From assembly GCF_002214585.1 (NCBI RefSeq), contig NZ_CP014862.1, positions 1,116,001 to 1,180,000 on the forward strand: DNA of 64,000 nucleotides. The letters are read 5' to 3'. This DNA is from Thermococcus profundus. Lineage in GTDB: Archaea; Methanobacteriota_B; Thermococci; Thermococcales; Thermococcaceae. Below are positions 1 through 64,000 of the stretch, in pieces (position 1 is the stretch's first letter; every line of letters starts with the position of its first letter). The position numbers were made by a program, and so were the translations under genes. Under the pieces are notes generated by a model. That model did no database searches. It was not told the origin of the DNA and saw only the letters and a list, made by a program, of their open reading frames with translations.

Positions 1-3091
<3,091 letters not shown>

Positions 3092-3113
<22 letters not shown>

Positions 3114-3817
3114 GATCCCACCTTCAGCGCGTGGATTCTCCTCTGAACCTTTATTGGTCCCCCATTTAGTGAATACGCAAAAGTTCCCGTTTTCTTGACT
3201 CTTCTTGTTCCTGTTTCTGATACCAATTCCAGTTCAACGGGAACTAGTCCCACCGTAGCCCAGTTGCTAGTTGTTGGATCTGGAAGTGCAATTTTCTGGT
3301 TTGCTAGTGTAACGGGCAATATAGAATCAACGCTAGTGGTTTGAACAGGCTCGACTTCTCTAGGATTGAATGAGAGTATTTCTCTGATAAATGCAATAAA
3401 TTCGTTTTTTCCTAGGGATACTGGATAAACAAAGTCCCTCGTTTCGAGTCTTTTCTGGAGTTCAGCGCTAAACTTTTCATTGTTTGAATGAACAAATATG
3501 GTGTAATCCGGTCTAATCAGTAACTCCATCTTAACTGGGCTGAATATGATATTTTTCTTATCATTCTCAAACTTCCATAGCCGCACGTAGTCCAATGCTT
3601 TTTTGGGAGTTTTGTTGAGTTTTATGGCCACTTGTATTGTGTTTTGCAAATTTAGAACCTCTAATGGAGAGTATCCCATTATAGCTCCTAGCATCCCAAG
3701 TACTGTTGGTTTTGGTGGGAAAGGATAAGTAGAGAGATAACTGGTAACGAACGGACTTCTAAAGTGTGCAAATTCTCCCGTAACCCTGAAAGCCACTAAG
3801 TCGGCTTCCGCGTTCAC
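3092..3817 (-). CDS. cas5: Type I-B Cas5 (Cascade backbone subunit)
   Basis: A 241-residue Cas5-family RAMP protein. The N-terminal AFRVTGEFAHFRSPFVTSYLSTYPFPPKPTVLGMLGA stretch is typical of Cas5 in I-B (Cas5t/Cas5h) systems, where the protein holds the 5' handle of crRNA and contacts Cas8. It starts 4 bases before the cas7 stop and overlaps cas3 by 22 bases, so the genes are translationally coupled. No catalytic His triad of a processing Cas5d is apparent. That fits crRNA cutting by the separate cas6 gene. Confidence 0.93.
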
Positions 3818-4967
3818 CGCCCGTTCACCCGGTTTTGTTGCTGTAAATATTTATCTATCTCCTCTTTGATGGAGGATATTGGCTTGAAGACTACCCTGCC
3901 TGCAATGTCAGTCTTTGACTTTACAGTCTTCTCATCTTTACTATTCAAGATTGCTTGTAGCTCATTAGTGTACTCATCAGCAGACTTCACAAAGTAGCTT
4001 TCCCATATCCCAATGGTTATGCTCTCAATGTCTGAAGCCCAGAACTTAATGCCCTCTGCTAGAATCTCAAGGTCTATGTCAAATTCAACTTTCCCAGTGG
4101 AGATTGTTCTGTATCTGGTTTCTCCTGTGTGGGGATCTTGGTATGGAACTAACCGTATGTCTTTGACACTGACCTGAAAAGCCCTCATGATTTCGTCATA
4201 TATCCCCACGTTAGGCTTTAAGTATGTTCCAACAACAAGCATTTTTGGAATAAGCGGGCTCCGATAGTTTCCTGTCTTTCCAAGGTGGAACAGTGCATCA
4301 AAGAAGTAAGCAAGTCTTTTTTTCTTTTTGTTGTCATCAATCTCCACAGAAAATCCATTGAATTCCCATTTCCCGAGCCTTGGCACATCGATCCAGAATG
4401 GTAGTAGGAAGGTGTTTGTGTATATCTCTTTTGTAACCATGCTTCCACCACTTTCTTTTCCCGTGGTGCTGATAACTGATGTCATGAAATCGTAGTCCCC
4501 AGGATACTCAAAAATTCCTCTGGCGCCTATGCTCCTGATGGGACCAGGTCTAGTGATGGCACCGGGAGCACTGCTTATCTCCTTAAGCCTTTTTTCATCG
4601 GCATTGAAAAGTTTCTTAAGGCCTGTCTTATAGTTGTCTACCCCACCACTCACCGGCAACATAACTCCAAAGAGGTCTACGTCGATATATTTCTCCAGAT
4701 CTCCTTCTAATTCATCTTGTCTTTGCTTTTTCCTTGAGATATCCACTGGAAGCTCCAGCACATCTTCCCAGTAATCTCTAATCATCCTCATAATGCTCTG
4801 GGGGGACATTCTTGGAACAATCGTGCCATCTTCTAGGTGGATTTTCTTTACGTCGATATCATTTGTCCCGCCTTCTCCAGCGTTTATATTGGAGAGTTCC
4901 ACTCTAAACACGTCTACGACTTCCGTCCACCTGCTTTTTAGGATGTTATCTAATATCCCTCCTTCGT

Positions 4968-4971
<4 letters not shown>
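3814..4971 (-). CDS. cas7: Type I-B Cas7 (Cst2/DevR family) Cascade filament subunit
   Basis: A 385-residue Cas7 of the DevR/Cst2 family, the repeated backbone subunit that coats the crRNA spacer. The N-terminus VFRVELSNINAGEGGTNDI followed by SPQSIMRMIRDYW is the family hallmark: a first RRM strand and the glycine-containing turn. Later segments such as GAITRPGPIRSIGARG fit the palm/thumb pattern. The gene overlaps cas8 upstream and cas5 downstream by 4 bases each. Cst2 proteins are usually about 300-390 residues, so this one is full length. Confidence 0.93.
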
Positions 4972-7543
<2,572 letters not shown>

Positions 7544-7708
7544 TTTTCCTCCGATCCGATGTTTGAAGATGACTTGGTGATGTTGTTGATTGTATCCCAA
7601 TTGAAGTGGATCCTGGGAGAATCGCGGCTGGACCGGGAGTTCCAACGTACTTTTGTGTCCACAAAGAATTTAAACTCCTGGGGTAGTTCAAATACTAAAC
7701 AGAAGGGG

Positions 7709-7718
7709 AAAATTAAAT
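7709..7718 (+). promoter_or_regulatory. TATA box and short leader of the giant surface protein
   Basis: AAAATTAAAT sits about 30 bases before GGAGGTG (7735-7741). The predicted transcript start near 7735-7740 leaves only that ribosome-binding site in front of TTG at 7748. This decides the start: the open frame extends upstream to 7523, but that extension would lie before the predicted transcript start and reads as non-coding. Confidence 0.5.
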
Positions 7719-7747
7719 GTGGCAATCCCAACGCGGAGGTGTGCACT

Positions 7748-10700
7748 TTGGGAGAAGCTACTCACCGCAGGTTTGCATGGATCGCGGTTCTGCTTCTGGT
7801 TCTGGGGTCACTGGAATCCCTGTGGACTATAACCTATGCTGAGACATTTCCTTTGGGCTGGCACGTAGAGCACGGTCAGGTGAACTCCTGGAATGGCAAT
7901 CTAAAAACGTCCGAGATAAATCACGGGGCTCTGGAAAGCGAACTGAAGGTGGGCTACGCCATAGTAACCACCAAAGCGATAGTCAACGGCAGCGGGGAGC
8001 TTCCCAAATACGTTGAATACCTCAAAAGCAAGGGCTTTGAAGTGTATCTCCTGACAGAGGACGACTACGGTTATGCGGAGGGGCAGGAGAGGGCCGTCAA
8101 CATAAGGAACTGGCTGAAGGAGCACTACAAGCCCCTCCACATCACGTACGTGCTCCTGATAGGCAACCCCGATCCGGACGATCCGAGCGATCCCAACGAC
8201 ACCTACGGCGACGTCCCCATGATTATGGCCTGGCCAAGGGTTAAGTACACCGATCCGAGAACCAACGAAACGCACTGGTACAACTCCACCCCCACGGATT
8301 ACTTCTACGCAGATCTAACTGGAAACTGGGATCTCGACGGGGACGGCTACTACGGTGAGTACCCAGACGATTTTGGGAAGGGGGGTGTCGACCTCTCCCC
8401 AGAAGTCTTCGTTGGAAGGATACCCGTTTACGACGGCAACTACACCGCCCTCGATTCGATACTGGACAGGATCATGGCGTTCAAAGGGGCTCCGAAAAAG
8501 ATCCTCCTTCCAATGGCAGTCATAAACTACGAGAACGAGGACAACTTTCCGGGATACGCCAGAACTGACGGCAGGAAGCTACCATACTACCTCGGTCAGC
8601 TCGCTGAGGCCAGGAACTTCAGCGTGACAGCGATGTATGAGGGTGAGGGCCTTTCTCCGGTTCCAAGGGATGCAGCTTACTACACCTACAACATAAGCGA
8701 GGAGAACCTCATAAGGGAGTGGAACAGGGGCTACGGGATCGTTATGTGGCTGGCCCACGGGTACAGGGAGGTCGCCTACAGAAAGGTCTGGGCCCGCGAC
8801 GACGGTGACGGGATCCCTGAGAGCTCGGAAATGGAGCTGTATCCTCTGATCGACGTTTCCTCAGCTTCCAAGCTTGAGCCGAAGAACACTTTCCTCTTTG
8901 AGGCCTCCTGCCTCAACGGCTACCCAGAGGACAGCCACAACCTCCAGTACACCCTCCTCAAGTCCGCCGCCATAGCAATCGTCGGCGCCACGAGGCAGAG
9001 CTGGTACTCAATAGGGATGTGGGAGCTCAACGCAGTCCCGGATGACCTGAGCCTTGGGTACGTTTACGTCAAAAACCTCATGGAGGGAATGACCGCGGGA
9101 GAGGCCCTCTACATGGGCAAATCCAGCTTTTCTGCCTCCGATCCAAAGTGGATCATGAACCTCTTCAACTTCAACCTCTACGGCGACCCCTCCCTGGGTC
9201 TCGATGGCGTTGGAATCTCAAAACACGGGAGGAACATAATCTTCGTGGACGACGATAAGAAGGACTTTCCCAAGGCGGACTACACAAGCATAAGCGCGGC
9301 GCTGGAGTATGCTCTTCCAGGGGAGACGATAGTGGTTTACCCGGGCCTCTACAATGAGACCGTGAGAATAACCAAACCCAAGATCACCCTAAAGGCCGTT
9401 TTTCCAGCGTGGACTGTGATAAACGGCTCTGTTTACATCTCCTCGAACCTCGTCACCTTTGAAGGTTTTACGATCAAGGGCAACCTTCAGGTGAGCGATG
9501 CCAAGGGGGTAAGCGTCAACGACCTCCTGGTGAAAGGTAGCCTCGGGGTGGGGAACTCATTCAAAGTCCTCATGAGCAACATCCGAGCTCAGCCGGGGTG
9601 GGGCGCGGGCACGCCCCTCGACATAACAGGTTCCGCCAAAGTCACCCTGATCCACGTTAACCTGAGTGCCGCTGGAAGTGACATGCCGGCTATGATATTT
9701 GACTCCTCCGAGGTGGAGATAGCCGACAGCCAGCTGGAGCTGGGGGAGGGCCTTTATCTGCGGTACGCCACCATAGTCCGTCTTAAGAACGTTGAGGTGA
9801 TTGGGAGGACGCTGGACATCAAGGGGGAAAGACCCTTGGAGTACACCACCCACCTCTTCCAGAACGTCACCCTCAACGGTTATCCCGTTGTCTACGTGGC
9901 CAATTCCAAGGGGAAGAGGATAGAGGGAATCCAAGTGGGTCAAGTGATAATAGCGAACTCGACCGACGTTTACGTGGATTCAGTTAACGTCACGCCCGGA
10001 ACAACTCAGGTGGCCTTCTCCGATAACGTGACCATCTCCAACAGCAATTTGACGGGCAAATCGGGAGGTTTCGTGGACATAAAGGACTCAGTTCACGTTT
10101 CTATCATCAACTCCTTCACGGCTGGCTCCCTGTGGATAAGGGGGAGCAGGCCGGAGCACTTCACCACCCTCAAGATAGACAATGTGAGTACCTACGACGG
10201 CGGGAGGATACTCCAGATCAGGAACAGGCAGGGGGAAACGGTGAAGGTGGATCCCGCGGGAGGTTCTGTATATCAGCTCATCATCACGAACGTAACTGAC
10301 TCCAAGATCATTGGAACCGTCAACGTCACAGACTCCATTGAGATGTATGGTATCGGGAATTCAACGGTTGAATGGATGGGGAGTTCGCACAGCATATACC
10401 TCCGGTTCTCAAGGGGAGTACTGCTAACTCGTCTCATAGGGCCTGAGCTGGAGGTGGAAGACTCGACTGGAATAACAGTGACCAACTCCACGATAGGGAA
10501 TCTGGACATCCATGGAAACGACCACTTCAGCCCAGAGGAGAACCTGGTGGAAGGGTGCGTGATCTGGTATCTCCGCATAAACACTGCGGATCCCATGGTG
10601 GTTAGGAGAAACACCATTTCTCACCTCATTATCTCAAGGAGCTCAAAGAAAGTTCTCGTTGAGAAGAACGTGATATCACCTCTATCGGAGTGGATGGCCG

Positions 10701-12100
10701 GTTACCCTGGCATCAGGATATCAGGGTCGGTCATAATCCGCTCCAACGTCATAAGCGGGTTCCGGGAAGGAATATGGTTCGCCCGATGGGGCAACACCCC
10801 GGAACCCAGCATCATATATGACAACTTCTTCAACAACACTGAGAACGTGTTCCTCCAGTATGACAATGGCCCGGTGAACTTCTGGAACCTCACTCTGAAG
10901 GAAGGGCCCAACATAGTCGGCGGCTCGTTGATAGGCGGAAACTACTGGGCAGATTCCAACGGGACGGGCTTCAGCGAAACCTGCACCGACTCCAACTCCG
11001 ACGGTATATGCGACTCCCCTTACGTGATAGACGGGGACAACGTGGACTACCTCCCGCTCTCAACGCCGGGAAGGCTGAGGATACGGCTCTGGGATCTCTT
11101 CGGCCACCTTAAGCTGGAATTACCCAACGGCTCGAATGTGATTCTAAATGGATTCTATTTGGGCAAGAAAGGCGACTTCTACCTCCCACCAGGCCGGTAC
11201 AGAGTTAACGTAACAAACCCCTACTACGAGGATTACAACACCACAGTTGTCATCCAGCCAGGGCAGACGGTAACATTGAGTCCTGAGATGAAGCCCCTCT
11301 TCGGCTTCCTCAACGTGGACTCAGTCCCAGGGGGGGCGGAGGTCTACATCAACGGCTCATTCTCGGGGGTGACACCGCTCAGCAGGGTTCTTCTGTCGCC
11401 TGGAAACTACACCATCCGCATTGTCAAGGGCGGTTATGAAGAATACTCATCGACGGTAACGGTGGTTAGAGGCCAAACAAAATCTCTGCTGGCGGTTTTG
11501 AAGCCCCTCCCGCCGGCGTATCTTAAGGTTACCTCGGTCCCCAATGGGACCTCTGTTTACGTTGACGAGTCTTTAAAAGGATCGACCCCACTGTGGCTTG
11601 AACTCACCCCCGGCAACCACACTATCAAACTTGTTAGAGATGGATATCAGGACTACGAGGCCAACGTCACGCTTGTTTCGGGTAAGGTTACGGAAATTAA
11701 AGCCGTACTAATCCCCAAACCTGCCGTCCTCTTCGTAAACTCAACGCCCACAGGAGCGGCGGTTTATGTGGACGGGGAATACGCTGGGGAAACCCCACTG
11801 GCCCTAGAACTCCCGTCCGGCAACCACACAGTAGAACTCTCCAAGGGAGGTTATGCAAACTACACACTCCACGTCAGCCTGTCAGCTGGGAAAGAGAAAA
11901 ACGTAAGTGTTAAACTGGATGAAATTCCGCCGACAACAACCATCCCTGTGAGCACCACAAGCACTACGACTTCCGGCAACGGGACTTCGCCCAGTTCCAA
12001 TGGAACCAGTACCAAGCAGAACTCTTCCGGAGGTATCTGCGGCCCGGCGATCCTGCTGGCCTTAGCTCTGACGCCCCTCTTAATTAGAGGAAAGGAGTGA
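7748..12100 (+). CDS. Secreted C25-type peptidase with beta-helix, PEGA repeats and CGP-CTERM anchor
   Basis: A 1450-residue cell-surface protein, taking TTG at 7748 as start. The signal peptide is about residues 1-32 (HRRFAWIAVLLLVLG). A gingipain-like C25 peptidase domain covers about 60-490, with the likely catalytic His337 (WLAHG) and Cys388 (EASCLNG) and a Ca-binding-like DLDGDGYYGE loop. Residues about 500-1110 form repeated short strands typical of a right-handed parallel beta-helix (NosD/pectate-lyase style). Four PEGA repeats follow (about 1118-1395), the first degenerate. A Ser/Thr-rich linker and GGICGPAILLALALTPLLIRGK complete it; this is the CGP-CTERM sorting signal of Thermococcaceae. 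It is divergent from the cas operon, and nothing ties it to CRISPR. Substrate unknown. Confidence 0.88.
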   Translation: MGEATHRRFAWIAVLLLVLGSLESLWTITYAETFPLGWHVEHGQVNSWNGNLKTSEINHGALESELKVGYAIVTTKAIVNGSGELPKYVEYLKSKGFEVYLLTEDDYGYAEGQERAVNIRNWLKEHYKPLHITYVLLIGNPDPDDPSDPNDTYGDVPMIMAWPRVKYTDPRTNETHWYNSTPTDYFYADLTGNWDLDGDGYYGEYPDDFGKGGVDLSPEVFVGRIPVYDGNYTALDSILDRIMAFKGAPKKILLPMAVINYENEDNFPGYARTDGRKLPYYLGQLAEARNFSVTAMYEGEGLSPVPRDAAYYTYNISEENLIREWNRGYGIVMWLAHGYREVAYRKVWARDDGDGIPESSEMELYPLIDVSSASKLEPKNTFLFEASCLNGYPEDSHNLQYTLLKSAAIAIVGATRQSWYSIGMWELNAVPDDLSLGYVYVKNLMEGMTAGEALYMGKSSFSASDPKWIMNLFNFNLYGDPSLGLDGVGISKHGRNIIFVDDDKKDFPKADYTSISAALEYALPGETIVVYPGLYNETVRITKPKITLKAVFPAWTVINGSVYISSNLVTFEGFTIKGNLQVSDAKGVSVNDLLVKGSLGVGNSFKVLMSNIRAQPGWGAGTPLDITGSAKVTLIHVNLSAAGSDMPAMIFDSSEVEIADSQLELGEGLYLRYATIVRLKNVEVIGRTLDIKGERPLEYTTHLFQNVTLNGYPVVYVANSKGKRIEGIQVGQVIIANSTDVYVDSVNVTPGTTQVAFSDNVTISNSNLTGKSGGFVDIKDSVHVSIINSFTAGSLWIRGSRPEHFTTLKIDNVSTYDGGRILQIRNRQGETVKVDPAGGSVYQLIITNVTDSKIIGTVNVTDSIEMYGIGNSTVEWMGSSHSIYLRFSRGVLLTRLIGPELEVEDSTGITVTNSTIGNLDIHGNDHFSPEENLVEGCVIWYLRINTADPMVVRRNTISHLIISRSSKKVLVEKNVISPLSEWMAGYPGIRISGSVIIRSNVISGFREGIWFARWGNTPEPSIIYDNFFNNTENVFLQYDNGPVNFWNLTLKEGPNIVGGSLIGGNYWADSNGTGFSETCTDSNSDGICDSPYVIDGDNVDYLPLSTPGRLRIRLWDLFGHLKLELPNGSNVILNGFYLGKKGDFYLPPGRYRVNVTNPYYEDYNTTVVIQPGQTVTLSPEMKPLFGFLNVDSVPGGAEVYINGSFSGVTPLSRVLLSPGNYTIRIVKGGYEEYSSTVTVVRGQTKSLLAVLKPLPPAYLKVTSVPNGTSVYVDESLKGSTPLWLELTPGNHTIKLVRDGYQDYEANVTLVSGKVTEIKAVLIPKPAVLFVNSTPTGAAVYVDGEYAGETPLALELPSGNHTVELSKGGYANYTLHVSLSAGKEKNVSVKLDEIPPTTTIPVSTTSTTTSGNGTSPSSNGTSTKQNSSGGICGPAILLALALTPLLIRGKE

Positions 12101-12104
12101 TGTG

Positions 12105-12157
12105 GGTCAGGGAAGGGCGTGCTCATCACACTCAGCAAAGCAAAAGCTCATCATCCC
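12105..12157 (-). ncRNA. C/D-box guide sRNA
   Basis: Read on the minus strand, the order is C box AUGAUGA (12148-12154), guide GCUUUUGCUUUG, D' box CUGA (12132-12135), C' box UGUGAUGA (12123-12130), guide GCACGCCCUUCC and D box CUGA (12107-12110). The spacing of 12 nt in each guide is the compact archaeal C/D layout that directs 2'-O-methylation through fibrillarin, Nop5 and L7Ae. It begins just after the stop codon of the surface protein on the other strand. The modified target nucleotides were not identified. Confidence 0.85.
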
Positions 12158-12158
12158 C

Positions 12159-12220
12159 TGTAGGTCCGGCCGGAATCCCCGCTTCACCCGTCCGCGGAGT
12201 GGGCGGGATGCCGGACCCGG
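12159..12220 (-). ncRNA. Structured RNA, probable H/ACA-type hairpin upstream of the C/D sRNA
   Basis: On the minus strand an 8-bp perfect stem, GGTCCGGC (12210-12217) with GCCGGACC (12163-12170), closes a GC-rich hairpin. It is followed one base later by ACA (12159-12161), as in archaeal H/ACA RNAs. An inner stem CCCGC/GCGGG and a GUGAA segment beside it could make a kink-turn for L7Ae. The internal loop is asymmetric, so the pseudouridylation pocket is not clearly canonical. It lies directly 5' of the C/D sRNA and probably shares its transcript. Confidence 0.6.
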
Positions 12221-12239
12221 AGGATTTTCGGTGGGGAGA

Positions 12240-12248
12240 ATAAAAACT
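12240..12248 (-). promoter_or_regulatory. TATA box of the guide-RNA transcript
   Basis: TTTTTATTC on the minus strand touches the stop codon of the upstream phosphatase gene. It lies about 26 bases before the first base of the 12159-12220 hairpin. That spacing supports an independent promoter for the two-RNA transcript. Confidence 0.55.
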
Positions 12249-12869
12249 TCACTCCTCCAGGAGCCCCTCGATGATTTCCCTGACCTCACGAAGGCTCTCA
12301 ACGACGTGGTCACCTTCAACGCCCTCGTGGGGGTTTATCGCTATGCTGACGTCGGCTTCCCTGAACATCGCTATGTCGTTGTAGCCGTCGCCGACTGCAA
12401 CAGTTAAACTGGGCTTCAGCTCCTCCTTCAGTTTTCTGAGTATCGCCCCCTTTCCCCGAAAGTCGACGTGTGGTCTCACCTTCCCTGTTATCACACCGTT
12501 CTCGTCAAAGATCAGCTCGTTGGCGAAGACGTAGTCCGCACCGAGCTCCCTCCCCACCTTTGAGGCCAGGCACAAAAGCCCGCTGCTGATTATCGCTATC
12601 CTGAAGTTTTCTCTCTTTAAAAATTCGATGAGCTCTTCTGCGCCCTCCATGTACTCAACGGTATTGACCCACTCCAGGATTTCCTCCTTTGTATGCCCCT
12701 TCCAGAGGGAGGCGTCGAGCTCGGCCCAGGTTGCGTAGTCTATCTCGCCACGGAAGAACATCTCCGCGTACTCCTTCCCCTTCTCCCAGGTTCCAAAGCG
12801 CTTGTGGAGCTCGACCCAGCCGGAGACTGATTTCACGAGCGTACCTTCAAGGTCAAAAGCGGCCAGCAT
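12249..12869 (-). CDS. HAD-superfamily (subfamily IB) phosphatase, phosphoserine-phosphatase-like
   Basis: A 206-residue HAD hydrolase. Motif I is FDLEGTL, with Glu in place of the usual second Asp of DxDGT. Motif II is IISSG, a Lys lies in GKGAILRKLK, and motif III is VGDGYNDIAMF. The four-helix cap between motifs I and II fits the IB subfamily (SerB-like). Likely activity is dephosphorylation of a small phosphate ester such as phosphoserine; the substrate is not provable. ATG at 12869 is chosen because GGGGAAG precedes it. A GTG seven codons earlier is possible. Confidence 0.8.
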   Translation of the reverse strand: MLAAFDLEGTLVKSVSGWVELHKRFGTWEKGKEYAEMFFRGEIDYATWAELDASLWKGHTKEEILEWVNTVEYMEGAEELIEFLKRENFRIAIISSGLLCLASKVGRELGADYVFANELIFDENGVITGKVRPHVDFRGKGAILRKLKEELKPSLTVAVGDGYNDIAMFREADVSIAINPHEGVEGDHVVESLREVREIIEGLLEE

Positions 12870-12936
12870 AACTTCCCCCACATCGATCACCCTTCACAGT
12901 TTGAGCCGGAGGTTATAAACCCTGCCGCCGGGCTAA

Positions 12937-12967
12937 GCTTAAATACATGATGACACTAAGATTAGTG
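12937..12967 (+). promoter_or_regulatory. Promoter with operator-like palindrome for the KaiC-like operon
   Basis: The TATA box GCTTAAATAC (12937-12946) predicts transcription starting near 12965. The inverted repeat CACTAA-GA-TTAGTG (12954-12967) covers exactly that start region, where a bound repressor would block initiation. GGGGTGA (12967-12973) follows as ribosome-binding site. Confidence 0.5.
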
Positions 12968-12978
12968 GGGTGAAGCAG

Positions 12979-13692
12979 TTGTACGTGGGGGAGATTCTCA
13001 AGAGCCTCGACAGAGTTCCATCCGGTGTTCCGGGTCTTGACGAGCTCATAGGCGGCGGTTTTCTTCCGGGGAGGGTCTACCTTGTCACCGGCCCGCCAGG
13101 AAGCGGTAAAACCACAATCGGTGTTCAGTTTCTTGTCGAAGGGGCCAAAAACGGCGAGAAGGGAGTTTTCATATCCCTCGTAGAGAACCCCAAGATAATA
13201 CTCCAAGATATGCTCAGGTACAACTTCGGACTGCTCGGCTACGCCAAATCAAAGGCCATAACCTTCCACGACCTTGGGCGGTTGCTTTTGCGGGCGGAGT
13301 ACAGGCTCACATGGAACGAACTCTTCAATCAAATCCTTCAGATAATAAACGAAGAGGGGATAAAGAGGGCGGTTATCGATTCCTTTACTTCCATGGAGCA
13401 CCTCGTCAAAGATCCCGGGAACAAACGCTGGGCCCTCGGAAGGTTCATACGCGCTCTCCAGGAGCTTGAAACCACGACACTGATAACATCTGAGATGCTC
13501 CAGGGCGACGCCTACACCGACGAGCACTACCTAGCGGACGGCGTCCTCGTGATCCACCACTTCATGCGCAACTACCAGATGGTCAGGGCCCTCCAGATTC
13601 TGAAGATGAGGGGTGTTCCCCATGACAGCAACCTCAAGAGAATGCGCTTTACAGACGAGGGTATTAGGGTGTACAACGAGGGGCCGTTCTGA
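12979..13692 (+). CDS. Single-domain KaiC-like RecA-family ATPase
   Basis: A 237-residue protein with one KaiC/RecA domain. SGVPGLDELIGGGFLPG precedes Walker A GPPGSGKTT (about 38-46), Walker B is RAVIDSF, and a KaiC-type C-terminal strand follows. Such single-domain archaeal KaiC homologues act as signalling or regulatory ATPases; the partner is unknown. TTG at 12979 is preferred over GTG at 12970 because the latter overlaps the ribosome-binding site and the predicted transcript start. It is followed 9 bases later by a gene of unknown function and then an M28 peptidase, probably in one operon. Confidence 0.85.
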   Translation: MYVGEILKSLDRVPSGVPGLDELIGGGFLPGRVYLVTGPPGSGKTTIGVQFLVEGAKNGEKGVFISLVENPKIILQDMLRYNFGLLGYAKSKAITFHDLGRLLLRAEYRLTWNELFNQILQIINEEGIKRAVIDSFTSMEHLVKDPGNKRWALGRFIRALQELETTTLITSEMLQGDAYTDEHYLADGVLVIHHFMRNYQMVRALQILKMRGVPHDSNLKRMRFTDEGIRVYNEGPF

Positions 13693-13701
13693 GGTGGTAA
13701 C

Positions 13702-14154
13702 ATGGCGAAGAAAACCGATAATGAAAAGAAGGAGATTAAATCTCTGCTTGAGGAAGCGTACAACTTCGGCTACTTCGTGGGCTACAAGGGGCACAGCGAG
13801 TGGGTTTCCTGGGTCGGCGAGAAGAAGAACGAGCTGTACAAGAGGGCGGAGGAGCTGGGTGTTTACGACATAGTTAAGAGCGCCTACAACCGGGGAAAAG
13901 AAGACGGGATCCGAAAGAGAACGGAGGACATAAACCTGGGTCTGGTGGAGAAGGGCAGGATCACCGAGGAGGAGCGGTCAAAGCCCAGGGTGGAGATGCC
14001 CTCTGCCCCAGAGGCAGTGGAGGAAACCCGTAAGAGAATGGAAGTCGAGTTCGCCCGCTTTCTTGAGACCACAAAGCTCATCCTTCCTCCCGAGTTCCTC
14101 GACACCCTTAAGCATCTGGAGCTTCCAAAAATGCTCAAACTCGGGGAGGAGTGA
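13702..14154 (+). CDS. Conserved hypothetical protein in KaiC/M28 operon
   Basis: A 150-residue soluble, charged protein that I do not assign to a family. The N-terminal half (LLEEAYNFGYFVGYKGHSEWVSWVGEKKNELYKRAEELGV) is predicted helical with repeated aromatic residues. The middle is a Pro/Glu-rich linker and the C-terminus a short helix (EFLDTLKHLELPKMLKLGEE). GAGGTGGTAAC precedes the ATG. It lies 9 bases after the KaiC-like gene and 3 bases before the M28 peptidase gene, so the three are probably made together. It could be an adaptor for either. Confidence 0.8.
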   Translation: MAKKTDNEKKEIKSLLEEAYNFGYFVGYKGHSEWVSWVGEKKNELYKRAEELGVYDIVKSAYNRGKEDGIRKRTEDINLGLVEKGRITEEERSKPRVEMPSAPEAVEETRKRMEVEFARFLETTKLILPPEFLDTLKHLELPKMLKLGEE

Positions 14155-14157
14155 GGT

Positions 14158-15858
14158 ATGGCTCTGCCTCGGGAGTTCCTTGACCGGGCGCGGGTATTCA
14201 ACCCCGACCGGGTTCTTCACGATATCGTGGAGATAAGTCAATTCCACAGGATTCAGGGTTCAAAAGAACTCGTTGAAGCCGTTAGATACATCAAAGAGGA
14301 GCTGGCGACGTGGGGAGTGTCGGCCGTTCTTCATGAGGAAATATACGATGGGAAAAGATGGTATCTGACTCTGAGGACTCCAATAGCGTGGGATCTTTTG
14401 GGGGCAGAGATTGAGATCGACGGCAAAAAGCTGGATTCTGCGAAAACTCCTCTCGTGGCCATGGCCCACTCACCACCGGGGGAGGGGGAGGGTGAGATCC
14501 TTCCGATCCTCCGGGAGGAAGATTGGGAAAGGGCAGAGGGAAAGGTCGTTCTCGTTGGAAGGAACTGGAGGGATTCTTACAAAAAGGCAAACGAAGCCGG
14601 TGCTAGGGCTTTCATAGCCTATCGCAGGGGCACCGGAAGCGCCATTCCATACATCGGACTCTTCCTCTCAAAGGAAGACCTTCAGTGGGCCAGGATACCG
14701 GCTCTGGCCATCCCCGAGAGCTGGGCTTTGGAGGTAATAGACAAGACGAACTCCGGCAAATCCGTGGGGGTCAGATTCTCCGTCAGATCCCAGATCAAAG
14801 AGCGCGAAATCCTCCCAATTCTGTACGCTGAAATCGGAAAAGAGCCCTTTATCCTGTTCACCGCCCACATCTGCCACCCGAGGCCTGGTGCCAACGACAA
14901 CGCGAGCGGTAGCGCAATGCTCATTGAGCTGGCGAGGGCCCTTTCCAGACTCTACAACGAATCCTTCCGCTTTGGTTTCGCCTTCCTGTGGATTCCGGAG
15001 TACTATGGGACGCAGGCCTTCATCGAGCGGTACGCGTCCCCCGAGAAGTACTATGCGGTGATAAACCTCGACATGGTCGGCGGGAGTGAGGACCGTTCGG
15101 GTTCGACACTCATGGTCGTAAGGACGCCCCTCTCAAGGTTCTCGGTGGTCTCGGGGGTTCTCGAGTACTTCGTCGATGCCGCCAATGCCTCGGGGATAAA
15201 GAGCTTTTCGGGATCCGCACTCCCGGCCCTAAAGTCCAGAACCTATCCCTACGAAATGGGAAGCGACCACGACGTCTTCAATTTCTTTGGGGTTCCCTCT
15301 GTGATGCCGATAACGTGGCCCGACCGCTTCTATCACTCCAGCGAGGATACACCGGACAAGATAAGCAGGGAGACCCTCTCGATCATTGGGATGGCAGTCC
15401 TGGCCTCGGCCCTCTTCCTCTCAACCGCCAGCGGTGAGACGCTCCAGAGGTTCGCCAGGGGCTACGCCATGAGGTACCTCGGCGAGCTCGGGATGGAAAG
15501 GGAGACCGAAGTTGCGGAGAGGCTTGTAATGGGGGGCCTTGCCAGGGACACGTCTTTCCTGGGAATAAACATCGGACATAGGTTTGAGGAAAACGGCTGG
15601 CTCAGATGGAATGTGAGGGGAAGAATAACGGAGGAATACATACGTGGCAAAGATCCCTCCCTAGCGGACAGGTTCAAAGAGCTGACGGAGGACAGAAGGA
15701 TACTAGTTTACCTCCACGAGCTCCTGATGCTCGGCGAGATTCTGCCGGAAGAAGAATCCTACCGCGCGCTGGAGGAGGAGTTCGGTTCAATTGACAGAGA
15801 AAAGCTAGGAAAGCTCCTGGACATACTGTTCCAGACGGGGATAGCGGAGAAGGTTTAG
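14158..15858 (+). CDS. M28-family zinc peptidase with inserted PA-like domain
   Basis: A 566-residue cytoplasmic protein with no signal peptide. The M28 metal ligands are all visible: His237 (TAHICHPRPG), Asp247 (GANDNASGS), Glu281 (IPEYYG), Asp305 (NLDMVGG) and His393 (FYHSSEDTPDK). A PA/protease-associated-like insert lies at about 95-200. The C-terminal ~150 residues are helical. The likely role is an aminopeptidase acting on short peptides, a common need in these peptide-fermenting archaea. It is third in the KaiC-like operon and convergent with the next gene, overlapping its end by 4 bases. Confidence 0.85.
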   Translation: MALPREFLDRARVFNPDRVLHDIVEISQFHRIQGSKELVEAVRYIKEELATWGVSAVLHEEIYDGKRWYLTLRTPIAWDLLGAEIEIDGKKLDSAKTPLVAMAHSPPGEGEGEILPILREEDWERAEGKVVLVGRNWRDSYKKANEAGARAFIAYRRGTGSAIPYIGLFLSKEDLQWARIPALAIPESWALEVIDKTNSGKSVGVRFSVRSQIKEREILPILYAEIGKEPFILFTAHICHPRPGANDNASGSAMLIELARALSRLYNESFRFGFAFLWIPEYYGTQAFIERYASPEKYYAVINLDMVGGSEDRSGSTLMVVRTPLSRFSVVSGVLEYFVDAANASGIKSFSGSALPALKSRTYPYEMGSDHDVFNFFGVPSVMPITWPDRFYHSSEDTPDKISRETLSIIGMAVLASALFLSTASGETLQRFARGYAMRYLGELGMERETEVAERLVMGGLARDTSFLGINIGHRFEENGWLRWNVRGRITEEYIRGKDPSLADRFKELTEDRRILVYLHELLMLGEILPEEESYRALEEEFGSIDREKLGKLLDILFQTGIAEKV

Positions 15859-16187
15859 TCCGAGATCTCTTTTTCTATCTCGTTTATCTTGGTGATTATG
15901 CTTTCCTTTATCCTCTCGATAAGCTCCCGCGGGGAGGTGGCCGTATAGACGTAGCCGAGCCAGCCCTGCTCTATCAGGGTTCTCTTAAGGACGCCCTTTC
16001 TGTAGAGGTTAAGAACGTGCTCTCTGACGGATCTTTCACTTATCCCGAGCTCCTGCTGTATCTCCGTTATTCTCATGGGGCGCTTTCTCTCGAGGAGGAG
16101 ACGATACACCCTGAGCTCGGTCTTTTTGAAACCCAGGGATTTGAGGAGCCCTTCCAGCTTCTCGTAAACCTCGTCCTTTGTAGACAT
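15855..16187 (-). CDS. Winged-helix transcriptional regulator (TrmB/MarR-like)
   Basis: A 110-residue protein starting at ATG 16187, which has GGGGAGAAAAG before it; an upstream in-frame ATG at 16217 lies inside the promoter. Residues about 10-75 form a winged helix-turn-helix (FKKTELRVYRLLLERKRPMRITEIQQELGISERSVREHVLNLYRKGVLKR). A C-terminal helix follows that could dimerise. No ligand-binding domain is present. The TATA box GTTTTTAAAT lies at about 16213-16222 on this strand. Target genes are unknown. Confidence 0.82.
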   Translation of the reverse strand: MSTKDEVYEKLEGLLKSLGFKKTELRVYRLLLERKRPMRITEIQQELGISERSVREHVLNLYRKGVLKRTLIEQGWLGYVYTATSPRELIERIKESIITKINEIEKEISD

Positions 16188-16340
16188 CTTTTCTCCCCTA
16201 TGAAGTTTTTCTTTCATATCATTTAAAAACTTTGCGTCATTCTTTTCAATATCCGGAAGTTGGCTGAAAAATTTCTAATTTGTCTGGCGATCTTTCAAAA
16301 AGATATCGACAAACAGGGGGAAAAGTTATAATGATGTCAA

Positions 16341-16501
16341 TGTGGGCCGGGCACAGAGGCCCGCGTTCATTCATCGCGCGGGTGGATGCTCCCGGCCCTG
16401 TGGGCTCGGCGTGAGCACGCTCCGCTCACAGAACCCGATACCTCGCGGAGGCGGGTAAACCGAGCCCATGAGGAGACGAACTGTCCCCTCACTGTCGGCA
16501 G
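16341..16501 (-). ncRNA. Multi-hairpin H/ACA guide RNA
   Basis: On the minus strand there is a short 5' hairpin (16469-16491, TGAGGGGAC/GTCTCCTCA), then two larger hairpins each ending in ACA. The first is closed by GGGCTCGG/CCGAGCCC (16460-16467 with 16402-16409, ACA at 16399-16401). The second is closed by GGGCCGGG/CCCGGCCC (16391-16398 with 16344-16351, ACA at 16341-16343). The second shows a canonical layout: 8-nt pocket arms, upper stem CCCGCG/CGCGGG and a GAUGA...UGA kink-loop for L7Ae. It would guide pseudouridylation of rRNA. Targets were not determined. Confidence 0.85.
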
Positions 16502-16520
16502 TTTGAATTAAGGTTGGGGT

Positions 16521-16530
16521 TCTTAAAAAC
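16521..16530 (-). promoter_or_regulatory. TATA box of the H/ACA RNA
   Basis: GTTTTTAAGA on the minus strand lies about 25 bases before the RNA's predicted 5' end near 16501. It shows that the RNA has its own promoter, downstream of the Lrp-type gene on the same strand. Confidence 0.6.
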
Positions 16531-16574
16531 ATAGCGGGGATTGCTTTATCGGGCGGGATTTGTAAAAGAAGAAG

Positions 16575-17030
16575 TCACTCCAGGGGCATTCCAATGGTCT
16601 CTTTGTGAACCTTCAGCACCACCATAGTGTGGGTTGACTCAACACCCTCCACATCTCCTATCTTGTCAAGGAACTCGTTGAGTTCGTCGCTGTCCCTTGT
16701 ACGTATCTTGGCTATCATGTCGTAGTCCCCGGTGGTCTCGTACACCTCGACTATCTTCCTGTACTTCTTGAGTTCGCTGGCCACGTGGGAGTACATACCA
16801 GCCTTGGCCTTTATGAGAACGAACGCGAGTATGTTGAGGCCCAGCGATCCTGGGTCGAGAACCACCGTAAACTTCTGTATCACTCCCCTTTCCCTCAGCT
16901 TCTTAATTCTCTCGTAGACCGTGGATTCCGCGAGATTAACCTCACGTGCTATTTCCCTGAGGGGAGACCTGCTGTTTTCTTGGAGGATCATCAAAATCTT
17001 CTTGTCAATCTCGTCAAGTCCCGTTCGCAC
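16575..17030 (-). CDS. Lrp/AsnC-family transcriptional regulator
   Basis: A 151-residue Lrp-like protein. The N-terminal helix-turn-helix is LDEIDKKILMILQENSRSPLREIAREVNLAESTVYERIKKLRERGVI. The C-terminal RAM (ACT-like) ligand domain contains the GDYDMIAKIRTRDSDELNEFLDKIGDVEGVEST pattern. These regulators form octamers and respond to amino acids. GTG at 17030 is chosen because GGGGTGA stands before it; an earlier in-frame GTG (17039) overlaps that site. Its TATA box CTTTATATAG is at 17061-17070. Target genes are unknown. Confidence 0.88.
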   Translation of the reverse strand: MRTGLDEIDKKILMILQENSRSPLREIAREVNLAESTVYERIKKLRERGVIQKFTVVLDPGSLGLNILAFVLIKAKAGMYSHVASELKKYRKIVEVYETTGDYDMIAKIRTRDSDELNEFLDKIGDVEGVESTHTMVVLKVHKETIGMPLE

Positions 17031-17060
17031 TGGGATCACCCCTAAAAAATTTTCGGCACA

Positions 17061-17070
17061 CTATATAAAG
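17061..17070 (-). promoter_or_regulatory. TATA box of the Lrp-family gene
   Basis: CTTTATATAG on the minus strand predicts transcription from about 17040. This leaves a leader of roughly ten bases consisting only of the GGGGTGA ribosome-binding site before GTG 17030. Confidence 0.55.
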
Positions 17071-17149
17071 ATGCCGATCTACTCCCTGCCTAACTTTTAT
17101 AAAAGCCCCCAACCCCTTAACTTTGGAGAAAAGGCCAGGGGTGGTATCA

Positions 17150-18316
17150 ATGCCAACGAACGTGACAGCGGAGTACCTAGCGGCCGAGGAAGAGTACAGG
17201 AACGCCAAGACCATTCCTGAGAAAATCCGCGCTCTTGAGAAGATGTACGCCACCGTTCCAAAGCACAAAGGAACCGAGAAGCTCAGGCTCCAGATAAAGA
17301 GGAAGCTCTCCGAACTGAGAAAGGAGCTTGAGAAGCAGCGACAGATGAAGAAGGGCGGCGGTGGGCCCTCCCTCGCGGTGAGGAAAGAGGGTGCCGCCCA
17401 GATAGTTCTCGCCGGCCTCCCGAACGTTGGAAAGAGTTCCCTCATGAAGGCCCTCACCAACGTCGATGCGGATGTGGCTGACTACGCCTTCACGACGGTG
17501 GAGCCGATCCCTGGAATGATGCACCACAAGGACGTTCAGATACAGCTGGTTGAGGTTCCTGGTTTAGTTGAGGGTGCCGCCCTTGGAAAGGGAATGGGAC
17601 CACAATTGCTAAGCGTCATAAGGAACGCCGATGCCATAGCGATTGTTGTTGACATCTCTCAGGATCCACTCAGGCAGATGGAAATCCTTCTGAAGGAGTT
17701 CGAGAGAGCAGGGATAAAGCTCAACAAGAGGAAGCCCAGGGTAGAGATAAAGAGAACTGCCATGGGCGGAATCGTCATCAACGGCCAGGAGAACATCAAG
17801 GGAGATATAAGCGAGGTCATGAGGATGCTCCGCGAGGAGAGGATTCACTCCGCGGAGATAACCGTCAAGGAGCCGGTAACCCTTGAGGAGTTCGCCGACG
17901 CGCTCGATGAGAGCCTCGTCTGGAGGAGGGCAATAATCATCGCCAACAAAGGTGACGCTCCGGGAAGTAAGGAGAACTACGAGAAGCTGGTCAAAGCCTA
18001 CGGTGACCGCTTCAAGATAGTTCCGGTATCGGCGAAGAGGAAGATACAGCTGGACAAGCTGAAGGATGAACTCTACGAGCTGGCTGGCATAATCAGGGTA
18101 TTCACCAAGAGCCCCGGAGAGGAGCCAGCTTACCCGCCCGTGCCGCTCAAGAAGGGCTCAACTGTTATGGACTTGGCGGAGAGGATCCACAAGGACTTCG
18201 CCAGGAACTTCCGCTACGCTAGAGTTTGGGGCAAGAGCGTCAAGTTCCCCGGGCAGAGGGTTGGGGCAGACCACGTATTGGAAGACGGGGATATTGTGGA
18301 GATTCACGCTAGATAG
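17150..18316 (+). CDS. DRG/Obg-type GTPase with TGS domain
   Basis: A 388-residue archaeal member of the DRG family of translation-associated GTPases. An N-terminal helical hairpin precedes G1 GLPNVGKSS (about 95), G3 VEVPGLVEGA and G4 IANKGD. The C-terminal ~70 residues form a TGS domain ending GADHVLEDGDIVEIHA. The G3 motif reads ExPG rather than the usual DxPG, a conservative change that keeps the acid. ATG at 17150 follows GGGGTGGT. The TATA box CTTTTATAAA (about 17094-17103) precedes it. DRG proteins bind ribosomes; the exact role in archaea is open. Confidence 0.9.
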   Translation: MPTNVTAEYLAAEEEYRNAKTIPEKIRALEKMYATVPKHKGTEKLRLQIKRKLSELRKELEKQRQMKKGGGGPSLAVRKEGAAQIVLAGLPNVGKSSLMKALTNVDADVADYAFTTVEPIPGMMHHKDVQIQLVEVPGLVEGAALGKGMGPQLLSVIRNADAIAIVVDISQDPLRQMEILLKEFERAGIKLNKRKPRVEIKRTAMGGIVINGQENIKGDISEVMRMLREERIHSAEITVKEPVTLEEFADALDESLVWRRAIIIANKGDAPGSKENYEKLVKAYGDRFKIVPVSAKRKIQLDKLKDELYELAGIIRVFTKSPGEEPAYPPVPLKKGSTVMDLAERIHKDFARNFRYARVWGKSVKFPGQRVGADHVLEDGDIVEIHAR

Positions 18317-18362
18317 AGTAAAGTTTTTGACAAGTTTTTACAAATCCTGGAGTGGTGGTTTT

Positions 18363-18605
18363 ATGGAGAAGGCCGTTCCAGTGGACTTCATGGATCTCCT
18401 GGGGCCAAGACCCTCCGAGGAACTTCGCCTGCTCGCGGCCATTGAACTCTACCGGGAAAACAAGCTCAGTCTGGGAAAAGCCGCTGAGTTCGCCGGTATA
18501 AGCGTCAGGGAGTTCCTCTATGAACTCAGAAAGAGAAATATCCCGCTGAACTACGATGTTGAAGAGGTCCAGCGGGACATAGAGGTGATAGAGGGCCTTT
18601 TATGA
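18363..18605 (+). CDS. UPF0175-family antitoxin
   Basis: An 80-residue protein ending in the UPF0175 helix-turn-helix pattern: LLAAIELYRENKLSLGKAAEFAGISVREFLYELRKRNIPLNY. UPF0175 proteins are antitoxins paired with DUF3368 PIN nucleases, and such a gene follows with a 4-base ATGA overlap. ATG at 18363 has GGAGTGGTGG before it. T-rich stretches at 18320-18341 separate it from the GTPase gene. Confidence 0.85.
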   Translation: MEKAVPVDFMDLLGPRPSEELRLLAAIELYRENKLSLGKAAEFAGISVREFLYELRKRNIPLNYDVEEVQRDIEVIEGLL

Positions 18606-19055
18606 GGGCTGTCTCCAACACCAGCCCGCTGATCGGGCTCTCGAACATAGGAAGGTTGGAACTTCTAAAGGACGTTTTTGGTGAGGTATTCATCCCGGCC
18701 CGCGGTGGCAAAGGAGTTTGGAGAACCTCTTCCAGATTGGATGCACATTAAAGAGCCAAAAGACAGGCCTCTGGTGAAAACCCTCATGAAACTTCTGGGT
18801 GCGGGCGAGTCAGAGGCCATAGCCTTGGCAATAGAGATGAGAGCGGATTTTCTTATTCTAGACGACCTTAAAGCAAGGAAGATATCTAGGGAGATGGGAA
18901 TTCGGATTATAGGGACCGGGGGCGTAATACTGCTCGCCAAGAAACGGAAGGTCATTGGGGAGGTTAAGCCTCTCTTGAAGGAACTTTCCGAGAAGGGTTT
19001 CAGGCTCTCCGACGAAGTAATAAGAACCATTCTGGAAGCTGCCGGAGAGGATTAA
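18602..19055 (+). pseudogene. DUF3368 PIN-domain toxin, broken by a +1 frameshift
   Basis: Frame 1 from ATG 18602 gives VSNTSPLIGLSNIGRLELL and continues to VFIP, the PIN N-terminus, then runs out at a stop near 18750. The rest continues in the next frame: AVAKEFGEPLPDW, GESEAIALAIEM, FLILDDLKARKISREMG, ending at 19055. Removing one G at 18697/18698 restores one 150-residue protein with the PIN acidic residues. Intact, it would be an RNA-cleaving toxin neutralised by the UPF0175 partner. It may be a true inactivating mutation, a sequencing error or, less likely, programmed frameshifting. Confidence 0.85.
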
Positions 19056-19067
19056 AGAGAAAGGAGT

Positions 19068-19550
19068 TTACCTGCACCACGGCCCCCTACACCTTCTCCC
19101 GTCCTTTCCAGTCATCGCGTCGAGAGAATACTCCTTCCCGTCCAGGCTGTCCATTATGAGCCTCTCACCGCTCTTTTCATATATCCAGAAAACTTTGTAG
19201 GCCCTTTCATGACGAATTATCTCTATTCTCGGCAGCCACCATGAGACGACGCGGGAATTACCCCACGTTATTGCACTCTCGAAGGCCTTTCTCTCCGCCT
19301 CCTCATAATTGACCAGCGGCTCCATCACCTTCTTTTCTTCGACGTCCCATTCATAGAGCTCAATGAAGCCGTCTCCCCTCTCCGCGCCCAGCCGATACAG
19401 GTCAACGTAGGCGAAATAGTCGAAGACCCTGTCGCTCCTCCCGAGGCGTTTGTAGAACAGCCTTAGGTGGAATATGCGGTAGGGATACAGGACGAAGTCG
19501 GGATTCGGTACCTCTGGTTTGAATATCGGCCTCATTACAGCAACCTTCAT
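19068..19550 (-). CDS. Hypothetical protein, probably Thermococcales-specific
   Basis: A 160-residue protein that I do not assign to a family. It is rich in aromatic residues (YRIFHLRLFYKRLG, SRVVSWWLPRIEII, AYKVFWIYEKSGERLIMD), suggesting an alpha/beta fold of a small soluble domain. It has no signal peptide or membrane helix, and its C-terminus carries two Cys (RRCRGPWCR). ATG at 19550 follows GGGGGAGTGAG, a strong ribosome-binding site. It is convergent with the toxin remnant. Confidence 0.75.
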   Translation of the reverse strand: MKVAVMRPIFKPEVPNPDFVLYPYRIFHLRLFYKRLGRSDRVFDYFAYVDLYRLGAERGDGFIELYEWDVEEKKVMEPLVNYEEAERKAFESAITWGNSRVVSWWLPRIEIIRHERAYKVFWIYEKSGERLIMDSLDGKEYSLDAMTGKDGRRCRGPWCR

Positions 19551-19657
19551 CTCACTCCCCCTACAGTTTACAATCCCCGGCTAATTAACTCTTGCGGAAG
19601 GTCTGACGATATTTTTGAACATCTCGTCAAATGTCTGGAGCTTTTTCACCAATAATC

Positions 19658-19707
19658 TTATATTTACCGGGGCCATATAAGTATCTTGATGCCTGCCTCT
19701 AGGCATC
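19658..19707 (+). promoter_or_regulatory. Promoter and hairpin before the proline symporter
   Basis: Two TATA-like elements, CTTATATTTA (19658-19667) and CCATATAAGT (19673-19682), are followed by a perfect inverted repeat GATGCCT-GCCTCT-AGGCATC (19688-19707). The repeat covers the expected transcription start of the symporter operon and could be an operator or a 5' RNA hairpin. Confidence 0.5.
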
Positions 19708-19728
19708 CATGTATCGAGGTGGTTTAAA

Positions 19729-19908
19729 ATGGGGCTGAGTGGTGAAGCCTGGGCAACGCTGTTGGTTCCAACGATTTTGGGTTTTTTGGTTATGATTTTG
19801 TACGGCTACTGGGACAGAATAACGGGGAAGGAGTACTACGTCGACGCCGATATTCTAGCCTACGACGAAGATCTCATAGAACAGCTCAAGGAGGAGGGTA
19901 AGGCATGA
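19729..19908 (+). CDS. Symporter small accessory protein
   Basis: A 59-residue protein with one membrane helix (WATLLVPTILGFLVMILYGYW) and an acidic C-terminal tail (KEYYVDADILAYDEDLIEQLKEEGKA). It overlaps the symporter start by 4 bases (ATGA). Small one-helix proteins in this position accompany many SSS-family transporters in archaea and probably form a complex with them. GAGGTGGT before the ATG supports the start. Confidence 0.85.
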   Translation: MGLSGEAWATLLVPTILGFLVMILYGYWDRITGKEYYVDADILAYDEDLIEQLKEEGKA

Positions 19909-21521
19909 ACGGGCAGATACTCATCGGCTTCCTGTTCTACCTGGGTCTGCTTGCCTACATAGGCTGGTGGGCCAACAAGTACACCAAGACCGAAGACCAG
20001 TACTTCGTCGGCGGCAGGAAGGTTCACGTTTTAGCGGCCACCCTCTCGGACAAGGCCAGCGACTTCTCCGGCTGGCTGATGCTGGGATATCCTGGAAGCG
20101 CCTTCAAAGCGGGTCTAGGAGCATTTTGGGCTGGAATAGGCTGTCTCTTCGGTACCCTCGCTGACTATGTTCTCATTGGTCCGAGGCTCAGGATTTATGC
20201 CGGTAAGTTCAGGGCGATAACGGTTCCAGACTACCTTGAGGCAAGGCTCAAGGACAACACCAAGCTCATAAGGATCCTCAGCGCGCTTATCATAATCGTC
20301 TTCATGACGGCTTATGTTGCCGCCCAGTTCGCGGCTGGCGGAAAGACCTTTGCAGAGGGCTTTGATGTAAGCGTAAACACTGGAATCATCATAACTGTTA
20401 TCATCCTGACTGCGTACGTTATCACCGGTGGTTTCTTTGCGGTGGTTTGGACCGATGTTGTTCAGGCCCTCTTCATGCTGCTGACCCTCATTGTCGTCCC
20501 ATTCCTGGCTCTGGCGGAGATAGGCGGCCTCGACAAAGCAACTGACATAATAGCCTCCGCCGACCCCAACAAGCTCCACCCCTTCGGCGGAGCAACCGGC
20601 TGGGCTGCGATAATCTTCGCCATAGGCTACGCCTCATGGATAGTCGGCTACCTCGGTCAGCCGCACATAGTTACGCGCTACATGAGCGTTGAGGATCCGA
20701 GAAAGCTCAGAAGGCCCGGTATCTTCATCAGCGGCATCTGGACAACCATAGTCCTCTGGGGAGCCTTCTTCGCGGGATTCCTAGGCTTTGCGCTCTACCA
20801 GGCGGGAATGCTTAACGTCAGCGATCCCGAGCGTGTTGTTCCGGCAATGGCCGTTGAGCTCATGCCCGGCTGGATAGCGGGCTTCGTCATAGCGGGCATA
20901 ATCTCAGCAGTTATGAGCACCGCCGATTCACAGCTCCTCGTCGCTTCCTCGGCGATAGCGAGGGACTTCTACCACAAGGTCCTCGGCAAGGAGCTCGGCA
21001 AGAAGCAGATGGTCAACATCTCCAGGATTGTCGTTGCCGTCGTTGCGCTGGTCGGCCTCTGGTTCGCCATAAGTGGCCCGAAGGTCATCTACCAGATGGT
21101 TGCTACCGCGTGGGGTGGCCTAGCTGTCGGCTTCGGCCCGATACTAACGCTGAGCCTCTGGTGGAAGAAGGTCACCAAGGAGGGCGGAATCATTGGAATG
21201 GCCTACGGTCTGATCAGCGAGGTCATCTTTGAGGCCAAGATATACGGCTGGGCCTTCACCAAGGACGCTCCGGGCATCTGGGGAACGATAGGCGGCTGGT
21301 TCCAGGACGTTCCTGTGTTCTTCATCAACTTCTTCATAACCCTGCTCGTCATCATAATCGTCAGCCTCCTCACCAAGCCGCCGGAAGACGTCGTCAAGCT
21401 CCATGAGGAGCTCTTCAGGAAAGTTCCCATCGAGACCGGAAAGAAGACGGTGATGGAGACGAGAGCCAAGAGCCAGGTCGAGAACGTCGCCGACTTCCTG
21501 ATTGAGAAGGGCCTCGCCTGA
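19905..21521 (+). CDS. putP: Sodium/proline symporter (SSS family)
   Basis: A 538-residue polytopic membrane protein with about 13 hydrophobic helices. The SSS signatures are visible: EDQYFVGGRKV early, DKASDFSGWLMLGYPGSAF, and GIISAVMSTADSQLLVASSAIARDFYH near residue 335, which includes the Ser/Thr residues of the Na2 sodium site. The adjacent proline dehydrogenase operons make proline the likely substrate. It is coupled to the small accessory protein and followed by a pyrimidine-rich probable terminator. Confidence 0.92.
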   Translation: MNGQILIGFLFYLGLLAYIGWWANKYTKTEDQYFVGGRKVHVLAATLSDKASDFSGWLMLGYPGSAFKAGLGAFWAGIGCLFGTLADYVLIGPRLRIYAGKFRAITVPDYLEARLKDNTKLIRILSALIIIVFMTAYVAAQFAAGGKTFAEGFDVSVNTGIIITVIILTAYVITGGFFAVVWTDVVQALFMLLTLIVVPFLALAEIGGLDKATDIIASADPNKLHPFGGATGWAAIIFAIGYASWIVGYLGQPHIVTRYMSVEDPRKLRRPGIFISGIWTTIVLWGAFFAGFLGFALYQAGMLNVSDPERVVPAMAVELMPGWIAGFVIAGIISAVMSTADSQLLVASSAIARDFYHKVLGKELGKKQMVNISRIVVAVVALVGLWFAISGPKVIYQMVATAWGGLAVGFGPILTLSLWWKKVTKEGGIIGMAYGLISEVIFEAKIYGWAFTKDAPGIWGTIGGWFQDVPVFFINFFITLLVIIIVSLLTKPPEDVVKLHEELFRKVPIETGKKTVMETRAKSQVENVADFLIEKGLA

Positions 21522-21546
21522 TTTCTCTCTCTGTTTCTCCCTCTTC
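21522..21546 (+). terminator. Pyrimidine-rich terminator after putP
   Basis: T/C-rich sequence with several TTT runs (TTTCTCTCTCTGTTTCTCCC) directly after the symporter stop codon. It is the kind of U-rich end that stops archaeal RNA polymerase. No hairpin is seen. Confidence 0.4.
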
Positions 21547-21565
21547 ACTTGCCTTAGTTTATTTA

Positions 21566-21610
21566 AACCAAAGGTTTTAAACCATTTTTGGACAGCCTAA
21601 CATTTATAAA
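21566..21610 (+). promoter_or_regulatory. Promoter of the PDH1 operon with motif shared with PDH2
   Basis: AACCAAAGGT-N3-AAACC followed by a T run (21566-21589) lies just upstream of the TATA box CATTTATAAA (21601-21610). The same AACCAAAGGT-N3-AAACC occurs at the PDH2 promoter (24354). The expected transcript start is about 21631, 30 bases before the ATG. Confidence 0.55.
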
Positions 21611-21660
21611 CATTGGTGTATATGAAAGAACGCCTATTGTAAACTTTTCGAGGTGGGAGC

Positions 21661-23139
21661 ATGAGACCGCTCGACCTGACCGAGAAGGATCCTTCTAAGA
21701 AGATCACGATCTATTTCGAAGGGAAGCCCTACGAGGCCTACGAGGGCGAAAAACTTCCGGTGGCGATGCTCGCCAACGGGGTTTACTGGCTCACCACAAG
21801 CACGGAGGGTAGACACAGGGGGGCCTTCACCTTTGGCCCACTCCCGATTACCGTGAACGGTGTCAAGAACGTCAACGGAAGGAAAGTGGCCCTAAAGGAT
21901 GGTATGAGGATTGAGAGACAGCGGTATGAGGAGTTCCAAGAGCAGGTTGAGATAGACGAGAACAAGCCCGTCCTCCGCTACGTTGTGGACGTCGCGGTCA
22001 TCGGAGCCGGTCCAGCCGGCCTCGGCGTCGTGGAAGAAATCGAGGGAAAGCTCACAGTTGCCCTCATTGAGGAGAGGGGCTGGCTTGGTGGCGACATGTG
22101 GCTTAAGGGCGTTGATCAGGAGGGCTTTGGAAACCCGAGGGAGGCAATAGAGAAGCTAACAGACTTCCCGGAGAACGTCCGTGTCTTCCTCAAGACATCC
22201 TCACTTGGAGTATATGACAAGGGCGAGTACTTCTTGGTTCCCGCTGTGAGGAACGACCAGCTGATTGAGATAATGGCGAAGAGAGTTGTCCTTGCAACGG
22301 GGGCCGTTGACGGCATAATGCTCTTCGAGAACAACGACTGGCCGGGCGTTTTCAGGAGGAGCGATGCGCTGGAAGTCATGAACGTGTGGGGCGTTGCTCC
22401 CGGAAGGAAGGTCGCCGTCACCGGTGCTTTTCCAGATGAGATAACCCCCGAATTAGAGCGCTGGGGAATTGAGTACATCGTTGTTCCCAACGTCAAGAGG
22501 GTTGAAGGCGAAGACAAAGTTGAGCGCGTCATAGACGAGAACGGCAACGTCTACGAGGTTGACGCGCTGATAATGGCCGACGGCAGGATCCCGGACATAA
22601 ACCCGGTAACCCAGGCAGGAGGGAAGCTCCGCTTCAAGCGCGGCTACTACAGGCCGGTTTTAGACGACGAGCACAGGATAAGGGACGGAATCTACGTCGC
22701 GGGAAGCGCCGTGAGCATAAAGCCGCACTACGCGAACTACCTCGAAGGGAAGCTCGTTGGAGCCCACATCCTGAGGGAGTTTGGCTACGAGAGCGAGCCG
22801 TGCATATACGAGGAGAAGCTGAGGGAGTACGAGCCAGTGGCAAGGCCGATTCCGAAGCTCCCGCTCGATAGCTTCAACGGCGAGGACGTCCAGATATGCG
22901 GCTGTGGAGTCACCCTCGGAAAGGTTGACGAGGTCGTGAGGAGCGGAATAACAGATCTGCAGATAATCAAGCGCCTAACCCATCTCGCGATGGGCTTCTG
23001 TCAGGGCCGCTTCTGCCTCTTCAACGGCACCCTTCTGGTAGCTCAGAGGAGCGGAATGGGAATGGACAGGCTAGATATACCCGTCGCGAGGCCGCCCATA
23101 AAGAACGTCAAGATGAAGGTTGTCGCGGGGAGGGAGTGA
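21661..23139 (+). CDS. PDH1-type proline dehydrogenase, alpha subunit
   Basis: A 492-residue FAD/NAD-type oxidoreductase resembling the alpha subunit of the heteromeric dye-linked L-proline dehydrogenase PDH1 of Thermococcales. The N-terminal ~95 residues are a Fer2_4-like domain without its cluster cysteines. A nucleotide-binding fold starts at VAVIGAGPAGLG (about 110). The C-terminus carries a fused BFD-like domain with Cys413, 415, 447 and 452 (ICGCG... FCQGRFC), which can bind an iron cluster. It would pass electrons from the beta subunit onward. It is followed directly by beta. GAGGTGGGAGC precedes the ATG. Confidence 0.85.
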   Translation: MRPLDLTEKDPSKKITIYFEGKPYEAYEGEKLPVAMLANGVYWLTTSTEGRHRGAFTFGPLPITVNGVKNVNGRKVALKDGMRIERQRYEEFQEQVEIDENKPVLRYVVDVAVIGAGPAGLGVVEEIEGKLTVALIEERGWLGGDMWLKGVDQEGFGNPREAIEKLTDFPENVRVFLKTSSLGVYDKGEYFLVPAVRNDQLIEIMAKRVVLATGAVDGIMLFENNDWPGVFRRSDALEVMNVWGVAPGRKVAVTGAFPDEITPELERWGIEYIVVPNVKRVEGEDKVERVIDENGNVYEVDALIMADGRIPDINPVTQAGGKLRFKRGYYRPVLDDEHRIRDGIYVAGSAVSIKPHYANYLEGKLVGAHILREFGYESEPCIYEEKLREYEPVARPIPKLPLDSFNGEDVQICGCGVTLGKVDEVVRSGITDLQIIKRLTHLAMGFCQGRFCLFNGTLLVAQRSGMGMDRLDIPVARPPIKNVKMKVVAGRE

Positions 23140-23141
23140 AG

Positions 23142-24302
23142 ATGCCGACGAGGGAGCTTCCCGAGAAGAGCGAGATAACGATAATCGGCGGCGGAATAAT
23201 TGGGGTAACCCTCGCCCACGAGCTCGCTAAGAGAGGCGAAGAAGTTACCGTCATAGAGAAGCGCTTCATAGGTTCCGGCTCGACCTTCCGCTGTGGAACT
23301 GGAATAAGACAGCAGTTCAACGACGAGGCCAACGTCCAGGTTATGAAGCGCTCCGTCGAGCTGTGGAAGAAGTACAGCGAGGAGTACGGCTTCCCCTTCA
23401 GCCAGACCGGCTACCTCTTCCTCCTCTACGACGACGAGGAGGTTGAGACATTCAAGAGGAACATCGCGATACAGAACAAGTTCGGCGTCCCAACGAGGCT
23501 CATAACCCCTGAGGAGGCTAAGGAAATTGTTCCCCTCCTCGACATAAGCGAGGTAGTGGCCGCTTCCTGGAACCCGACGGACGGAAAGGCCAGCCCGTTC
23601 CACTCGACGGCGAAGTTCGCCCTCCACGCTGAGGAGTTCGGAGCGAGGCTCGTTGAGTACACGGAAGTGAAGGACTTCGTAATCGAGAACGGCGAGATAA
23701 AGGGCCTGAAGACGAGTAGGGGGACGATAAAGACTGGAATAGTGGTCAACGCCACCAACGCCTGGGCCAAGCTCGTCAACGCGATGGCGGTGATAAGGAC
23801 GAAGATACCGATAGAGCCGTACAAGCACCAGGCGGTGATAACCCAACCCATAAAGAATGGCTCGGTTAAGCCGATGGTCATCTCCTTCAGGTACGGCCAC
23901 GCATACCTTACCCAGACGGCACACGGCGGAATAATCGGCGGCGTCGGCTACGAGCTCGGACCAACCTACGACCTCAACCCGACCTACGAGTTCATGCGCG
24001 AGGTGAGCTACTACTTCACCAAGATAATCCCGGCTCTGAGGGAGCTCCTCATCCTGAGAACCTGGGCAGGCCACTACGCTAAGACTCCTGACAGCAACCC
24101 AGCTATAGGCAAGATCGAGGAGCTGAGCGACTACTACATAGCGGCTGGCTTCTCCGGCCACGGCTTCATGATGGCCCCGGCTGTGGCGGAGATGATGGCC
24201 GACCTCATAACAAAAGGCAGGACGGATTTGCCGGCCTGGTGGTACGATCCGTACCGCTTCGAGAGGGGCGAGCTCCGCGGAGTTGCCCTTCAGATGGGGT
24301 GA
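23142..24302 (+). CDS. PDH1-type proline dehydrogenase, beta (catalytic) subunit
   Basis: A 386-residue DAO-family flavoprotein: dinucleotide-binding ITIIGGGIIGVTLAHELAKRGEEVTVIEK at the N-terminus, RCGTGIRQQF in the substrate/FAD region and the C-terminal AAGFSGHGFMMAPAVAEMMADL FAD motif. In the homologous enzyme this subunit oxidises L-proline to pyrroline-5-carboxylate. ATG 23142 is preferred to GTG 23136, which overlaps the alpha stop, because GGGAGTGAAG then serves as ribosome-binding site. It is a close paralogue of the beta subunit at 26669. Confidence 0.88.
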   Translation: MPTRELPEKSEITIIGGGIIGVTLAHELAKRGEEVTVIEKRFIGSGSTFRCGTGIRQQFNDEANVQVMKRSVELWKKYSEEYGFPFSQTGYLFLLYDDEEVETFKRNIAIQNKFGVPTRLITPEEAKEIVPLLDISEVVAASWNPTDGKASPFHSTAKFALHAEEFGARLVEYTEVKDFVIENGEIKGLKTSRGTIKTGIVVNATNAWAKLVNAMAVIRTKIPIEPYKHQAVITQPIKNGSVKPMVISFRYGHAYLTQTAHGGIIGGVGYELGPTYDLNPTYEFMREVSYYFTKIIPALRELLILRTWAGHYAKTPDSNPAIGKIEELSDYYIAAGFSGHGFMMAPAVAEMMADLITKGRTDLPAWWYDPYRFERGELRGVALQMG

Positions 24303-24353
24303 GGTTTCGTTTTTCACTTCTTTTTAAATACTGCCACGGTTGGTTTCTCTGTG

Positions 24354-24380
24354 AACCAAAGGTGAAAAACCTTTTTATGA
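24354..24380 (+). promoter_or_regulatory. Promoter of the PDH2 operon with shared motif
   Basis: AACCAAAGGT-N3-AAACC (24354-24371) runs directly into the TATA-like CCTTTTTATG (24370-24379). T runs just upstream (24309-24326) probably end the PDH1 transcript. The match with the PDH1 promoter motif suggests a common regulator. Confidence 0.55.
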
Positions 24381-24427
24381 AAAAATCCTCATAAACGGCT
24401 TTTCTCAATCTACATCGGTGAAACTTC

Positions 24428-25879
24428 ATGCGCCTCACTGAACATCCCATTCTCGACTTCTCGGAAAGGCGGGGCAGAAAGGTGACGATCCATTTTGAAG
24501 GCCAGCCAGTAGAGGCCTACGAGGGAGAAACCATTGCAATGGCCCTCCACGCCGCGGGAATCAGAGTTCTCAGCCACAGCGCGGAGAAGCACAGACCGAG
24601 GGGTCTCTTCTGCGCCATTGGAAAGTGCTCCTCGTGTCTCGTTAAGGTAAACGGTGTCCCAAACGTCCGCTCGTGCATAACCCTTGTCGAAGAGGGCATG
24701 AAGGTGGAGATGCAGAGGGGCAAGGAAACCCTTCCGAAAGGCGCCAAACCTCCCGCATGGAAGGATGCACCGCGCTATAAGGCGGACGTCGTCGTAATCG
24801 GCGGCGGACCGGCGGGACTGATGGCGGCCATTCACGCTGCTGACGCCGGTGCGAGCGTCATCCTCATCGACGAGAACCCCATGCTCGGCGGCCAGCTCGT
24901 CAAGCAGACGCACAAGTTCTTCGGAAAGAGGGAGCAGTTCGCGGGAGTAAGGGGAGTGAAGATAGCCGAAATCCTCGGGGAGGAGGTAAAGAAAAGGGGC
25001 AACATAGAGGTTTTCCTCGAAACTTCGGCCGTTGGAGTCTTCCATGAGGGAGAGGAGAAGCTCGTTGCAGCTGTGAGGAAGAATAAAGAGCTTTTAGAAT
25101 TTTTAGGAAAGACCCTCGTCGTGGCAACGGGCGCAATGGAGAAGATGATACCCTTCGAGAACAACGATCTGCCCGGAATCTACGGCGCGGGGGCGATACA
25201 GACCCTCATGAACACCTATGGCGTCAAGCCCGGCGATAGAGTCCTCATCGTCGGAGCGGGCAACGTCGGGCTGATTCTGGCATACCAGCTCATCCAGGCC
25301 GGCGTTGAAGTGAAGGCGATAGTCGAGGCGATGCCAAAGGTCGGGGGATACTTTGTGCATGCGGCCAAGGTGAGGAGGCTCGGAGTTCCGATACTCACGA
25401 GACACACGATCCTGAGGGCAGAGGGTAAGGACAGGGTCGAGAGGGCTGTAATAGCTCAGCTCGACGAGAACTGGAGGCCGGTTCCCGGAACGGAGAAGGT
25501 ATTCGAGGTGGACACAATAGCGCTCGCCGTTGGACTGAGGCCGAGTATAGAACTCCTCCACCAGGCGGGCTGTCAGGTGAAGTTCGTGCGCGAACTGAGC
25601 GGCCACGTGGCGGTCAGAGACGGGAGGATGGAAACCACAGTCCAGGGAATATTCGTGGCAGGTGACTCCGCGGGAATAGAGGAGGCCACTACTGCCATGC
25701 TCGAGGGCAAGATAGCCGGAATCGCCGCTGCGCTCAAGGCCGGAGCCGCTTCTCCCGAATGGCTGGCGGAGATAGAGAAGGCCCAGCGCGATCTCCTGGA
25801 GTTCCGCTCCGGTCCCTTTGGAAGGCACGTGCTTGAGGGAATAAAGAAGGTTCTCGTGGGGGTCGATGGATATGCCTGA
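24428..25879 (+). CDS. pdhA: PDH2-type proline dehydrogenase complex, alpha subunit
   Basis: A 483-residue flavoprotein matching the alpha subunit of the four-subunit PDH2 complex, whose alpha has NADH-dehydrogenase activity. The N-terminal Fer2_4 domain keeps all four [2Fe-2S] cysteines: C62, C67, C70, C83 (FCAIGKCSSC... RSC). FAD-binding DVVVIGGGPAGLMAA starts near 119 and a second nucleotide fold VLIVGAGNVGLILA near 274. It lacks the C-terminal BFD-like domain found in the PDH1 alpha; that part is the separate pdhX gene here. The gene overlaps pdhF by 8 bases. Confidence 0.87.
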   Translation: MRLTEHPILDFSERRGRKVTIHFEGQPVEAYEGETIAMALHAAGIRVLSHSAEKHRPRGLFCAIGKCSSCLVKVNGVPNVRSCITLVEEGMKVEMQRGKETLPKGAKPPAWKDAPRYKADVVVIGGGPAGLMAAIHAADAGASVILIDENPMLGGQLVKQTHKFFGKREQFAGVRGVKIAEILGEEVKKRGNIEVFLETSAVGVFHEGEEKLVAAVRKNKELLEFLGKTLVVATGAMEKMIPFENNDLPGIYGAGAIQTLMNTYGVKPGDRVLIVGAGNVGLILAYQLIQAGVEVKAIVEAMPKVGGYFVHAAKVRRLGVPILTRHTILRAEGKDRVERAVIAQLDENWRPVPGTEKVFEVDTIALAVGLRPSIELLHQAGCQVKFVRELSGHVAVRDGRMETTVQGIFVAGDSAGIEEATTAMLEGKIAGIAAALKAGAASPEWLAEIEKAQRDLLEFRSGPFGRHVLEGIKKVLVGVDGYA

Positions 25880-26390
25880 CGTTCCCTCCTACCTCAGAAG
25901 GGGCTACATAACGCCAGAAGAGCTCTTTGGGATGATTCCAAAGCCGAGCGAGGAGAGGCTCAGGGCAAAACCGGTAGCGGTTCCGGAATGTCCGCAGGAG
26001 ATACCGTGCGCCCCGTGCAGGGAGGTCTGCCCAACTGGGGCCATAAACATGCCGACGCCAAACGATCTCCCAATCGTTGACTACGAGAAGTGCGTCGGAT
26101 GCTCCCTCTGCGTTCAGATATGCCCGGGTTTGGCGTTCTTCATGGTGCACTACGTCGGGGACAAGGCAAGGATAACGATGCCCCACGAACTTCTCCCGGT
26201 TCCAAAACGAGGTGATGAGGTAGTCCTCCTAAACCGCATGGGCGAGCCGGTTGGAACGGGAAGAGTCATCCTCGTCATACCGCGCGAGAAGAGCATGGGC
26301 GACACGGCAGTGGTCACGGTGGAGGTACCCATCGAGCTCGCCTGGGAAGTGAGGGCAATTAGAGTTCCGGGAGGGAAGAGGAATGACTGA
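25872..26390 (+). CDS. pdhF: PDH2-type complex, two-[4Fe-4S] ferredoxin subunit (gamma)
   Basis: A 172-residue ferredoxin-like protein. The first cluster motif is CPQEIPCAPCREVCPTG (Cys40, 46, 49, 53) and the second CVGCSLCVQICPG (Cys74, 77, 80, 84). The C-terminal half is a small beta domain. It would wire electrons between alpha and beta in the complex. ATG 25872 is chosen because GGGGGT lies 8 bases before it; an ATG at 25866 is also in frame. It is translationally coupled to pdhA. Confidence 0.85.
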   Translation: MPDVPSYLRRGYITPEELFGMIPKPSEERLRAKPVAVPECPQEIPCAPCREVCPTGAINMPTPNDLPIVDYEKCVGCSLCVQICPGLAFFMVHYVGDKARITMPHELLPVPKRGDEVVLLNRMGEPVGTGRVILVIPREKSMGDTAVVTVEVPIELAWEVRAIRVPGGKRND

Positions 26391-26679
26391 AGATCCAAAG
26401 GGGAAGATAATCATCTGCCGATGCAACGACGTCACACTCAAAGAGATCGAAGACCTCATAGAGGGGGGAATAACCGACATCGAGGAGATAAAGCGCCTCA
26501 CGAGGATTGGGATGGGCCCCTGCCAGGGGAGAACCTGCATTCCTCTAGTGATCTCGATAATCGCCAGAAAGGCAGGTAAGAAGCCCGGCGAGATTCCGGT
26601 TCCAGCAACGCGCGTTCCCGTCAGGCCGGTGATGATGGGAGTTTTAGCGGGCGAGATGGGTGATGACGATGAGGAGTGA
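26383..26679 (+). CDS. pdhX: PDH2-type complex, small BFD-like [2Fe-2S] subunit (delta)
   Basis: A 98-residue protein with the BFD/Fer2_BFD cysteine layout CRC (C12, C14) and CQGRTC (C47, C52) around a helical hairpin (EIEDLIEGGITDIEEIKRLTRIG). This domain is homologous to the C-terminus fused onto the PDH1 alpha subunit. It overlaps pdhF by 8 bases and pdhB by about 11, so all four PDH2 genes are translationally linked. Confidence 0.87.
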   Translation: MTEDPKGKIIICRCNDVTLKEIEDLIEGGITDIEEIKRLTRIGMGPCQGRTCIPLVISIIARKAGKKPGEIPVPATRVPVRPVMMGVLAGEMGDDDEE

Positions 26680-27826
26680 AGCCAAAACCGTCATTATCGG
26701 CGGCGGCATAATAGGTCTCAGCATAGCCTACAACCTTGCCAAGCTCGGCGAGAGCGATGTGGTTGTCCTCGAAAAGGGCTACCTCGGAAACGGCTCGACA
26801 TTTCGCTGTGGGACGGGGATAAGGCAACAGTTCAACGACGAGGCGAACATCCGGATGATGAAGCGCTCCGTCGAGCTCTGGAAAGGTCTGAGCGAAGAAC
26901 TCGGCATGGACGTCGAATTCACACAGAGCGGCTACCTTTTCCTCATCTACGAGAAGGATGAGCTTGAGGCATTTAAAAACAACGTCCGGCTCCAGAACAG
27001 GTTTGGAGTTCCTTCGAGGATAATAACGCCCGAGGAGGCAAAGGAGATAGTCCCGCCGCTCAACACCAACGGCGTTATAGCGGCCGCGTGGAACCACACC
27101 GACGGAAAGGCAAACCCGTTTAAAGCTGTTTTCGCCTATGCGGAAGCCGCCAAAAGGCTGGGCGTTGAGATATACGAGTACACGGAGGCGAAGGACATCA
27201 GAGTTGAAGAGGGGAAGATAAAGACAGTCGTGACCAACAGGGGCGAGATAAAGACTGGCAGGGTTATCAACGCAGCCAACGCCTGGGCGCCGCTCATAAA
27301 CAAAATGGCTGGGGTGCCGATAAAAATCCCGATAGAGCCCTACAAGCACCAGGGGGTAAAAACCGAGCCAATAAAGCCCGGTCAGATAGAGCCGATGGTG
27401 ATATCCTTCAAGCACGGCGGCGTTTATTTGACCCAGGAGGCCTACCAGGGGGGCGTCATCGGCGGCTACGGCCTCAAATACGGGCCGACCTACGACATAA
27501 CTCCGACCTACGAGTTCCTCCGTGGAGTCAGCTACCGCTTTTCTCAGATAATACCAGCCCTGAAGTACGTGAACGTCATAAGGATATGGGGCGGCTTCTA
27601 CGCTGAAACTCCAGACCACAACGCGGCCATCGGAAGGATAAACGAGATAGACGAGTTCTACATAGCGGCTGGCTTTTCCGGCCACGGCTTCATGCTCGCT
27701 CCGGCCGTTGCCGAGGCCCTAGCGGAGTTCATCGTGGATGGGAAGACTGACAAGCCGCTCGACTTCTACGATCCGTACCGCTTTGAGAGAGGGGAGCTTA
27801 GGGGTCAGGCACTTCAGATGGGCTGA
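26669..27826 (+). CDS. pdhB: PDH2-type proline dehydrogenase, beta (catalytic) subunit
   Basis: A 385-residue DAO-family FAD enzyme: TVIIGGGIIGLSIAYNLAKLG, RCGTGIRQQFNDEANI, and C-terminal AAGFSGHGFMLAPAVAEALAEF. In the characterised PDH2 this subunit carries proline dehydrogenase activity. It is clearly a paralogue of the PDH1 beta at 23142, with the same ends (YDPYRFERGELRG... LQMG). ATG 26669 is chosen for the GGGTGAT just before it; GTG 26660 and ATG 26663 are also in frame. Confidence 0.88.
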   Translation: MRSEAKTVIIGGGIIGLSIAYNLAKLGESDVVVLEKGYLGNGSTFRCGTGIRQQFNDEANIRMMKRSVELWKGLSEELGMDVEFTQSGYLFLIYEKDELEAFKNNVRLQNRFGVPSRIITPEEAKEIVPPLNTNGVIAAAWNHTDGKANPFKAVFAYAEAAKRLGVEIYEYTEAKDIRVEEGKIKTVVTNRGEIKTGRVINAANAWAPLINKMAGVPIKIPIEPYKHQGVKTEPIKPGQIEPMVISFKHGGVYLTQEAYQGGVIGGYGLKYGPTYDITPTYEFLRGVSYRFSQIIPALKYVNVIRIWGGFYAETPDHNAAIGRINEIDEFYIAAGFSGHGFMLAPAVAEALAEFIVDGKTDKPLDFYDPYRFERGELRGQALQMG

Positions 27827-27834
27827 ATTTTCTT

Positions 27835-29109
27835 TTAATCTCCTATTTCCAGTCCGGCCTCCTTGTTCACCTTTTTCCAGTTTCTTCCGAAAAGGAAGGG
27901 TAGCTTTCCAGGCTTAACGATGCGCTCCCACCTTTCGAGGAGCTTTTCCTCCTCGAGGAAAGCCCACTCCGTTAAGGTCTTTAAGTCCTCTGGAGTCTTC
28001 TCTATCTCCCTCGCCCTTTGGATTAACTCCGCCTGGAGGGTGTCCCTCTCCCGGGAAAACTCGTCTATGCATGAGCGGTAGTTCGTCAGGAACTTCCTGT
28101 GAAAGGCCTCGAAGCGCCACCAGTAAGTATTGGGGTCGTACTTGTCGGTTGGCTTCTTTCCGAGGTCGGGAAGGCCTCCTTCAAAGCTCACCGGCTTGAA
28201 GATGCTGAGACATGGGTTGGAGGTGCCCGTGAACCAGTGGAGGCCCTTCCCCAGCTCCGAGACCTGTGAGGATGCCGTCTGAGAGGGTCTCGTTAAACCC
28301 CCGTAGTGCATGCATACGTCCCTCATAGAGCCCTTCTCCGGGCTGTATGGCTCGAACGAGTGGGAGCGCAGAAGGGACATCATGTATTCGAGCGTTATCT
28401 CGCCCTCTTTCTCCTTCAGCTTCCCAAGGGTGAAGGCTCTCCTCTCCCTTCCGTGGGCAAAGTGCGTGTAGAACCTGTCCGAGAAGTGCTTCGCAAAGTT
28501 AAAGTCCCCCTTTCCCGCGAGCCTCTCAACGCCCTCGGAGGCCATGTCCCAGTCCTTCTCTATTGTCAGAGCGTTTGATATCGAATAGACTCCCTCGATC
28601 CTCTTTGCCGCCCACTCCTTGCCGACGGTCTCAAGAACCCACGCTTCCCTCGGGTCTGCGATTATGAAGGAGCTGAAGTAGTAGAGCTTGTGGTTCTTGC
28701 TCCCGTTCCCGCCCTGCAGGCCCTGCTCCACAAGCGAAACTATGAAGTTCAGCGCCTCCCTCGCGCTCTTCGTCCTTTCAAGGGCGAGGCGGATCATGTC
28801 CATGCCGGTTATTCCCTTTTTCGGGCCTTTGACCTTCGTGAAGACAGCGGTGTTCCCTATGGCAACTTCGAACTCGTTGACGCCCATCTCTGCCCCCCAC
28901 ATCCACCAGGGACGGGAGAGGATGACCGCGTATGTTTCTTTCACCTGCGGGAATTCAACATAGGTCAGCTTTGTTTTCTCCTCCTCGTGCTTCATCCTGG
29001 GAATTAGCTCCAGAACTTGAGCTTCGTTCGGTTCCCTGTCGCTGTTTTTGGCGAAGATGGTTACCCCTTCCTTGGTGGCCTCAGGGGAGGCCACGAGAAC
29101 ATCACACAT
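27835..29109 (-). CDS. C69-family dipeptidase (secernin-like Ntn hydrolase)
   Basis: A 424-residue protein starting MCDVLVASPEATKEGVTIFAKNSDREPNEAQ. Cys2 would be the N-terminal nucleophile after Met removal, and the NSDREPNEAQ motif is typical of family C69. It probably hydrolyses dipeptides, in line with a peptide-based metabolism. No signal peptide is present, so it is cytoplasmic. It is divergent from an MFS transporter across a 59-base gap holding an inverted repeat. Its end is 8 bases from pdhB (convergent). Confidence 0.87.
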   Translation of the reverse strand: MCDVLVASPEATKEGVTIFAKNSDREPNEAQVLELIPRMKHEEEKTKLTYVEFPQVKETYAVILSRPWWMWGAEMGVNEFEVAIGNTAVFTKVKGPKKGITGMDMIRLALERTKSAREALNFIVSLVEQGLQGGNGSKNHKLYYFSSFIIADPREAWVLETVGKEWAAKRIEGVYSISNALTIEKDWDMASEGVERLAGKGDFNFAKHFSDRFYTHFAHGRERRAFTLGKLKEKEGEITLEYMMSLLRSHSFEPYSPEKGSMRDVCMHYGGLTRPSQTASSQVSELGKGLHWFTGTSNPCLSIFKPVSFEGGLPDLGKKPTDKYDPNTYWWRFEAFHRKFLTNYRSCIDEFSRERDTLQAELIQRAREIEKTPEDLKTLTEWAFLEEEKLLERWERIVKPGKLPFLFGRNWKKVNKEAGLEIGD

Positions 29110-29132
29110 AGTTTCACCGCTAATTTCTTAGG

Positions 29133-29154
29133 GGAAGTTTTATAAGAAACTTCC
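29133..29154. promoter_or_regulatory. Inverted repeat enclosing back-to-back TATA boxes
   Basis: GGAAGTTT-TATAAG-AAACTTCC is a perfect 8-bp inverted repeat. Its centre gives TTTTATAAG in one direction and CTTATAAAA in the other, suitable TATA boxes for the MFS gene and the C69 gene. A protein bound here would control both. Confidence 0.55.
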
Positions 29155-29168
29155 TGTAGGGCGAGGTG

Positions 29169-30413
29169 ATGCCAGGCCTGAAGAGGGAGCAAGCTCTGCT
29201 ACAGGGACACAGGGAGAAAGCCAGCAAGCACAGGAGGATTAGGGTTAAGCGGAGGAATGTCGTCATCCTAGCCCTCTCCATGTTCGTCGCCAACGTGGCT
29301 TTTGGAATGGCATTCCCCTACCTGAGCGTCTACATGCAGTACCTTGGTGCGACTATGTTTATGGTAGGCCTTCTAAGCGTGGCATTCAATCTGACATCTA
29401 CGGTATTCCAGTACCCCTTTGGCTGGCTCTCCGACGCAACGAGAAACAGGAAGGGCTTCATAGCGTTCGGTGCCGCTTCTATAGGGCTGTTCTACGCGGT
29501 GATGCCTTTCACTACCTCGCCGCTTCAGGTTTTAGTACTCCGAACACTTCAGGGAGCGTTCGGCTCGGCCATGACCCCCGCCCATTCCGCCCTCATTTCG
29601 GAGCTTTCAACAAAGGCTGGCTCAATCTTCGGTCTCTTCAACTCCATAGAGAACGCCGGCTACATGGTGGGAAACTTCGTGGGATCTGTTGTGGTTGAGT
29701 ACCTCGGCATAAAAAGCCTCTTCGTTATCTCGGGTCTTCTCCTCTTCCTTTCAGCCGGAATAGTTATTCTCGTCAGGGAAAGGCCCGCCGGGAGAAGGGG
29801 CCTCATCGGAATGATACTCGTCCAGGAGGGAAGGGAGAGCTGGAGAGCAACTGTGAGAGGCTCCTCATTCGTGAAGCTCATGAGGGGCCATCTGGGACTC
29901 TTCTATCTTACAGTCTTCCTCGTGATGGTGGCAAGCGGACAGTTCTACAGCGTATCCTCCGTCTACTTCAAGAGAGCCTTCGGAGAGTGGAGCGTTGGGG
30001 TTCTGTTTGGAATAGAGAGCCTTGCGGCGGCCCTGAGCGGGTACTTCCTCGGGAGGCTGATAGACAGGTACGGTGCAAAGAGGTTCTACCTCGTCGCGAT
30101 AGCCGGTTACGCCTTCGCCTTCGTCCTCTATGCCATCGTCAGAAACGTCTGGCTGGCCTTCGGAGTGGCGTTTCTATCCGGAATTAAGTGGATACTGACG
30201 ATAAACTCCACCTCCGCCTACGTTGCCCAAAATGTGGGCGCATCCGAGCGCGCCCAAGGCATGGGGCTTCTAAACGCCATGATGAGCCTCGGGTGGGTGG
30301 TTGGGCCGCTTATAGGCGGTTATCTTTCGGGGATAAGCTTCCAGGTCAATTTCATCAGCACCACCATTCCTCTGGGCATCGCCTTTCTTCTGGCACTCAG
30401 GCTCCCAGAGTGA
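29169..30413 (+). CDS. MFS transporter
   Basis: A 414-residue protein with 12 predicted membrane helices after a basic ~30-residue N-terminal tail. The MFS loop 2-3 signature is seen as GWLSDATRNRKG. Residues 20-40 (RIRVKRRNVVILALSMFVANVAFG) lead into helix 1. The pattern is of a drug/metabolite exporter type; the substrate is unknown. With transcription expected near 29168 the mRNA would be nearly leaderless from ATG 29169. A later start is possible. It shares a regulatory inverted repeat with the divergent dipeptidase gene. Confidence 0.85.
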   Translation: MPGLKREQALLQGHREKASKHRRIRVKRRNVVILALSMFVANVAFGMAFPYLSVYMQYLGATMFMVGLLSVAFNLTSTVFQYPFGWLSDATRNRKGFIAFGAASIGLFYAVMPFTTSPLQVLVLRTLQGAFGSAMTPAHSALISELSTKAGSIFGLFNSIENAGYMVGNFVGSVVVEYLGIKSLFVISGLLLFLSAGIVILVRERPAGRRGLIGMILVQEGRESWRATVRGSSFVKLMRGHLGLFYLTVFLVMVASGQFYSVSSVYFKRAFGEWSVGVLFGIESLAAALSGYFLGRLIDRYGAKRFYLVAIAGYAFAFVLYAIVRNVWLAFGVAFLSGIKWILTINSTSAYVAQNVGASERAQGMGLLNAMMSLGWVVGPLIGGYLSGISFQVNFISTTIPLGIAFLLALRLPE

Positions 30414-30461
30414 GGACATTAACCTCTTAAACCCTGAGTCCGATTCCACTCCGGTGGGAGA

Positions 30462-31247
30462 ATGGCGTCCCTTGAAGAGCTCTACTCGTGGATTAAGTGG
30501 CCGATGGATCCTGGTGATGAGAGGGCACAGAAAAGGTTCCTCGCCGCCAAGGCTTTCTTCAACTGGGCCGTCAAGGAGAACATGCTCCCCGATAGAAGGA
30601 AGATTCGAATTTTGGATCTCTGCGCGGGGACCGGCCTGGCCGGCGCCGCCCTCGCTGAGGTTTTGATGGAGTGGGGGAGGGAAGTCAAGCTGACCCTGGT
30701 TGACAAGAGGAAGGAGGATCTTCTAAAGGCTGAGGGATGGCTCGATGGCCTTGAGGTGGAGGTCTACGGCGCTGTAATGGACTGTATGGAGAACCTCAGA
30801 AAACTGGGGACGTTTGACGTCGCGCTCCTCTGGGGACTCACCATGCCCCACTTCGACCCGTTCCAGACCGCGGACCTCTTCAGGAACATCGCCAAGACCC
30901 TGGAGGGAGACGGAGTTTTCATGCTTGAGGAAACGGACAGGATCCACCGCATATTTTACAGGGGAGCCTATCAGAAAATGCTCATGGAAAGCAGAACGGA
31001 AGATTCTGAGATCGTGTCCATAGACGCTGGCTACAACGTTAAGAGGGGAACGATAAGACGAATCTACTACCGCCTTCCTGGCTTTGAAAGGCTCGGTGAA
31101 GTGGAGCACCGCTACTGGGATCTTGCGGGGCTGGCTGGGATAGGAAAAGCCCTCTTCAGAGAAGCGCGGATAATAACCCCGGGAGAGCACTCCATTGCCC
31201 ACGTATCCGACGTGATATACCTAAGAGAACCAATCCCCAGGGTCTAG
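30462..31247 (+). CDS. SAM-dependent methyltransferase
   Basis: A 261-residue class I methyltransferase: motif I ILDLCAGTGLAGAALAE (about 50-66), acidic LTLVDKRKEDLL at the end of strand 2, and motif IV-like FDVALLWGLTMPHFDP. The C-terminal half supplies a substrate-binding part ending AHVSDVIYLREP. No methyl acceptor can be named. GGTGGGAGA precedes the ATG. It overlaps the next, convergent gene by 4 bases. Confidence 0.82.
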   Translation: MASLEELYSWIKWPMDPGDERAQKRFLAAKAFFNWAVKENMLPDRRKIRILDLCAGTGLAGAALAEVLMEWGREVKLTLVDKRKEDLLKAEGWLDGLEVEVYGAVMDCMENLRKLGTFDVALLWGLTMPHFDPFQTADLFRNIAKTLEGDGVFMLEETDRIHRIFYRGAYQKMLMESRTEDSEIVSIDAGYNVKRGTIRRIYYRLPGFERLGEVEHRYWDLAGLAGIGKALFREARIITPGEHSIAHVSDVIYLREPIPRV

Positions 31248-32035
31248 CGGGCGTAGTACTCCGGGCGTCTGTCCCTGAATATCTCGTTGTAATCGTTCAG
31301 CCTCTTGTCCCTGGCAAGGCTCAAATCGATCTCGGCTATTCCTATTTCCTCCCCATCCTCACTGCCCTCAACCAGAGTCTCGGCCCTGGGTGAATTTATC
31401 TGACTCCTCCCTATGAAGCGGAGCCCCCTCTCTTCACCCACACGATCCGCTGTTATCGTGTAGACCCTGTTCTCAAGGGCCCTTATCGGCATGGCCCTCG
31501 GGGCGTAGGGCATGACGAGGTTTGCTGGATGGGCTATGATCTCGGCCCCCTTGAGTGCCAGAGTCCTTGCGCTCTCCGGGAAAAACCAGTCGAAGCATAT
31601 CATTACCCCCACTCTCGCAAAGCCGAGGTGAAAGACCTCAAAGCCCAGGTTTCCAGCCTCGAAGAACTCCTTCTCGCGGGCGAAGAGGTGAACCTTTCTG
31701 TACCTCCCTATGTACCCTGATGGCCCCACTATGACCGCCGAATTGTACAGCCTGCCGAACCGATCCCTCTCGGCTGTTCCAGCCACTATGAAAATCCTGT
31801 ACTTCCTCGCCAGCCGGATTAATACCTGGGTGGTTTTCCCGTCAGGAATTGGGGAGGCGACCTCCATGACCTCATCCCTGCTCTTGAAGTTGTATCCAGT
31901 ATCAAAGAGTTCGGGGAGGACGATGAGCTTGACATCGTTCTCAGCGGCCTCGGCTATGAGCGCCTCGGCCTTGGAATAATTGGCCTCTGGATCCAGGAAA
32001 ACGGGTTTCATCTGACCGAACGCTACTTTGACCAT
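31244..32035 (-). CDS. Nitrilase-superfamily carbon-nitrogen hydrolase
   Basis: A 263-residue amidohydrolase with the Glu-Lys-Cys triad visible: Glu in VLPELFDTG, Lys in YRKVHLF, Cys in VGVMICFDWFFPESARTLALKGAE. It closely follows the pattern of the structurally known Pyrococcus horikoshii protein PH0642 (established from memory, not a search). Likely substrates are amides or omega-amides. ATG 32035 is preferred because GGTGGG stands before it; ATG 32041 overlaps that site. Confidence 0.9.
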   Translation of the reverse strand: MVKVAFGQMKPVFLDPEANYSKAEALIAEAAENDVKLIVLPELFDTGYNFKSRDEVMEVASPIPDGKTTQVLIRLARKYRIFIVAGTAERDRFGRLYNSAVIVGPSGYIGRYRKVHLFAREKEFFEAGNLGFEVFHLGFARVGVMICFDWFFPESARTLALKGAEIIAHPANLVMPYAPRAMPIRALENRVYTITADRVGEERGLRFIGRSQINSPRAETLVEGSEDGEEIGIAEIDLSLARDKRLNDYNEIFRDRRPEYYAR

Positions 32036-32041
32036 CACCAT

Positions 32042-32350
32042 CCCACCCGGTTACATTCTGCATTCTCAGTAAATAAAGTTGTCGTGATCTATTGTGCTGA
32101 TTTATCGAAGAGAATCCCACTGGGATTAGCTTCTATTAGGTTATCCAACCTTCAACTATCAAATGCGTTATTTAAAGTAACGCATTTTGAGTTTAGACCA
32201 TGGATCTCAAGTACAAGCGTGAACAACCGATTTATTAGGGCAGAAAAAATTGGAAATGACAAACAACTTAACGTCCCCGTTTTTCCTGTAAAAATGCTTC
32301 CCATCCGGTATTTCTGTCGTTCATCTATCCTCTCCCGTATCGAGGAAAAA
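32042..32350. other. Intergenic region with a long perfect hairpin
   Basis: A 309-base AT-rich gap between the nitrilase gene and the L41e promoter. It holds AAATGCGTTA-TTTAAAG-TAACGCATTT (32161-32187), a perfect 10-bp inverted repeat with a 7-base loop, and a smaller AATCCC-ACT-GGGATT (32113-32127). The nitrilase TATA-like ACTTTATTTA lies near 32067-32076 on the minus strand. A 90-codon open frame here has no credible start site or coding character, so I annotate no gene. Confidence 0.55.
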
Positions 32351-32360
32351 GCTTAAAAAC
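32351..32360 (+). promoter_or_regulatory. TATA box of rpl41e
   Basis: GCTTAAAAAC about 30 bases before the likely transcript start near 32380. A small GC hairpin CCCGG-CAACA-CCGGG lies between it and the ATG, and GGTGA serves as ribosome-binding site. Confidence 0.5.
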
Positions 32361-32390
32361 CCTCCCGGCAACACCGGGCTGGTGACGCTC

Positions 32391-32504
32391 ATGAAGAGGA
32401 GACCGAGGAAGTGGAAGAAGAAGGGCAGAATGAGGTGGAAGTGGATCAAGAAGAGGATCCGCAGACTTAAGAGGCAGAGGAAGAAGGAGCGCGGACTTAT
32501 CTGA
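32391..32504 (+). CDS. rpl41e: Ribosomal protein L41e
   Basis: A 37-residue, extremely basic peptide, [19 protein letters not shown] followed by [18 protein letters not shown]. This single Arg/Lys-rich helix is the standard archaeal L41e, which sits at the ribosomal subunit interface. It is the full usual length. It has its own TATA box and a GGTGA ribosome-binding site before the ATG. It is easily missed because it is so short. Confidence 0.95.
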
Positions 32505-32540
32505 TCCCTTTTTCTCTGTTTCACCTTTTGCGGTGGTTCT

Positions 32541-33191
32541 ATGGGTAGTCTCTCTGAATACTTCGCATCGCTTTCCCTGGAACTGAAAACCTCCGCTGGA
32601 AGGCTTCTCGTTATAGCCGATCCCCACATCGGCTTCGAGTTCTCGCGGGGCCTGCGTGTAAGAACTCATTTTGAAGAGGCTCTGGCCGATTTTATCCTGG
32701 AAATGGATCCAGACCTCATCGTGATCCTTGGCGACGTTAAGGAGCCCCTTGGCCTCGGTCTCGGGATGAAGAAGCTCTTAATGGAGTTCTTTTCCCCCTT
32801 AAAGAACCTCAACGTTGTGATAACGAAGGGCAACCACGACGGCCGAATAGAGGACGCGGTGAGGCCCTTTAAGAACGTCTGCGTGGTTCCCTACTTCACC
32901 ACAGACGGCCTGCTTTTTCTCCACGGGCACACGGCCCTCCCCGACGTCCCCTTTGAGGAAGCTTACCTCGGCCACATACATCCGGCTTACACCTTTAAGA
33001 GCGGGGGGATCCGGAGAAAGACAAAAGTCTTCGTTAGGGCGGGGAGGTTCCTGATACTTCCCTCGGTTAATCCGTACATAGAGGGCTTTGACATTAGAGA
33101 GGGCATCGGGATGGTGCCGTTTTTAAGGGGGGAAAGGGAACTCGATCTCTTCCTACCCGAGGGCTTGCATATCGGTAGAATTCAAGTTTGA
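32541..33191 (+). CDS. Calcineurin-like metallophosphoesterase
   Basis: A 216-residue phosphoesterase with the five metal-site motifs in order: IADPHIG (D-x-H), LGDVKE (GD), GNHDG (GNHD), HGHT (H) and LGHIHP (GHxH). Such compact archaeal MPEs act on phosphomono- or diesters, often nucleic-acid or nucleotide substrates; the target is unknown. GGTGGT precedes the ATG. It lies 36 bases after rpl41e and may be read through from it. Confidence 0.87.
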   Translation: MGSLSEYFASLSLELKTSAGRLLVIADPHIGFEFSRGLRVRTHFEEALADFILEMDPDLIVILGDVKEPLGLGLGMKKLLMEFFSPLKNLNVVITKGNHDGRIEDAVRPFKNVCVVPYFTTDGLLFLHGHTALPDVPFEEAYLGHIHPAYTFKSGGIRRKTKVFVRAGRFLILPSVNPYIEGFDIREGIGMVPFLRGERELDLFLPEGLHIGRIQV

Positions 33192-33577
33192 ATCACGGAT
33201 AAAAATAAAGAACAAAGGCTGGACTCTATCCATCTGCATTTTATCTTTGTGGTATTTGAGTCCGACCCGATTTCAGCCCTTATTCCATGTTACCAACGAG
33301 ATAACCGCGCTGGCCAACGCGGCGATCGAGGTTTATTTTATCTTTTTTCTAATTTTAGCCTATTACTCAGACGCTAAACGGTGGAAGGAATTATATTTAA
33401 GCTTTGTTGTCTTAAAAATCCAAAATCTCTCCCAGGCTTCTGAATATTCATCAAGTACCTACACAAATGCCTACATGTGGTCAGCTGTGTACTTGGAAAT
33501 GATGCATAATATCTTAAGCCATGATAGGAATTCTCCAAAACCGGGGGATGGAGAAAATACGCTAAAACAAATTGGGA
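33192..33577 (+). other. Gap with a possible decayed membrane-protein fragment
   Basis: This 386-base stretch has no convincing gene. In one frame about 33292-33420 translates to NEITALANAAIEVYFIFFLILAYYS and then KRWKELYLSF, which looks like one membrane helix with Thermococcus-style codons at its start. There is no good start signal (only a TTG at 33247), and the frame runs into the opposite-strand cheF. I read it as a possible gene remnant. Nothing else is recognisable here. Confidence 0.35.
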
Positions 33578-34597
33578 CTACATCATACCCATTCCGTACT
33601 TCATCATCTTGTTGACGAGCTTTCTGCCTTCCCTAGTCAGGTCAACGACCTTCCTTATCATGACGAGCTTGAGCAGTCCCTTGTCCATCAGTCTATCGTA
33701 TATGTCCTCGAGCTCCTTCTCGCTTATTCCAAACATCTCGTGGAGGGTGAGGGGATCCATACCCGAGTAGAGGGCCATCAACACCTGTTGCTCCATTTCA
33801 TCGAGGCCGCCGAGTTCTTTAAGCTCCCTCTCAAGCTCCTCCTGGAACTCGGCCTTTATCTGCGGGAACTCCTCAGCGGCCTTCATGAGAAGCTCCACGT
33901 AGTCCTTCCTGTACGTCAGAAGATACCTGAGGATGTAGAGCCTCAGCTTCTTATCCTCAACTAAGAGGTACGACACAACGCTCTCGTTTTCGAAGAAGTG
34001 CTTTATCTTCCATGCCTCAACCTTCCTATCCCCCATTTCGATTTCTTCGATGTCCAAATCCTCCATATCTGCGAAGAGGGACACCGGCCGGCCCTCAGCG
34101 AGGACTATTATGTTGCGCTCCTTTCTGGCCCGCCTTATCGAGCGTACGACAACTATCTTAAGAACTCCGTCCTGCCACTTTGCCTCCATGTTCAGAGCTC
34201 CGCCCCTCATCCTGGCGAGAAGGAGCTTAACAGGGGCGCCGTTTATTAGAACCTCAAAAATTTTGTGAACGAACATCTTGAACGTCTTCTCATCGTATAT
34301 GAGCATGTTCTTCCCTATCGTCAAAAACAGGGTCTTCTCGCCGGAGGGTAGATAGAACTTAAGGCCGAAGTACGGGAGCTCAGGATCCGATTTTACCTCG
34401 TCGGGGATTTTAATGCTGATATCCGCGAGCGCCGAAAATGGAAAGATGTCCTCACCAATTACCTCTCCCATCCTGAGGTATTTGAGACCTATTTTGTCGG
34501 ACTCTATGTACGCTAACGCATCCCTCCATCTAATACCGCTCGAACCCTTCCACGTGGACTGAATAGCGGCCCTAACCCTGGCCTGCATTATTGGCAT
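33578..34597 (-). CDS. cheF: Archaeal chemotaxis adaptor CheF
   Basis: A 339-residue protein of the CheF family, which links phosphorylated CheY and CheC/CheD to the archaellum switch. The N-terminal half is beta-rich. The C-terminal third holds a winged-helix-like segment (LGGLDEMEQQVLMALYSGMDPLTLHEMFGISEKELEDIYDRLMDKGLL). It is the last gene of the minus-strand che operon, the usual site for CheF. ATG 34597 follows GAGAGGGATAACC; an upstream ATG at 34615 overlaps the previous gene. Confidence 0.82.
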   Translation of the reverse strand: MPIMQARVRAAIQSTWKGSSGIRWRDALAYIESDKIGLKYLRMGEVIGEDIFPFSALADISIKIPDEVKSDPELPYFGLKFYLPSGEKTLFLTIGKNMLIYDEKTFKMFVHKIFEVLINGAPVKLLLARMRGGALNMEAKWQDGVLKIVVVRSIRRARKERNIIVLAEGRPVSLFADMEDLDIEEIEMGDRKVEAWKIKHFFENESVVSYLLVEDKKLRLYILRYLLTYRKDYVELLMKAAEEFPQIKAEFQEELERELKELGGLDEMEQQVLMALYSGMDPLTLHEMFGISEKELEDIYDRLMDKGLLKLVMIRKVVDLTREGRKLVNKMMKYGMGMM

Positions 34598-34611
34598 GGT
34601 TATCCCTCTCT

Positions 34612-35361
34612 TCAAATGTTCATGTTCATCTCTTCGAGGCGCTCTTCAAGCCTTTTAACCTTTTCCTGGAGCTTTTTCACCTCGTTGGAAAGCTTTATTT
34701 CCAGCGGGGTTATGGCTGGGCTCTCTCCGGCTTTCTCAATTAGCTCGTCCAGGATCGTCATGGCGCTGTTGAGGTATTCGGTTATCTTTATCAGCGCCTC
34801 CTCGTGAGTGAGCGTTATAATACCCTTGTCTTTAGTTTTCACTGCAACTGGAAGCTTCGCCTTGGCAACGTAGCTCATCATTAGCTCCAGCTTCTCCTTG
34901 TCCTTCCTCGATGGAAACTTCATGAGCCAGAGCCTCTTGAACTCGTCCAGCTCGTTCAACACCTTGATAAGGAAGGCGTTGTAGTCGTCCTCACTGACGT
35001 AGCCCAGAGCGTATCCCCTTGCGAAGTCCAGGAGGGTTAGAAGGCGGTTCTTCTTGTCCTTGGCTTCGTCAATTATCTTGCCCATCCTCTCGTTCAGGAT
35101 CTCCCTGAGCTTTCTGACGAGTTCTTCTTCGCTGGCCGTAGGCTTTGGTACCGTTCCCTGGATCTTAGTAGGGGCACTCTCCACCTTCGGCGGGGACGCT
35201 TTTTCCTGAACTGGAACTTCCTGAAGTTCCGGCCTGCTGCTCCTGAGAAGCTCGTATATCTCGCTGGTGTATGTGCTCATCATCTTTGATATCAAAACTA
35301 CCACGACCAGTATCGTTCCTATGAAACCCCCGAGGATCAACAACAGCGTCGCTGTGTCCAT
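34612..35361 (-). CDS. Membrane-anchored coiled-coil protein of the che operon
   Basis: A 249-residue protein with one N-terminal membrane helix (ATLLLILGGFIGTILVVVVLISKM) and a Pro-rich linker (about 48-75). An alpha-helical domain follows (about 78-200: VRKLREILNERMGKIIDEAKDK, LDFARGYALGYVSEDDYNAFL), then a C-terminal coiled coil (LSNEVKKLQEKVKRLEERLEEM). I recognise no named family. Lying between cheD and cheF, it probably takes part in signalling or in placing the chemosensory machinery at the membrane. Confidence 0.82.
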   Translation of the reverse strand: MDTATLLLILGGFIGTILVVVVLISKMMSTYTSEIYELLRSSRPELQEVPVQEKASPPKVESAPTKIQGTVPKPTASEEELVRKLREILNERMGKIIDEAKDKKNRLLTLLDFARGYALGYVSEDDYNAFLIKVLNELDEFKRLWLMKFPSRKDKEKLELMMSYVAKAKLPVAVKTKDKGIITLTHEEALIKITEYLNSAMTILDELIEKAGESPAITPLEIKLSNEVKKLQEKVKRLEERLEEMNMNI

Positions 35362-35373
35362 ACCACCACCTCC

Positions 35374-35859
35374 TCAAAACACGGTCTCCATGACCTTACC
35401 CCCGGAGACCTTCCTCATGCGGACTTTACCCGTACTGACGTCCAGGTATATGGTTCTTCCACCCCTTCCCCCGGTGTCCTCGGCGACGAGCTTTATTCCG
35501 CGTTTTCTGAGCTCTCTCTTGGCTACTTCCACGTTTTTCTTCCCGATCATTAGGTTCTCGTTGTTGACGTTGGAGAACATGTGGGCCCCTCCAAAGAGCT
35601 TTGCCTCCAGTCTTCTGGGCGACGCTCCCAGCTTTACCATGTCCCTTATCAGAAGCTCCAGACCCGTGTCCACGTACTTGGCGGGATTTCCCTTGCCTCC
35701 GTAGCGTGAGCTCTCCGGGAGGAGCGCGTGGAGCAGACCGCCTACTTTGGTCAGACGGTCGTACAGAGTAATACCTACACAGGAGCCTAACCCGTAAGTG
35801 CTTATTATGCCCGTTTTTTTCGCCACCGCGTGATCCCCTATACCAACCTTGATCTCCAC
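35374..35859 (-). CDS. cheD: Chemoreceptor glutamine deamidase CheD
   Basis: A 161-residue CheD. The catalytic residues are visible as Thr21 and Cys27 in STYGLGSCVG and His44 in GGLLHALLPES. CheD deamidates receptor glutamines and binds CheC, whose phosphatase activity it stimulates; in archaea it also contacts CheF. It stands between the receptor gene and the membrane coiled-coil gene. Two cheC genes lie upstream in the same operon. Confidence 0.95.
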   Translation of the reverse strand: MEIKVGIGDHAVAKKTGIISTYGLGSCVGITLYDRLTKVGGLLHALLPESSRYGGKGNPAKYVDTGLELLIRDMVKLGASPRRLEAKLFGGAHMFSNVNNENLMIGKKNVEVAKRELRKRGIKLVAEDTGGRGGRTIYLDVSTGKVRMRKVSGGKVMETVF

Positions 35860-35901
35860 CCTTCGTCACCACCGCTTTAAAGATTGGAAAGGAAAAGGGC
35901 G

Positions 35902-38154
35902 TCAGAGCTTGAAGTTTGAAGTCTCCTTGCGGAGCTCGTCTACTATGTTCTTGAGCTCCTCAGCGGCCCTCTTGAGTTCTTCTATTGCTGCAGTCTGCTC
36001 CTCGACTGCTGAGCTGACTTCTTCTGCCGAAGCAGTGGTTTCCTCAGCACTGGCAGCCAAATTCTCCAAGGCTTTAAGAGCCTTATCAACCTCCTCCTGC
36101 GTCCTAATAATCTGCTCCTTCACATGCCCAAGCCTAGCCCCAGTATCACTAATCAACTCAGCAATATTCGTCAAGTACTCAGTAGTCTCCCTAAGAGTCT
36201 CCGAAGACTCACTCACAACACTAACACCCTTCTGCGTAGCATTCACAGCATCCCTAATCTCCTCAGTCATCTTAGCAATAATGTCCTTAATATTATCCGC
36301 AGCCTTCTTACTCTCCTCTGCAAGATTTCTAATCTCCTGAGCAACAACAGCAAAGCCCCTGCCAGCTTCTCCAGCCCTAGCTGCTTCAATAGCAGCATTG
36401 AGGGCAAGCAAATTAGTCTGTTCTGCGATCCCAGTAATCACGTTCGTGATTTCTTCAATGCTCCTGCTCATTTCGTTGACCCTGTTGACGGCATGCTCGA
36501 TCTCGCCCATCATTTCTTGAATGCTCTGAATCTGCTGGGCTGACACTTCTCCCTTCTCTTTTCCTTCTTCGGCAATGTTGACGACCTCGTTTACTGCTCC
36601 TTCGAATTCTTCCATTGCTCTGACGCTTTCTTCGCTTACGTCTGCTACTAGCCTCATGCCTTCGGTGATTTCGTTGATGTTCTCCTGCTGGCGCTGGGCT
36701 TCAATACTAACCTGTTGTACAGCCTCATTCACCTGATTAATCGCCTCAGTAACATCACTCGCAACCTGGGCCAGCATGTTGGAGTGCTTCTCAAGCCTCT
36801 CCGTGAGTTCGACTATGTTGCCAAGGAGAGTCCTCATCTTGGCACTCATGTTCTTGAGGTCCTCTATGACCTCCCTCAGCTCACCCTTTGCCTCCACACT
36901 GAGGCCGTTACTGAGGTCACCCTCGGCAAGGCGTTCAAGCTTCTCCGCTATTCCCTGCAGTGTTCCGACCACGTCCTTGGATACTGCCTCGAATGCCTTT
37001 ATGAGAAGTCCAATCTCGTCTTCTTCAAGGTACTGGATGCCGCGCAGCTTCTTTTTAACTTCGCTGAGCTTTCCTTCAGCAAGGGCCTGAGCCGCGGCGC
37101 CGAGCGCGACGAGAGGCCTGAGGGACGAGCTGATGAGTTTGTACGCGAGTGCTATCATCACACCGGCTATTGCCAGTATCAAAACCGCCGTCATTACGGC
37201 GTTCTTCTGGGCACTCTGCTTGGTTTCATCTATCACCTTTAAAGTGGGGGCGCTTATCTCACTTATGGGGACCTTAGCGAAGACGTACCAGCCTGTGTTG
37301 GGAATCTTGGCCCCTCCTGCAACCGCCGTCACCCCATTGAAAGTGTATATGACAACATCTTTGTCCTTACCGCTCCTGATGATATCTGCAACAGCCTTCA
37401 AGCTCGACTCCTTGAAGACGTTGAGCTTCATTATGTAGTCATGGTTGGGATGCATGTAGATAGTCCCGTCCTGGCCAACGACGTAGGCGTAGCCGCTCTG
37501 ACCGATCTTTACCTTGTCTATGGCCTTGGTTAGTTCGTCTATGAAAACATCCAGACCTATGACACCCGCCAATTTCCCATTGTAGTAAACGGGAATTGCA
37601 TATGTGATGACCCACTTGCCCGAAGAGGCGTCCTGGTACGGCTCGCTCCATGCTGGTCCGTTGACCTGAACCGCCTTCTGGTACCACGGTCTTACACGCG
37701 GATCATAGCCCTCCGGGAGCGGCTCGTCGGGGTACATGAACATATTGCCGTTCACATCTCCGAAGTAGACGGCACTGAGCTTGGGCTCGGCCTTGGCAAT
37801 AACTTCAAAGTGCTCCAAAATTATCGGCTTTAGTTTTTCCGCGTAGCCGGGATCGCCAAAGCTGACCCCCTCGTCCTTGAGGTCGTTGAGCGATATGATG
37901 GTCAGCTCCCTCGTTGCCCGTCCTAGAGCCTCAACTGAATCAAAGAATCCCGAAAACTGTTCTGCTAAAGATTCTGCTTTAGCGGTGACAGCCTCCTTCG
38001 CCTGGTTCTCCACAACGGGCTCCATTTTCTCTTCGATGATCTTGGAAGTATGATTGCCTGTGTAGAACATCATCGCAGTGGCTATGAAAGTCACCAACAG
38101 CAAGGCAACGACCACGATGCCAACAACTTTCTTCTTGAACTCCATATCACTCAC
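35902..38154 (-). CDS. Methyl-accepting chemotaxis protein with dCache sensor
   Basis: A 750-residue receptor. TM1 is at about 10-30 and an extracellular double-Cache domain at about 35-310, including [18 protein letters not shown] and [14 protein letters not shown]2 is near 320-340 ([22 protein letters not shown]), followed by HAMP and a second HAMP-like linker. The signalling tip [19 protein letters not shown] is near 590. The Cache residues Y, R, W, Y, then PYQD and LDV resemble the amino-acid-binding dCache motif. The cytoplasmic part has patches of different codon use. It overlaps cheC by 4 bases. Confidence 0.93.
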
Positions 38155-38768
38155 CCCGTTTCCTTCACCTGCTCCTCCAATCTCTTCACCAGCTTATCGA
38201 AGGACTCTTCATCTGGTATCAGGTAAAAATGGCTCTCGAATCCGATGTTCTCCTCGTAGAAACGGGTCTTGAAAAGCAGGACGTTCTCGACGTTCCTGAG
38301 GTCTGGCCTGTTGAGCTCCTTCTCGATGTCGTAGAGCGAGGTTATCGGCTTCGGGGGACTGAGGGACACGGCCTCTCCGAGGAGCTTGGCGAGTATGTCC
38401 GTGTAGACGGAGATGAGGATGTTGCCCACCTCAGTTATGGCCGACTTGCCCATCTCGTCGAGCTCCTCCATGCCCGAAGGATCCATCCCCATGAGGGCCG
38501 CGGAGAGGTTTATTGCGCTCCTCGTTGGAAACTGGAGTACTGTGATGCCGTTGAGACCCTCCGTTATGTCGAAGGCCACCACGAAGCTGTTGGAGATTCC
38601 GTTATGGGCCAGATGTCTGAGGAACTCCACCCTAGAGAGAACCTTGACGTCGGGGGGCTCCATCTCTATCGTTCCCCCGATCATCTGGGAGAGCGACGTA
38701 AGTGCATGGGACATCGCTATGTTGGAGGCCTCACGAAATATGTCCTTATACCACTCGTCTATCTTCAT
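38151..38768 (-). CDS. cheC: CheY-P phosphatase CheC (second copy)
   Basis: A 205-residue CheC with two copies of the phosphatase motif E-x2-[11 protein letters not shown] (E13, N16) and [13 protein letters not shown] (E113, N116), each followed by a Pro about 20 residues later. Keeping both motifs suggests an active enzyme. It overlaps the first cheC by 4 bases, and the receptor gene follows. The two copies are diverged, so they are unlikely to be redundant. Confidence 0.92.
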
Positions 38769-39388
38769 ATCATTCCCCCCGTGAGCTTTTCTATGACCTT
38801 CATCATATCCTCAGGCTTCGGAAGGATGAAGAAGTGCTCCTTAAACTCCACTCCCTCAATACTTATGGTGGTTCCCAGAAGGATCGTGTAGTCACAGTAC
38901 TGGCCTATATCCGCCAGGGCGAAGTCGAGGATCGCCGGAAGGAAGTCTATGGCAATCTCAGGGGGAGTCTGCTCTATGGTGAGCCCTAGAAACTCGCTGA
39001 GGGCGTTGGCGTAGGCTGATATGAGGATGTTTCCCATCTCCATTATCGCCGACTGCACCATTTCGTCTATCTCAGTCGTCGTTCCGGGTTCCTGCATCAT
39101 CATGAGATCAAAGAGCCTGCAGGCATCCTCAAAGTCGAGCACGAAGAACGCATGCCCGCTGAATTCCTGTCCAAGCCCCACGTAAACGGCGACCTTAACG
39201 TCCTCCCCCACTTTCTCGGGGAGGGTTTTGATTGAGGTAACTTCGAGGCCGGGAACCGTGATGTTAACGGGGTGTCCTATCATCTCACTCAGCGCGTCCG
39301 CTGCCCTGGACGCCCCTATGTTGAACGTCTCGAGCAGGGCACTCTTTTCGAACTCTCCCAGTTCTTTTATTCCCTTATCATAGTCCAC
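38765..39388 (-). CDS. cheC: CheY-P phosphatase CheC (first copy)
   Basis: A 207-residue CheC. Motif 1 is SALLETFNIGAS (E20, N23) and motif 2 VQSAIMEMGNILIS (E117, N120). CheC removes phosphate from CheY and is regulated by CheD. This copy directly follows cheA with an 11-base overlap. Duplicated cheC genes next to cheA are common in archaea with two signal outputs. Confidence 0.93.
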   Translation of the reverse strand: MDYDKGIKELGEFEKSALLETFNIGASRAADALSEMIGHPVNITVPGLEVTSIKTLPEKVGEDVKVAVYVGLGQEFSGHAFFVLDFEDACRLFDLMMMQEPGTTTEIDEMVQSAIMEMGNILISAYANALSEFLGLTIEQTPPEIAIDFLPAILDFALADIGQYCDYTILLGTTISIEGVEFKEHFFILPKPEDMMKVIEKLTGGMI

Positions 39389-41747
39389 CGCCGATACCTC
39401 CCAGCAGACTGTTTATGTCCACGATCAGGACGACACTTCCATCTCCGAGTATCGTGGCTCCGGCAAAACCTTTCAAGTTGGAAAGGGCCTTTCCAAGGGA
39501 CTTGATAACGATGTCCTTCTTGTGGAGGAGCTCATCAACCCTGAGTGCTATCTTCTGAGCCCCGAAATCCACTATAATTGCTGGGAACTCCTCTGACTCG
39601 GGGTAGGGCAGGTTGAAGAGCTCATGGAGCGATATAAGGGGTATGATCTCGCCCCTCAGGACGATTACCTCCTTTCCGCCGATGGTCTTTAGATCGTCCT
39701 TTTTGACCTCGATGGTCTCGAGTATGTTGTTTATCGGGATCGCGTAGGTTTCGTCCTGCACCTTTATGAGAAGGGCCTGTATGATGGCCATGCTTATCGG
39801 GAGCTTGAGCGTGAAGGTTGTACCCTTTCCGACCTCCGTCTTGACGCTTATGCTTCCGTTGAGGGCCTTGATGACGTCCTGGACGACGTCCATTCCGACG
39901 CCCCTTCCTGAAACGTCCGTGACTTTCTCCGCCGTGCTGAAACCTGGGAGGAATATCAGGTTTATCGCCTCGTCTTTGCTCATCTCAGCGGCCTGTTCCG
40001 GCGTGATGAGGCCCTTCTCGATGGCCTTCTTCTTGACTTTTTCTGGGTCTATTCCCCTGCCGTCGTCCCTGACGATGATAACCACGTGACTCCTCTCACG
40101 CTTGGCTATGAGTTCCAGCCTTCCTGCACGCGGCTTTCCAAGCTTCTCCCTCTCTTCCGGCGGTTCAATTCCGTGGTCTATTGCGTTTCTGAGCAGGTGA
40201 ACAAGAACGTCGCCGAGCTTGTCGAGAATAGTTCTGTCGACCTCTATCTCAGTTCCTTCCATGATGAACTCTACTTCTTTTCCTTCTTTCCTCGCCAGGC
40301 TCCTCACCATGCGCGGGAACTTGTTGAAGACCTCCGCAACGGGGGTAAGGCGCATCTGCATTATCTCATCCTGGAGCTCTGTCATCAGCCTCGACGTCGT
40401 TGAGAGGGTCTCTATGAGCTCCCTATCGCCTAAGCGCTCTGCTATCTGTTCAAGCCTTCCCTTGTTGATGACGAGCTCTCCAACGAGGTTCATGAGCTTG
40501 TCTAGATGCGCCACATCGACCTTTATGAGCTTGGACATCTTTATCTTCTCGCGCTTTGGAGGCTGGGAAGCCTTTGACTCTGGCTTCTTTTCGGGTTTTG
40601 TTCCTCCCGCAGTTTCCCCAGTTTTCTCGCCTTCTTTTGCACTTTCTCCGCCTATAACCACGTCTTCAACATCTGGATGCTTCAGAACAGCCGCCTTTAT
40701 CTCATCGATGGACTTTTGGGGAATCATAACCACTTCAAAATACGTCCCATCTATCAACTCACCGTTCTGAATGGCGTCCCGCGAGGGGTTAGTCTCAATG
40801 ACCTTTCCCATACCTTGGAGATCCTGGAGGATCAGGAAGGAGCGTATGCCCTTGAGGGGAGCGTCCTTCTGGAGGATCACCTTGATCTTAACTTTTCCGC
40901 CGCCGGGGGCTTCGCTAGGAGCCTCTTCTGCCCTTTCTTCAGCACTGCCTCCCCCTATGGGGGTTATGACGACCTCCTTAACTTCCGGATGCCTTGTGAT
41001 CACTTTCTCTATCTCCTCAGGTGAAAACTCCGTCCTAACCCTGAACTCCAGCTCGTTCTCCTCCGCGGAGCCGTCCTCTATGATCTTCCTGTCGGGTTTG
41101 GTCTCAAGAACGTCCCCCCTCTCCTCAAGGTCGTTGAGTATAAGAAAAGCCCTGACGCCCTTAAGCTGGGCATCTGGATGGAAGATAACCTTTATGAGGT
41201 ACTCATTTCCACCCCCGACCTCCAACGGCTGGGGGGCTTCCTTGGGTGCTTCTTTCTCCTCCGGCGCCTCAGCGGTTTCAGGGGGAGATTCCTCAGCTTT
41301 TTTGGACTCTGCACCCTCCTTTTTCTTTCTCGTGTATCCCTTCAGTAGCTTATCGGCCTCGGCAAATATCTCGCTTATGTCCACATCACCCTCGCTCCCA
41401 GTCTCCTCTATGTTGTCCACCATTGTTTCGATTGCATCGATGAACTCTAGAACGAGATCAACGACCTCGGGTGTGGCCTCCACCACTCCGTTCCTTATCG
41501 CGTCAAAGAGGTTCTCCATCTTGTGAGCGGTCTCGCTGAGCTTCATGAAGCCCATCGTGGCCGCTGTCCCCTTGAGGGTGTGTGCGTCCCTGAATATCTG
41601 GTCTATGCTCTCCTTCTTCGCGGCCTCGTCCCCCTTCTTAACTGCATCCTCAAGCTTGAGAACCGCGTTGCTTATGCTGTCTATCCTGTCCCTGGCATCG
41701 GCGAGGAACTCCTCAATGTACTGCGACATGTCCTCCATATCCCTCAC
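39378..41747 (-). CDS. cheA: Chemotaxis histidine kinase CheA with two P2 domains
   Basis: A 789-residue CheA. The P1 HPt domain has phospho-acceptor His56 ([10 protein letters not shown]). Two tandem, clearly related P2 CheY-binding domains follow (about 177-265 and 287-375; [22 protein letters not shown] and [22 protein letters not shown]-like), separated by acidic linkers. The P3 dimerisation helices contain the [17 protein letters not shown] pattern. P4 has the N box [15 protein letters not shown]1 DDGRGID and G2 [10 protein letters not shown]5 is CheW-like. It autophosphorylates and passes phosphate to CheY and CheB. Confidence 0.95.
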
Positions 41748-42808
41748 CTCGGGATCTTTCTCAGGGCCATAACAATGGTATCCGCGATTTTATCCAGGGG
41801 CACAATGTAGTCCACCATACCAGTCTCGGCTGCCGCCTTCGGCATTCCATAGATTATCGATGTCTCTTTGTCCTGCGCAATCGTTATTCCTCCCTTCTTC
41901 TTGATGGCCACTATTCCCTCCGCGCCGTCCCTGCCCATCCCCGTCATGACGACCCCAACGGTTTTTCTGCCGAAAACCTCCGCAACGCTTTTCATCATCG
42001 GATCGGCGGCAGGTCTGACGCCGTGGATCTTGGGCCCCTTGTAGAGTTTTATGGTGGGCTTGCCTCCCCGATTCACAACCTCCATGTGATAGTCGCCGGG
42101 GGCCACGTAGGCCCAGTTCTTGTAGACGACTTCCCCGTCCTCGGCTTCCTTGACGTTGACCCTGGAAATCCTGTCGAGCCTCATTGCGAACGACCTCGTG
42201 AATCCGGGGGGCATGTGCTGGACCAGCAGGATCCCGGCGTCCAGCTCTCCAGGTAGCTTCTCAAAGACCTTGAGCAGAGACTGGGGGCCACCAGTGGAGG
42301 CCGCTATTGCGACCGCCCTTCTTGCTGCTTCTTCCCTCTTCCTGACTTTTGTCAGCTGCTCCCGGAGGAGCCTCCTCCTCTTGAACTGGAGGAACTTGAT
42401 CGGAACCTTTGCGGCTTCCTTCACCTTGGCTATTATCTCATCCTTCAGCTCCCTCATGTTTATCGAGATTGACGAGGAAGGTTTGGGGATGAAGTCCACG
42501 GCTCCGTACTCCAAGGCCTTTATCGTCGCATCCGCGCCCTCCTGAGTGAGAGCGCTGACCATTATGACAGCCGTCGGGTATTTGTTCATGATGAACTTGA
42601 GGGCATCGAGGCCGTTCATCCTGGGCATCTCGACGTCCAGGGTTATCACGTCGGGCCTGTGCTGTTTGACTTTCTCTATTGCCTCAACCCCGTCCCTGGC
42701 CTCACAGCATACCTCTATCTCGGGATCGGACTCCAGGATATCCTTGAGGACCCTTCGCATGAAGGCCGAATCATCTACGACTAGGACCCTGATCTTCTTT
42801 CTGAGTGG
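41744..42808 (-). CDS. cheB: Receptor methylesterase CheB
   Basis: A 354-residue two-domain protein. The receiver domain (1-125) has phospho-acceptor Asp59 ([13 protein letters not shown]). The methylesterase domain has Ser172 (IAASTGGPQ), His199 (VQHMPPG) and Asp295 (GMGRDGAEG). It demethylates and deamidates receptors for adaptation. ATG 42808 follows GGTGGTCCT; an earlier in-frame start would reach into the cheY end. It overlaps cheA by 4 bases. Confidence 0.95.
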
Positions 42809-42821
42809 CATAGGACCACCT

Positions 42822-43184
42822 TTAAGAGGAGAGGACTCTGTTGACTTCTTCAATCACTTTCGGAGCCTGGAACGGCTTGACTATATAGCCCTTGGCGCCG
42901 CTCTTGAGAGCCTCCATGACCTTGGCTTCCTGACCAACCGCGGTGATCATTATTATCTTGGCGTTGGGATCGATCTTCATGATCTCCTTGACGGCGCTGA
43001 TGCCGTCCATCTCCGGCATGACTATGTCCATGGTCACAAGATCGGGCTTGAGTTGTTTGTATTTCTCAACGGCCTCTTTTCCGTTGCTTGCTTCGCCAAC
43101 TATCTGATGTCCGGCCTGAGTCAGGATCTTCTTGACCAGCATTCTCATAAACGCCGCATCATCGACGACGAGCACTCTTGCCAT
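42822..43184 (-). CDS. cheY: Chemotaxis response regulator CheY
   Basis: A 120-residue single receiver domain: acidic pair VVDDAAF, phospho-acceptor Asp53 ([13 protein letters not shown]), Thr in IMITAVG and Lys in YIVKPF. It carries the signal from CheA through CheF to the archaellum. It sits between cheR and cheB with short gaps. Confidence 0.96.
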
Positions 43185-43190
43185 CCAAAT

Positions 43191-44027
43191 TCACCTCCTT
43201 CTTGGGTTCGGGTTTTTCACATAGATCCTTGCAACCAGATCGTAGAGTTTGAACAGACGGGCAGCGTTGCCCAGAATGGTTTCAGTCTTCCCAAGGATGA
43301 GATAACCGTGATCCTCAAGGGATTCGTAGAGGTTGGAGAACACCTGCTCCTGTGCCTCGCGGGTCATGTAGATCAGGACGTTGCGGATGAAGATCATATC
43401 GAACCCCTTAGGGTACGTATCGGACAGGAGGTTGAAGTGCTTGAACTGAACGTAGCGTCTGATCTTCGGCGAGATCCTGTAGTGGTCTCCCATAGGGAGG
43501 AAGTACTTGGCGATGAGGGGCTTTGGAACGCTCTTCTCAACGACCTCTTTGGGGTAGGCCCCCCTGATTGCCGTGTTCAGTGCCTCCCTGTCGATATCTG
43601 TGGCAAGTATTTTGAGCTTGAACCTGGACATCTGATCGCCCAGGAATTCGCTGAACATCATGGCTATTGAGTAGGGCTCCTGGCCGGTCGAACAAGCGGC
43701 GCTCCAGACGTTTATCGTCATGCTGTAGTGCTTCTTTTTGAATTCGATAAGCTCCGGAAGGACCTTTCTTTCGAGGGTTTTCCAGACTATCGGATCCCTA
43801 AAGAACTCCGTGACGTTTATAGCCACAGTGAGCAGCAGGTCGTCGAGTTCCTGCTTGTTCTTTTTTATCAGGCGGTAGTACTCCATGAAGTCTGTTATGC
43901 CAAGCTTCCTCATCCTGGCCCGGATTCTCCGAAGTAGGTAGGAATCCTTATAGGCATCGCTACTAGTGTTCAGATGCCTGAAGAGCTCCTGCTTAATGAG
44001 CTGATAGCCCCTGTCTTTGACTTCCAT
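43191..44027 (-). CDS. cheR: Receptor methyltransferase CheR
   Basis: A 278-residue CheR. A helical N-terminal domain (LLRRIRARMRKLGITDFMEYYRLIKK) precedes the SAM-binding motif INVWSAACSTGQEPYSIAMM. The acidic residue that binds SAM lies in LATDIDREAL, and FDMIFIRNVLIYM completes the core. It methylates receptor glutamates. ATG 44027 has GCGGGGGTTACTGCG before it; a start 11 codons upstream lies nearly at the transcript start. It is the first gene of the operon. Confidence 0.95.
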   Translation of the reverse strand: MEVKDRGYQLIKQELFRHLNTSSDAYKDSYLLRRIRARMRKLGITDFMEYYRLIKKNKQELDDLLLTVAINVTEFFRDPIVWKTLERKVLPELIEFKKKHYSMTINVWSAACSTGQEPYSIAMMFSEFLGDQMSRFKLKILATDIDREALNTAIRGAYPKEVVEKSVPKPLIAKYFLPMGDHYRISPKIRRYVQFKHFNLLSDTYPKGFDMIFIRNVLIYMTREAQEQVFSNLYESLEDHGYLILGKTETILGNAARLFKLYDLVARIYVKNPNPRRR

Positions 44028-44074
44028 CGCAGTAACCCCCGCCTGTTGGGATGGGTTCAAAGATCTGACCTGGG

Positions 44075-44224
44075 AATTAAATTTACTACAATTACTATGA
44101 CCCGGCCAATTAAAAAACCCTTGCGTGTATGTGTATGTGTAGGTGCATATGTAGGTTGTTACGAGCTTTTTTCGGTGAAATTGATAAGCTTTGCTTTGGA
44201 AACGGTCAACGAAAACTTTTTATG
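44075..44224. promoter_or_regulatory. Divergent promoter region of the che genes
   Basis: The minus-strand TATA element TAGTAAATTTAATTC (about 44074-44088) serves cheR. The plus-strand TATA AACTTTTTATG (44214-44224) predicts transcription of the mcp-cheW pair from about 44247, leaving a leader of roughly 75 bases, long for this genome. Between them lies a short TGTATG tandem repeat (about 44133-44150). Confidence 0.45.
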
Positions 44225-44324
44225 CCCTTATTGAATAATAGACAGTGTTTACAAGAGTATTTTGATCAACCTACAACAGAGGAATAGAATCGGACTTGGA
44301 CAATCTTCAAGTGCGGTGGTACCT

Positions 44325-45641
44325 ATGAAAGCGGCAACAATAGGTGCGGTCACAGCGGCGCCCGTAGTCACTGGGATACTGGCTTACGGAGGTCATCCCC
44401 TAGTAGGCCTGGCCAGCGGTGTGATGGTTGGAGTCATAGCGGCCGGCTATATTGAAAGATTCTACGAGCAGAGAAACAAGTACGCCCTGGTGAAGAGGGT
44501 TCTCAGGGCTATGAGCAGGGGTGAGAGAGTTCCCATTCCCCCTGAGCTCAGCGATATCCGGGAGTACCTAGTGCCCCTCGCGGGAAAGGAGAGCAGCGAT
44601 CTCCGCTTCCTCGTGGAGGATCTGAAGCGGGTCGCGAAGGGGGATCTCACGGGCAAAGTGCCGATCACGTCCGGACTTCTCCAGGCTTATGATAATGTGA
44701 AGAAGAGCTGGATAGAGATGCTGTCCAACATGAAGGAGACCCTTGAAGACGTCAGGAGTGAGCTGGAGGGAATTAAAGAGGCATCGGATTCTCTGAATGC
44801 TCTAGAACGCACGTATGATACTCTGAACGAGTTGATATCACGCCTCGAAACCCAGAGCGTCAAGATCGCCGAGCTCAATGACCACATACAGGCCCTTTCA
44901 GCAGCTATAGAACAGATAAGCACTCAGACACAGCAGGTCGCGGAATTCACAATAGAGTCAGCTAACGCCGCCGAGAAAGGAAAGGAGATTTCAGATGAGG
45001 CAGCTCTGAAGGTTGAGAAGATCAACAACGTCAGCAGGGAGATGGAGAGTGCGGTAAATATACTCTCTGAATACTCCGAGAAAATCGGTCAGATCGTCGA
45101 CGTCATCACTGACATAGCGGAGCAGACGAACCTCCTCGCGCTGAACGCCGCTATCGAGGCCGCAAGGGCAGGTGAGCAGGGCAGGGGCTTTGCCGTCGTT
45201 GCCGACAGCGTTAGAGAGCTCGCGGAGCAGTCGAGGAGCTCCGCCAAGCAGATAGGGGATCTTATAAAGGAGATGCAGGAAAGCGTGAGCGGCGTCGTGT
45301 CATCAATACACGAGAACACGAGGGTGACCCAGGAGGTAGGGGAGTCCATACAGCACCTCATAGCGGCATTTGACGATATCGCGAGGAGGGCGAACGAGAT
45401 AGCCAACATGATGAACGAGATCTCCAAGGGTGTTGACCAGCAGGCGAGCGCCGTCCAGTACCTCGTGAGTGCCGTGGATGAGATCTCCGCGGTCAACTCT
45501 GAACTCTCCGAGACAGCTCAGGAGGCCGTGGAGGTCTCCAGTGAGGCGGTGTCGAGGGTTGAGCCAATCAAGGATATGCTGGGCCGTCTGGTTGGGAAGC
45601 TCGAAGGACTTATAGGTATGGTTGCGCGCATTAAGGTTTGA
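44325..45641 (+). CDS. Methyl-accepting chemotaxis protein without sensor domain
   Basis: A 438-residue receptor with an N-terminal hairpin of two hydrophobic helices (about 3-40), a HAMP-like segment ([14 protein letters not shown]) and a long coiled coil. The signalling tip is [38 protein letters not shown]. It has no extracellular or PAS sensor, so it may sense membrane state or a partner protein. ATG 44325 follows GCGGTGGTACCT. The cheW gene follows 11 bases later. Confidence 0.92.
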
Positions 45642-45652
45642 GGTGAAGGGAT

Positions 45653-46090
45653 ATGGCCGAAGTTCAGGTCGTTGCCTTCAGGGTCGGAAACGAGGAGTTC
45701 TGCCTTGAGATATCCAAGGTTAGAGAAATAAAGGAGATGATGCCCATAACCAGGGTCCCCAACGCTCCCGAGTACGTGGAGGGCGTCATAAACCTCAGGG
45801 GCCAGATAACCACGGTCGTCAACCTGAAGAAGAAGCTGGGCTACTATGACGACGAGGATCTCAGCAACAAGAAGATCATCATAGCAGAGGTCAAGGGGGA
45901 GATAATCGGCATAATAGTCGATGCAGTCTCGGACGTGGTGACTCTGACCGAGGATCAGATAGAGCCAACGCCGAAGACCCTGGTTTCAAGAATGGACACC
46001 CGCTTCATAAAGGGCATAGCGAAGATAAACAACGGGGAAAGGCTCCTCATAATGGTCGACCTGGAGAGGCTCTTCGGAGAGGAGTGGTGA
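45653..46090 (+). CDS. cheW: Chemotaxis coupling protein CheW
   Basis: A 145-residue CheW: FRVGNEEFCLEISKVREIKEMMPITRVPNAPEYVEGVINLRGQITTVVNLKKKLG is the standard N-terminal half. It bridges receptors and CheA through the same fold as the CheA P5 domain. It forms an operon with the sensorless receptor and meets the convergent coiled-coil gene stop to stop. Confidence 0.95.
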   Translation: MAEVQVVAFRVGNEEFCLEISKVREIKEMMPITRVPNAPEYVEGVINLRGQITTVVNLKKKLGYYDDEDLSNKKIIIAEVKGEIIGIIVDAVSDVVTLTEDQIEPTPKTLVSRMDTRFIKGIAKINNGERLLIMVDLERLFGEEW

Positions 46091-47197
46091 TCAGAGATCC
46101 AGCTCCTTCAGGAGCTCTTCGAGCTCTTTTTTTGAGGGTTTCTTCTCGGCCTCTCTTGCATCTTCCACGGTCTCTTTTCCACCCAGCCTTGCCATCAGCA
46201 TCTCTACCTGTTCTTCCAGCTTTCTGAGCTCCTCGAACTGGATTCTAAGCTTCTCGTAGAACTCCTTCTCTATGGGGGTTACGGGAACGGGTTCGTTTAT
46301 CATCTCCGCCAGGGAATCAAGTTCTCCCGCAACTTTGTATACCAATCTGTGGATTTCAATAAAGCTTCTCTCTGGGTTGAGCTCCTTTCCGTTCCGTTCG
46401 TCTTTCATGGGCAGATTAAGCCTTTTTACGAGTATTATCGCATCTCTGAAGCGGGAATAAACACTCTCATCGGGAACTGACACAACGGCAAGCTTCCTCA
46501 GGTTCTTGAGGAGTCCTATGAGGTTCTCCTTTAGGGAGTCGAACTCTTCCTTTCCTTTCCCTGTTAGAACGTACACCTTGGCAATGTCGCGGAGCGACAG
46601 AAGGGCCCTCTTTGCCTCAAGGAGGCCCGAGCTTATCTTCTCGGGCTGAAGGGTTATGGCAGTCGTGATCAACTCGAGGAATTCCTCCACTTCCTCCTCT
46701 TTCCGTCTCTCGATGAGGTCCTCGAGGTGCTCTATCTCTTCCTCCACCTCCCTGAGGAGCTCCTCCTTCAGCTTTTCCTTGAGCTCCTCTTTCCCCTCAA
46801 GGACCTCGCTTTCTATCTCCTGAATTTGGGATTTAAGCTCGGAAACCTCTTTGTTGAGGGCGCCAAGTTCGTAAGCTGTCTGGACACTCTTGTTCTCCAG
46901 CTCTTTGAGCTTTGTCTTGAGCATCTCATCAAGCTTTGAGACCTTCTCGGAGAGGGACTTTATCCTCCAGTCCTCGGCTGATTCGCCCTCCATCCGCTTC
47001 AACCGGTCAAGCTCGGATTTCAGCGAGTTTATCTCCTCTAGAATCTCCTTCCTGAAAGACTCGATGTTCTCGATGGAGCTCTGTGTCTCGTTCTTGAGCT
47101 CAAAAAATCTGGACTTAACCTTCTCAGATATATCCATGGCGTAGTACACTGCGAACCCTGCGCCGATGATGGCCACTATCGAGAGGTACTCTAGCAT
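46091..47197 (-). CDS. Membrane-anchored long coiled-coil protein beside the che cluster
   Basis: A 368-residue protein with one N-terminal membrane helix (MLEYLSIVAIIGAGFAVYYAM). About 130 residues of heptad-rich coiled coil follow (SIENIESFRKEILEEINSLKSELDRL onward), then a predicted helical domain (about 180-330) and a Lys/Glu tail. I assign no family. It shares its design, though not obvious sequence, with the membrane coiled-coil protein at 34612-35361. ATG 47197 is chosen for the GGTGATC before it. The TATA-like AGCCTTAAATAG lies at about 47239-47250. Confidence 0.8.
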   Translation of the reverse strand: MLEYLSIVAIIGAGFAVYYAMDISEKVKSRFFELKNETQSSIENIESFRKEILEEINSLKSELDRLKRMEGESAEDWRIKSLSEKVSKLDEMLKTKLKELENKSVQTAYELGALNKEVSELKSQIQEIESEVLEGKEELKEKLKEELLREVEEEIEHLEDLIERRKEEEVEEFLELITTAITLQPEKISSGLLEAKRALLSLRDIAKVYVLTGKGKEEFDSLKENLIGLLKNLRKLAVVSVPDESVYSRFRDAIILVKRLNLPMKDERNGKELNPERSFIEIHRLVYKVAGELDSLAEMINEPVPVTPIEKEFYEKLRIQFEELRKLEEQVEMLMARLGGKETVEDAREAEKKPSKKELEELLKELDL

Positions 47198-47315
47198 GCC
47201 GATCACCGTGTTTCCACTGTATTAGTTTTCCTCCAACACTATTTAAGGCTTAGGCTTATGGAATTGAAGTTTGTCCAACGTGGAAGTTCAGAGGCACACC
47301 CTTCGAATCCCTCTG

Positions 47316-47323
47316 AAAAAAAA
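47316..47323 (-). terminator. Oligo-T terminator after the KaiC/V4R gene
   Basis: Eight consecutive T residues on the minus strand, about 70 bases after the stop codon at 47391 and before the promoter of the next minus-strand gene. This is a typical archaeal termination signal. Confidence 0.5.
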
Positions 47324-47390
47324 GGAAGCACAAAAAGTCCAGGTTTGGAAAGGGTGAAAATTGTCTATTCTAATTAACGAAGATAGATCC

Positions 47391-48590
47391 TCAAGCTTCC
47401 CTTTCACCGCTCTTCCTCTTAAACACAAACTCGCAGTACTCATATCCCTGTGCTTGGCAGTGAACTTCCTCTCCCTCCCACGGATCCCCAGTGTACTCCT
47501 CAAGGAACTGGGCTATCTCGCCCGCATAGTTTACGTGGGCAGGATACTGGAAACTCCTGAGGCGCGGGAACAGGTTTTTGCCTCTCAGGATTATGATGTC
47601 ATCTGATATCTGGACAATATCGAGTTTACCGCCTCCTGAAGCTTCTGTCCCTTTGATAAAGCGTTCGAGAGTCTCCCTTAAGGTGGCATGGATATTTCTG
47701 TAGGTAGCTCCAGCTCCGCGAAACTCATAGCGTCCCCAGAGATAGAGAAACTTCTTACCCTCCCCTGGGCCTAGGTACTGATAGACGAACTCCACTAGTG
47801 AAGCCTCACTCTCCTCAGATATTATCTGAACCCTCGAACTCCCAGACCAGAGATTGCCCTCCTCATCAAGGGTGAGGTTCTCTTTGATATCCTTGAGAGT
47901 GTAGTAACTTTCCCAAAGGTCTTCGATTCCTCTCTCGGTTTTCTTATATGGGAGATACTTAGTGGGAAGTCCCACTGGATAGGGAGACCTCAAGATCTTG
48001 ATCTTTCCCTCTTTAACCTCCAAAACGTACTCAAAGCCCAAGAGGAGCTTTGCCAGGTCTCCCTTTTCAAGGACTTCCGAGTTAACACCGGCAAAGACCT
48101 GCTCGTTGAGGCCTTTTATGGAGTTGACGAGTCTTATGATGATCCTTGTGTAAGCATCCCTATCCGCCTGGAGGGAGTACAGAACGGTGAGATCATCTAT
48201 AATCAGAACATCGTAGTCCCCGGTTGAAAGCTCGTTCCTTATTATTCCCACGGTTATCCCAAGGTCACGGGGGTTTGGAATGACATCCTTCCCGGACTTG
48301 GACTGGGGCGCGTAGAGGTTGGTAAACCCGTCGAGGATCTTGGCCTGTCCTTTTTCCAGGTACTCCCCGTAGTCGATTCCATAATAGGAGAGCCAATCCC
48401 TGAGAATGGCGGGATCCTGTCTGAACTCTGCCACGAGAACCCTCAACCCCTGCTTTAGGAGAGCGTACGCTATCTGGTGCATAAAGAGAAGGTTGTCTTC
48501 TTCAAAAGAACCTACAATAGCTACGTTTAGACCCCGCTTGAACCCGCCTCCGAGTGCCTCGTCAAGCCTTTCTATCCCCGTCGAGAGCAA
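47391..48590 (-). CDS. Degenerate KaiC-like domain fused to a V4R domain
   Basis: A 399-residue protein. The N-terminal half follows a KaiC/RecA fold (STGIERLDEALGGGFKRGLNVAIVGS... YDVLIIDDLTVLYSLQ). The Walker A loop has become GSFEEDNLL, without the GKT of an ATP-binding P loop. The C-terminal ~170 residues form a V4R (4-vinyl-reductase-like) ligand domain ending EVHCQAQGYEYCEFVF with two conserved Cys. It is probably a sensor rather than an ATPase. TTG 48590 is the likely start, after GGGAGTGGTG. The frame is open a further 60 codons upstream, but that DNA is AT-rich and contains the TATA box. Confidence 0.75.
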   Translation of the reverse strand: MLSTGIERLDEALGGGFKRGLNVAIVGSFEEDNLLFMHQIAYALLKQGLRVLVAEFRQDPAILRDWLSYYGIDYGEYLEKGQAKILDGFTNLYAPQSKSGKDVIPNPRDLGITVGIIRNELSTGDYDVLIIDDLTVLYSLQADRDAYTRIIIRLVNSIKGLNEQVFAGVNSEVLEKGDLAKLLLGFEYVLEVKEGKIKILRSPYPVGLPTKYLPYKKTERGIEDLWESYYTLKDIKENLTLDEEGNLWSGSSRVQIISEESEASLVEFVYQYLGPGEGKKFLYLWGRYEFRGAGATYRNIHATLRETLERFIKGTEASGGGKLDIVQISDDIIILRGKNLFPRLRSFQYPAHVNYAGEIAQFLEEYTGDPWEGEEVHCQAQGYEYCEFVFKRKSGEREA

Positions 48591-48621
48591 CGCCAGCACC
48601 ACTCCCGGTACGGCCGGGGCC

Positions 48622-48631
48622 CTCTTAAGTT
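48622..48631 (-). promoter_or_regulatory. TATA box of the KaiC/V4R gene
   Basis: AACTTAAGAG on the minus strand lies about 25 bases before the GGGAGTGGTG ribosome-binding site. It lies inside the upstream extension of the open frame, which argues that coding begins downstream at 48590. Confidence 0.45.
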
Positions 48632-48766
48632 TTTCTAAAAGGGGTTTGGTATCTGCGTATATCAAGATTGATTTTAGAAATTTACCATGTTCAATGGACT
48701 CAATATCTGATTTTTCATCGATTTCTTGTAAACAGACAAGTACAAAGAGAAAAGTGAAAATACCGA

Positions 48767-49849
48767 TCAAGTAAAGGTGACCCCTTCCAGGCCAGTTTTT
48801 CTGATGATATAGGTGTCCTCGTGCTTGATAGCTCCCTCAGGGATCATCAGCGGTGCGTGGATTATGCTCAGAACCATGTTCTCTGCAACCTTGGTAGCCC
48901 TCGTCGGGACTACTATGGTCGGCATCGGGAGTTCCTCGATGAGAAGGCCAACGCCGTGAGTGTAGCCCGCTATGTAGGCATCACCGAAGCCCTTCTCTTT
49001 GAAAAAGTCCGAGATCTTCTTTTCAACCGAATTCAAGGTTGCCCCAACGCGGGTCTCCTGAAGGGCAAGCTCAAGGGCTTTCTCTTTGACTTCGATAGCC
49101 CTTCTAACCCTCTCTCCCGGTTCCCCGACGATGAAGGTTCTCGCGGTGTTCGCGTAGTAGTGATTCCAGTCGGTTCCGATGACCACCGTGACAACCCCGT
49201 TCTCCTTCACCTTCAAATCTCTGAAGGGCTCGGCGTGCGCCCTTGGGGTTGTTGAGACGTAAACCTTCGGCTCCTCACTTCCGCTGCTCATGAGCTCGCG
49301 GTAGACCTCGGCCGCTATTTCGGTCTCGCTCACTCCCGGTCTTATAACCTCTTCAGCGACCTTCATACCCTTTTGCGCTATCTTTCCTGCTTTCCTGATG
49401 TTCTCTATCTCCCAAGGCTCCTTTATCATCCTGAGACTCATTGTGAGTTCGAGTATATCAACCACCTCAACCATAGGGTTGAGCCTCTCAAAGAGTTTGA
49501 TGAAGAGCATGTACGAGTCCCTCTCAACGCTAAACTCATGTCCAACTCTAGAAAAGCCGTTGCCGTTGACCCACGTCACAACGCCGGCCATTAAGTCCTC
49601 AACGCGCTGGAACTCGCGCACATCCTCGATCCAGCTCCTCCTCTTGAACTCCTCGGCTTCGCCTTTAACAACGAAGACCGTCGGCTCTCCCTCCGCTGGG
49701 ATGAGCAGGCTCGGGCGGAGCCACTTGGTTCCGGTGAAGTAGATGAAGGTGGAGAGCGTCCTAATGACGGCCCCATCGATGTCGTTCTCCCTCAGGAGTT
49801 CCTGAAAGCGCTCGACCCTTCTTCTGAAGATTTCCTCATTGCCCCTCAC
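48767..49849 (-). CDS. M24-family (Xaa-Pro peptidase-like) protein lacking most metal ligands
   Basis: A 360-residue protein with the creatinase/prolidase N-terminal domain and an M24 pita-bread domain. Aligned to the archaeal prolidase ligands, both Asp are replaced (Val223, Asn234), His298 (THGVGLLIEE) is kept, the first Glu is replaced (Ile330) and the last Glu344 (KHEDTYII) is kept. With three of five ligands lost, it is unlikely to bind the usual dinuclear metal. It may be a creatinase-like metal-free enzyme or a binding protein. It starts 1 base after the DUF438 gene, so the two are probably co-transcribed. Confidence 0.82.
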   Translation of the reverse strand: MRGNEEIFRRRVERFQELLRENDIDGAVIRTLSTFIYFTGTKWLRPSLLIPAEGEPTVFVVKGEAEEFKRRSWIEDVREFQRVEDLMAGVVTWVNGNGFSRVGHEFSVERDSYMLFIKLFERLNPMVEVVDILELTMSLRMIKEPWEIENIRKAGKIAQKGMKVAEEVIRPGVSETEIAAEVYRELMSSGSEEPKVYVSTTPRAHAEPFRDLKVKENGVVTVVIGTDWNHYYANTARTFIVGEPGERVRRAIEVKEKALELALQETRVGATLNSVEKKISDFFKEKGFGDAYIAGYTHGVGLLIEELPMPTIVVPTRATKVAENMVLSIIHAPLMIPEGAIKHEDTYIIRKTGLEGVTFT

Positions 49850-49850
49850 T

Positions 49851-51191
49851 TCAATCCCTCCAGTCGAGTAACCGCTTCTCCCCTTTTATCCCTTTGTAGG
49901 GGGCTATGTCCATCGTCATCTCGAGTGTTCCGATGTATTCGCCCTTCTCGTTGAAGAGGGGGACGTACTTGATGTAAACGTACTTCAGCCCGAGCCTTAT
50001 CCAGAAGGTAGCTTCCTTCTTCCTGCCCTCCTTAAATGCCCTGAGGATTTTGTTTACGATGTGGACGCTCTTCGGGGGGTGGCAGAGCTGGACGGGCCTT
50101 CCGAGGACGCTGAGGGAGCGGCCGAATATCCTCTCACCCGGGGAGAAAAAGCGAACACGGTCGTCTTTGTCTATGAAAGTAACGTCAACTGGTAAAGCTT
50201 CAAAGATGGCCTTGAGTTCCTCGATGTTTACGTAGCCAGTTCCAAGGTCTATGTCCCCTTCCCTCTCAAGCTCGCTTCTGTCGAACTCTAAGGGCTGGCC
50301 CTTAAGGGCTTCCTGGACTTCCTTCGGAAGGCCGAGTAGCTGTTCAATGCTGAGTTCAGGATTTATCTCCCAGGGGTGTAGGGGTTTAACGTCCTCTCCA
50401 GGATCCCATTCAGACGGATTAACCTTGTAGTAGCCATATTCCGCTTCCTGCATCCTGATGGCCTTCCACTCGCCGTCGCTGAGGAGGGCCTTAAGGGTTG
50501 GGTAATAGATGTTGTTTTCCCTGAAGACCATGTCGCTGAGGGCGAAAGATGCCTCGCCGGCCTTGTTCTTGAAGCGCTCCACGAACTCCTCCCAGGGCAT
50601 CTCGTCCTTCTTCCTGAGGAGTTCGGCGAGGTATTTGATCATGAACCTTATCTCGTCGTGCTTCGTCCAGAGGACGGTGGCTATCGCGGTTAAACCCCTC
50701 CGCTCTATGTAGGGGAAGGTTAGCATCTCCTCGCGGTTGTAGTGGGTGAAGCCGACCTTTCGGAGGTTGCCCACTATCTCCTCAAGCACTCCCAGGATTT
50801 CCTTCCTCATGCGCTCGTCCTTGGTCGTTGCCAGAGTTCTCGCGTAGAGGTTGAGCATTTCGGCATCTTTCATTATCTCCTTGTTCTCAAGGTAGAGGGT
50901 CTTGAGAGGATGACCGTCCGGCAGATCCTTCTCCTCAAGCTCGTCGGTTCCCTTAACCGCTTCCCTGAAGAGTTCCACGTGGAGGTCGCACATCTTGGCT
51001 ATGTCCTTTGCAGATACCCCCTCCTTCACGAGTTCCTGCTCTATTAGGGGTATCTCCAGCGGCGATATCCCACTTAGGACAGCTCTAAACTCATCTTTAA
51101 GCTTCTCAACGCTCTCTCCCTCGTGTATCCTGAGGAGGAGCTTTTTGAGCTGTTCTTTCTTATATTCGCGATTGTTTAAAAGCTCCGTCAT
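49851..51191 (-). CDS. DUF438/hemerythrin-like/PAS domain protein
   Basis: A 446-residue cytoplasmic protein in three parts. DUF438 covers about 1-90 (LRIHEGESVEKLKDEFRAVLSGISPLEIPLIEQELVKEG). A hemerythrin-like HHE helical domain covers about 95-240, with His/Glu ligands such as FTHYNREE, LWTKHDEIRF and FRENNIYYP. A PAS domain covers about 320-435 (PVDVTFIDKDDRVRFFSPGERIFG... GTLEMTMDIAPYK). Such proteins are thought to sense O2, NO or redox state. Its promoter carries the ATGACA-N2-TGTCAT palindrome shared with two neighbours. Confidence 0.85.
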   Translation of the reverse strand: MTELLNNREYKKEQLKKLLLRIHEGESVEKLKDEFRAVLSGISPLEIPLIEQELVKEGVSAKDIAKMCDLHVELFREAVKGTDELEEKDLPDGHPLKTLYLENKEIMKDAEMLNLYARTLATTKDERMRKEILGVLEEIVGNLRKVGFTHYNREEMLTFPYIERRGLTAIATVLWTKHDEIRFMIKYLAELLRKKDEMPWEEFVERFKNKAGEASFALSDMVFRENNIYYPTLKALLSDGEWKAIRMQEAEYGYYKVNPSEWDPGEDVKPLHPWEINPELSIEQLLGLPKEVQEALKGQPLEFDRSELEREGDIDLGTGYVNIEELKAIFEALPVDVTFIDKDDRVRFFSPGERIFGRSLSVLGRPVQLCHPPKSVHIVNKILRAFKEGRKKEATFWIRLGLKYVYIKYVPLFNEKGEYIGTLEMTMDIAPYKGIKGEKRLLDWRD

Positions 51192-51203
51192 GTTCTCACC
51201 TTC

Positions 51204-51217
51204 ATGACAGGTGTCAT
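51204..51217. promoter_or_regulatory. Operator 1 of the DUF438/TusA-like/XRE regulon
   Basis: ATGACA-GG-TGTCAT is a perfect palindrome. On the minus strand it lies directly after the TATA box GCTTATAAAC (51225-51234), over the expected transcript start of the DUF438 gene, where binding would repress. Confidence 0.7.
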
Positions 51218-51266
51218 ATCATCGGTTTATAAGCATTGTTGGTCAAATTTGCCCAGAAATGTTTAT

Positions 51267-51280
51267 ATGCCACATGTCAT
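51267..51280. promoter_or_regulatory. Operator 2 of the regulon
   Basis: ATGCCA-CA-TGTCAT differs from operator 1 at one half-site base and the spacer. It overlaps the 3' edge of the TATA box GTTTATATG (51261-51269) of the TusA-like gene on the plus strand. Confidence 0.68.
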
Positions 51281-51301
51281 ATCTGGGTTCGGTGAAGGAC
51301 T

Positions 51302-51781
51302 ATGATGCTGGACGTTCGTGGGTTGAAGGCGCCGCAACCAGCGGTTATGATAATAGAGGCCCTTGGAAAGCTCGAAACGGGCGATACTCTCGAGGTCATA
51401 GGCGACAAGCCCTTCGTTGACCTGCTTCCAAAGCTGGAAGAAGCTGGTTATCAGATAGAGGTTAAGGAGGTTTCAGGCTTCTTCGTGCTTAAGGTTACCA
51501 AAACAGAAAACTCGAAGGAGCTTAAGATGGAGGTTAAGGAGGAGTGCGACGATAAGCTGGAGGAAATAACCGAAGACACCAACGTCGCAAAGCTCCTGAA
51601 GGCCTATCCCGAGTCACTTAAGATACTCGTCAAGTACGGCTTCTCTCCCCTTGAAAACCCCGTAATGAGGAAGACACTGGCCAGGACGATAACCCTGAAG
51701 GGGGCGAAGAGGCTCATAGGGATGAGCGACGAGCGCTTTAGGGAGATGATGGAGGAGCTGAAGGGGCTGAGAAAGAGGTAG
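51302..51781 (+). CDS. TusA-like (DUF2249) / DUF1858 protein
   Basis: A 159-residue protein of two small domains. The N-terminal ~70 residues resemble TusA/SirA/DUF2249 (LDVRGLKAPQPAVMIIEALGKLETGDTLEVIGD), but the sulfur-carrying Cys of CPxP is Ala (APQP). The C-terminal DUF1858 domain (VAKLLKAYPESLKILVKYGFSPLENPVMRKTLARTITL) usually accompanies DUF438 proteins. A role in sulfur transfer is therefore unlikely; ligand or partner binding is more plausible. GGTGAAGGACT precedes the ATG. It is divergent from the DUF438 gene. Confidence 0.83.
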   Translation: MMLDVRGLKAPQPAVMIIEALGKLETGDTLEVIGDKPFVDLLPKLEEAGYQIEVKEVSGFFVLKVTKTENSKELKMEVKEECDDKLEEITEDTNVAKLLKAYPESLKILVKYGFSPLENPVMRKTLARTITLKGAKRLIGMSDERFREMMEELKGLRKR

Positions 51782-51864
51782 CTTTCCATTTTTAGATTTT
51801 TACATAATTATTTTTATCTTCAATTCAACAAAACTTTAATGCTTCAACTGGGAAAACCTTAAAT

Positions 51865-51878
51865 ATTCCACGTGTCAT
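51865..51878. promoter_or_regulatory. Operator 3 of the regulon (autoregulation site)
   Basis: ATTCCA-CG-TGTCAT has the same right half-site as operators 1 and 2. It follows the TATA box CCTTAAATATT (51857-51867) of the XRE regulator gene itself, suggesting that the regulator controls its own synthesis. Confidence 0.65.
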
Positions 51879-51888
51879 AACAGCTATC

Positions 51889-52275
51889 ATGAAAACCAAC
51901 GCCTTCGAAGTCGCCTCGCGCTACATCTACCCATCCATCCGGAGACGCCTCGTGGAGGTGCTCCGCGAGAAGGGCCTAAAGCAGACCGAGATAGCGGAAC
52001 TGCTTCACATTACACAATCGGCGGTTTCTCGTTATCTTAAAATGGACAGAGGGGCCCTTATAGATATCTCGGCCTTTCCCGATGTGGACCGAGAGATCGC
52101 TGAACTCGCCGAGAGAATACTCGACGAGAGACCCGGGGAGTATGAGATACACTCCTCGCTCGTTAAGCTCTCGCTGGAGTTCCTTGGAAAGGGCTATGCC
52201 TGCACTTTCCATTCTCAAATCGACCCAGAGGTGAATCCGGTGGAGTGCAGGGTTTGTATTGAGCTCTTTGGCTGA
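51889..52275 (+). CDS. XRE-family regulator with Cys-containing C-terminal domain
   Basis: A 128-residue protein. An N-terminal helix-turn-helix (YPSIRRRLVEVLREKGLKQTEIAELLHITQSAVSRYLKMDRG) is followed by a helical part and a tail with three Cys (ACTFHSQIDPEVNPVECRVCIEL). Those Cys could hold a metal or Fe-S cluster and make the protein redox- or gas-sensitive. Its promoter and those of the two genes before it carry one palindrome, making it the best candidate for the binding protein. It has almost no leader after the TATA box. Confidence 0.85.
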   Translation: MKTNAFEVASRYIYPSIRRRLVEVLREKGLKQTEIAELLHITQSAVSRYLKMDRGALIDISAFPDVDREIAELAERILDERPGEYEIHSSLVKLSLEFLGKGYACTFHSQIDPEVNPVECRVCIELFG

Positions 52276-52405
52276 CGAAGGCAACACGATAGAGAGAAGA
52301 TTTGAGAAAGAAAATCAATAAGGAGAGAACAACGGGGTCCCCTTGGAACCCGCACCGAGGGCTGCTTGAATGCCCGTTTGCGGACATTTAAGGCACTGAT
52401 CGGTC

Positions 52406-53749
52406 TCACTCGATTGGTAGACTGTTCTTCGCTTTCCTCGGCTTCTTCTTTTCAATGACCTTCTTCTTTCTCTCTTCGATCTTGGTCTTTCTCGCTTCGA
52501 GCTTTTCAGCCTTCGTTGCCTCTATGTCCCTCTTAAACGCCCACTTGAGCAGTGGTGGCGTTATCAGCACGGAGACTGTTATGAATATCAACGTTGCCGC
52601 GATGAACTTCGGGGCGTCTCCCTCTGGAATGGCCCCCCCGTGGATGGCAACCATCAGGTCAACCAGGGCCACCTCCGTTCTGGGGATCGAGCCTATGCCC
52701 ATCTGAAGGGACATCCAGAAGTTGTCGCTCGTGAAGAGGAAGTCCCTTCCGCGGCCCCACGTGGTTATCCAGGCCCCGAATCCCCTTCCAACGACCTTTC
52801 CAACGATGGCGATTGTCGAGAGCACACCAGCGAGGATCAACGCATCAGCGTTCTCAAAGACCTTGAGGTTCAGCATGGCGCCGGTGTGTACGAAGAAGAA
52901 CGGGATTAAGAGGCCGTAGCCTATGGCCCTGACGTCCTCCATGAGACGCTTTCCTTCTGGGAGCTTGGAGAGTACTAGGCCCATCATGAAAGCTCCCTCA
53001 ATGGCCGCCGCGAACCACCCTTCGGCCAGGGCCGCGAAGAGGAACATCATTCCCAGTGCCATTCCGAGTATTCCCTTCTCGACGTGCAGCCTCTCAGCGA
53101 ACTTGATGTAGTAATCGATGAGATACCAAGCCACAACGCCGGTTATTATAAAGAACGCCACTATCTTCGCCGTGAGGTTTATCAGACTTCCCGTTCCAAC
53201 GGCGAAGATTATGAGCGCGATGCCGAGAAAGTCGTCCATGACGCTCGCGCTCAGCGAAGCCGCACCCACTTCGCTCCTCAGAACCCCGAGGTCCATCATG
53301 ACCCTGACAGTGAGGCCGATGCTCGTTGCCGTGAGCAGAACGCCACCGGCGAAGGCTTCCCTGCTGGGATAACCCATGGCCATGAGGGCGTACCAGCCCA
53401 TTACAAGCGGAACAAAAACTCCCAGCACAGTTGAGATAGTGGCCGTTACGCCCGTCTTCTTGAGCTGTTCTACATCCGTATCCAGGGCTCCCAGGAAGAG
53501 CAGAAAGATTATACCCAGCTTTGCGAGAACCTCCGAGACCTCGCTGGCGCTCGTGGTGAAGCTCCCCCCGCTGACTATGGGGAGGTACTGGGGAGCGACT
53601 ATCCCGAAGTAGACGAGGTTTCCCAGGATCATGCCCATTATGAGCTCTCCAAGGACCCCTGGCAGTTCAAAACGCTCTATTACGCTGTCCCCTATCTTGG
53701 CCAGTATCAGGGCTACTCCGATCGTGAAGAGGAGCCATGTTGCGTCCAT
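52406..53749 (-). CDS. CPA2-family Na+/H+ or K+/H+ antiporter
   Basis: A 447-residue membrane protein with about 12 helices (LLFTIGVALILAKIGDSVI at the start) and the CPA2 motif GVLLTATSIGLTVRVMMDLG followed by SLSASVMDDFLGIALI, where the Asp-Asp pair would bind the ion. A basic cytoplasmic tail (about 405-447, many Lys/Glu) ends it. No TrkA domain is attached. It overlaps the CBS gene by about 37 bases, so a CBS protein may regulate it by binding adenine nucleotides. Confidence 0.88.
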   Translation of the reverse strand: MDATWLLFTIGVALILAKIGDSVIERFELPGVLGELIMGMILGNLVYFGIVAPQYLPIVSGGSFTTSASEVSEVLAKLGIIFLLFLGALDTDVEQLKKTGVTATISTVLGVFVPLVMGWYALMAMGYPSREAFAGGVLLTATSIGLTVRVMMDLGVLRSEVGAASLSASVMDDFLGIALIIFAVGTGSLINLTAKIVAFFIITGVVAWYLIDYYIKFAERLHVEKGILGMALGMMFLFAALAEGWFAAAIEGAFMMGLVLSKLPEGKRLMEDVRAIGYGLLIPFFFVHTGAMLNLKVFENADALILAGVLSTIAIVGKVVGRGFGAWITTWGRGRDFLFTSDNFWMSLQMGIGSIPRTEVALVDLMVAIHGGAIPEGDAPKFIAATLIFITVSVLITPPLLKWAFKRDIEATKAEKLEARKTKIEERKKKVIEKKKPRKAKNSLPIE

Positions 53750-54240
53750 TTTACCTCACCCACCCTGAGCAGTCTCAAGAACTCATCTATAACAATGCGG
53801 AGGCTTATCTCACCGACCAGGCGATCGTCCTGCACAACCGCGAGGACCTGGCTCTTGTACCTCCTCATCTTCGTCAGGGCATCCAGAACCGTGGCGTCTT
53901 CGTCTATGGTCAGAACGTTCCTCTCAACGACGTCTTCAGCTTTCTCAGCCCCTCCAAGTATTGAACGCATCGTTCTGCTCGTCATCCCGAGCTTGAACTT
54001 ATGTGCATCCAGGGGCAGGAAGACGTCTACGATGTCCAGGTACCTGATGGCCCCCACGAGCCTCATGCTCTCCCTGTCCTCAACGACCCAGACGTGGTGT
54101 CTCGTCCTGAGCAGTTTGAGGACATTGAGTATAGGGGAGTCAGAGGTAACTACTGGCATGGAAGTTATTGGGGGCATTATGTTCCGTATTTTTATCGAAT
54201 GGAAGCTCTGAAGAGCTCTTTCGACGTCCTGCACAGACAT
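53713..54240 (-). CDS. CBS-domain pair protein
   Basis: A 175-residue protein with two CBS domains: IMPPITSMPVVTSDSPILNVLKLLRTRHHVWVVED... and ERNVLTIDEDATVLDALTKMRRYKSQVLAVVQDDRLVGEIS. CBS pairs bind AMP, ATP or SAM and regulate partner proteins. The antiporter gene begins within its last 37 bases, which makes the antiporter the likely partner. Start uncertain: ATG 54240, or GTG 54234 following GGTGAT. The TATA box GTTTTTATAG is near 54256-54265. Confidence 0.85.
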   Translation of the reverse strand: MSVQDVERALQSFHSIKIRNIMPPITSMPVVTSDSPILNVLKLLRTRHHVWVVEDRESMRLVGAIRYLDIVDVFLPLDAHKFKLGMTSRTMRSILGGAEKAEDVVERNVLTIDEDATVLDALTKMRRYKSQVLAVVQDDRLVGEISLRIVIDEFLRLLRVGEVKWTQHGSSSRSE

Positions 54241-54403
54241 CACCAGAGTTATAATCTATAAAAACTTCCTTTAAGGTTTTCTGGGCATTGGGGGCCTTCA
54301 ATGAACGTTTAAGTTCACCATTCGTCTTATCCGACGCCGCTCCCTTTGATCCAGCCCAAAGGTTTATAGCAACCTCACCTAAGGAATTCTGGAAGATGAT
54401 AAC

Positions 54404-55012
54404 ATGGTTGTGCTATACAGCTTCTTTATGGGTCTCGGTGGTCTCTTAACCCTGAGTGCGATATTCCTCACATGGAACCTCTCCCAGAGAGTTGAACTCG
54501 GCCGCCTTGGGAAGAGGCGGATCTCATGGTGCATTCTCCTCGGCGGCCTCTTAACCGCCATCGGTTTCTTCGGGATGATGGAGAACGTCGAAAGCAACAT
54601 CGTGGCCTTTCTAGTGATCTTGGGGCCAGCGCTCATAGCCTACGCCCTCTCCGAAAGCGGTCTCGTTAAGGCCACGTCCGCCCTCCTTATCCAGTCTTTC
54701 CTCCTCCTTCCTCTGGTTCTCCTCCGAAAAGACCTCATTATGGACGTTGTTGAGCTGGGGTCAACCCTGTCCCAGCTGCTCTTGATAAACGCAGTCGTCG
54801 GCTACGTCAGAACTCCTCCTGAGTACAGAAGCCTAGCGGGCCTCTCCGCGTGGGGAGTCCTGATATCGGTCTGGTTCATCAGCTTCGACGCAGTAAAGCT
54901 GGCCGGTTCTGTGATTTACCTGATCTCCGTTGCCCTCTGGCTCTACACCCTGCTGAGACTCCACACGGTATCCATCGAGAGATTCCACAACTCTGCCCAG
55001 GAAGGGTTATAA
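54404..55012 (+). CDS. Membrane protein of unknown function (about 6 helices)
   Basis: A 202-residue hydrophobic protein with roughly six membrane helices (YSFFMGLGGLLTLSAIFLTW, ISWCILLGGLLTAIGFFGMM, IVAFLVILGPALIAYAL, ALLIQSFLLLPLVLLRK and two more). I recognise no family. The TATA box GGTTTATAGC (54361-54370) precedes it, and GGAAGATGATAAC stands before the ATG. Two DUF59-type genes follow, possibly in the same transcript. Confidence 0.75.
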   Translation: MVVLYSFFMGLGGLLTLSAIFLTWNLSQRVELGRLGKRRISWCILLGGLLTAIGFFGMMENVESNIVAFLVILGPALIAYALSESGLVKATSALLIQSFLLLPLVLLRKDLIMDVVELGSTLSQLLLINAVVGYVRTPPEYRSLAGLSAWGVLISVWFISFDAVKLAGSVIYLISVALWLYTLLRLHTVSIERFHNSAQEGL

Positions 55013-55044
55013 GGGTGCATTCAGAGTCCCGAGCGGTGAGAAAA

Positions 55045-55395
55045 ATGAAGGTTTACACACCAAACCGCGAGTGGCCCGAGCACTACAGGCCGGTTCTTGA
55101 GGAGCTCTCGAAAATAACCGATCCCGTGACGGGAGGAGACATCCTGGACTCCGGGGTTATAGCTGGACTTGAAGTGGACGACGACACTCTCAAGGTTTGG
55201 CTCAACTTCGAGAGCCACGCCGAATACAACATAACCGGGGAGAGCGCTATAGCCTACTCCAAGATAATCGGCGACATAATGGAGCGCTTTGCCCTCGTCA
55301 GGTTCCAGAACGTCTACGTTTACGACCTCAAGAACAATCCTGTGGGTGTTTTCGAGAACAGGAAAGGCTACCGCGCAGAGGATCTCTCCAGGTGA
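55045..55395 (+). CDS. DUF59/MIP18-family protein
   Basis: A 116-residue protein with the MIP18/DUF59 pattern: LEELSKITDPVTGGDILDSGVIAGLEVDDDTLKVWLNFESHAEYN. Members assist iron-sulfur cluster assembly or transfer (SufT/PaaD-like). No Cys is present, unlike many SufT proteins. GCGGTGAG lies before ATG 55045. A second DUF59 protein follows 5 bases later, so the two may work as a pair. Confidence 0.8.
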   Translation: MKVYTPNREWPEHYRPVLEELSKITDPVTGGDILDSGVIAGLEVDDDTLKVWLNFESHAEYNITGESAIAYSKIIGDIMERFALVRFQNVYVYDLKNNPVGVFENRKGYRAEDLSR

Positions 55396-55400
55396 ACCGG

Positions 55401-55742
55401 ATGGGGCTTCTTGGCTTTTTTAAGTCCCCAAAAAGAGGAGTGAAAGATACCCTTCCCCCCGAAGTTAAAGGCGTTGTGAACGTGCTCAGAAGCGTTGTGG
55501 ATCCCGAGACCGGAGTCAGCATAGTCGATGAGGGACTGGTCTACGGCCTTACCGTAAGCGGAAAAAACGTGGACGTGTTTCTGCTGATGGCGCGCTCTAC
55601 CCCCGACTGCCACTTCTGCCAGATGCTGGCAATAAACGTCCAGAACAGGATACTGCGTGATGTTGTTAGAGTCCTGAAGGAGGCGGGGTTTGAAAACGTC
55701 AAGGCTTACAACGAGCTGGGCCTCCTCCTTATCGAAGGATAA
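55401..55742 (+). CDS. DUF59/MIP18-family protein, second in tandem
   Basis: A 113-residue DUF59 protein: VKGVVNVLRSVVDPETGVSIVDEGLVYGLTVSGKNVDVFLLMARSTPDCHFCQMLAINVQNRIL. It keeps a Cys pair (DCHFC) at the place where MIP18-type proteins hold a reactive Cys, unlike its upstream neighbour. A role in Fe-S cluster maturation is the family expectation. AGGTGA precedes the ATG. Confidence 0.83.
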   Translation: MGLLGFFKSPKRGVKDTLPPEVKGVVNVLRSVVDPETGVSIVDEGLVYGLTVSGKNVDVFLLMARSTPDCHFCQMLAINVQNRILRDVVRVLKEAGFENVKAYNELGLLLIEG

Positions 55743-55822
55743 ACTGCCCCGATATTTTTATTCCAGAAGAGCGAAGTTAGTCGAGAAGGTTATTAACAGT
55801 ACCGCCTGCATATTAGAAAAGA

Positions 55823-56377
55823 TTAAGTGTTTTCGCTTTCGATTTTTAATGCCACAAGGAGTGTGAAAGCCATTACCAGGACTATCTCGTAGGTTTCTCC
55901 GAGTGCCACCGAGGGCCAGTGAATAAAGGTTCCGAACAGGGCAAGCAGAAAAATCAGAACCGAGCCATACCTGATCCCCTGCTTTTTGCTTCCAATTCCG
56001 TAAATCAGCGTCCCTAGGAAGAACTGGACGAAGAAGTATGTTGAGACGAAAACGTGAGGCCCAGTTCCGCTGTGGAAGACTCCTATGAGCGCCAGGAATA
56101 CCGCCGAGACGCTGATGTAGGCCCCTCCGACTGTCTGGGGCTTGTTTTCAGCAATCAAGATTATATAAACGGCAAAGGCAAGGACGAAAAAGGATGTCAC
56201 TATAAGCCCGTAGTTGTATATCCACGGCGATGCCGCCTTTGACGGATCGCCGAGGTCGCTTAGGGCATTGCCAAAGAAGGAGAACCACCCGTTCCTGCTT
56301 ATGCTCCACGCGACGAAGAGCCAGTAGACGATGCCACCAGTTAATCCAGACCATTTGAGGATTCTCAGGACGTTCAT
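55823..56377 (-). CDS. DUF998-family membrane protein
   Basis: A 184-residue protein with about six membrane helices. The DUF998 pattern is seen in WFSFFGNALSDLGDPSKAASPWIYNYGLI near the N-terminus and FHSGTGPHVFVSTYFFVQFFLGTLIYG in the middle. The function of this family is unknown. It is convergent with the DUF59 pair. Confidence 0.82.
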   Translation of the reverse strand: MNVLRILKWSGLTGGIVYWLFVAWSISRNGWFSFFGNALSDLGDPSKAASPWIYNYGLIVTSFFVLAFAVYIILIAENKPQTVGGAYISVSAVFLALIGVFHSGTGPHVFVSTYFFVQFFLGTLIYGIGSKKQGIRYGSVLIFLLALFGTFIHWPSVALGETYEIVLVMAFTLLVALKIESENT

Positions 56378-56403
56378 TGAACTCCCTTAACAGACTTGGG
56401 TGT

Positions 56404-57495
56404 TCACCAGATAAGGATTACCAGTGCGGAGACCATTAAGGCAATCAAGAAAAAGGGAACTGAATAGCGATGGAACTCCCTTACTCCAACTTTACCTGTC
56501 CTAATCGCTATTAGGTTTGCCAGCGAGCCGATTATCAGGCCGGTTCCACCGACGTTTACGCCAGCGGCCAGCGGGAGCCACTCACCCCCTCCAAGCAGGA
56601 GAACCGTGGCCGGGACGTTGCTTACCAGCTGGCTCAGAAAGGCGGAGGTCAGAAAAAGGCCGAGTCCGGAGTGGGGGAAGAAAATCCTCGAGGAGGAAAG
56701 GATGAGTGCAATTTCCCCAGAGTCCGCAAAGATGAAGGCAAACGTCAGGAGAAGCGCCCAGTCAAAGGCGAGGAGAACCTTCCTTTCAGGCAGTAGAAGG
56801 ACTCCGAGGGTAATTGGAAACGTCCAGAGCGCCTTCCCCTCATGGGCAAGGACAACATCTACCGCGAGGAGGAGTATAGAGATCCAGAGGAGGGATTTGC
56901 GAACGCTCACCGGGGGAAGCTCCCTTTGTTCAATCTCACCTTTGAGGATGAAGTAAGCGAAGAGCAGTAGGAGCAGAAGCCAGGTGAAGACGAAAGGGAG
57001 CATTCGAAGGACGAAGTAGTGGAGAGGAACCCCGTAGTGGTTCCATATTATGACGTTCTGCGGGTTCCCTATGGGGGTTAAAGCCGAACCGACGTTGGCC
57101 GCTATGGCTGAGAGAACGATGAGGCCGCTCAAGTCCTTCTCCGCGATCCGGGACAGGGTTACTATGAGGGGGATGAAAATCAGCATGGCGGTGTCGTTCA
57201 TTATAACTGCTGAAGAGAGCGCTATCGTTGGAAGGAGAACGAAGGCCAGCCTCCTCTCGGAGCCGCGAGATAGGGAGATTAACCGACACGAGAGACGCGT
57301 GAAAATTCCCGACAGCTCAAGCCCCATTGAGAGGAGTATGAGGGAGCCTATCAGGGAAAGACTCCCCCAGTCTATCAAGCTGAGCGTTCTCCGGAGGAGG
57401 GAACCATCCCTGAGAAGGAGGACTAAGTAGAGGATCATTAGAGCGGAGAGGAACCACTCCCTCCTTGCGAAATCCATGAGTCCCTTATAGTCCAT
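56404..57495 (-). CDS. ArsB/NhaD-type (IT superfamily) ion transporter
   Basis: A 363-residue polytopic protein with about 10-11 helices. Inverted-repeat half-sites are visible as NDTAMLIFIPLIVTLSRI with ALTPIGNPQNVIIW, and in the second half as SQLVSNVPATVLLLGG with GLIIGSLANLIAI. These SNxP/GNPxN motifs are typical of arsenite/anion and NhaD permeases. The substrate is unproven. It overlaps the next minus-strand gene upstream by 11 bases. Confidence 0.83.
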   Translation of the reverse strand: MDYKGLMDFARREWFLSALMILYLVLLLRDGSLLRRTLSLIDWGSLSLIGSLILLSMGLELSGIFTRLSCRLISLSRGSERRLAFVLLPTIALSSAVIMNDTAMLIFIPLIVTLSRIAEKDLSGLIVLSAIAANVGSALTPIGNPQNVIIWNHYGVPLHYFVLRMLPFVFTWLLLLLLFAYFILKGEIEQRELPPVSVRKSLLWISILLLAVDVVLAHEGKALWTFPITLGVLLLPERKVLLAFDWALLLTFAFIFADSGEIALILSSSRIFFPHSGLGLFLTSAFLSQLVSNVPATVLLLGGGEWLPLAAGVNVGGTGLIIGSLANLIAIRTGKVGVREFHRYSVPFFLIALMVSALVILIW

Positions 57496-57937
57496 GGCGC
57501 CTTATCTCCTCTGTGAGCCCGTAGTCGGGGACTATCTCTTCCCCATCTGCCGAAACTCGGACGTGGATGACTACGAAGCTTCTCCACGCCACCGGAACAA
57601 CCCAGCAGTTTTCAGGTTCTCTAAACTCTGCCGCTGGAAGGACCTGGGCTTTCCCCAGGATTCCCTCGACTTCCTCCTCAATTCCTTCAACATCAAACGG
57701 CCCCGAACTTCTGGGACAGCCCTTGGGGAGGGGCATTTTCCTCCCCGGGTCGTAGTGGAGCCTGTCGACGGCAAAATTCAGATATAGAACCGGGATGTCA
57801 ACCCCATCTGGCTTCATAATAGGCTTTCCAGCTCTGAACAGGGGAAGGGCTTTCCCAACCAATTCAACGGCCCTCCCAGCCTTCTCAACGTCAACAGTAC
57901 CGCCACACGGTCGGCCGTGGAGATGTGGAAGCGGCAT
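57485..57937 (-). CDS. Hypothetical protein upstream of the ArsB-type transporter
   Basis: A 150-residue soluble protein that I cannot assign to a family. It has an early PHLHGRPCGG segment, a Pro-rich KMPLPKGCPRSSGPFD loop and a beta-rich C-terminus (NCWVVPVAWRSFVVIHVRVSADG). GGTGA lies 8 bases before the ATG. The transporter gene starts 11 bases before its end, so the two are probably co-expressed. Confidence 0.72.
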   Translation of the reverse strand: MPLPHLHGRPCGGTVDVEKAGRAVELVGKALPLFRAGKPIMKPDGVDIPVLYLNFAVDRLHYDPGRKMPLPKGCPRSSGPFDVEGIEEEVEGILGKAQVLPAAEFREPENCWVVPVAWRSFVVIHVRVSADGEEIVPDYGLTEEIRRHGL

Positions 57938-58050
57938 ATTTAGTTCACCGGAGTATAATCAGGCAAGGAATGTATATGTTTTGCGTCTGGAAGAGATAAC
58001 AGGGACAACGGATCCCTAGTGCATTGAGCGAGAAGGAATGAGAAAAGCAG

Positions 58051-58076
58051 GAAAAGCCCGCATCACTGCTGCGGGC
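58051..58076 (-). terminator. Hairpin terminator overlapping the EF-2 stop codon
   Basis: On the minus strand GCCCGCA-GCAGTGA-TGCGGGC (58056-58076) is a perfect 7-bp hairpin followed by TTTTC. The loop contains the TGA stop codon of EF-2. This is close to a bacterial intrinsic terminator, unusual in archaea. Confidence 0.6.
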
Positions 58077-60261
58077 AGACGTCCTGCTCCTTCGGCGGGT
58101 TCGGGTCGAGTCCCTTCCTCTGCCTGATCTGCCTGATGATGTTGGTCGCGAGCTCGCTCGGAACCCTCTTGAATCCTGCGTGCTCGGTGCTCCAGAGGGC
58201 CTTTCCGCTGGTGGCACTCCTGAGGGCTCCGGCGAATCCGAACATCTCCGCCACTGGGGCCTCGGCGATGATGATCATGACCTCGCCCTCCTGCCTCATG
58301 TCGATGAGCTGGCCGCGCCTCTGGTTGATCTCCCTGCTGACCGGACCCATGTACTCGTACGGGATGTTGATGATGACCTTCTGGTAGGGCTCGTAGAGGA
58401 CCGGGTTGGCCTTCATCATGGCGCAGTGTATAGCGGTCCTGATGGCAGGATAGATCTGGGCCGGACCGCGGTGGACGTTGTCCTCGTGTATCTTCGCGTC
58501 GTGCAGGCGAACCATCACCTTCATGACCGGCTCCTTGGCGAGCGGACCCTCGTCCATAGCCTGGTGGAAACCGTCAACGAGGAGATCCATAACCTCGTTG
58601 AGGTACTGGATACCCTTGGTGTTGTCGAGGAAGATGTTGCCGTTGTAGACGTCGACGATGCCCTTGGCAATTTCGTAGTCCATGCCGAGTTCCGCCAGCT
58701 TCTTGGCGACGGCCTTCGGGTCCTTCGGCCTGCCCTCTGGGATCTCTCCCTCGCGGATGGCCTCGTATATCTCGTCCGGAAGCGGTTCGACGGTGATGTA
58801 GAACCTGTTGTGCTTGTTGGGGGATTTTCCTTCGACGATCGGGCTCTGCTTGGTGACGCTCTCGCGGTAGACGACGATCGGCGGTGAGACGTCAACGTCG
58901 AGCTTCCATTCGGTCTTGAGCCTGTGGAGCTTGACCTCGAGGTGGAGCTCACCCATACCACTGAGGAGGTGCTGGCCGGTCTCCTCGTCGATCTTGACGT
59001 GGAGCGTCGGGTCCTCCTTGGCGAGCTGTCTCAGAGCTTCAACGAGCTTCGGAAGGTCCTTAACGTTCTTGGCCTCGATGGCGACGGTAACGACCGGCTC
59101 GCTGGCGTAGTGGAGGGCCTCGAAGGGCTCAACCTGCTCAACGGAGACTGTCTCACCGGCCATTGCATCGCGGAGACCGGTAACGGCGACGATGTTGCCG
59201 GCCGGGACGGCCTCCATGTTGACCCTCTCGGGCCCCATGTAGATACCGACTTGCTGGATCCTCGCCTTCCTCTTGCTATTGATGAGGTAGACCTCCTGGC
59301 CGGTCTTCACTGTTCCGCTCCAGACACGTCCGGTAGCTACTTCACCGGCGTGCTTGTCGAGGATGATCTTGGTGACGACCATGACCATCTTGCCCTTCGG
59401 GTCGCACTTCATCATGCTCTGGCCGACCTCGCTCTCGACGTCGCCCCTCCAGAGGTGCGGGATCCTGTACTTCTGGGCCTGGAGCGGGTTCGGGAGGTGC
59501 TTGACGACCATATCAAGGACAACGACGTGGAGCGGAGCCTTCTTCCTGAGGGTCTTGAGGTCGCCGGCGTTGGTGAGGTCGATGATGTCCTTGAAGGAAA
59601 CGCCCGCCTTCTTCATGAACGGGACGCTGAGGGCCCAGTTGTAGTAAGCGCTACCAAAGGCAACGCTACCGTCGTTGACGTTAACCAGCCACTCCTTCTT
59701 GAACTCCGGCGGGGCGTACCTCTTTATGAGCCTGTTAACGTCGGTGATGACCTTGACGAAGCGCTCCTGCATCTGCTGTGGGTTGAGCTTGAGCTCCTTA
59801 ATAAGGCGGTCAACCTTGTTGATGAAGAGAACCGGCTTAACGTACTCCCTGAGGGCCTGCCTGAGAACGGTCTCGGTCTGGGGCATGACACCCTCAACGG
59901 CGTCGACGACGATGATGGCACCGTCAATGGCACGCATGGCCCTTGTAACGTCACCACCGAAATCGACGTGACCCGGGGTGTCGATGAGGTTGATGAGGTA
60001 GTCCTGGCCTTCGTAGTTGTGAACCATCGAAACGTTGGCCGCGTTGATGGTAATTCCTCTCGCCTGCTCCTGCTCGTCGAAGTCGAGGACGAGCTGCTTT
60101 CCGGCAAGCTCCTCGCTGATCATTCCGGCACCGGCGAGCAGGTTGTCGCTCAGCGTGGTCTTACCGTGGTCAATATGAGCGGCAATACCCATGTTCCTGA
60201 TCCTCTCGGGCTGGGTCATCAACTCTTTAATCTTCGCAATCATCTCTTCCCTTCTTCCCAT
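58063..60261 (-). CDS. fusA: Translation elongation factor 2 (aEF-2)
   Basis: A 732-residue archaeal EF-2, the GTPase that moves tRNA and mRNA through the ribosome. G1 is [12 protein letters not shown] (about 27), G3 [12 protein letters not shown] (about 92), G4 NKVDR, with [10 protein letters not shown] in switch I. The C-terminal domain IV keeps the diphthamide histidine in [14 protein letters not shown]. Length is normal for archaea. Start ATG with GGTGGTGTAA before it; own TATA box at 60315. A long antisense open frame here is only a codon-bias shadow. Confidence 0.97.
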
Positions 60262-60314
60262 TTACACCACCTTCTAACCTGATGATCTTGTTCACCTCTC
60301 ACTTTAAAGGCCCA

Positions 60315-60324
60315 GTTATAAATC
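60315..60324 (-). promoter_or_regulatory. TATA box of the EF-2 gene
   Basis: GATTTATAAC on the minus strand with a purine-rich GGGAAA just upstream as a BRE-like element. It predicts transcription from about 60292, giving a 30-base leader. Confidence 0.55.
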
Positions 60325-60462
60325 TTTCCCACGACCGAAAAGCCCGACGGATGGAAATTTTTTCTCCCACCTCCGGGGAGTTCCAAAGATGAAACCCGCC
60401 CAGAGGAACCCTTCTCAAAAGGAGAATTTGGCCCGGAAATGACATAAAAAGAAGCCAGAACC

Positions 60463-61254
60463 TCAGAACACGGAGTTAAGCCTTCCTCCGTCTACTGGGA
60501 TCATAGCGCCGTTTATGTAGCTCCCGAGATCGCTCGCAAGGAAGGCCACCAAGTAGCCTATCTCCTCCGGTTCTCCCAATCTTCCGAGCGGTATCGGCTT
60601 CGCGTACTCATGAAGGGCCTCCTCAACGGTCTTTCCCTCCCTCTCCGCCCTATCCCTGGCCAGCTGTATCATCCTGTCGGTCCTTATAATGCCGGGCATT
60701 ATGCCGTTCACGGTTATGCCCTTCGGCCCCAGTTCTTTAGCTAAAGTCCTCACGAGACCGGCCATTGAGATTCTGACCACGTTGCTCAGCGCTATGTTTG
60801 GTATCGGCTCCTTTATGGCCACACTGGTGGAGTAAACTATCCTGCCGAAGCCTTTCTTTTCCATTGCTGGAACAAGCGCCCTCGTTAGGTAGACCGCCGG
60901 ATAGAGGAGCAGCTTAACGGCCCCCTCCCACTCCTCCATGTCCATCTCCATGAAGTAGCCCGGCTTGGGTCCGCCGGTGGAGAAGAAGAATACGTCCGGC
61001 TCGCCGATGTCTCCAAGCTCTTTCACAGTTCTCTCAAGGTCTTCCCTCTTTGTTAAATCCGCAACGATGTAATTAACCTCAACGCCGCTCTCGGCCCTTA
61101 TCTTCTCCCTTGCCCTCTTGAGGTTCTCCTCGCTCCGCGAGAGGAGTATCACGTCCGCTCCAGCCTTCGCCAGAACCCTGGCAACTCCAAAGCCTATGCC
61201 CTTGCTTGAGGCGGTCGTGAAGGCCAGCTTTCCGGAGAGGTTTATGCCCAGCAC
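60463..61254 (-). CDS. SDR-family oxidoreductase with altered active site
   Basis: A 263-residue short-chain dehydrogenase fold: cofactor loop TASSKGIGFG, ADLTKRED after strand 3, and C-terminal LGRLGEPEEIGYLVAFLASDLGSYINGAMIPVDGG. The catalytic Ser is kept (YSTSVA). The Tyr and Lys of YxxxK align with Ser157 and Arg161 (IALSNVVRISM), so ordinary SDR hydride transfer is doubtful. GTG 61254 is preferred because GGTGATC precedes it. A perfect palindrome lies over its transcript start. Confidence 0.85.
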   Translation of the reverse strand: MLGINLSGKLAFTTASSKGIGFGVARVLAKAGADVILLSRSEENLKRAREKIRAESGVEVNYIVADLTKREDLERTVKELGDIGEPDVFFFSTGGPKPGYFMEMDMEEWEGAVKLLLYPAVYLTRALVPAMEKKGFGRIVYSTSVAIKEPIPNIALSNVVRISMAGLVRTLAKELGPKGITVNGIMPGIIRTDRMIQLARDRAEREGKTVEEALHEYAKPIPLGRLGEPEEIGYLVAFLASDLGSYINGAMIPVDGGRLNSVF

Positions 61255-61266
61255 GGTGATCACCGA

Positions 61267-61293
61267 TGGGTGTACACCCAGCCCCTAAAAAAC
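61267..61293 (-). promoter_or_regulatory. Promoter and palindromic operator of the SDR gene
   Basis: TGGGTGTACACCCA (61267-61280) is a perfect 14-bp palindrome. It lies directly after the minus-strand TATA-like GTTTTTTAG (61285-61293), at the expected transcript start. Confidence 0.55.
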
Positions 61294-61405
61294 ATAACTG
61301 GGCAGGATTGGACAAAAGTGCCACGCGATAAAGCTTTGATTGGTGATTTCTGCGGGGGCAGAAGGAGTTTGTGGGCCTTTCCGGCGGGTTTTCAAGAGAA
61401 GAACA

Positions 61406-61933
61406 TCAGGCCCTCTTCATCACGACGAATTCCCTGTAGTCCATGACCTTGACGAAGCCCTTTCTCTTATAGTATGAATAAGCCTCAAGCTCGGGGAAGG
61501 TTATCACGTAGGCGTCCTTTCCAAGCTCCCTCAATCTCTCCACCGCGAACTCAAGAAGCTCCGAGCCGTAGCCCTTCCCCTTATACTCCGGATGAACCAT
61601 AAAGAATTCTATAAAGCCCGTTCTCTCGTTCTTTATATCCTCGGGTACCCACCAGACGTCCTTGCCCCCGAGGTTGTAAACGAGGGCCACAACCCCAATG
61701 ATTCTCCCCTCCTCATCCCTCAAGACGTACAGTTCATCGAACTCCTCCCCAAGCCGGAAGCGGAGGAAGGGCTCATAGACTTTTCTGAATCCATCAAAAT
61801 CATCGGGAGAGGGCTTGTTCTCGACCCACTCAAGTGCTGGATAGGCCCCTTTGGTGGATCGGTAGACCTTGAAAACGAACTTCACCAGTTCATCCTTAAG
61901 GGAAAGCGGCTTCTCCACTTTTTCAATCCCCAT
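61406..61933 (-). CDS. GNAT-family N-acetyltransferase
   Basis: A 175-residue GNAT protein: the acetyl-CoA pyrophosphate loop is HPEYKGKGYGSELLEFAVERLREL (Q/RxxGxG/A-type), followed by YVITFPELEAYSYYKRKGFVKVMDYREFVVMKR, the usual last strands. The acceptor molecule cannot be named. It is divergent from the peroxiredoxin gene. The TATA-like GTTTCTTTTAAAT is on its strand near 61957-61968. Confidence 0.83.
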   Translation of the reverse strand: MGIEKVEKPLSLKDELVKFVFKVYRSTKGAYPALEWVENKPSPDDFDGFRKVYEPFLRFRLGEEFDELYVLRDEEGRIIGVVALVYNLGGKDVWWVPEDIKNERTGFIEFFMVHPEYKGKGYGSELLEFAVERLRELGKDAYVITFPELEAYSYYKRKGFVKVMDYREFVVMKRA

Positions 61934-61991
61934 ACCCTCACCGCTTCCATTTCAACGGTCATTTAAAAGAAACTTTTGGTTCGAGAGGAAA

Positions 61992-62001
61992 GCTTAAATA
62001 T
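61992..62001 (+). promoter_or_regulatory. TATA box of the peroxiredoxin operon
   Basis: GCTTAAATAT predicts transcription from about 62020, leaving only GGTGATGATC before GTG 62032. An imperfect repeat TTAGG-AAAG-CCTAA (about 62001-62014) lies between the two and could be a regulator site. Confidence 0.5.
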
Positions 62002-62031
62002 TAGGAAAGCCTAACTAATTTGGTGATGATC

Positions 62032-62496
62032 GTGAACTATCTAGAAATAAAAGTGATTGACGAGAACGGGGAGGAGAAACCCCTTAAGGACTTTATCCTT
62101 GGAAGATGGACCGTGCTGTACTTCTACCCCAAGGACAACACCCCCGGATGCACTACAGAGGCGAAAGAGTTCACAGAGCTGATCGAAGAGTTTGAGAAGC
62201 TCGGAGTCCAGGTTATCGGTGTTTCAAGGGATTCGCCCAAGAGCCACAGGCGCTTCAAGGAAAAGCACGGGCTCAAGGTCAGGCTCCTCAGCGATCCAAA
62301 CGCAGAGCTCCACAGGGCGTTGGGGGCGTGGGGCAGGAAGAAGAGCTACGGGCGGGAGTATGAGGGTGCGATCAGGAGTACGTTCATCCTTAATCCTGAA
62401 GGAGAGATCGTCTGGAAGAAGATAAACGTCAGGGCGAAGGGACATGCCGCCAAAGTTCTAGAAGAGGTCAAAAAGCTAATAGGGAACAGGGAGTAA
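62032..62496 (+). CDS. bcp: Bcp/PrxQ-type peroxiredoxin (single cysteine)
   Basis: A 154-residue thiol peroxidase: FYPKDNTPGCTTEAKEF holds the peroxidatic Cys40 and its Thr/Pro partners, and the Arg of IRSTFILNPEG supports the site. No other Cys is present, so it works as a 1-Cys enzyme needing an external thiol. It reduces peroxides in the cytoplasm. GTG 62032 is chosen after GGTGATGATC; TTG, GTG and ATG up to 12 bases earlier are in frame. A rubrerythrin-like gene follows 17 bases later. Confidence 0.9.
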   Translation: MNYLEIKVIDENGEEKPLKDFILGRWTVLYFYPKDNTPGCTTEAKEFTELIEEFEKLGVQVIGVSRDSPKSHRRFKEKHGLKVRLLSDPNAELHRALGAWGRKKSYGREYEGAIRSTFILNPEGEIVWKKINVRAKGHAAKVLEEVKKLIGNRE

Positions 62497-62513
62497 TCAA
62501 TGGGGGTGATACC

Positions 62514-62990
62514 ATGAACGAGCTTGAAGCCCTAGCCCTGGCACTTGAAGTTGAGAAGAACGAGCTCAAGTTTTACCTGAAGCTCGCAAGAAAGGCCAAA
62601 GACGAGAGGGCTAGGAAGATGTTCCTCTTCCTGGCGAATGAGGAGGCCGAACACTGGAACCTCTTCGAGGAGAAGTTCGTCGAAGAGCTAATAGAGAAGT
62701 GTGAGCTTCCGGCCGTTGACAGGGAGCTTGCCGAAAAACTGGTCGTTGAAGAACCTGAGACCCTCAGCGAGGTCGATGCAGTGAAGGTCGGCATGGAGCA
62801 GGAAAAGCTCACCTGGGAGTTCTATGAGAAAGCTGCAAGAGAAGCTGAGCATGAGAGCGTTAGGAGGATTTTCGAGGAGCTAGCAAAGGTTGAGAAGGCC
62901 CACTACGAGCTCCTGAAGGCTCAGTACGACGCAGTGATGAAGACGGGCATATGGATGGACTACCAGGACTTCAGCCTCGAGGTGGACTGA
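62514..62990 (+). CDS. Rubrerythrin-like ferritin-fold protein
   Basis: A 158-residue four-helix ferritin-like protein with carboxylate/His ligands in ALALEVEKNELKFYL, LANEEAEHWNLFEEK, GMEQEKLTWEFYEKAA and LAKVEKAHYELL (ExxH pairs). No C-terminal rubredoxin is present. It probably has a di-iron site and reduces peroxide or stores iron. It is in an operon with the peroxiredoxin and next to fur and dps, which fits oxidative stress defence. Confidence 0.86.
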   Translation: MNELEALALALEVEKNELKFYLKLARKAKDERARKMFLFLANEEAEHWNLFEEKFVEELIEKCELPAVDRELAEKLVVEEPETLSEVDAVKVGMEQEKLTWEFYEKAAREAEHESVRRIFEELAKVEKAHYELLKAQYDAVMKTGIWMDYQDFSLEVD

Positions 62991-62993
62991 TCT

Positions 62994-63374
62994 TCATCCT
63001 TTCACAAGCACGTTGACGAGCTTTACCTCTTTTCCCAGTCTCTTTTTCAGCGCCTCGATGATCTCCGGATCTTCAACGTCAACGACGCTCTCCCCGGTGA
63101 TGAGGTTTATATGGGGTTTTGTGTTGATCTCAACCCTCGTTTCCCCTTCTATTGAAAACAGTTCAACGAGTCCAAGCTCCCTGAGCGTAAGCAGGTTGGA
63201 GTAAAGAGTCGAAAAGCTAACCGTAGGGAAGTCATCCCTTATCCGCTCAAGGAGGCTGTTCATGGACGGATGCTCGCTTCCCATTTCATCCAGAACTTCT
63301 ATCAGCTTGAGCCTCTGAGGCGTTAGTTTGTGACCCCTTTTCTTCAGCGCGTTAACAGCTTCTTCCTTCCACAT
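62994..63374 (-). CDS. Fur/PerR-family regulator with reduced metal-binding domain
   Basis: A 126-residue Fur-like protein. The winged helix (LTPQRLKLIEVLDEMGSEHPSMNSLLERIRDDFPTVSFSTLYSNLLTLRELGLV) is standard. The dimer domain is short and lacks the HxHxxC and CxxC motifs of Fur and PerR; only TKPHINLITG remains. It may sense peroxide or metal in another way, or only bind DNA. It is divergent from the Dps-like gene and separated from it by a perfect palindrome. Confidence 0.85.
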   Translation of the reverse strand: MWKEEAVNALKKRGHKLTPQRLKLIEVLDEMGSEHPSMNSLLERIRDDFPTVSFSTLYSNLLTLRELGLVELFSIEGETRVEINTKPHINLITGESVVDVEDPEIIEALKKRLGKEVKLVNVLVKG

Positions 63375-63393
63375 ATTTGGGCGTGAGGTTTTC

Positions 63394-63405
63394 CAGTTTA
63401 TAAGG
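63394..63405 (-). promoter_or_regulatory. TATA box of the Fur-family gene
   Basis: GCCTTATAAACT on the minus strand gives a transcript start close to the ATG at 63374, so the mRNA has almost no leader. Confidence 0.5.
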
Positions 63406-63409
63406 CTTC

Positions 63410-63434
63410 CTATTTAGAAATTACTTCTAAATAG
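63410..63434. promoter_or_regulatory. Fur-type operator between fur and dps
   Basis: CTATTTAGAA-ATTAC-TTCTAAATAG is a perfect 10-bp inverted repeat, AT-rich like Fur and PerR boxes. It lies between the fur TATA box (63394-63405) and the dps TATA-like AGATTTATTAAG (63438-63449), so one protein could control both. Autoregulation by the adjacent Fur-family protein is the natural reading. Confidence 0.7.
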
Positions 63435-63479
63435 AAAGATTTATTAAGTAGGAATTACAACTGTCAACTGGTGAACCCA

Positions 63480-64000
63480 ATGTCAGAACACAACAGAAGG
63501 CTCGTCAAGAGAGCGGGCATAGATGTGGAGAGGCTCTTGGACATGCTTCTGAGAGCCGCCGCGGCGGAGTTTACAACCTACTACTATTACACCGTTTTGA
63601 GAAACCACGCGGCCGGTCTCGAAGGGGAGACCATAAAGGAGATCGTTGAGGACGCGCGCCTTGAGGACAGGAACCACTTTGAGGCTTTGGTGCCGAGGAT
63701 ATACGAACTTGGAGGAGAACTCCCGAGGGACATTGCTGACTTTTCAAAGATGGCGTGGTGCCGCGATGCTTACCTTCCGGAGGAGCCTACGGTTGAGAAC
63801 ATCCTGAAGGTTCTCCTCGAGGCTGAGCGCTGCGCTGTTGGTGTGTACACGGAGATATGCAACTACACCTTCGGCAAAGACCCAAGAACATACGACCTGG
63901 CTCTGGCGATCCTCCACGAGGAGATAGAGCATGAAGCCTGGTTTGAGGAGCTCCTCACCGGAAAGCCGAGCGGCCACTTCAGGAGGAGCAAGCCGGGGGA
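63480..64000 (+). CDS. Dps-like (DpsL) ferritin-family protein, 3' end cut by the window
   Basis: The first 173 residues of a Dps-like protein; the stop lies beyond the right edge. Ferroxidase-type ligands appear in [17 protein letters not shown] (Glu30), [10 protein letters not shown] (Glu62, His66), [11 protein letters not shown] (Glu116) and [11 protein letters not shown] (Glu147, Glu150, His151). Cys94, Cys118 and Cys127 are present; a conserved Cys pair is typical of archaeal DpsL. It would form a cage that consumes peroxide with iron and protects DNA. It lies behind the Fur-type palindrome. Confidence 0.88.

Follow-up and report, generated by a model that had tools for sequence, protein, structure and literature searches.

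A small archaeal regulator and a 14-bp palindromic operator predicted to control a nitrosative-stress regulon in Thermococcaceae

A 128-aa helix-turn-helix (HTH) protein of Thermococcus profundus is probably a repressor, dependent on a metal or an Fe-S cluster, that controls its own gene and a regulon for nitrosative stress, with ATGACR-N2-YGTCAT as its operator. The analysis started from a window of 64,000 nucleotides (RefSeq assembly GCF_002214585.1, contig NZ_CP014862.1, positions 1,116,001 to 1,180,000) and was extended to related genomes. Across the family, the core of the predicted regulon would consist of hcp, a flavodiiron protein gene, the DUF438-hemerythrin-PAS gene (with cupin and M24 genes) and the DUF2249-DUF1858 gene, and the share of the window would be DUF438 with M24, DUF2249-DUF1858 and the regulator (Table 1). 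No hcp gene was found in the window genome, and the regulon is accordingly represented in the window in part only. The small regulon proposed in the initial annotation is wider than the window shows, including hcp and the flavodiiron protein in relatives.

Table 1 Features of the predicted regulon in the window (positions counted from the first nucleotide of the window)
Feature	Position	Strand	Remark
M24 metallopeptidase gene (creatinase/prolidase type)	48767-49849	-	second gene of the DUF438 unit
DUF438-hemerythrin (HHE)-PAS_10 protein gene, 446 aa	49851-51191	-	Pfam
Operator of the DUF438 gene, ATGACAGGTGTCAT	51204-51217	.	perfect 6-2-6 palindrome
TATA core of the DUF438 gene, TTATAA	51227-51232	-	
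Second conserved palindrome, TGGTCAAATTTGCCCA	51240-51255	.	midway between the two divergent operators/promoters
TATA box of the DUF2249-DUF1858 gene, TTTATAT	51262-51268		
Operator of the DUF2249-DUF1858 gene, ATGCCACATGTCAT	51267-51280	.	overlaps its own TATA box
DUF2249-type/TusA-fold + DUF1858 protein gene, 159 aa	51302-51781	+	Pfam
TATA box of the regulator gene, TTAAATAT	51859-51866	+	from sequence; kept in orthologues
Candidate autoregulatory operator, ATTCCACGTGTCAT	51865-51878	.	left arm merged with the regulator TATA box
Regulator gene, 128 aa	51889-52275	+	N-terminal HTH, helical middle, C-terminal Cys/His tail

The three palindromes reported in the initial annotation are present where it had placed them, before the genes it had named, and all fall inside 675 bp. 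They deviate from the family consensus at 0 (DUF438 gene), 1 (DUF2249-DUF1858 gene) and 2 (regulator gene) positions. With up to two mismatches allowed, 23 matches were found in the window against a mean of 10.1 in shuffled sequence, and none of 100 shuffles reached 23; no exact match beyond the three sites was found in the 64-kb window. Genome-wide, the strict operator occurs at one place in T. profundus, the DUF438 promoter. A loose search of the same genome, with two mismatches, was rejected as noise (266 matches vs 116 for the control). Because loose matching is noise, the weight given to the sites of the DUF2249 and regulator genes comes from their conservation in orthologues and not from local rarity. 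A possible tandem site at 51877-51890 (ATAACAGCTATCAT) was also discarded, being absent from other orthologues. The DUF438 and DUF2249 operators are 63 bp apart, a spacing that recurs 33 times in the fetched loci, and 26 of these 33 loci also carry TGGnCA-N4-TGnCCA, the second palindrome of Table 1. Its arms co-vary (GGGCA/TGCCC, GGACA/TGTCC), and it is possibly the site of another factor.

Comparison among genomes establishes both the operator and the genes that it precedes. The palindrome is conserved: a search of 94 whole Thermococcaceae genomes gave 161 places with the strict pattern, against 5 for the pattern read backwards, and orthologues are preceded by the palindrome in each of the six genera of the family as well as in Thermoproteota. 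When strict sites within -150 to +100 of predicted gene starts were counted in the fetched loci, they were present at 38/50 DUF438, 38/41 hcp and 13/16 flavodiiron genes. The count for DUF2249 genes (34/35) is inflated by the DUF438 operator 63 bp away, the own operator of these genes usually having one mismatch. The number of DUF438 genes lacking a site equals that of the loci in which a flavodiiron gene lies ahead of DUF438 in one unit. The operator of the regulator gene itself is weaker and constant, with the TATA box followed by ATTCCRNNYGTCAT in approximately 47 of 52 orthologue promoters. The palindrome hypothesis was to stand or fall on conservation before orthologues and on rarity at unrelated promoters; the palindrome is kept before orthologues, and among other genes in the fetched loci only 11/826 are preceded by a strict site, several of them truncated or additional regulon genes. 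Most of the strict sites checked in other positions fall in reading frames.

Further candidate targets with an operator are small DUF4405-like genes, an MFS gene and a ferritin-like gene. Strict operators precede small membrane-protein genes at L099:6116 and 6553, L100:5660, L101:6274 and L145:3813, near hydrogenase genes and, in Pyrococcus, near suf-like genes; one of the encoded proteins is DUF4405-like, below the cut-off. The operator at L160:4729 precedes an MFS transporter gene, homologues of which adjoin M24/DUF438 in genomes G061 and G076. In two related Pyrococcus genomes, a strict palindrome lies between an MTA phosphorylase-like gene and orc1/cdc6 (L144:4057, L149:3689), with no obvious target gene beside it. 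In addition, many genomes have a conserved element, GGTTAAGAAACCGCAAA, just 5' of the TATA box of hcp (e.g. at L079 and L096).

The operator is inherited together with the regulator. The regulator gene is present in 71 of the 94 genomes and in all six genera, a count that includes remnants in G015 and G082. Co-occurrence, which the initial annotation had proposed as a check, was assessed in the 74 genomes that are at least 90% complete, leaving out G053, whose contig is cut within the regulator gene. The strict site was found in 61/62 genomes with the regulator vs 3/12 without it, the sites in the latter three (G007, G029 and G050) all lying inside reading frames. The same comparison gave 61/62 vs 1/12 for DUF438 and 46/62 vs 0/12 for hcp. 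On a tree of the Cdc6/Orc1 protein built from 30 of these genomes, all 12 without the regulator among them, the loss of the regulator required 11 changes, of which at least 8 are forced by supported branches; from this phylogeny, at least 8 independent losses of the regulator are deduced. When independent pairs were compared, the operator went with the regulator in 7, against it in 0 and showed no difference in 1 (p 0.016). DUF438 went with the regulator in 8 or 7 pairs and against it in 0, and hcp in 4 or 5 against 0, the latter not significant alone. Genome G060 (locus L107) has an intact regulator, an hcp gene with a stop, DUF438 in fragments and no strict operator, which fits a regulon in decay and the one pair without difference. 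In G005, where the regulator is lost and DUF438 kept, no site within 2 mismatches was found at the DUF438 promoter.

The pairing also holds over genomic and phylogenetic distance. In Pyrococcus genome G065, operators precede hcp (1442802) and DUF438 (1507100), and the regulator is at 905971, hundreds of kb away; the sharing of the operator is thus explained neither by duplication in place nor by mere closeness. MAG contigs of Thermoproteota, three in all, encode regulator orthologues with 53-56% identity and the same recognition helix, TQSAVSRYL. On two of them (L211, L213) the regulator is divergent from hcp with a strict operator between, and on the third (L212) operators precede the regulator and DUF438. 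That the shared palindrome arose by chance or promoter duplication, as the clustering of the three sites in the window might suggest, is next to impossible given its retention in six genera, in Thermoproteota and at distant Pyrococcus loci. Another factor might instead bind the operators, for example the ~300-aa paralogue with a similar HTH that occurs in nearly every genome, the 128-aa protein being merely a target. This is very improbable: the paralogue persists in regulator-less genomes, whose operators are gone, whereas it is the 128-aa regulator that accompanies the operator into Thermoproteota, and there its recognition helix is unchanged. The pairing of the 128-aa regulator with the operator is thus strongly supported by genome comparison.

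The regulator matches two Pfam HTH families above their cut-offs, HTH_5 (28.6 bits, cut-off 22) and HTH_3 (25.9 bits, cut-off 23). The HTH_3 score and a helical HTH place it among XRE-type regulators, in agreement with the initial annotation, and the three C-terminal Cys described there are accompanied by one invariant His. The resulting motif, C105-x2-H108-x11-C120-x2-C123 (CxxH-x11-CxxC), is invariant in 33 orthologues. Pfam and NCBIfam searches returned general HTH families only, with neither a cNMP-type sensor plus CRP winged helix nor Rrf2, and an ArsR/SmtB winged-helix domain scored below its curated cut-off (NCBIfam HTH_metalloreg 25.1 bits vs 55). PDB searches by sequence and by fold gave generic HTH matches and no close fold match. 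The predicted structure is all-helical (mean pLDDT 84), and its C-terminal tail is of low confidence.

The motif suits a metal or Fe-S site in this poorly modelled tail. It could also be a structural zinc site. Distant relatives that lie near nadA and lack the palindrome have the motif as well, in a differently spaced form. These relatives, archaeal HTH proteins of ~130 aa with C-terminal CxxH/CxxC (G097, G113 and G114), have a homologous HTH and a largely kept Cys-His tail, but their recognition helix differs (e.g. TQASVSQYL) and they have other neighbours, adjoining a nadA-like gene; no strict palindrome was found at their loci. The nadA-like (quinolinate synthase) gene beside the distant homologue was seen at L216, L217 and L218; this homologue is perhaps a separate regulator.

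The position of the operators suits repression. The operators of the DUF2249 and regulator genes share nucleotides with the TATA box at its 3' end, and the DUF438 operator lies ~9 nt downstream of its TATA box, the DUF438 and hcp operators being at or just after the expected transcription start. The position is not the same in the three promoters, contrary to the initial annotation. Both placements suit repressor sites, and the overall geometry fits repression and autoregulation. That the regulator activates instead, or does both, is quite improbable: in many hcp promoters there is another operator ~80 or 190 bp upstream, which speaks for it, but the operators closest to the gene coincide partly with the TATA box or come after it, as is typical of archaeal repressor sites. 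In the proposed mechanism of repression, the 128-aa protein would recognise ATGACR-N2-YGTCAT, probably as a dimer, and the bound operator, which covers either the TATA box at its end or the point where transcription starts, would block TBP/TFB or the polymerase. The regulator would in this way repress its own gene and a regulon that defends the cell against reactive nitrogen species, nitric oxide among them. CxxH/CxxC would hold a metal or an iron-sulfur cluster, the nitrosylation or oxidation of which would release the DNA, and autoregulation would reset the system.

Among the products of the target genes, the 446-aa protein matches DUF438 (85.3 bits), PAS_10 (82.1 bits) and Hemerythrin (53.7 bits) in Pfam. 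The M24 gene starts one base after it (49851/49849), and in most genomes M24 lies directly 3' of DUF438 or after a cupin gene; the cupin gene stands between DUF438 and M24 in many genomes, and hcp, cupin and DUF438-hemerythrin-PAS go together. The 159-aa protein matches DUF1858 (64.5 bits), TusA (43.4 bits) and DUF2249 (PF10006; 33.5 bits). Its annotation as TusA-like/DUF1858 was right as to DUF1858 and the TusA fold, but the sulfurtransferase Cys of the TusA active site (GLxCPxP) is absent: the window reads GLKAPQP (LDVRGLKAPQPAVMI), and the Cys is absent in 34/35 DUF2249-DUF1858 homologues, which are all those with a readable motif. These proteins read LDVRGLxPPQP as in DUF2249, a signature which we take to be the mark of that family. 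The HCP of relatives passes TIGR01703 (648.9 bits vs a cut-off of 360.8), and the best NCBIfam match of the flavodiiron protein, below the cut-off, is NO-reducing flavorubredoxin.

The initial annotation had left the signal as O2, NO or redox state. Because hcp and the flavodiiron protein carry the operator in relatives, it is narrowed to nitrosative stress, with O2 still a rival, and from the gene content we infer NO as the likely signal, although the absence of hcp from the window genome counts against it. In bacteria, the HcpR, NsrR and NorR regulons have hcp and norVW in common (PMC1274295). In Desulfovibrio desulfuricans, hcp, a cupin gene and a gene for a hemerythrin-PAS protein are jointly induced by NO, and HcpR2 is modelled as a repressor whose Fe-S cluster is damaged by NO (PMC5701242). 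The same regulator, operators and repression could, however, serve O2 or a general redox signal, with HCP, flavodiiron and hemerythrin proteins scavenging O2 or peroxide. The substrate that flavodiiron proteins reduce may be O2 as well as NO. Hemerythrin domains bind O2 and, like Cys centres, can act as sensors of O2 or redox state, and the ferritin-like gene carries an operator in one Pyrococcus genome (L153). An O2 or redox signal is nevertheless rather unlikely: none of the operator targets seen belonged to the superoxide reductase/rubredoxin set, the distant partner met most often is hcp, which in bacteria responds to nitrogen oxides (PMC1274295, PMC5701242), and the D. vulgaris hemerythrin-PAS homologue responds to nitrite and not to oxidative stress (PMC5701242).

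In the open-access literature, to which the search was confined, no description of this system or of a regulator of hcp in Thermococcales or archaea was found. A sulfur proteome of T. onnurineus lists FdpA in the superoxide-reductase cluster and holds no information on this regulon. SurR, the ArsR-type redox switch of Thermococcales, has a winged helix, a CxxC in its DNA-binding domain and a GTTn3AAC site. The regulator described here is likewise a proposed redox-related regulator of Thermococcales and its HTH also matches HTH_5, but its model has no strands, its Cys are at the C-terminus and its site is another. The bacterial Rrf2-type regulator NsrR carries an Fe-S cluster. NsrR represses hcp and other NO-defence genes (PMC1274295), whereas the present regulator has no Rrf2 match. 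The bacterial CRP/FNR-type HcpR also has a small hcp-centred regulon with hemerythrin-type genes and is predicted to answer nitrogen oxides; in the model for HcpR2, it is an Fe-S protein that represses hcp (PMC1274295, PMC5701242). It belongs to an unrelated protein family and its site is wTGTGA-N6-TCACAw instead of ATGACR-N2-YGTCAT; that hcp is a core target here as well, as the 38/41 hcp genes of the fetched loci show, is a function in common and not family membership. Most likely, the job of HcpR and NsrR is done here by an unrelated protein and operator, a convergent counterpart. A more far-reaching and tentative proposal, to which we give somewhat less than even weight, is that of a dedicated archaeal NO regulator of a family unrelated to known bacterial NO sensors, with Fe-S on CxxH-x11-CxxC, which moved with operator and hcp between Thermococcales and Thermoproteota.

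In summary, hyperthermophilic archaea have detoxification enzymes of the NO type, for which the present analysis proposes a regulator together with its 14-bp operator and a list of target genes. The uncharacterised domains DUF438, DUF2249 and DUF1858 are thereby tied to one predicted function, and the prediction is testable in the genetically tractable T. kodakarensis.
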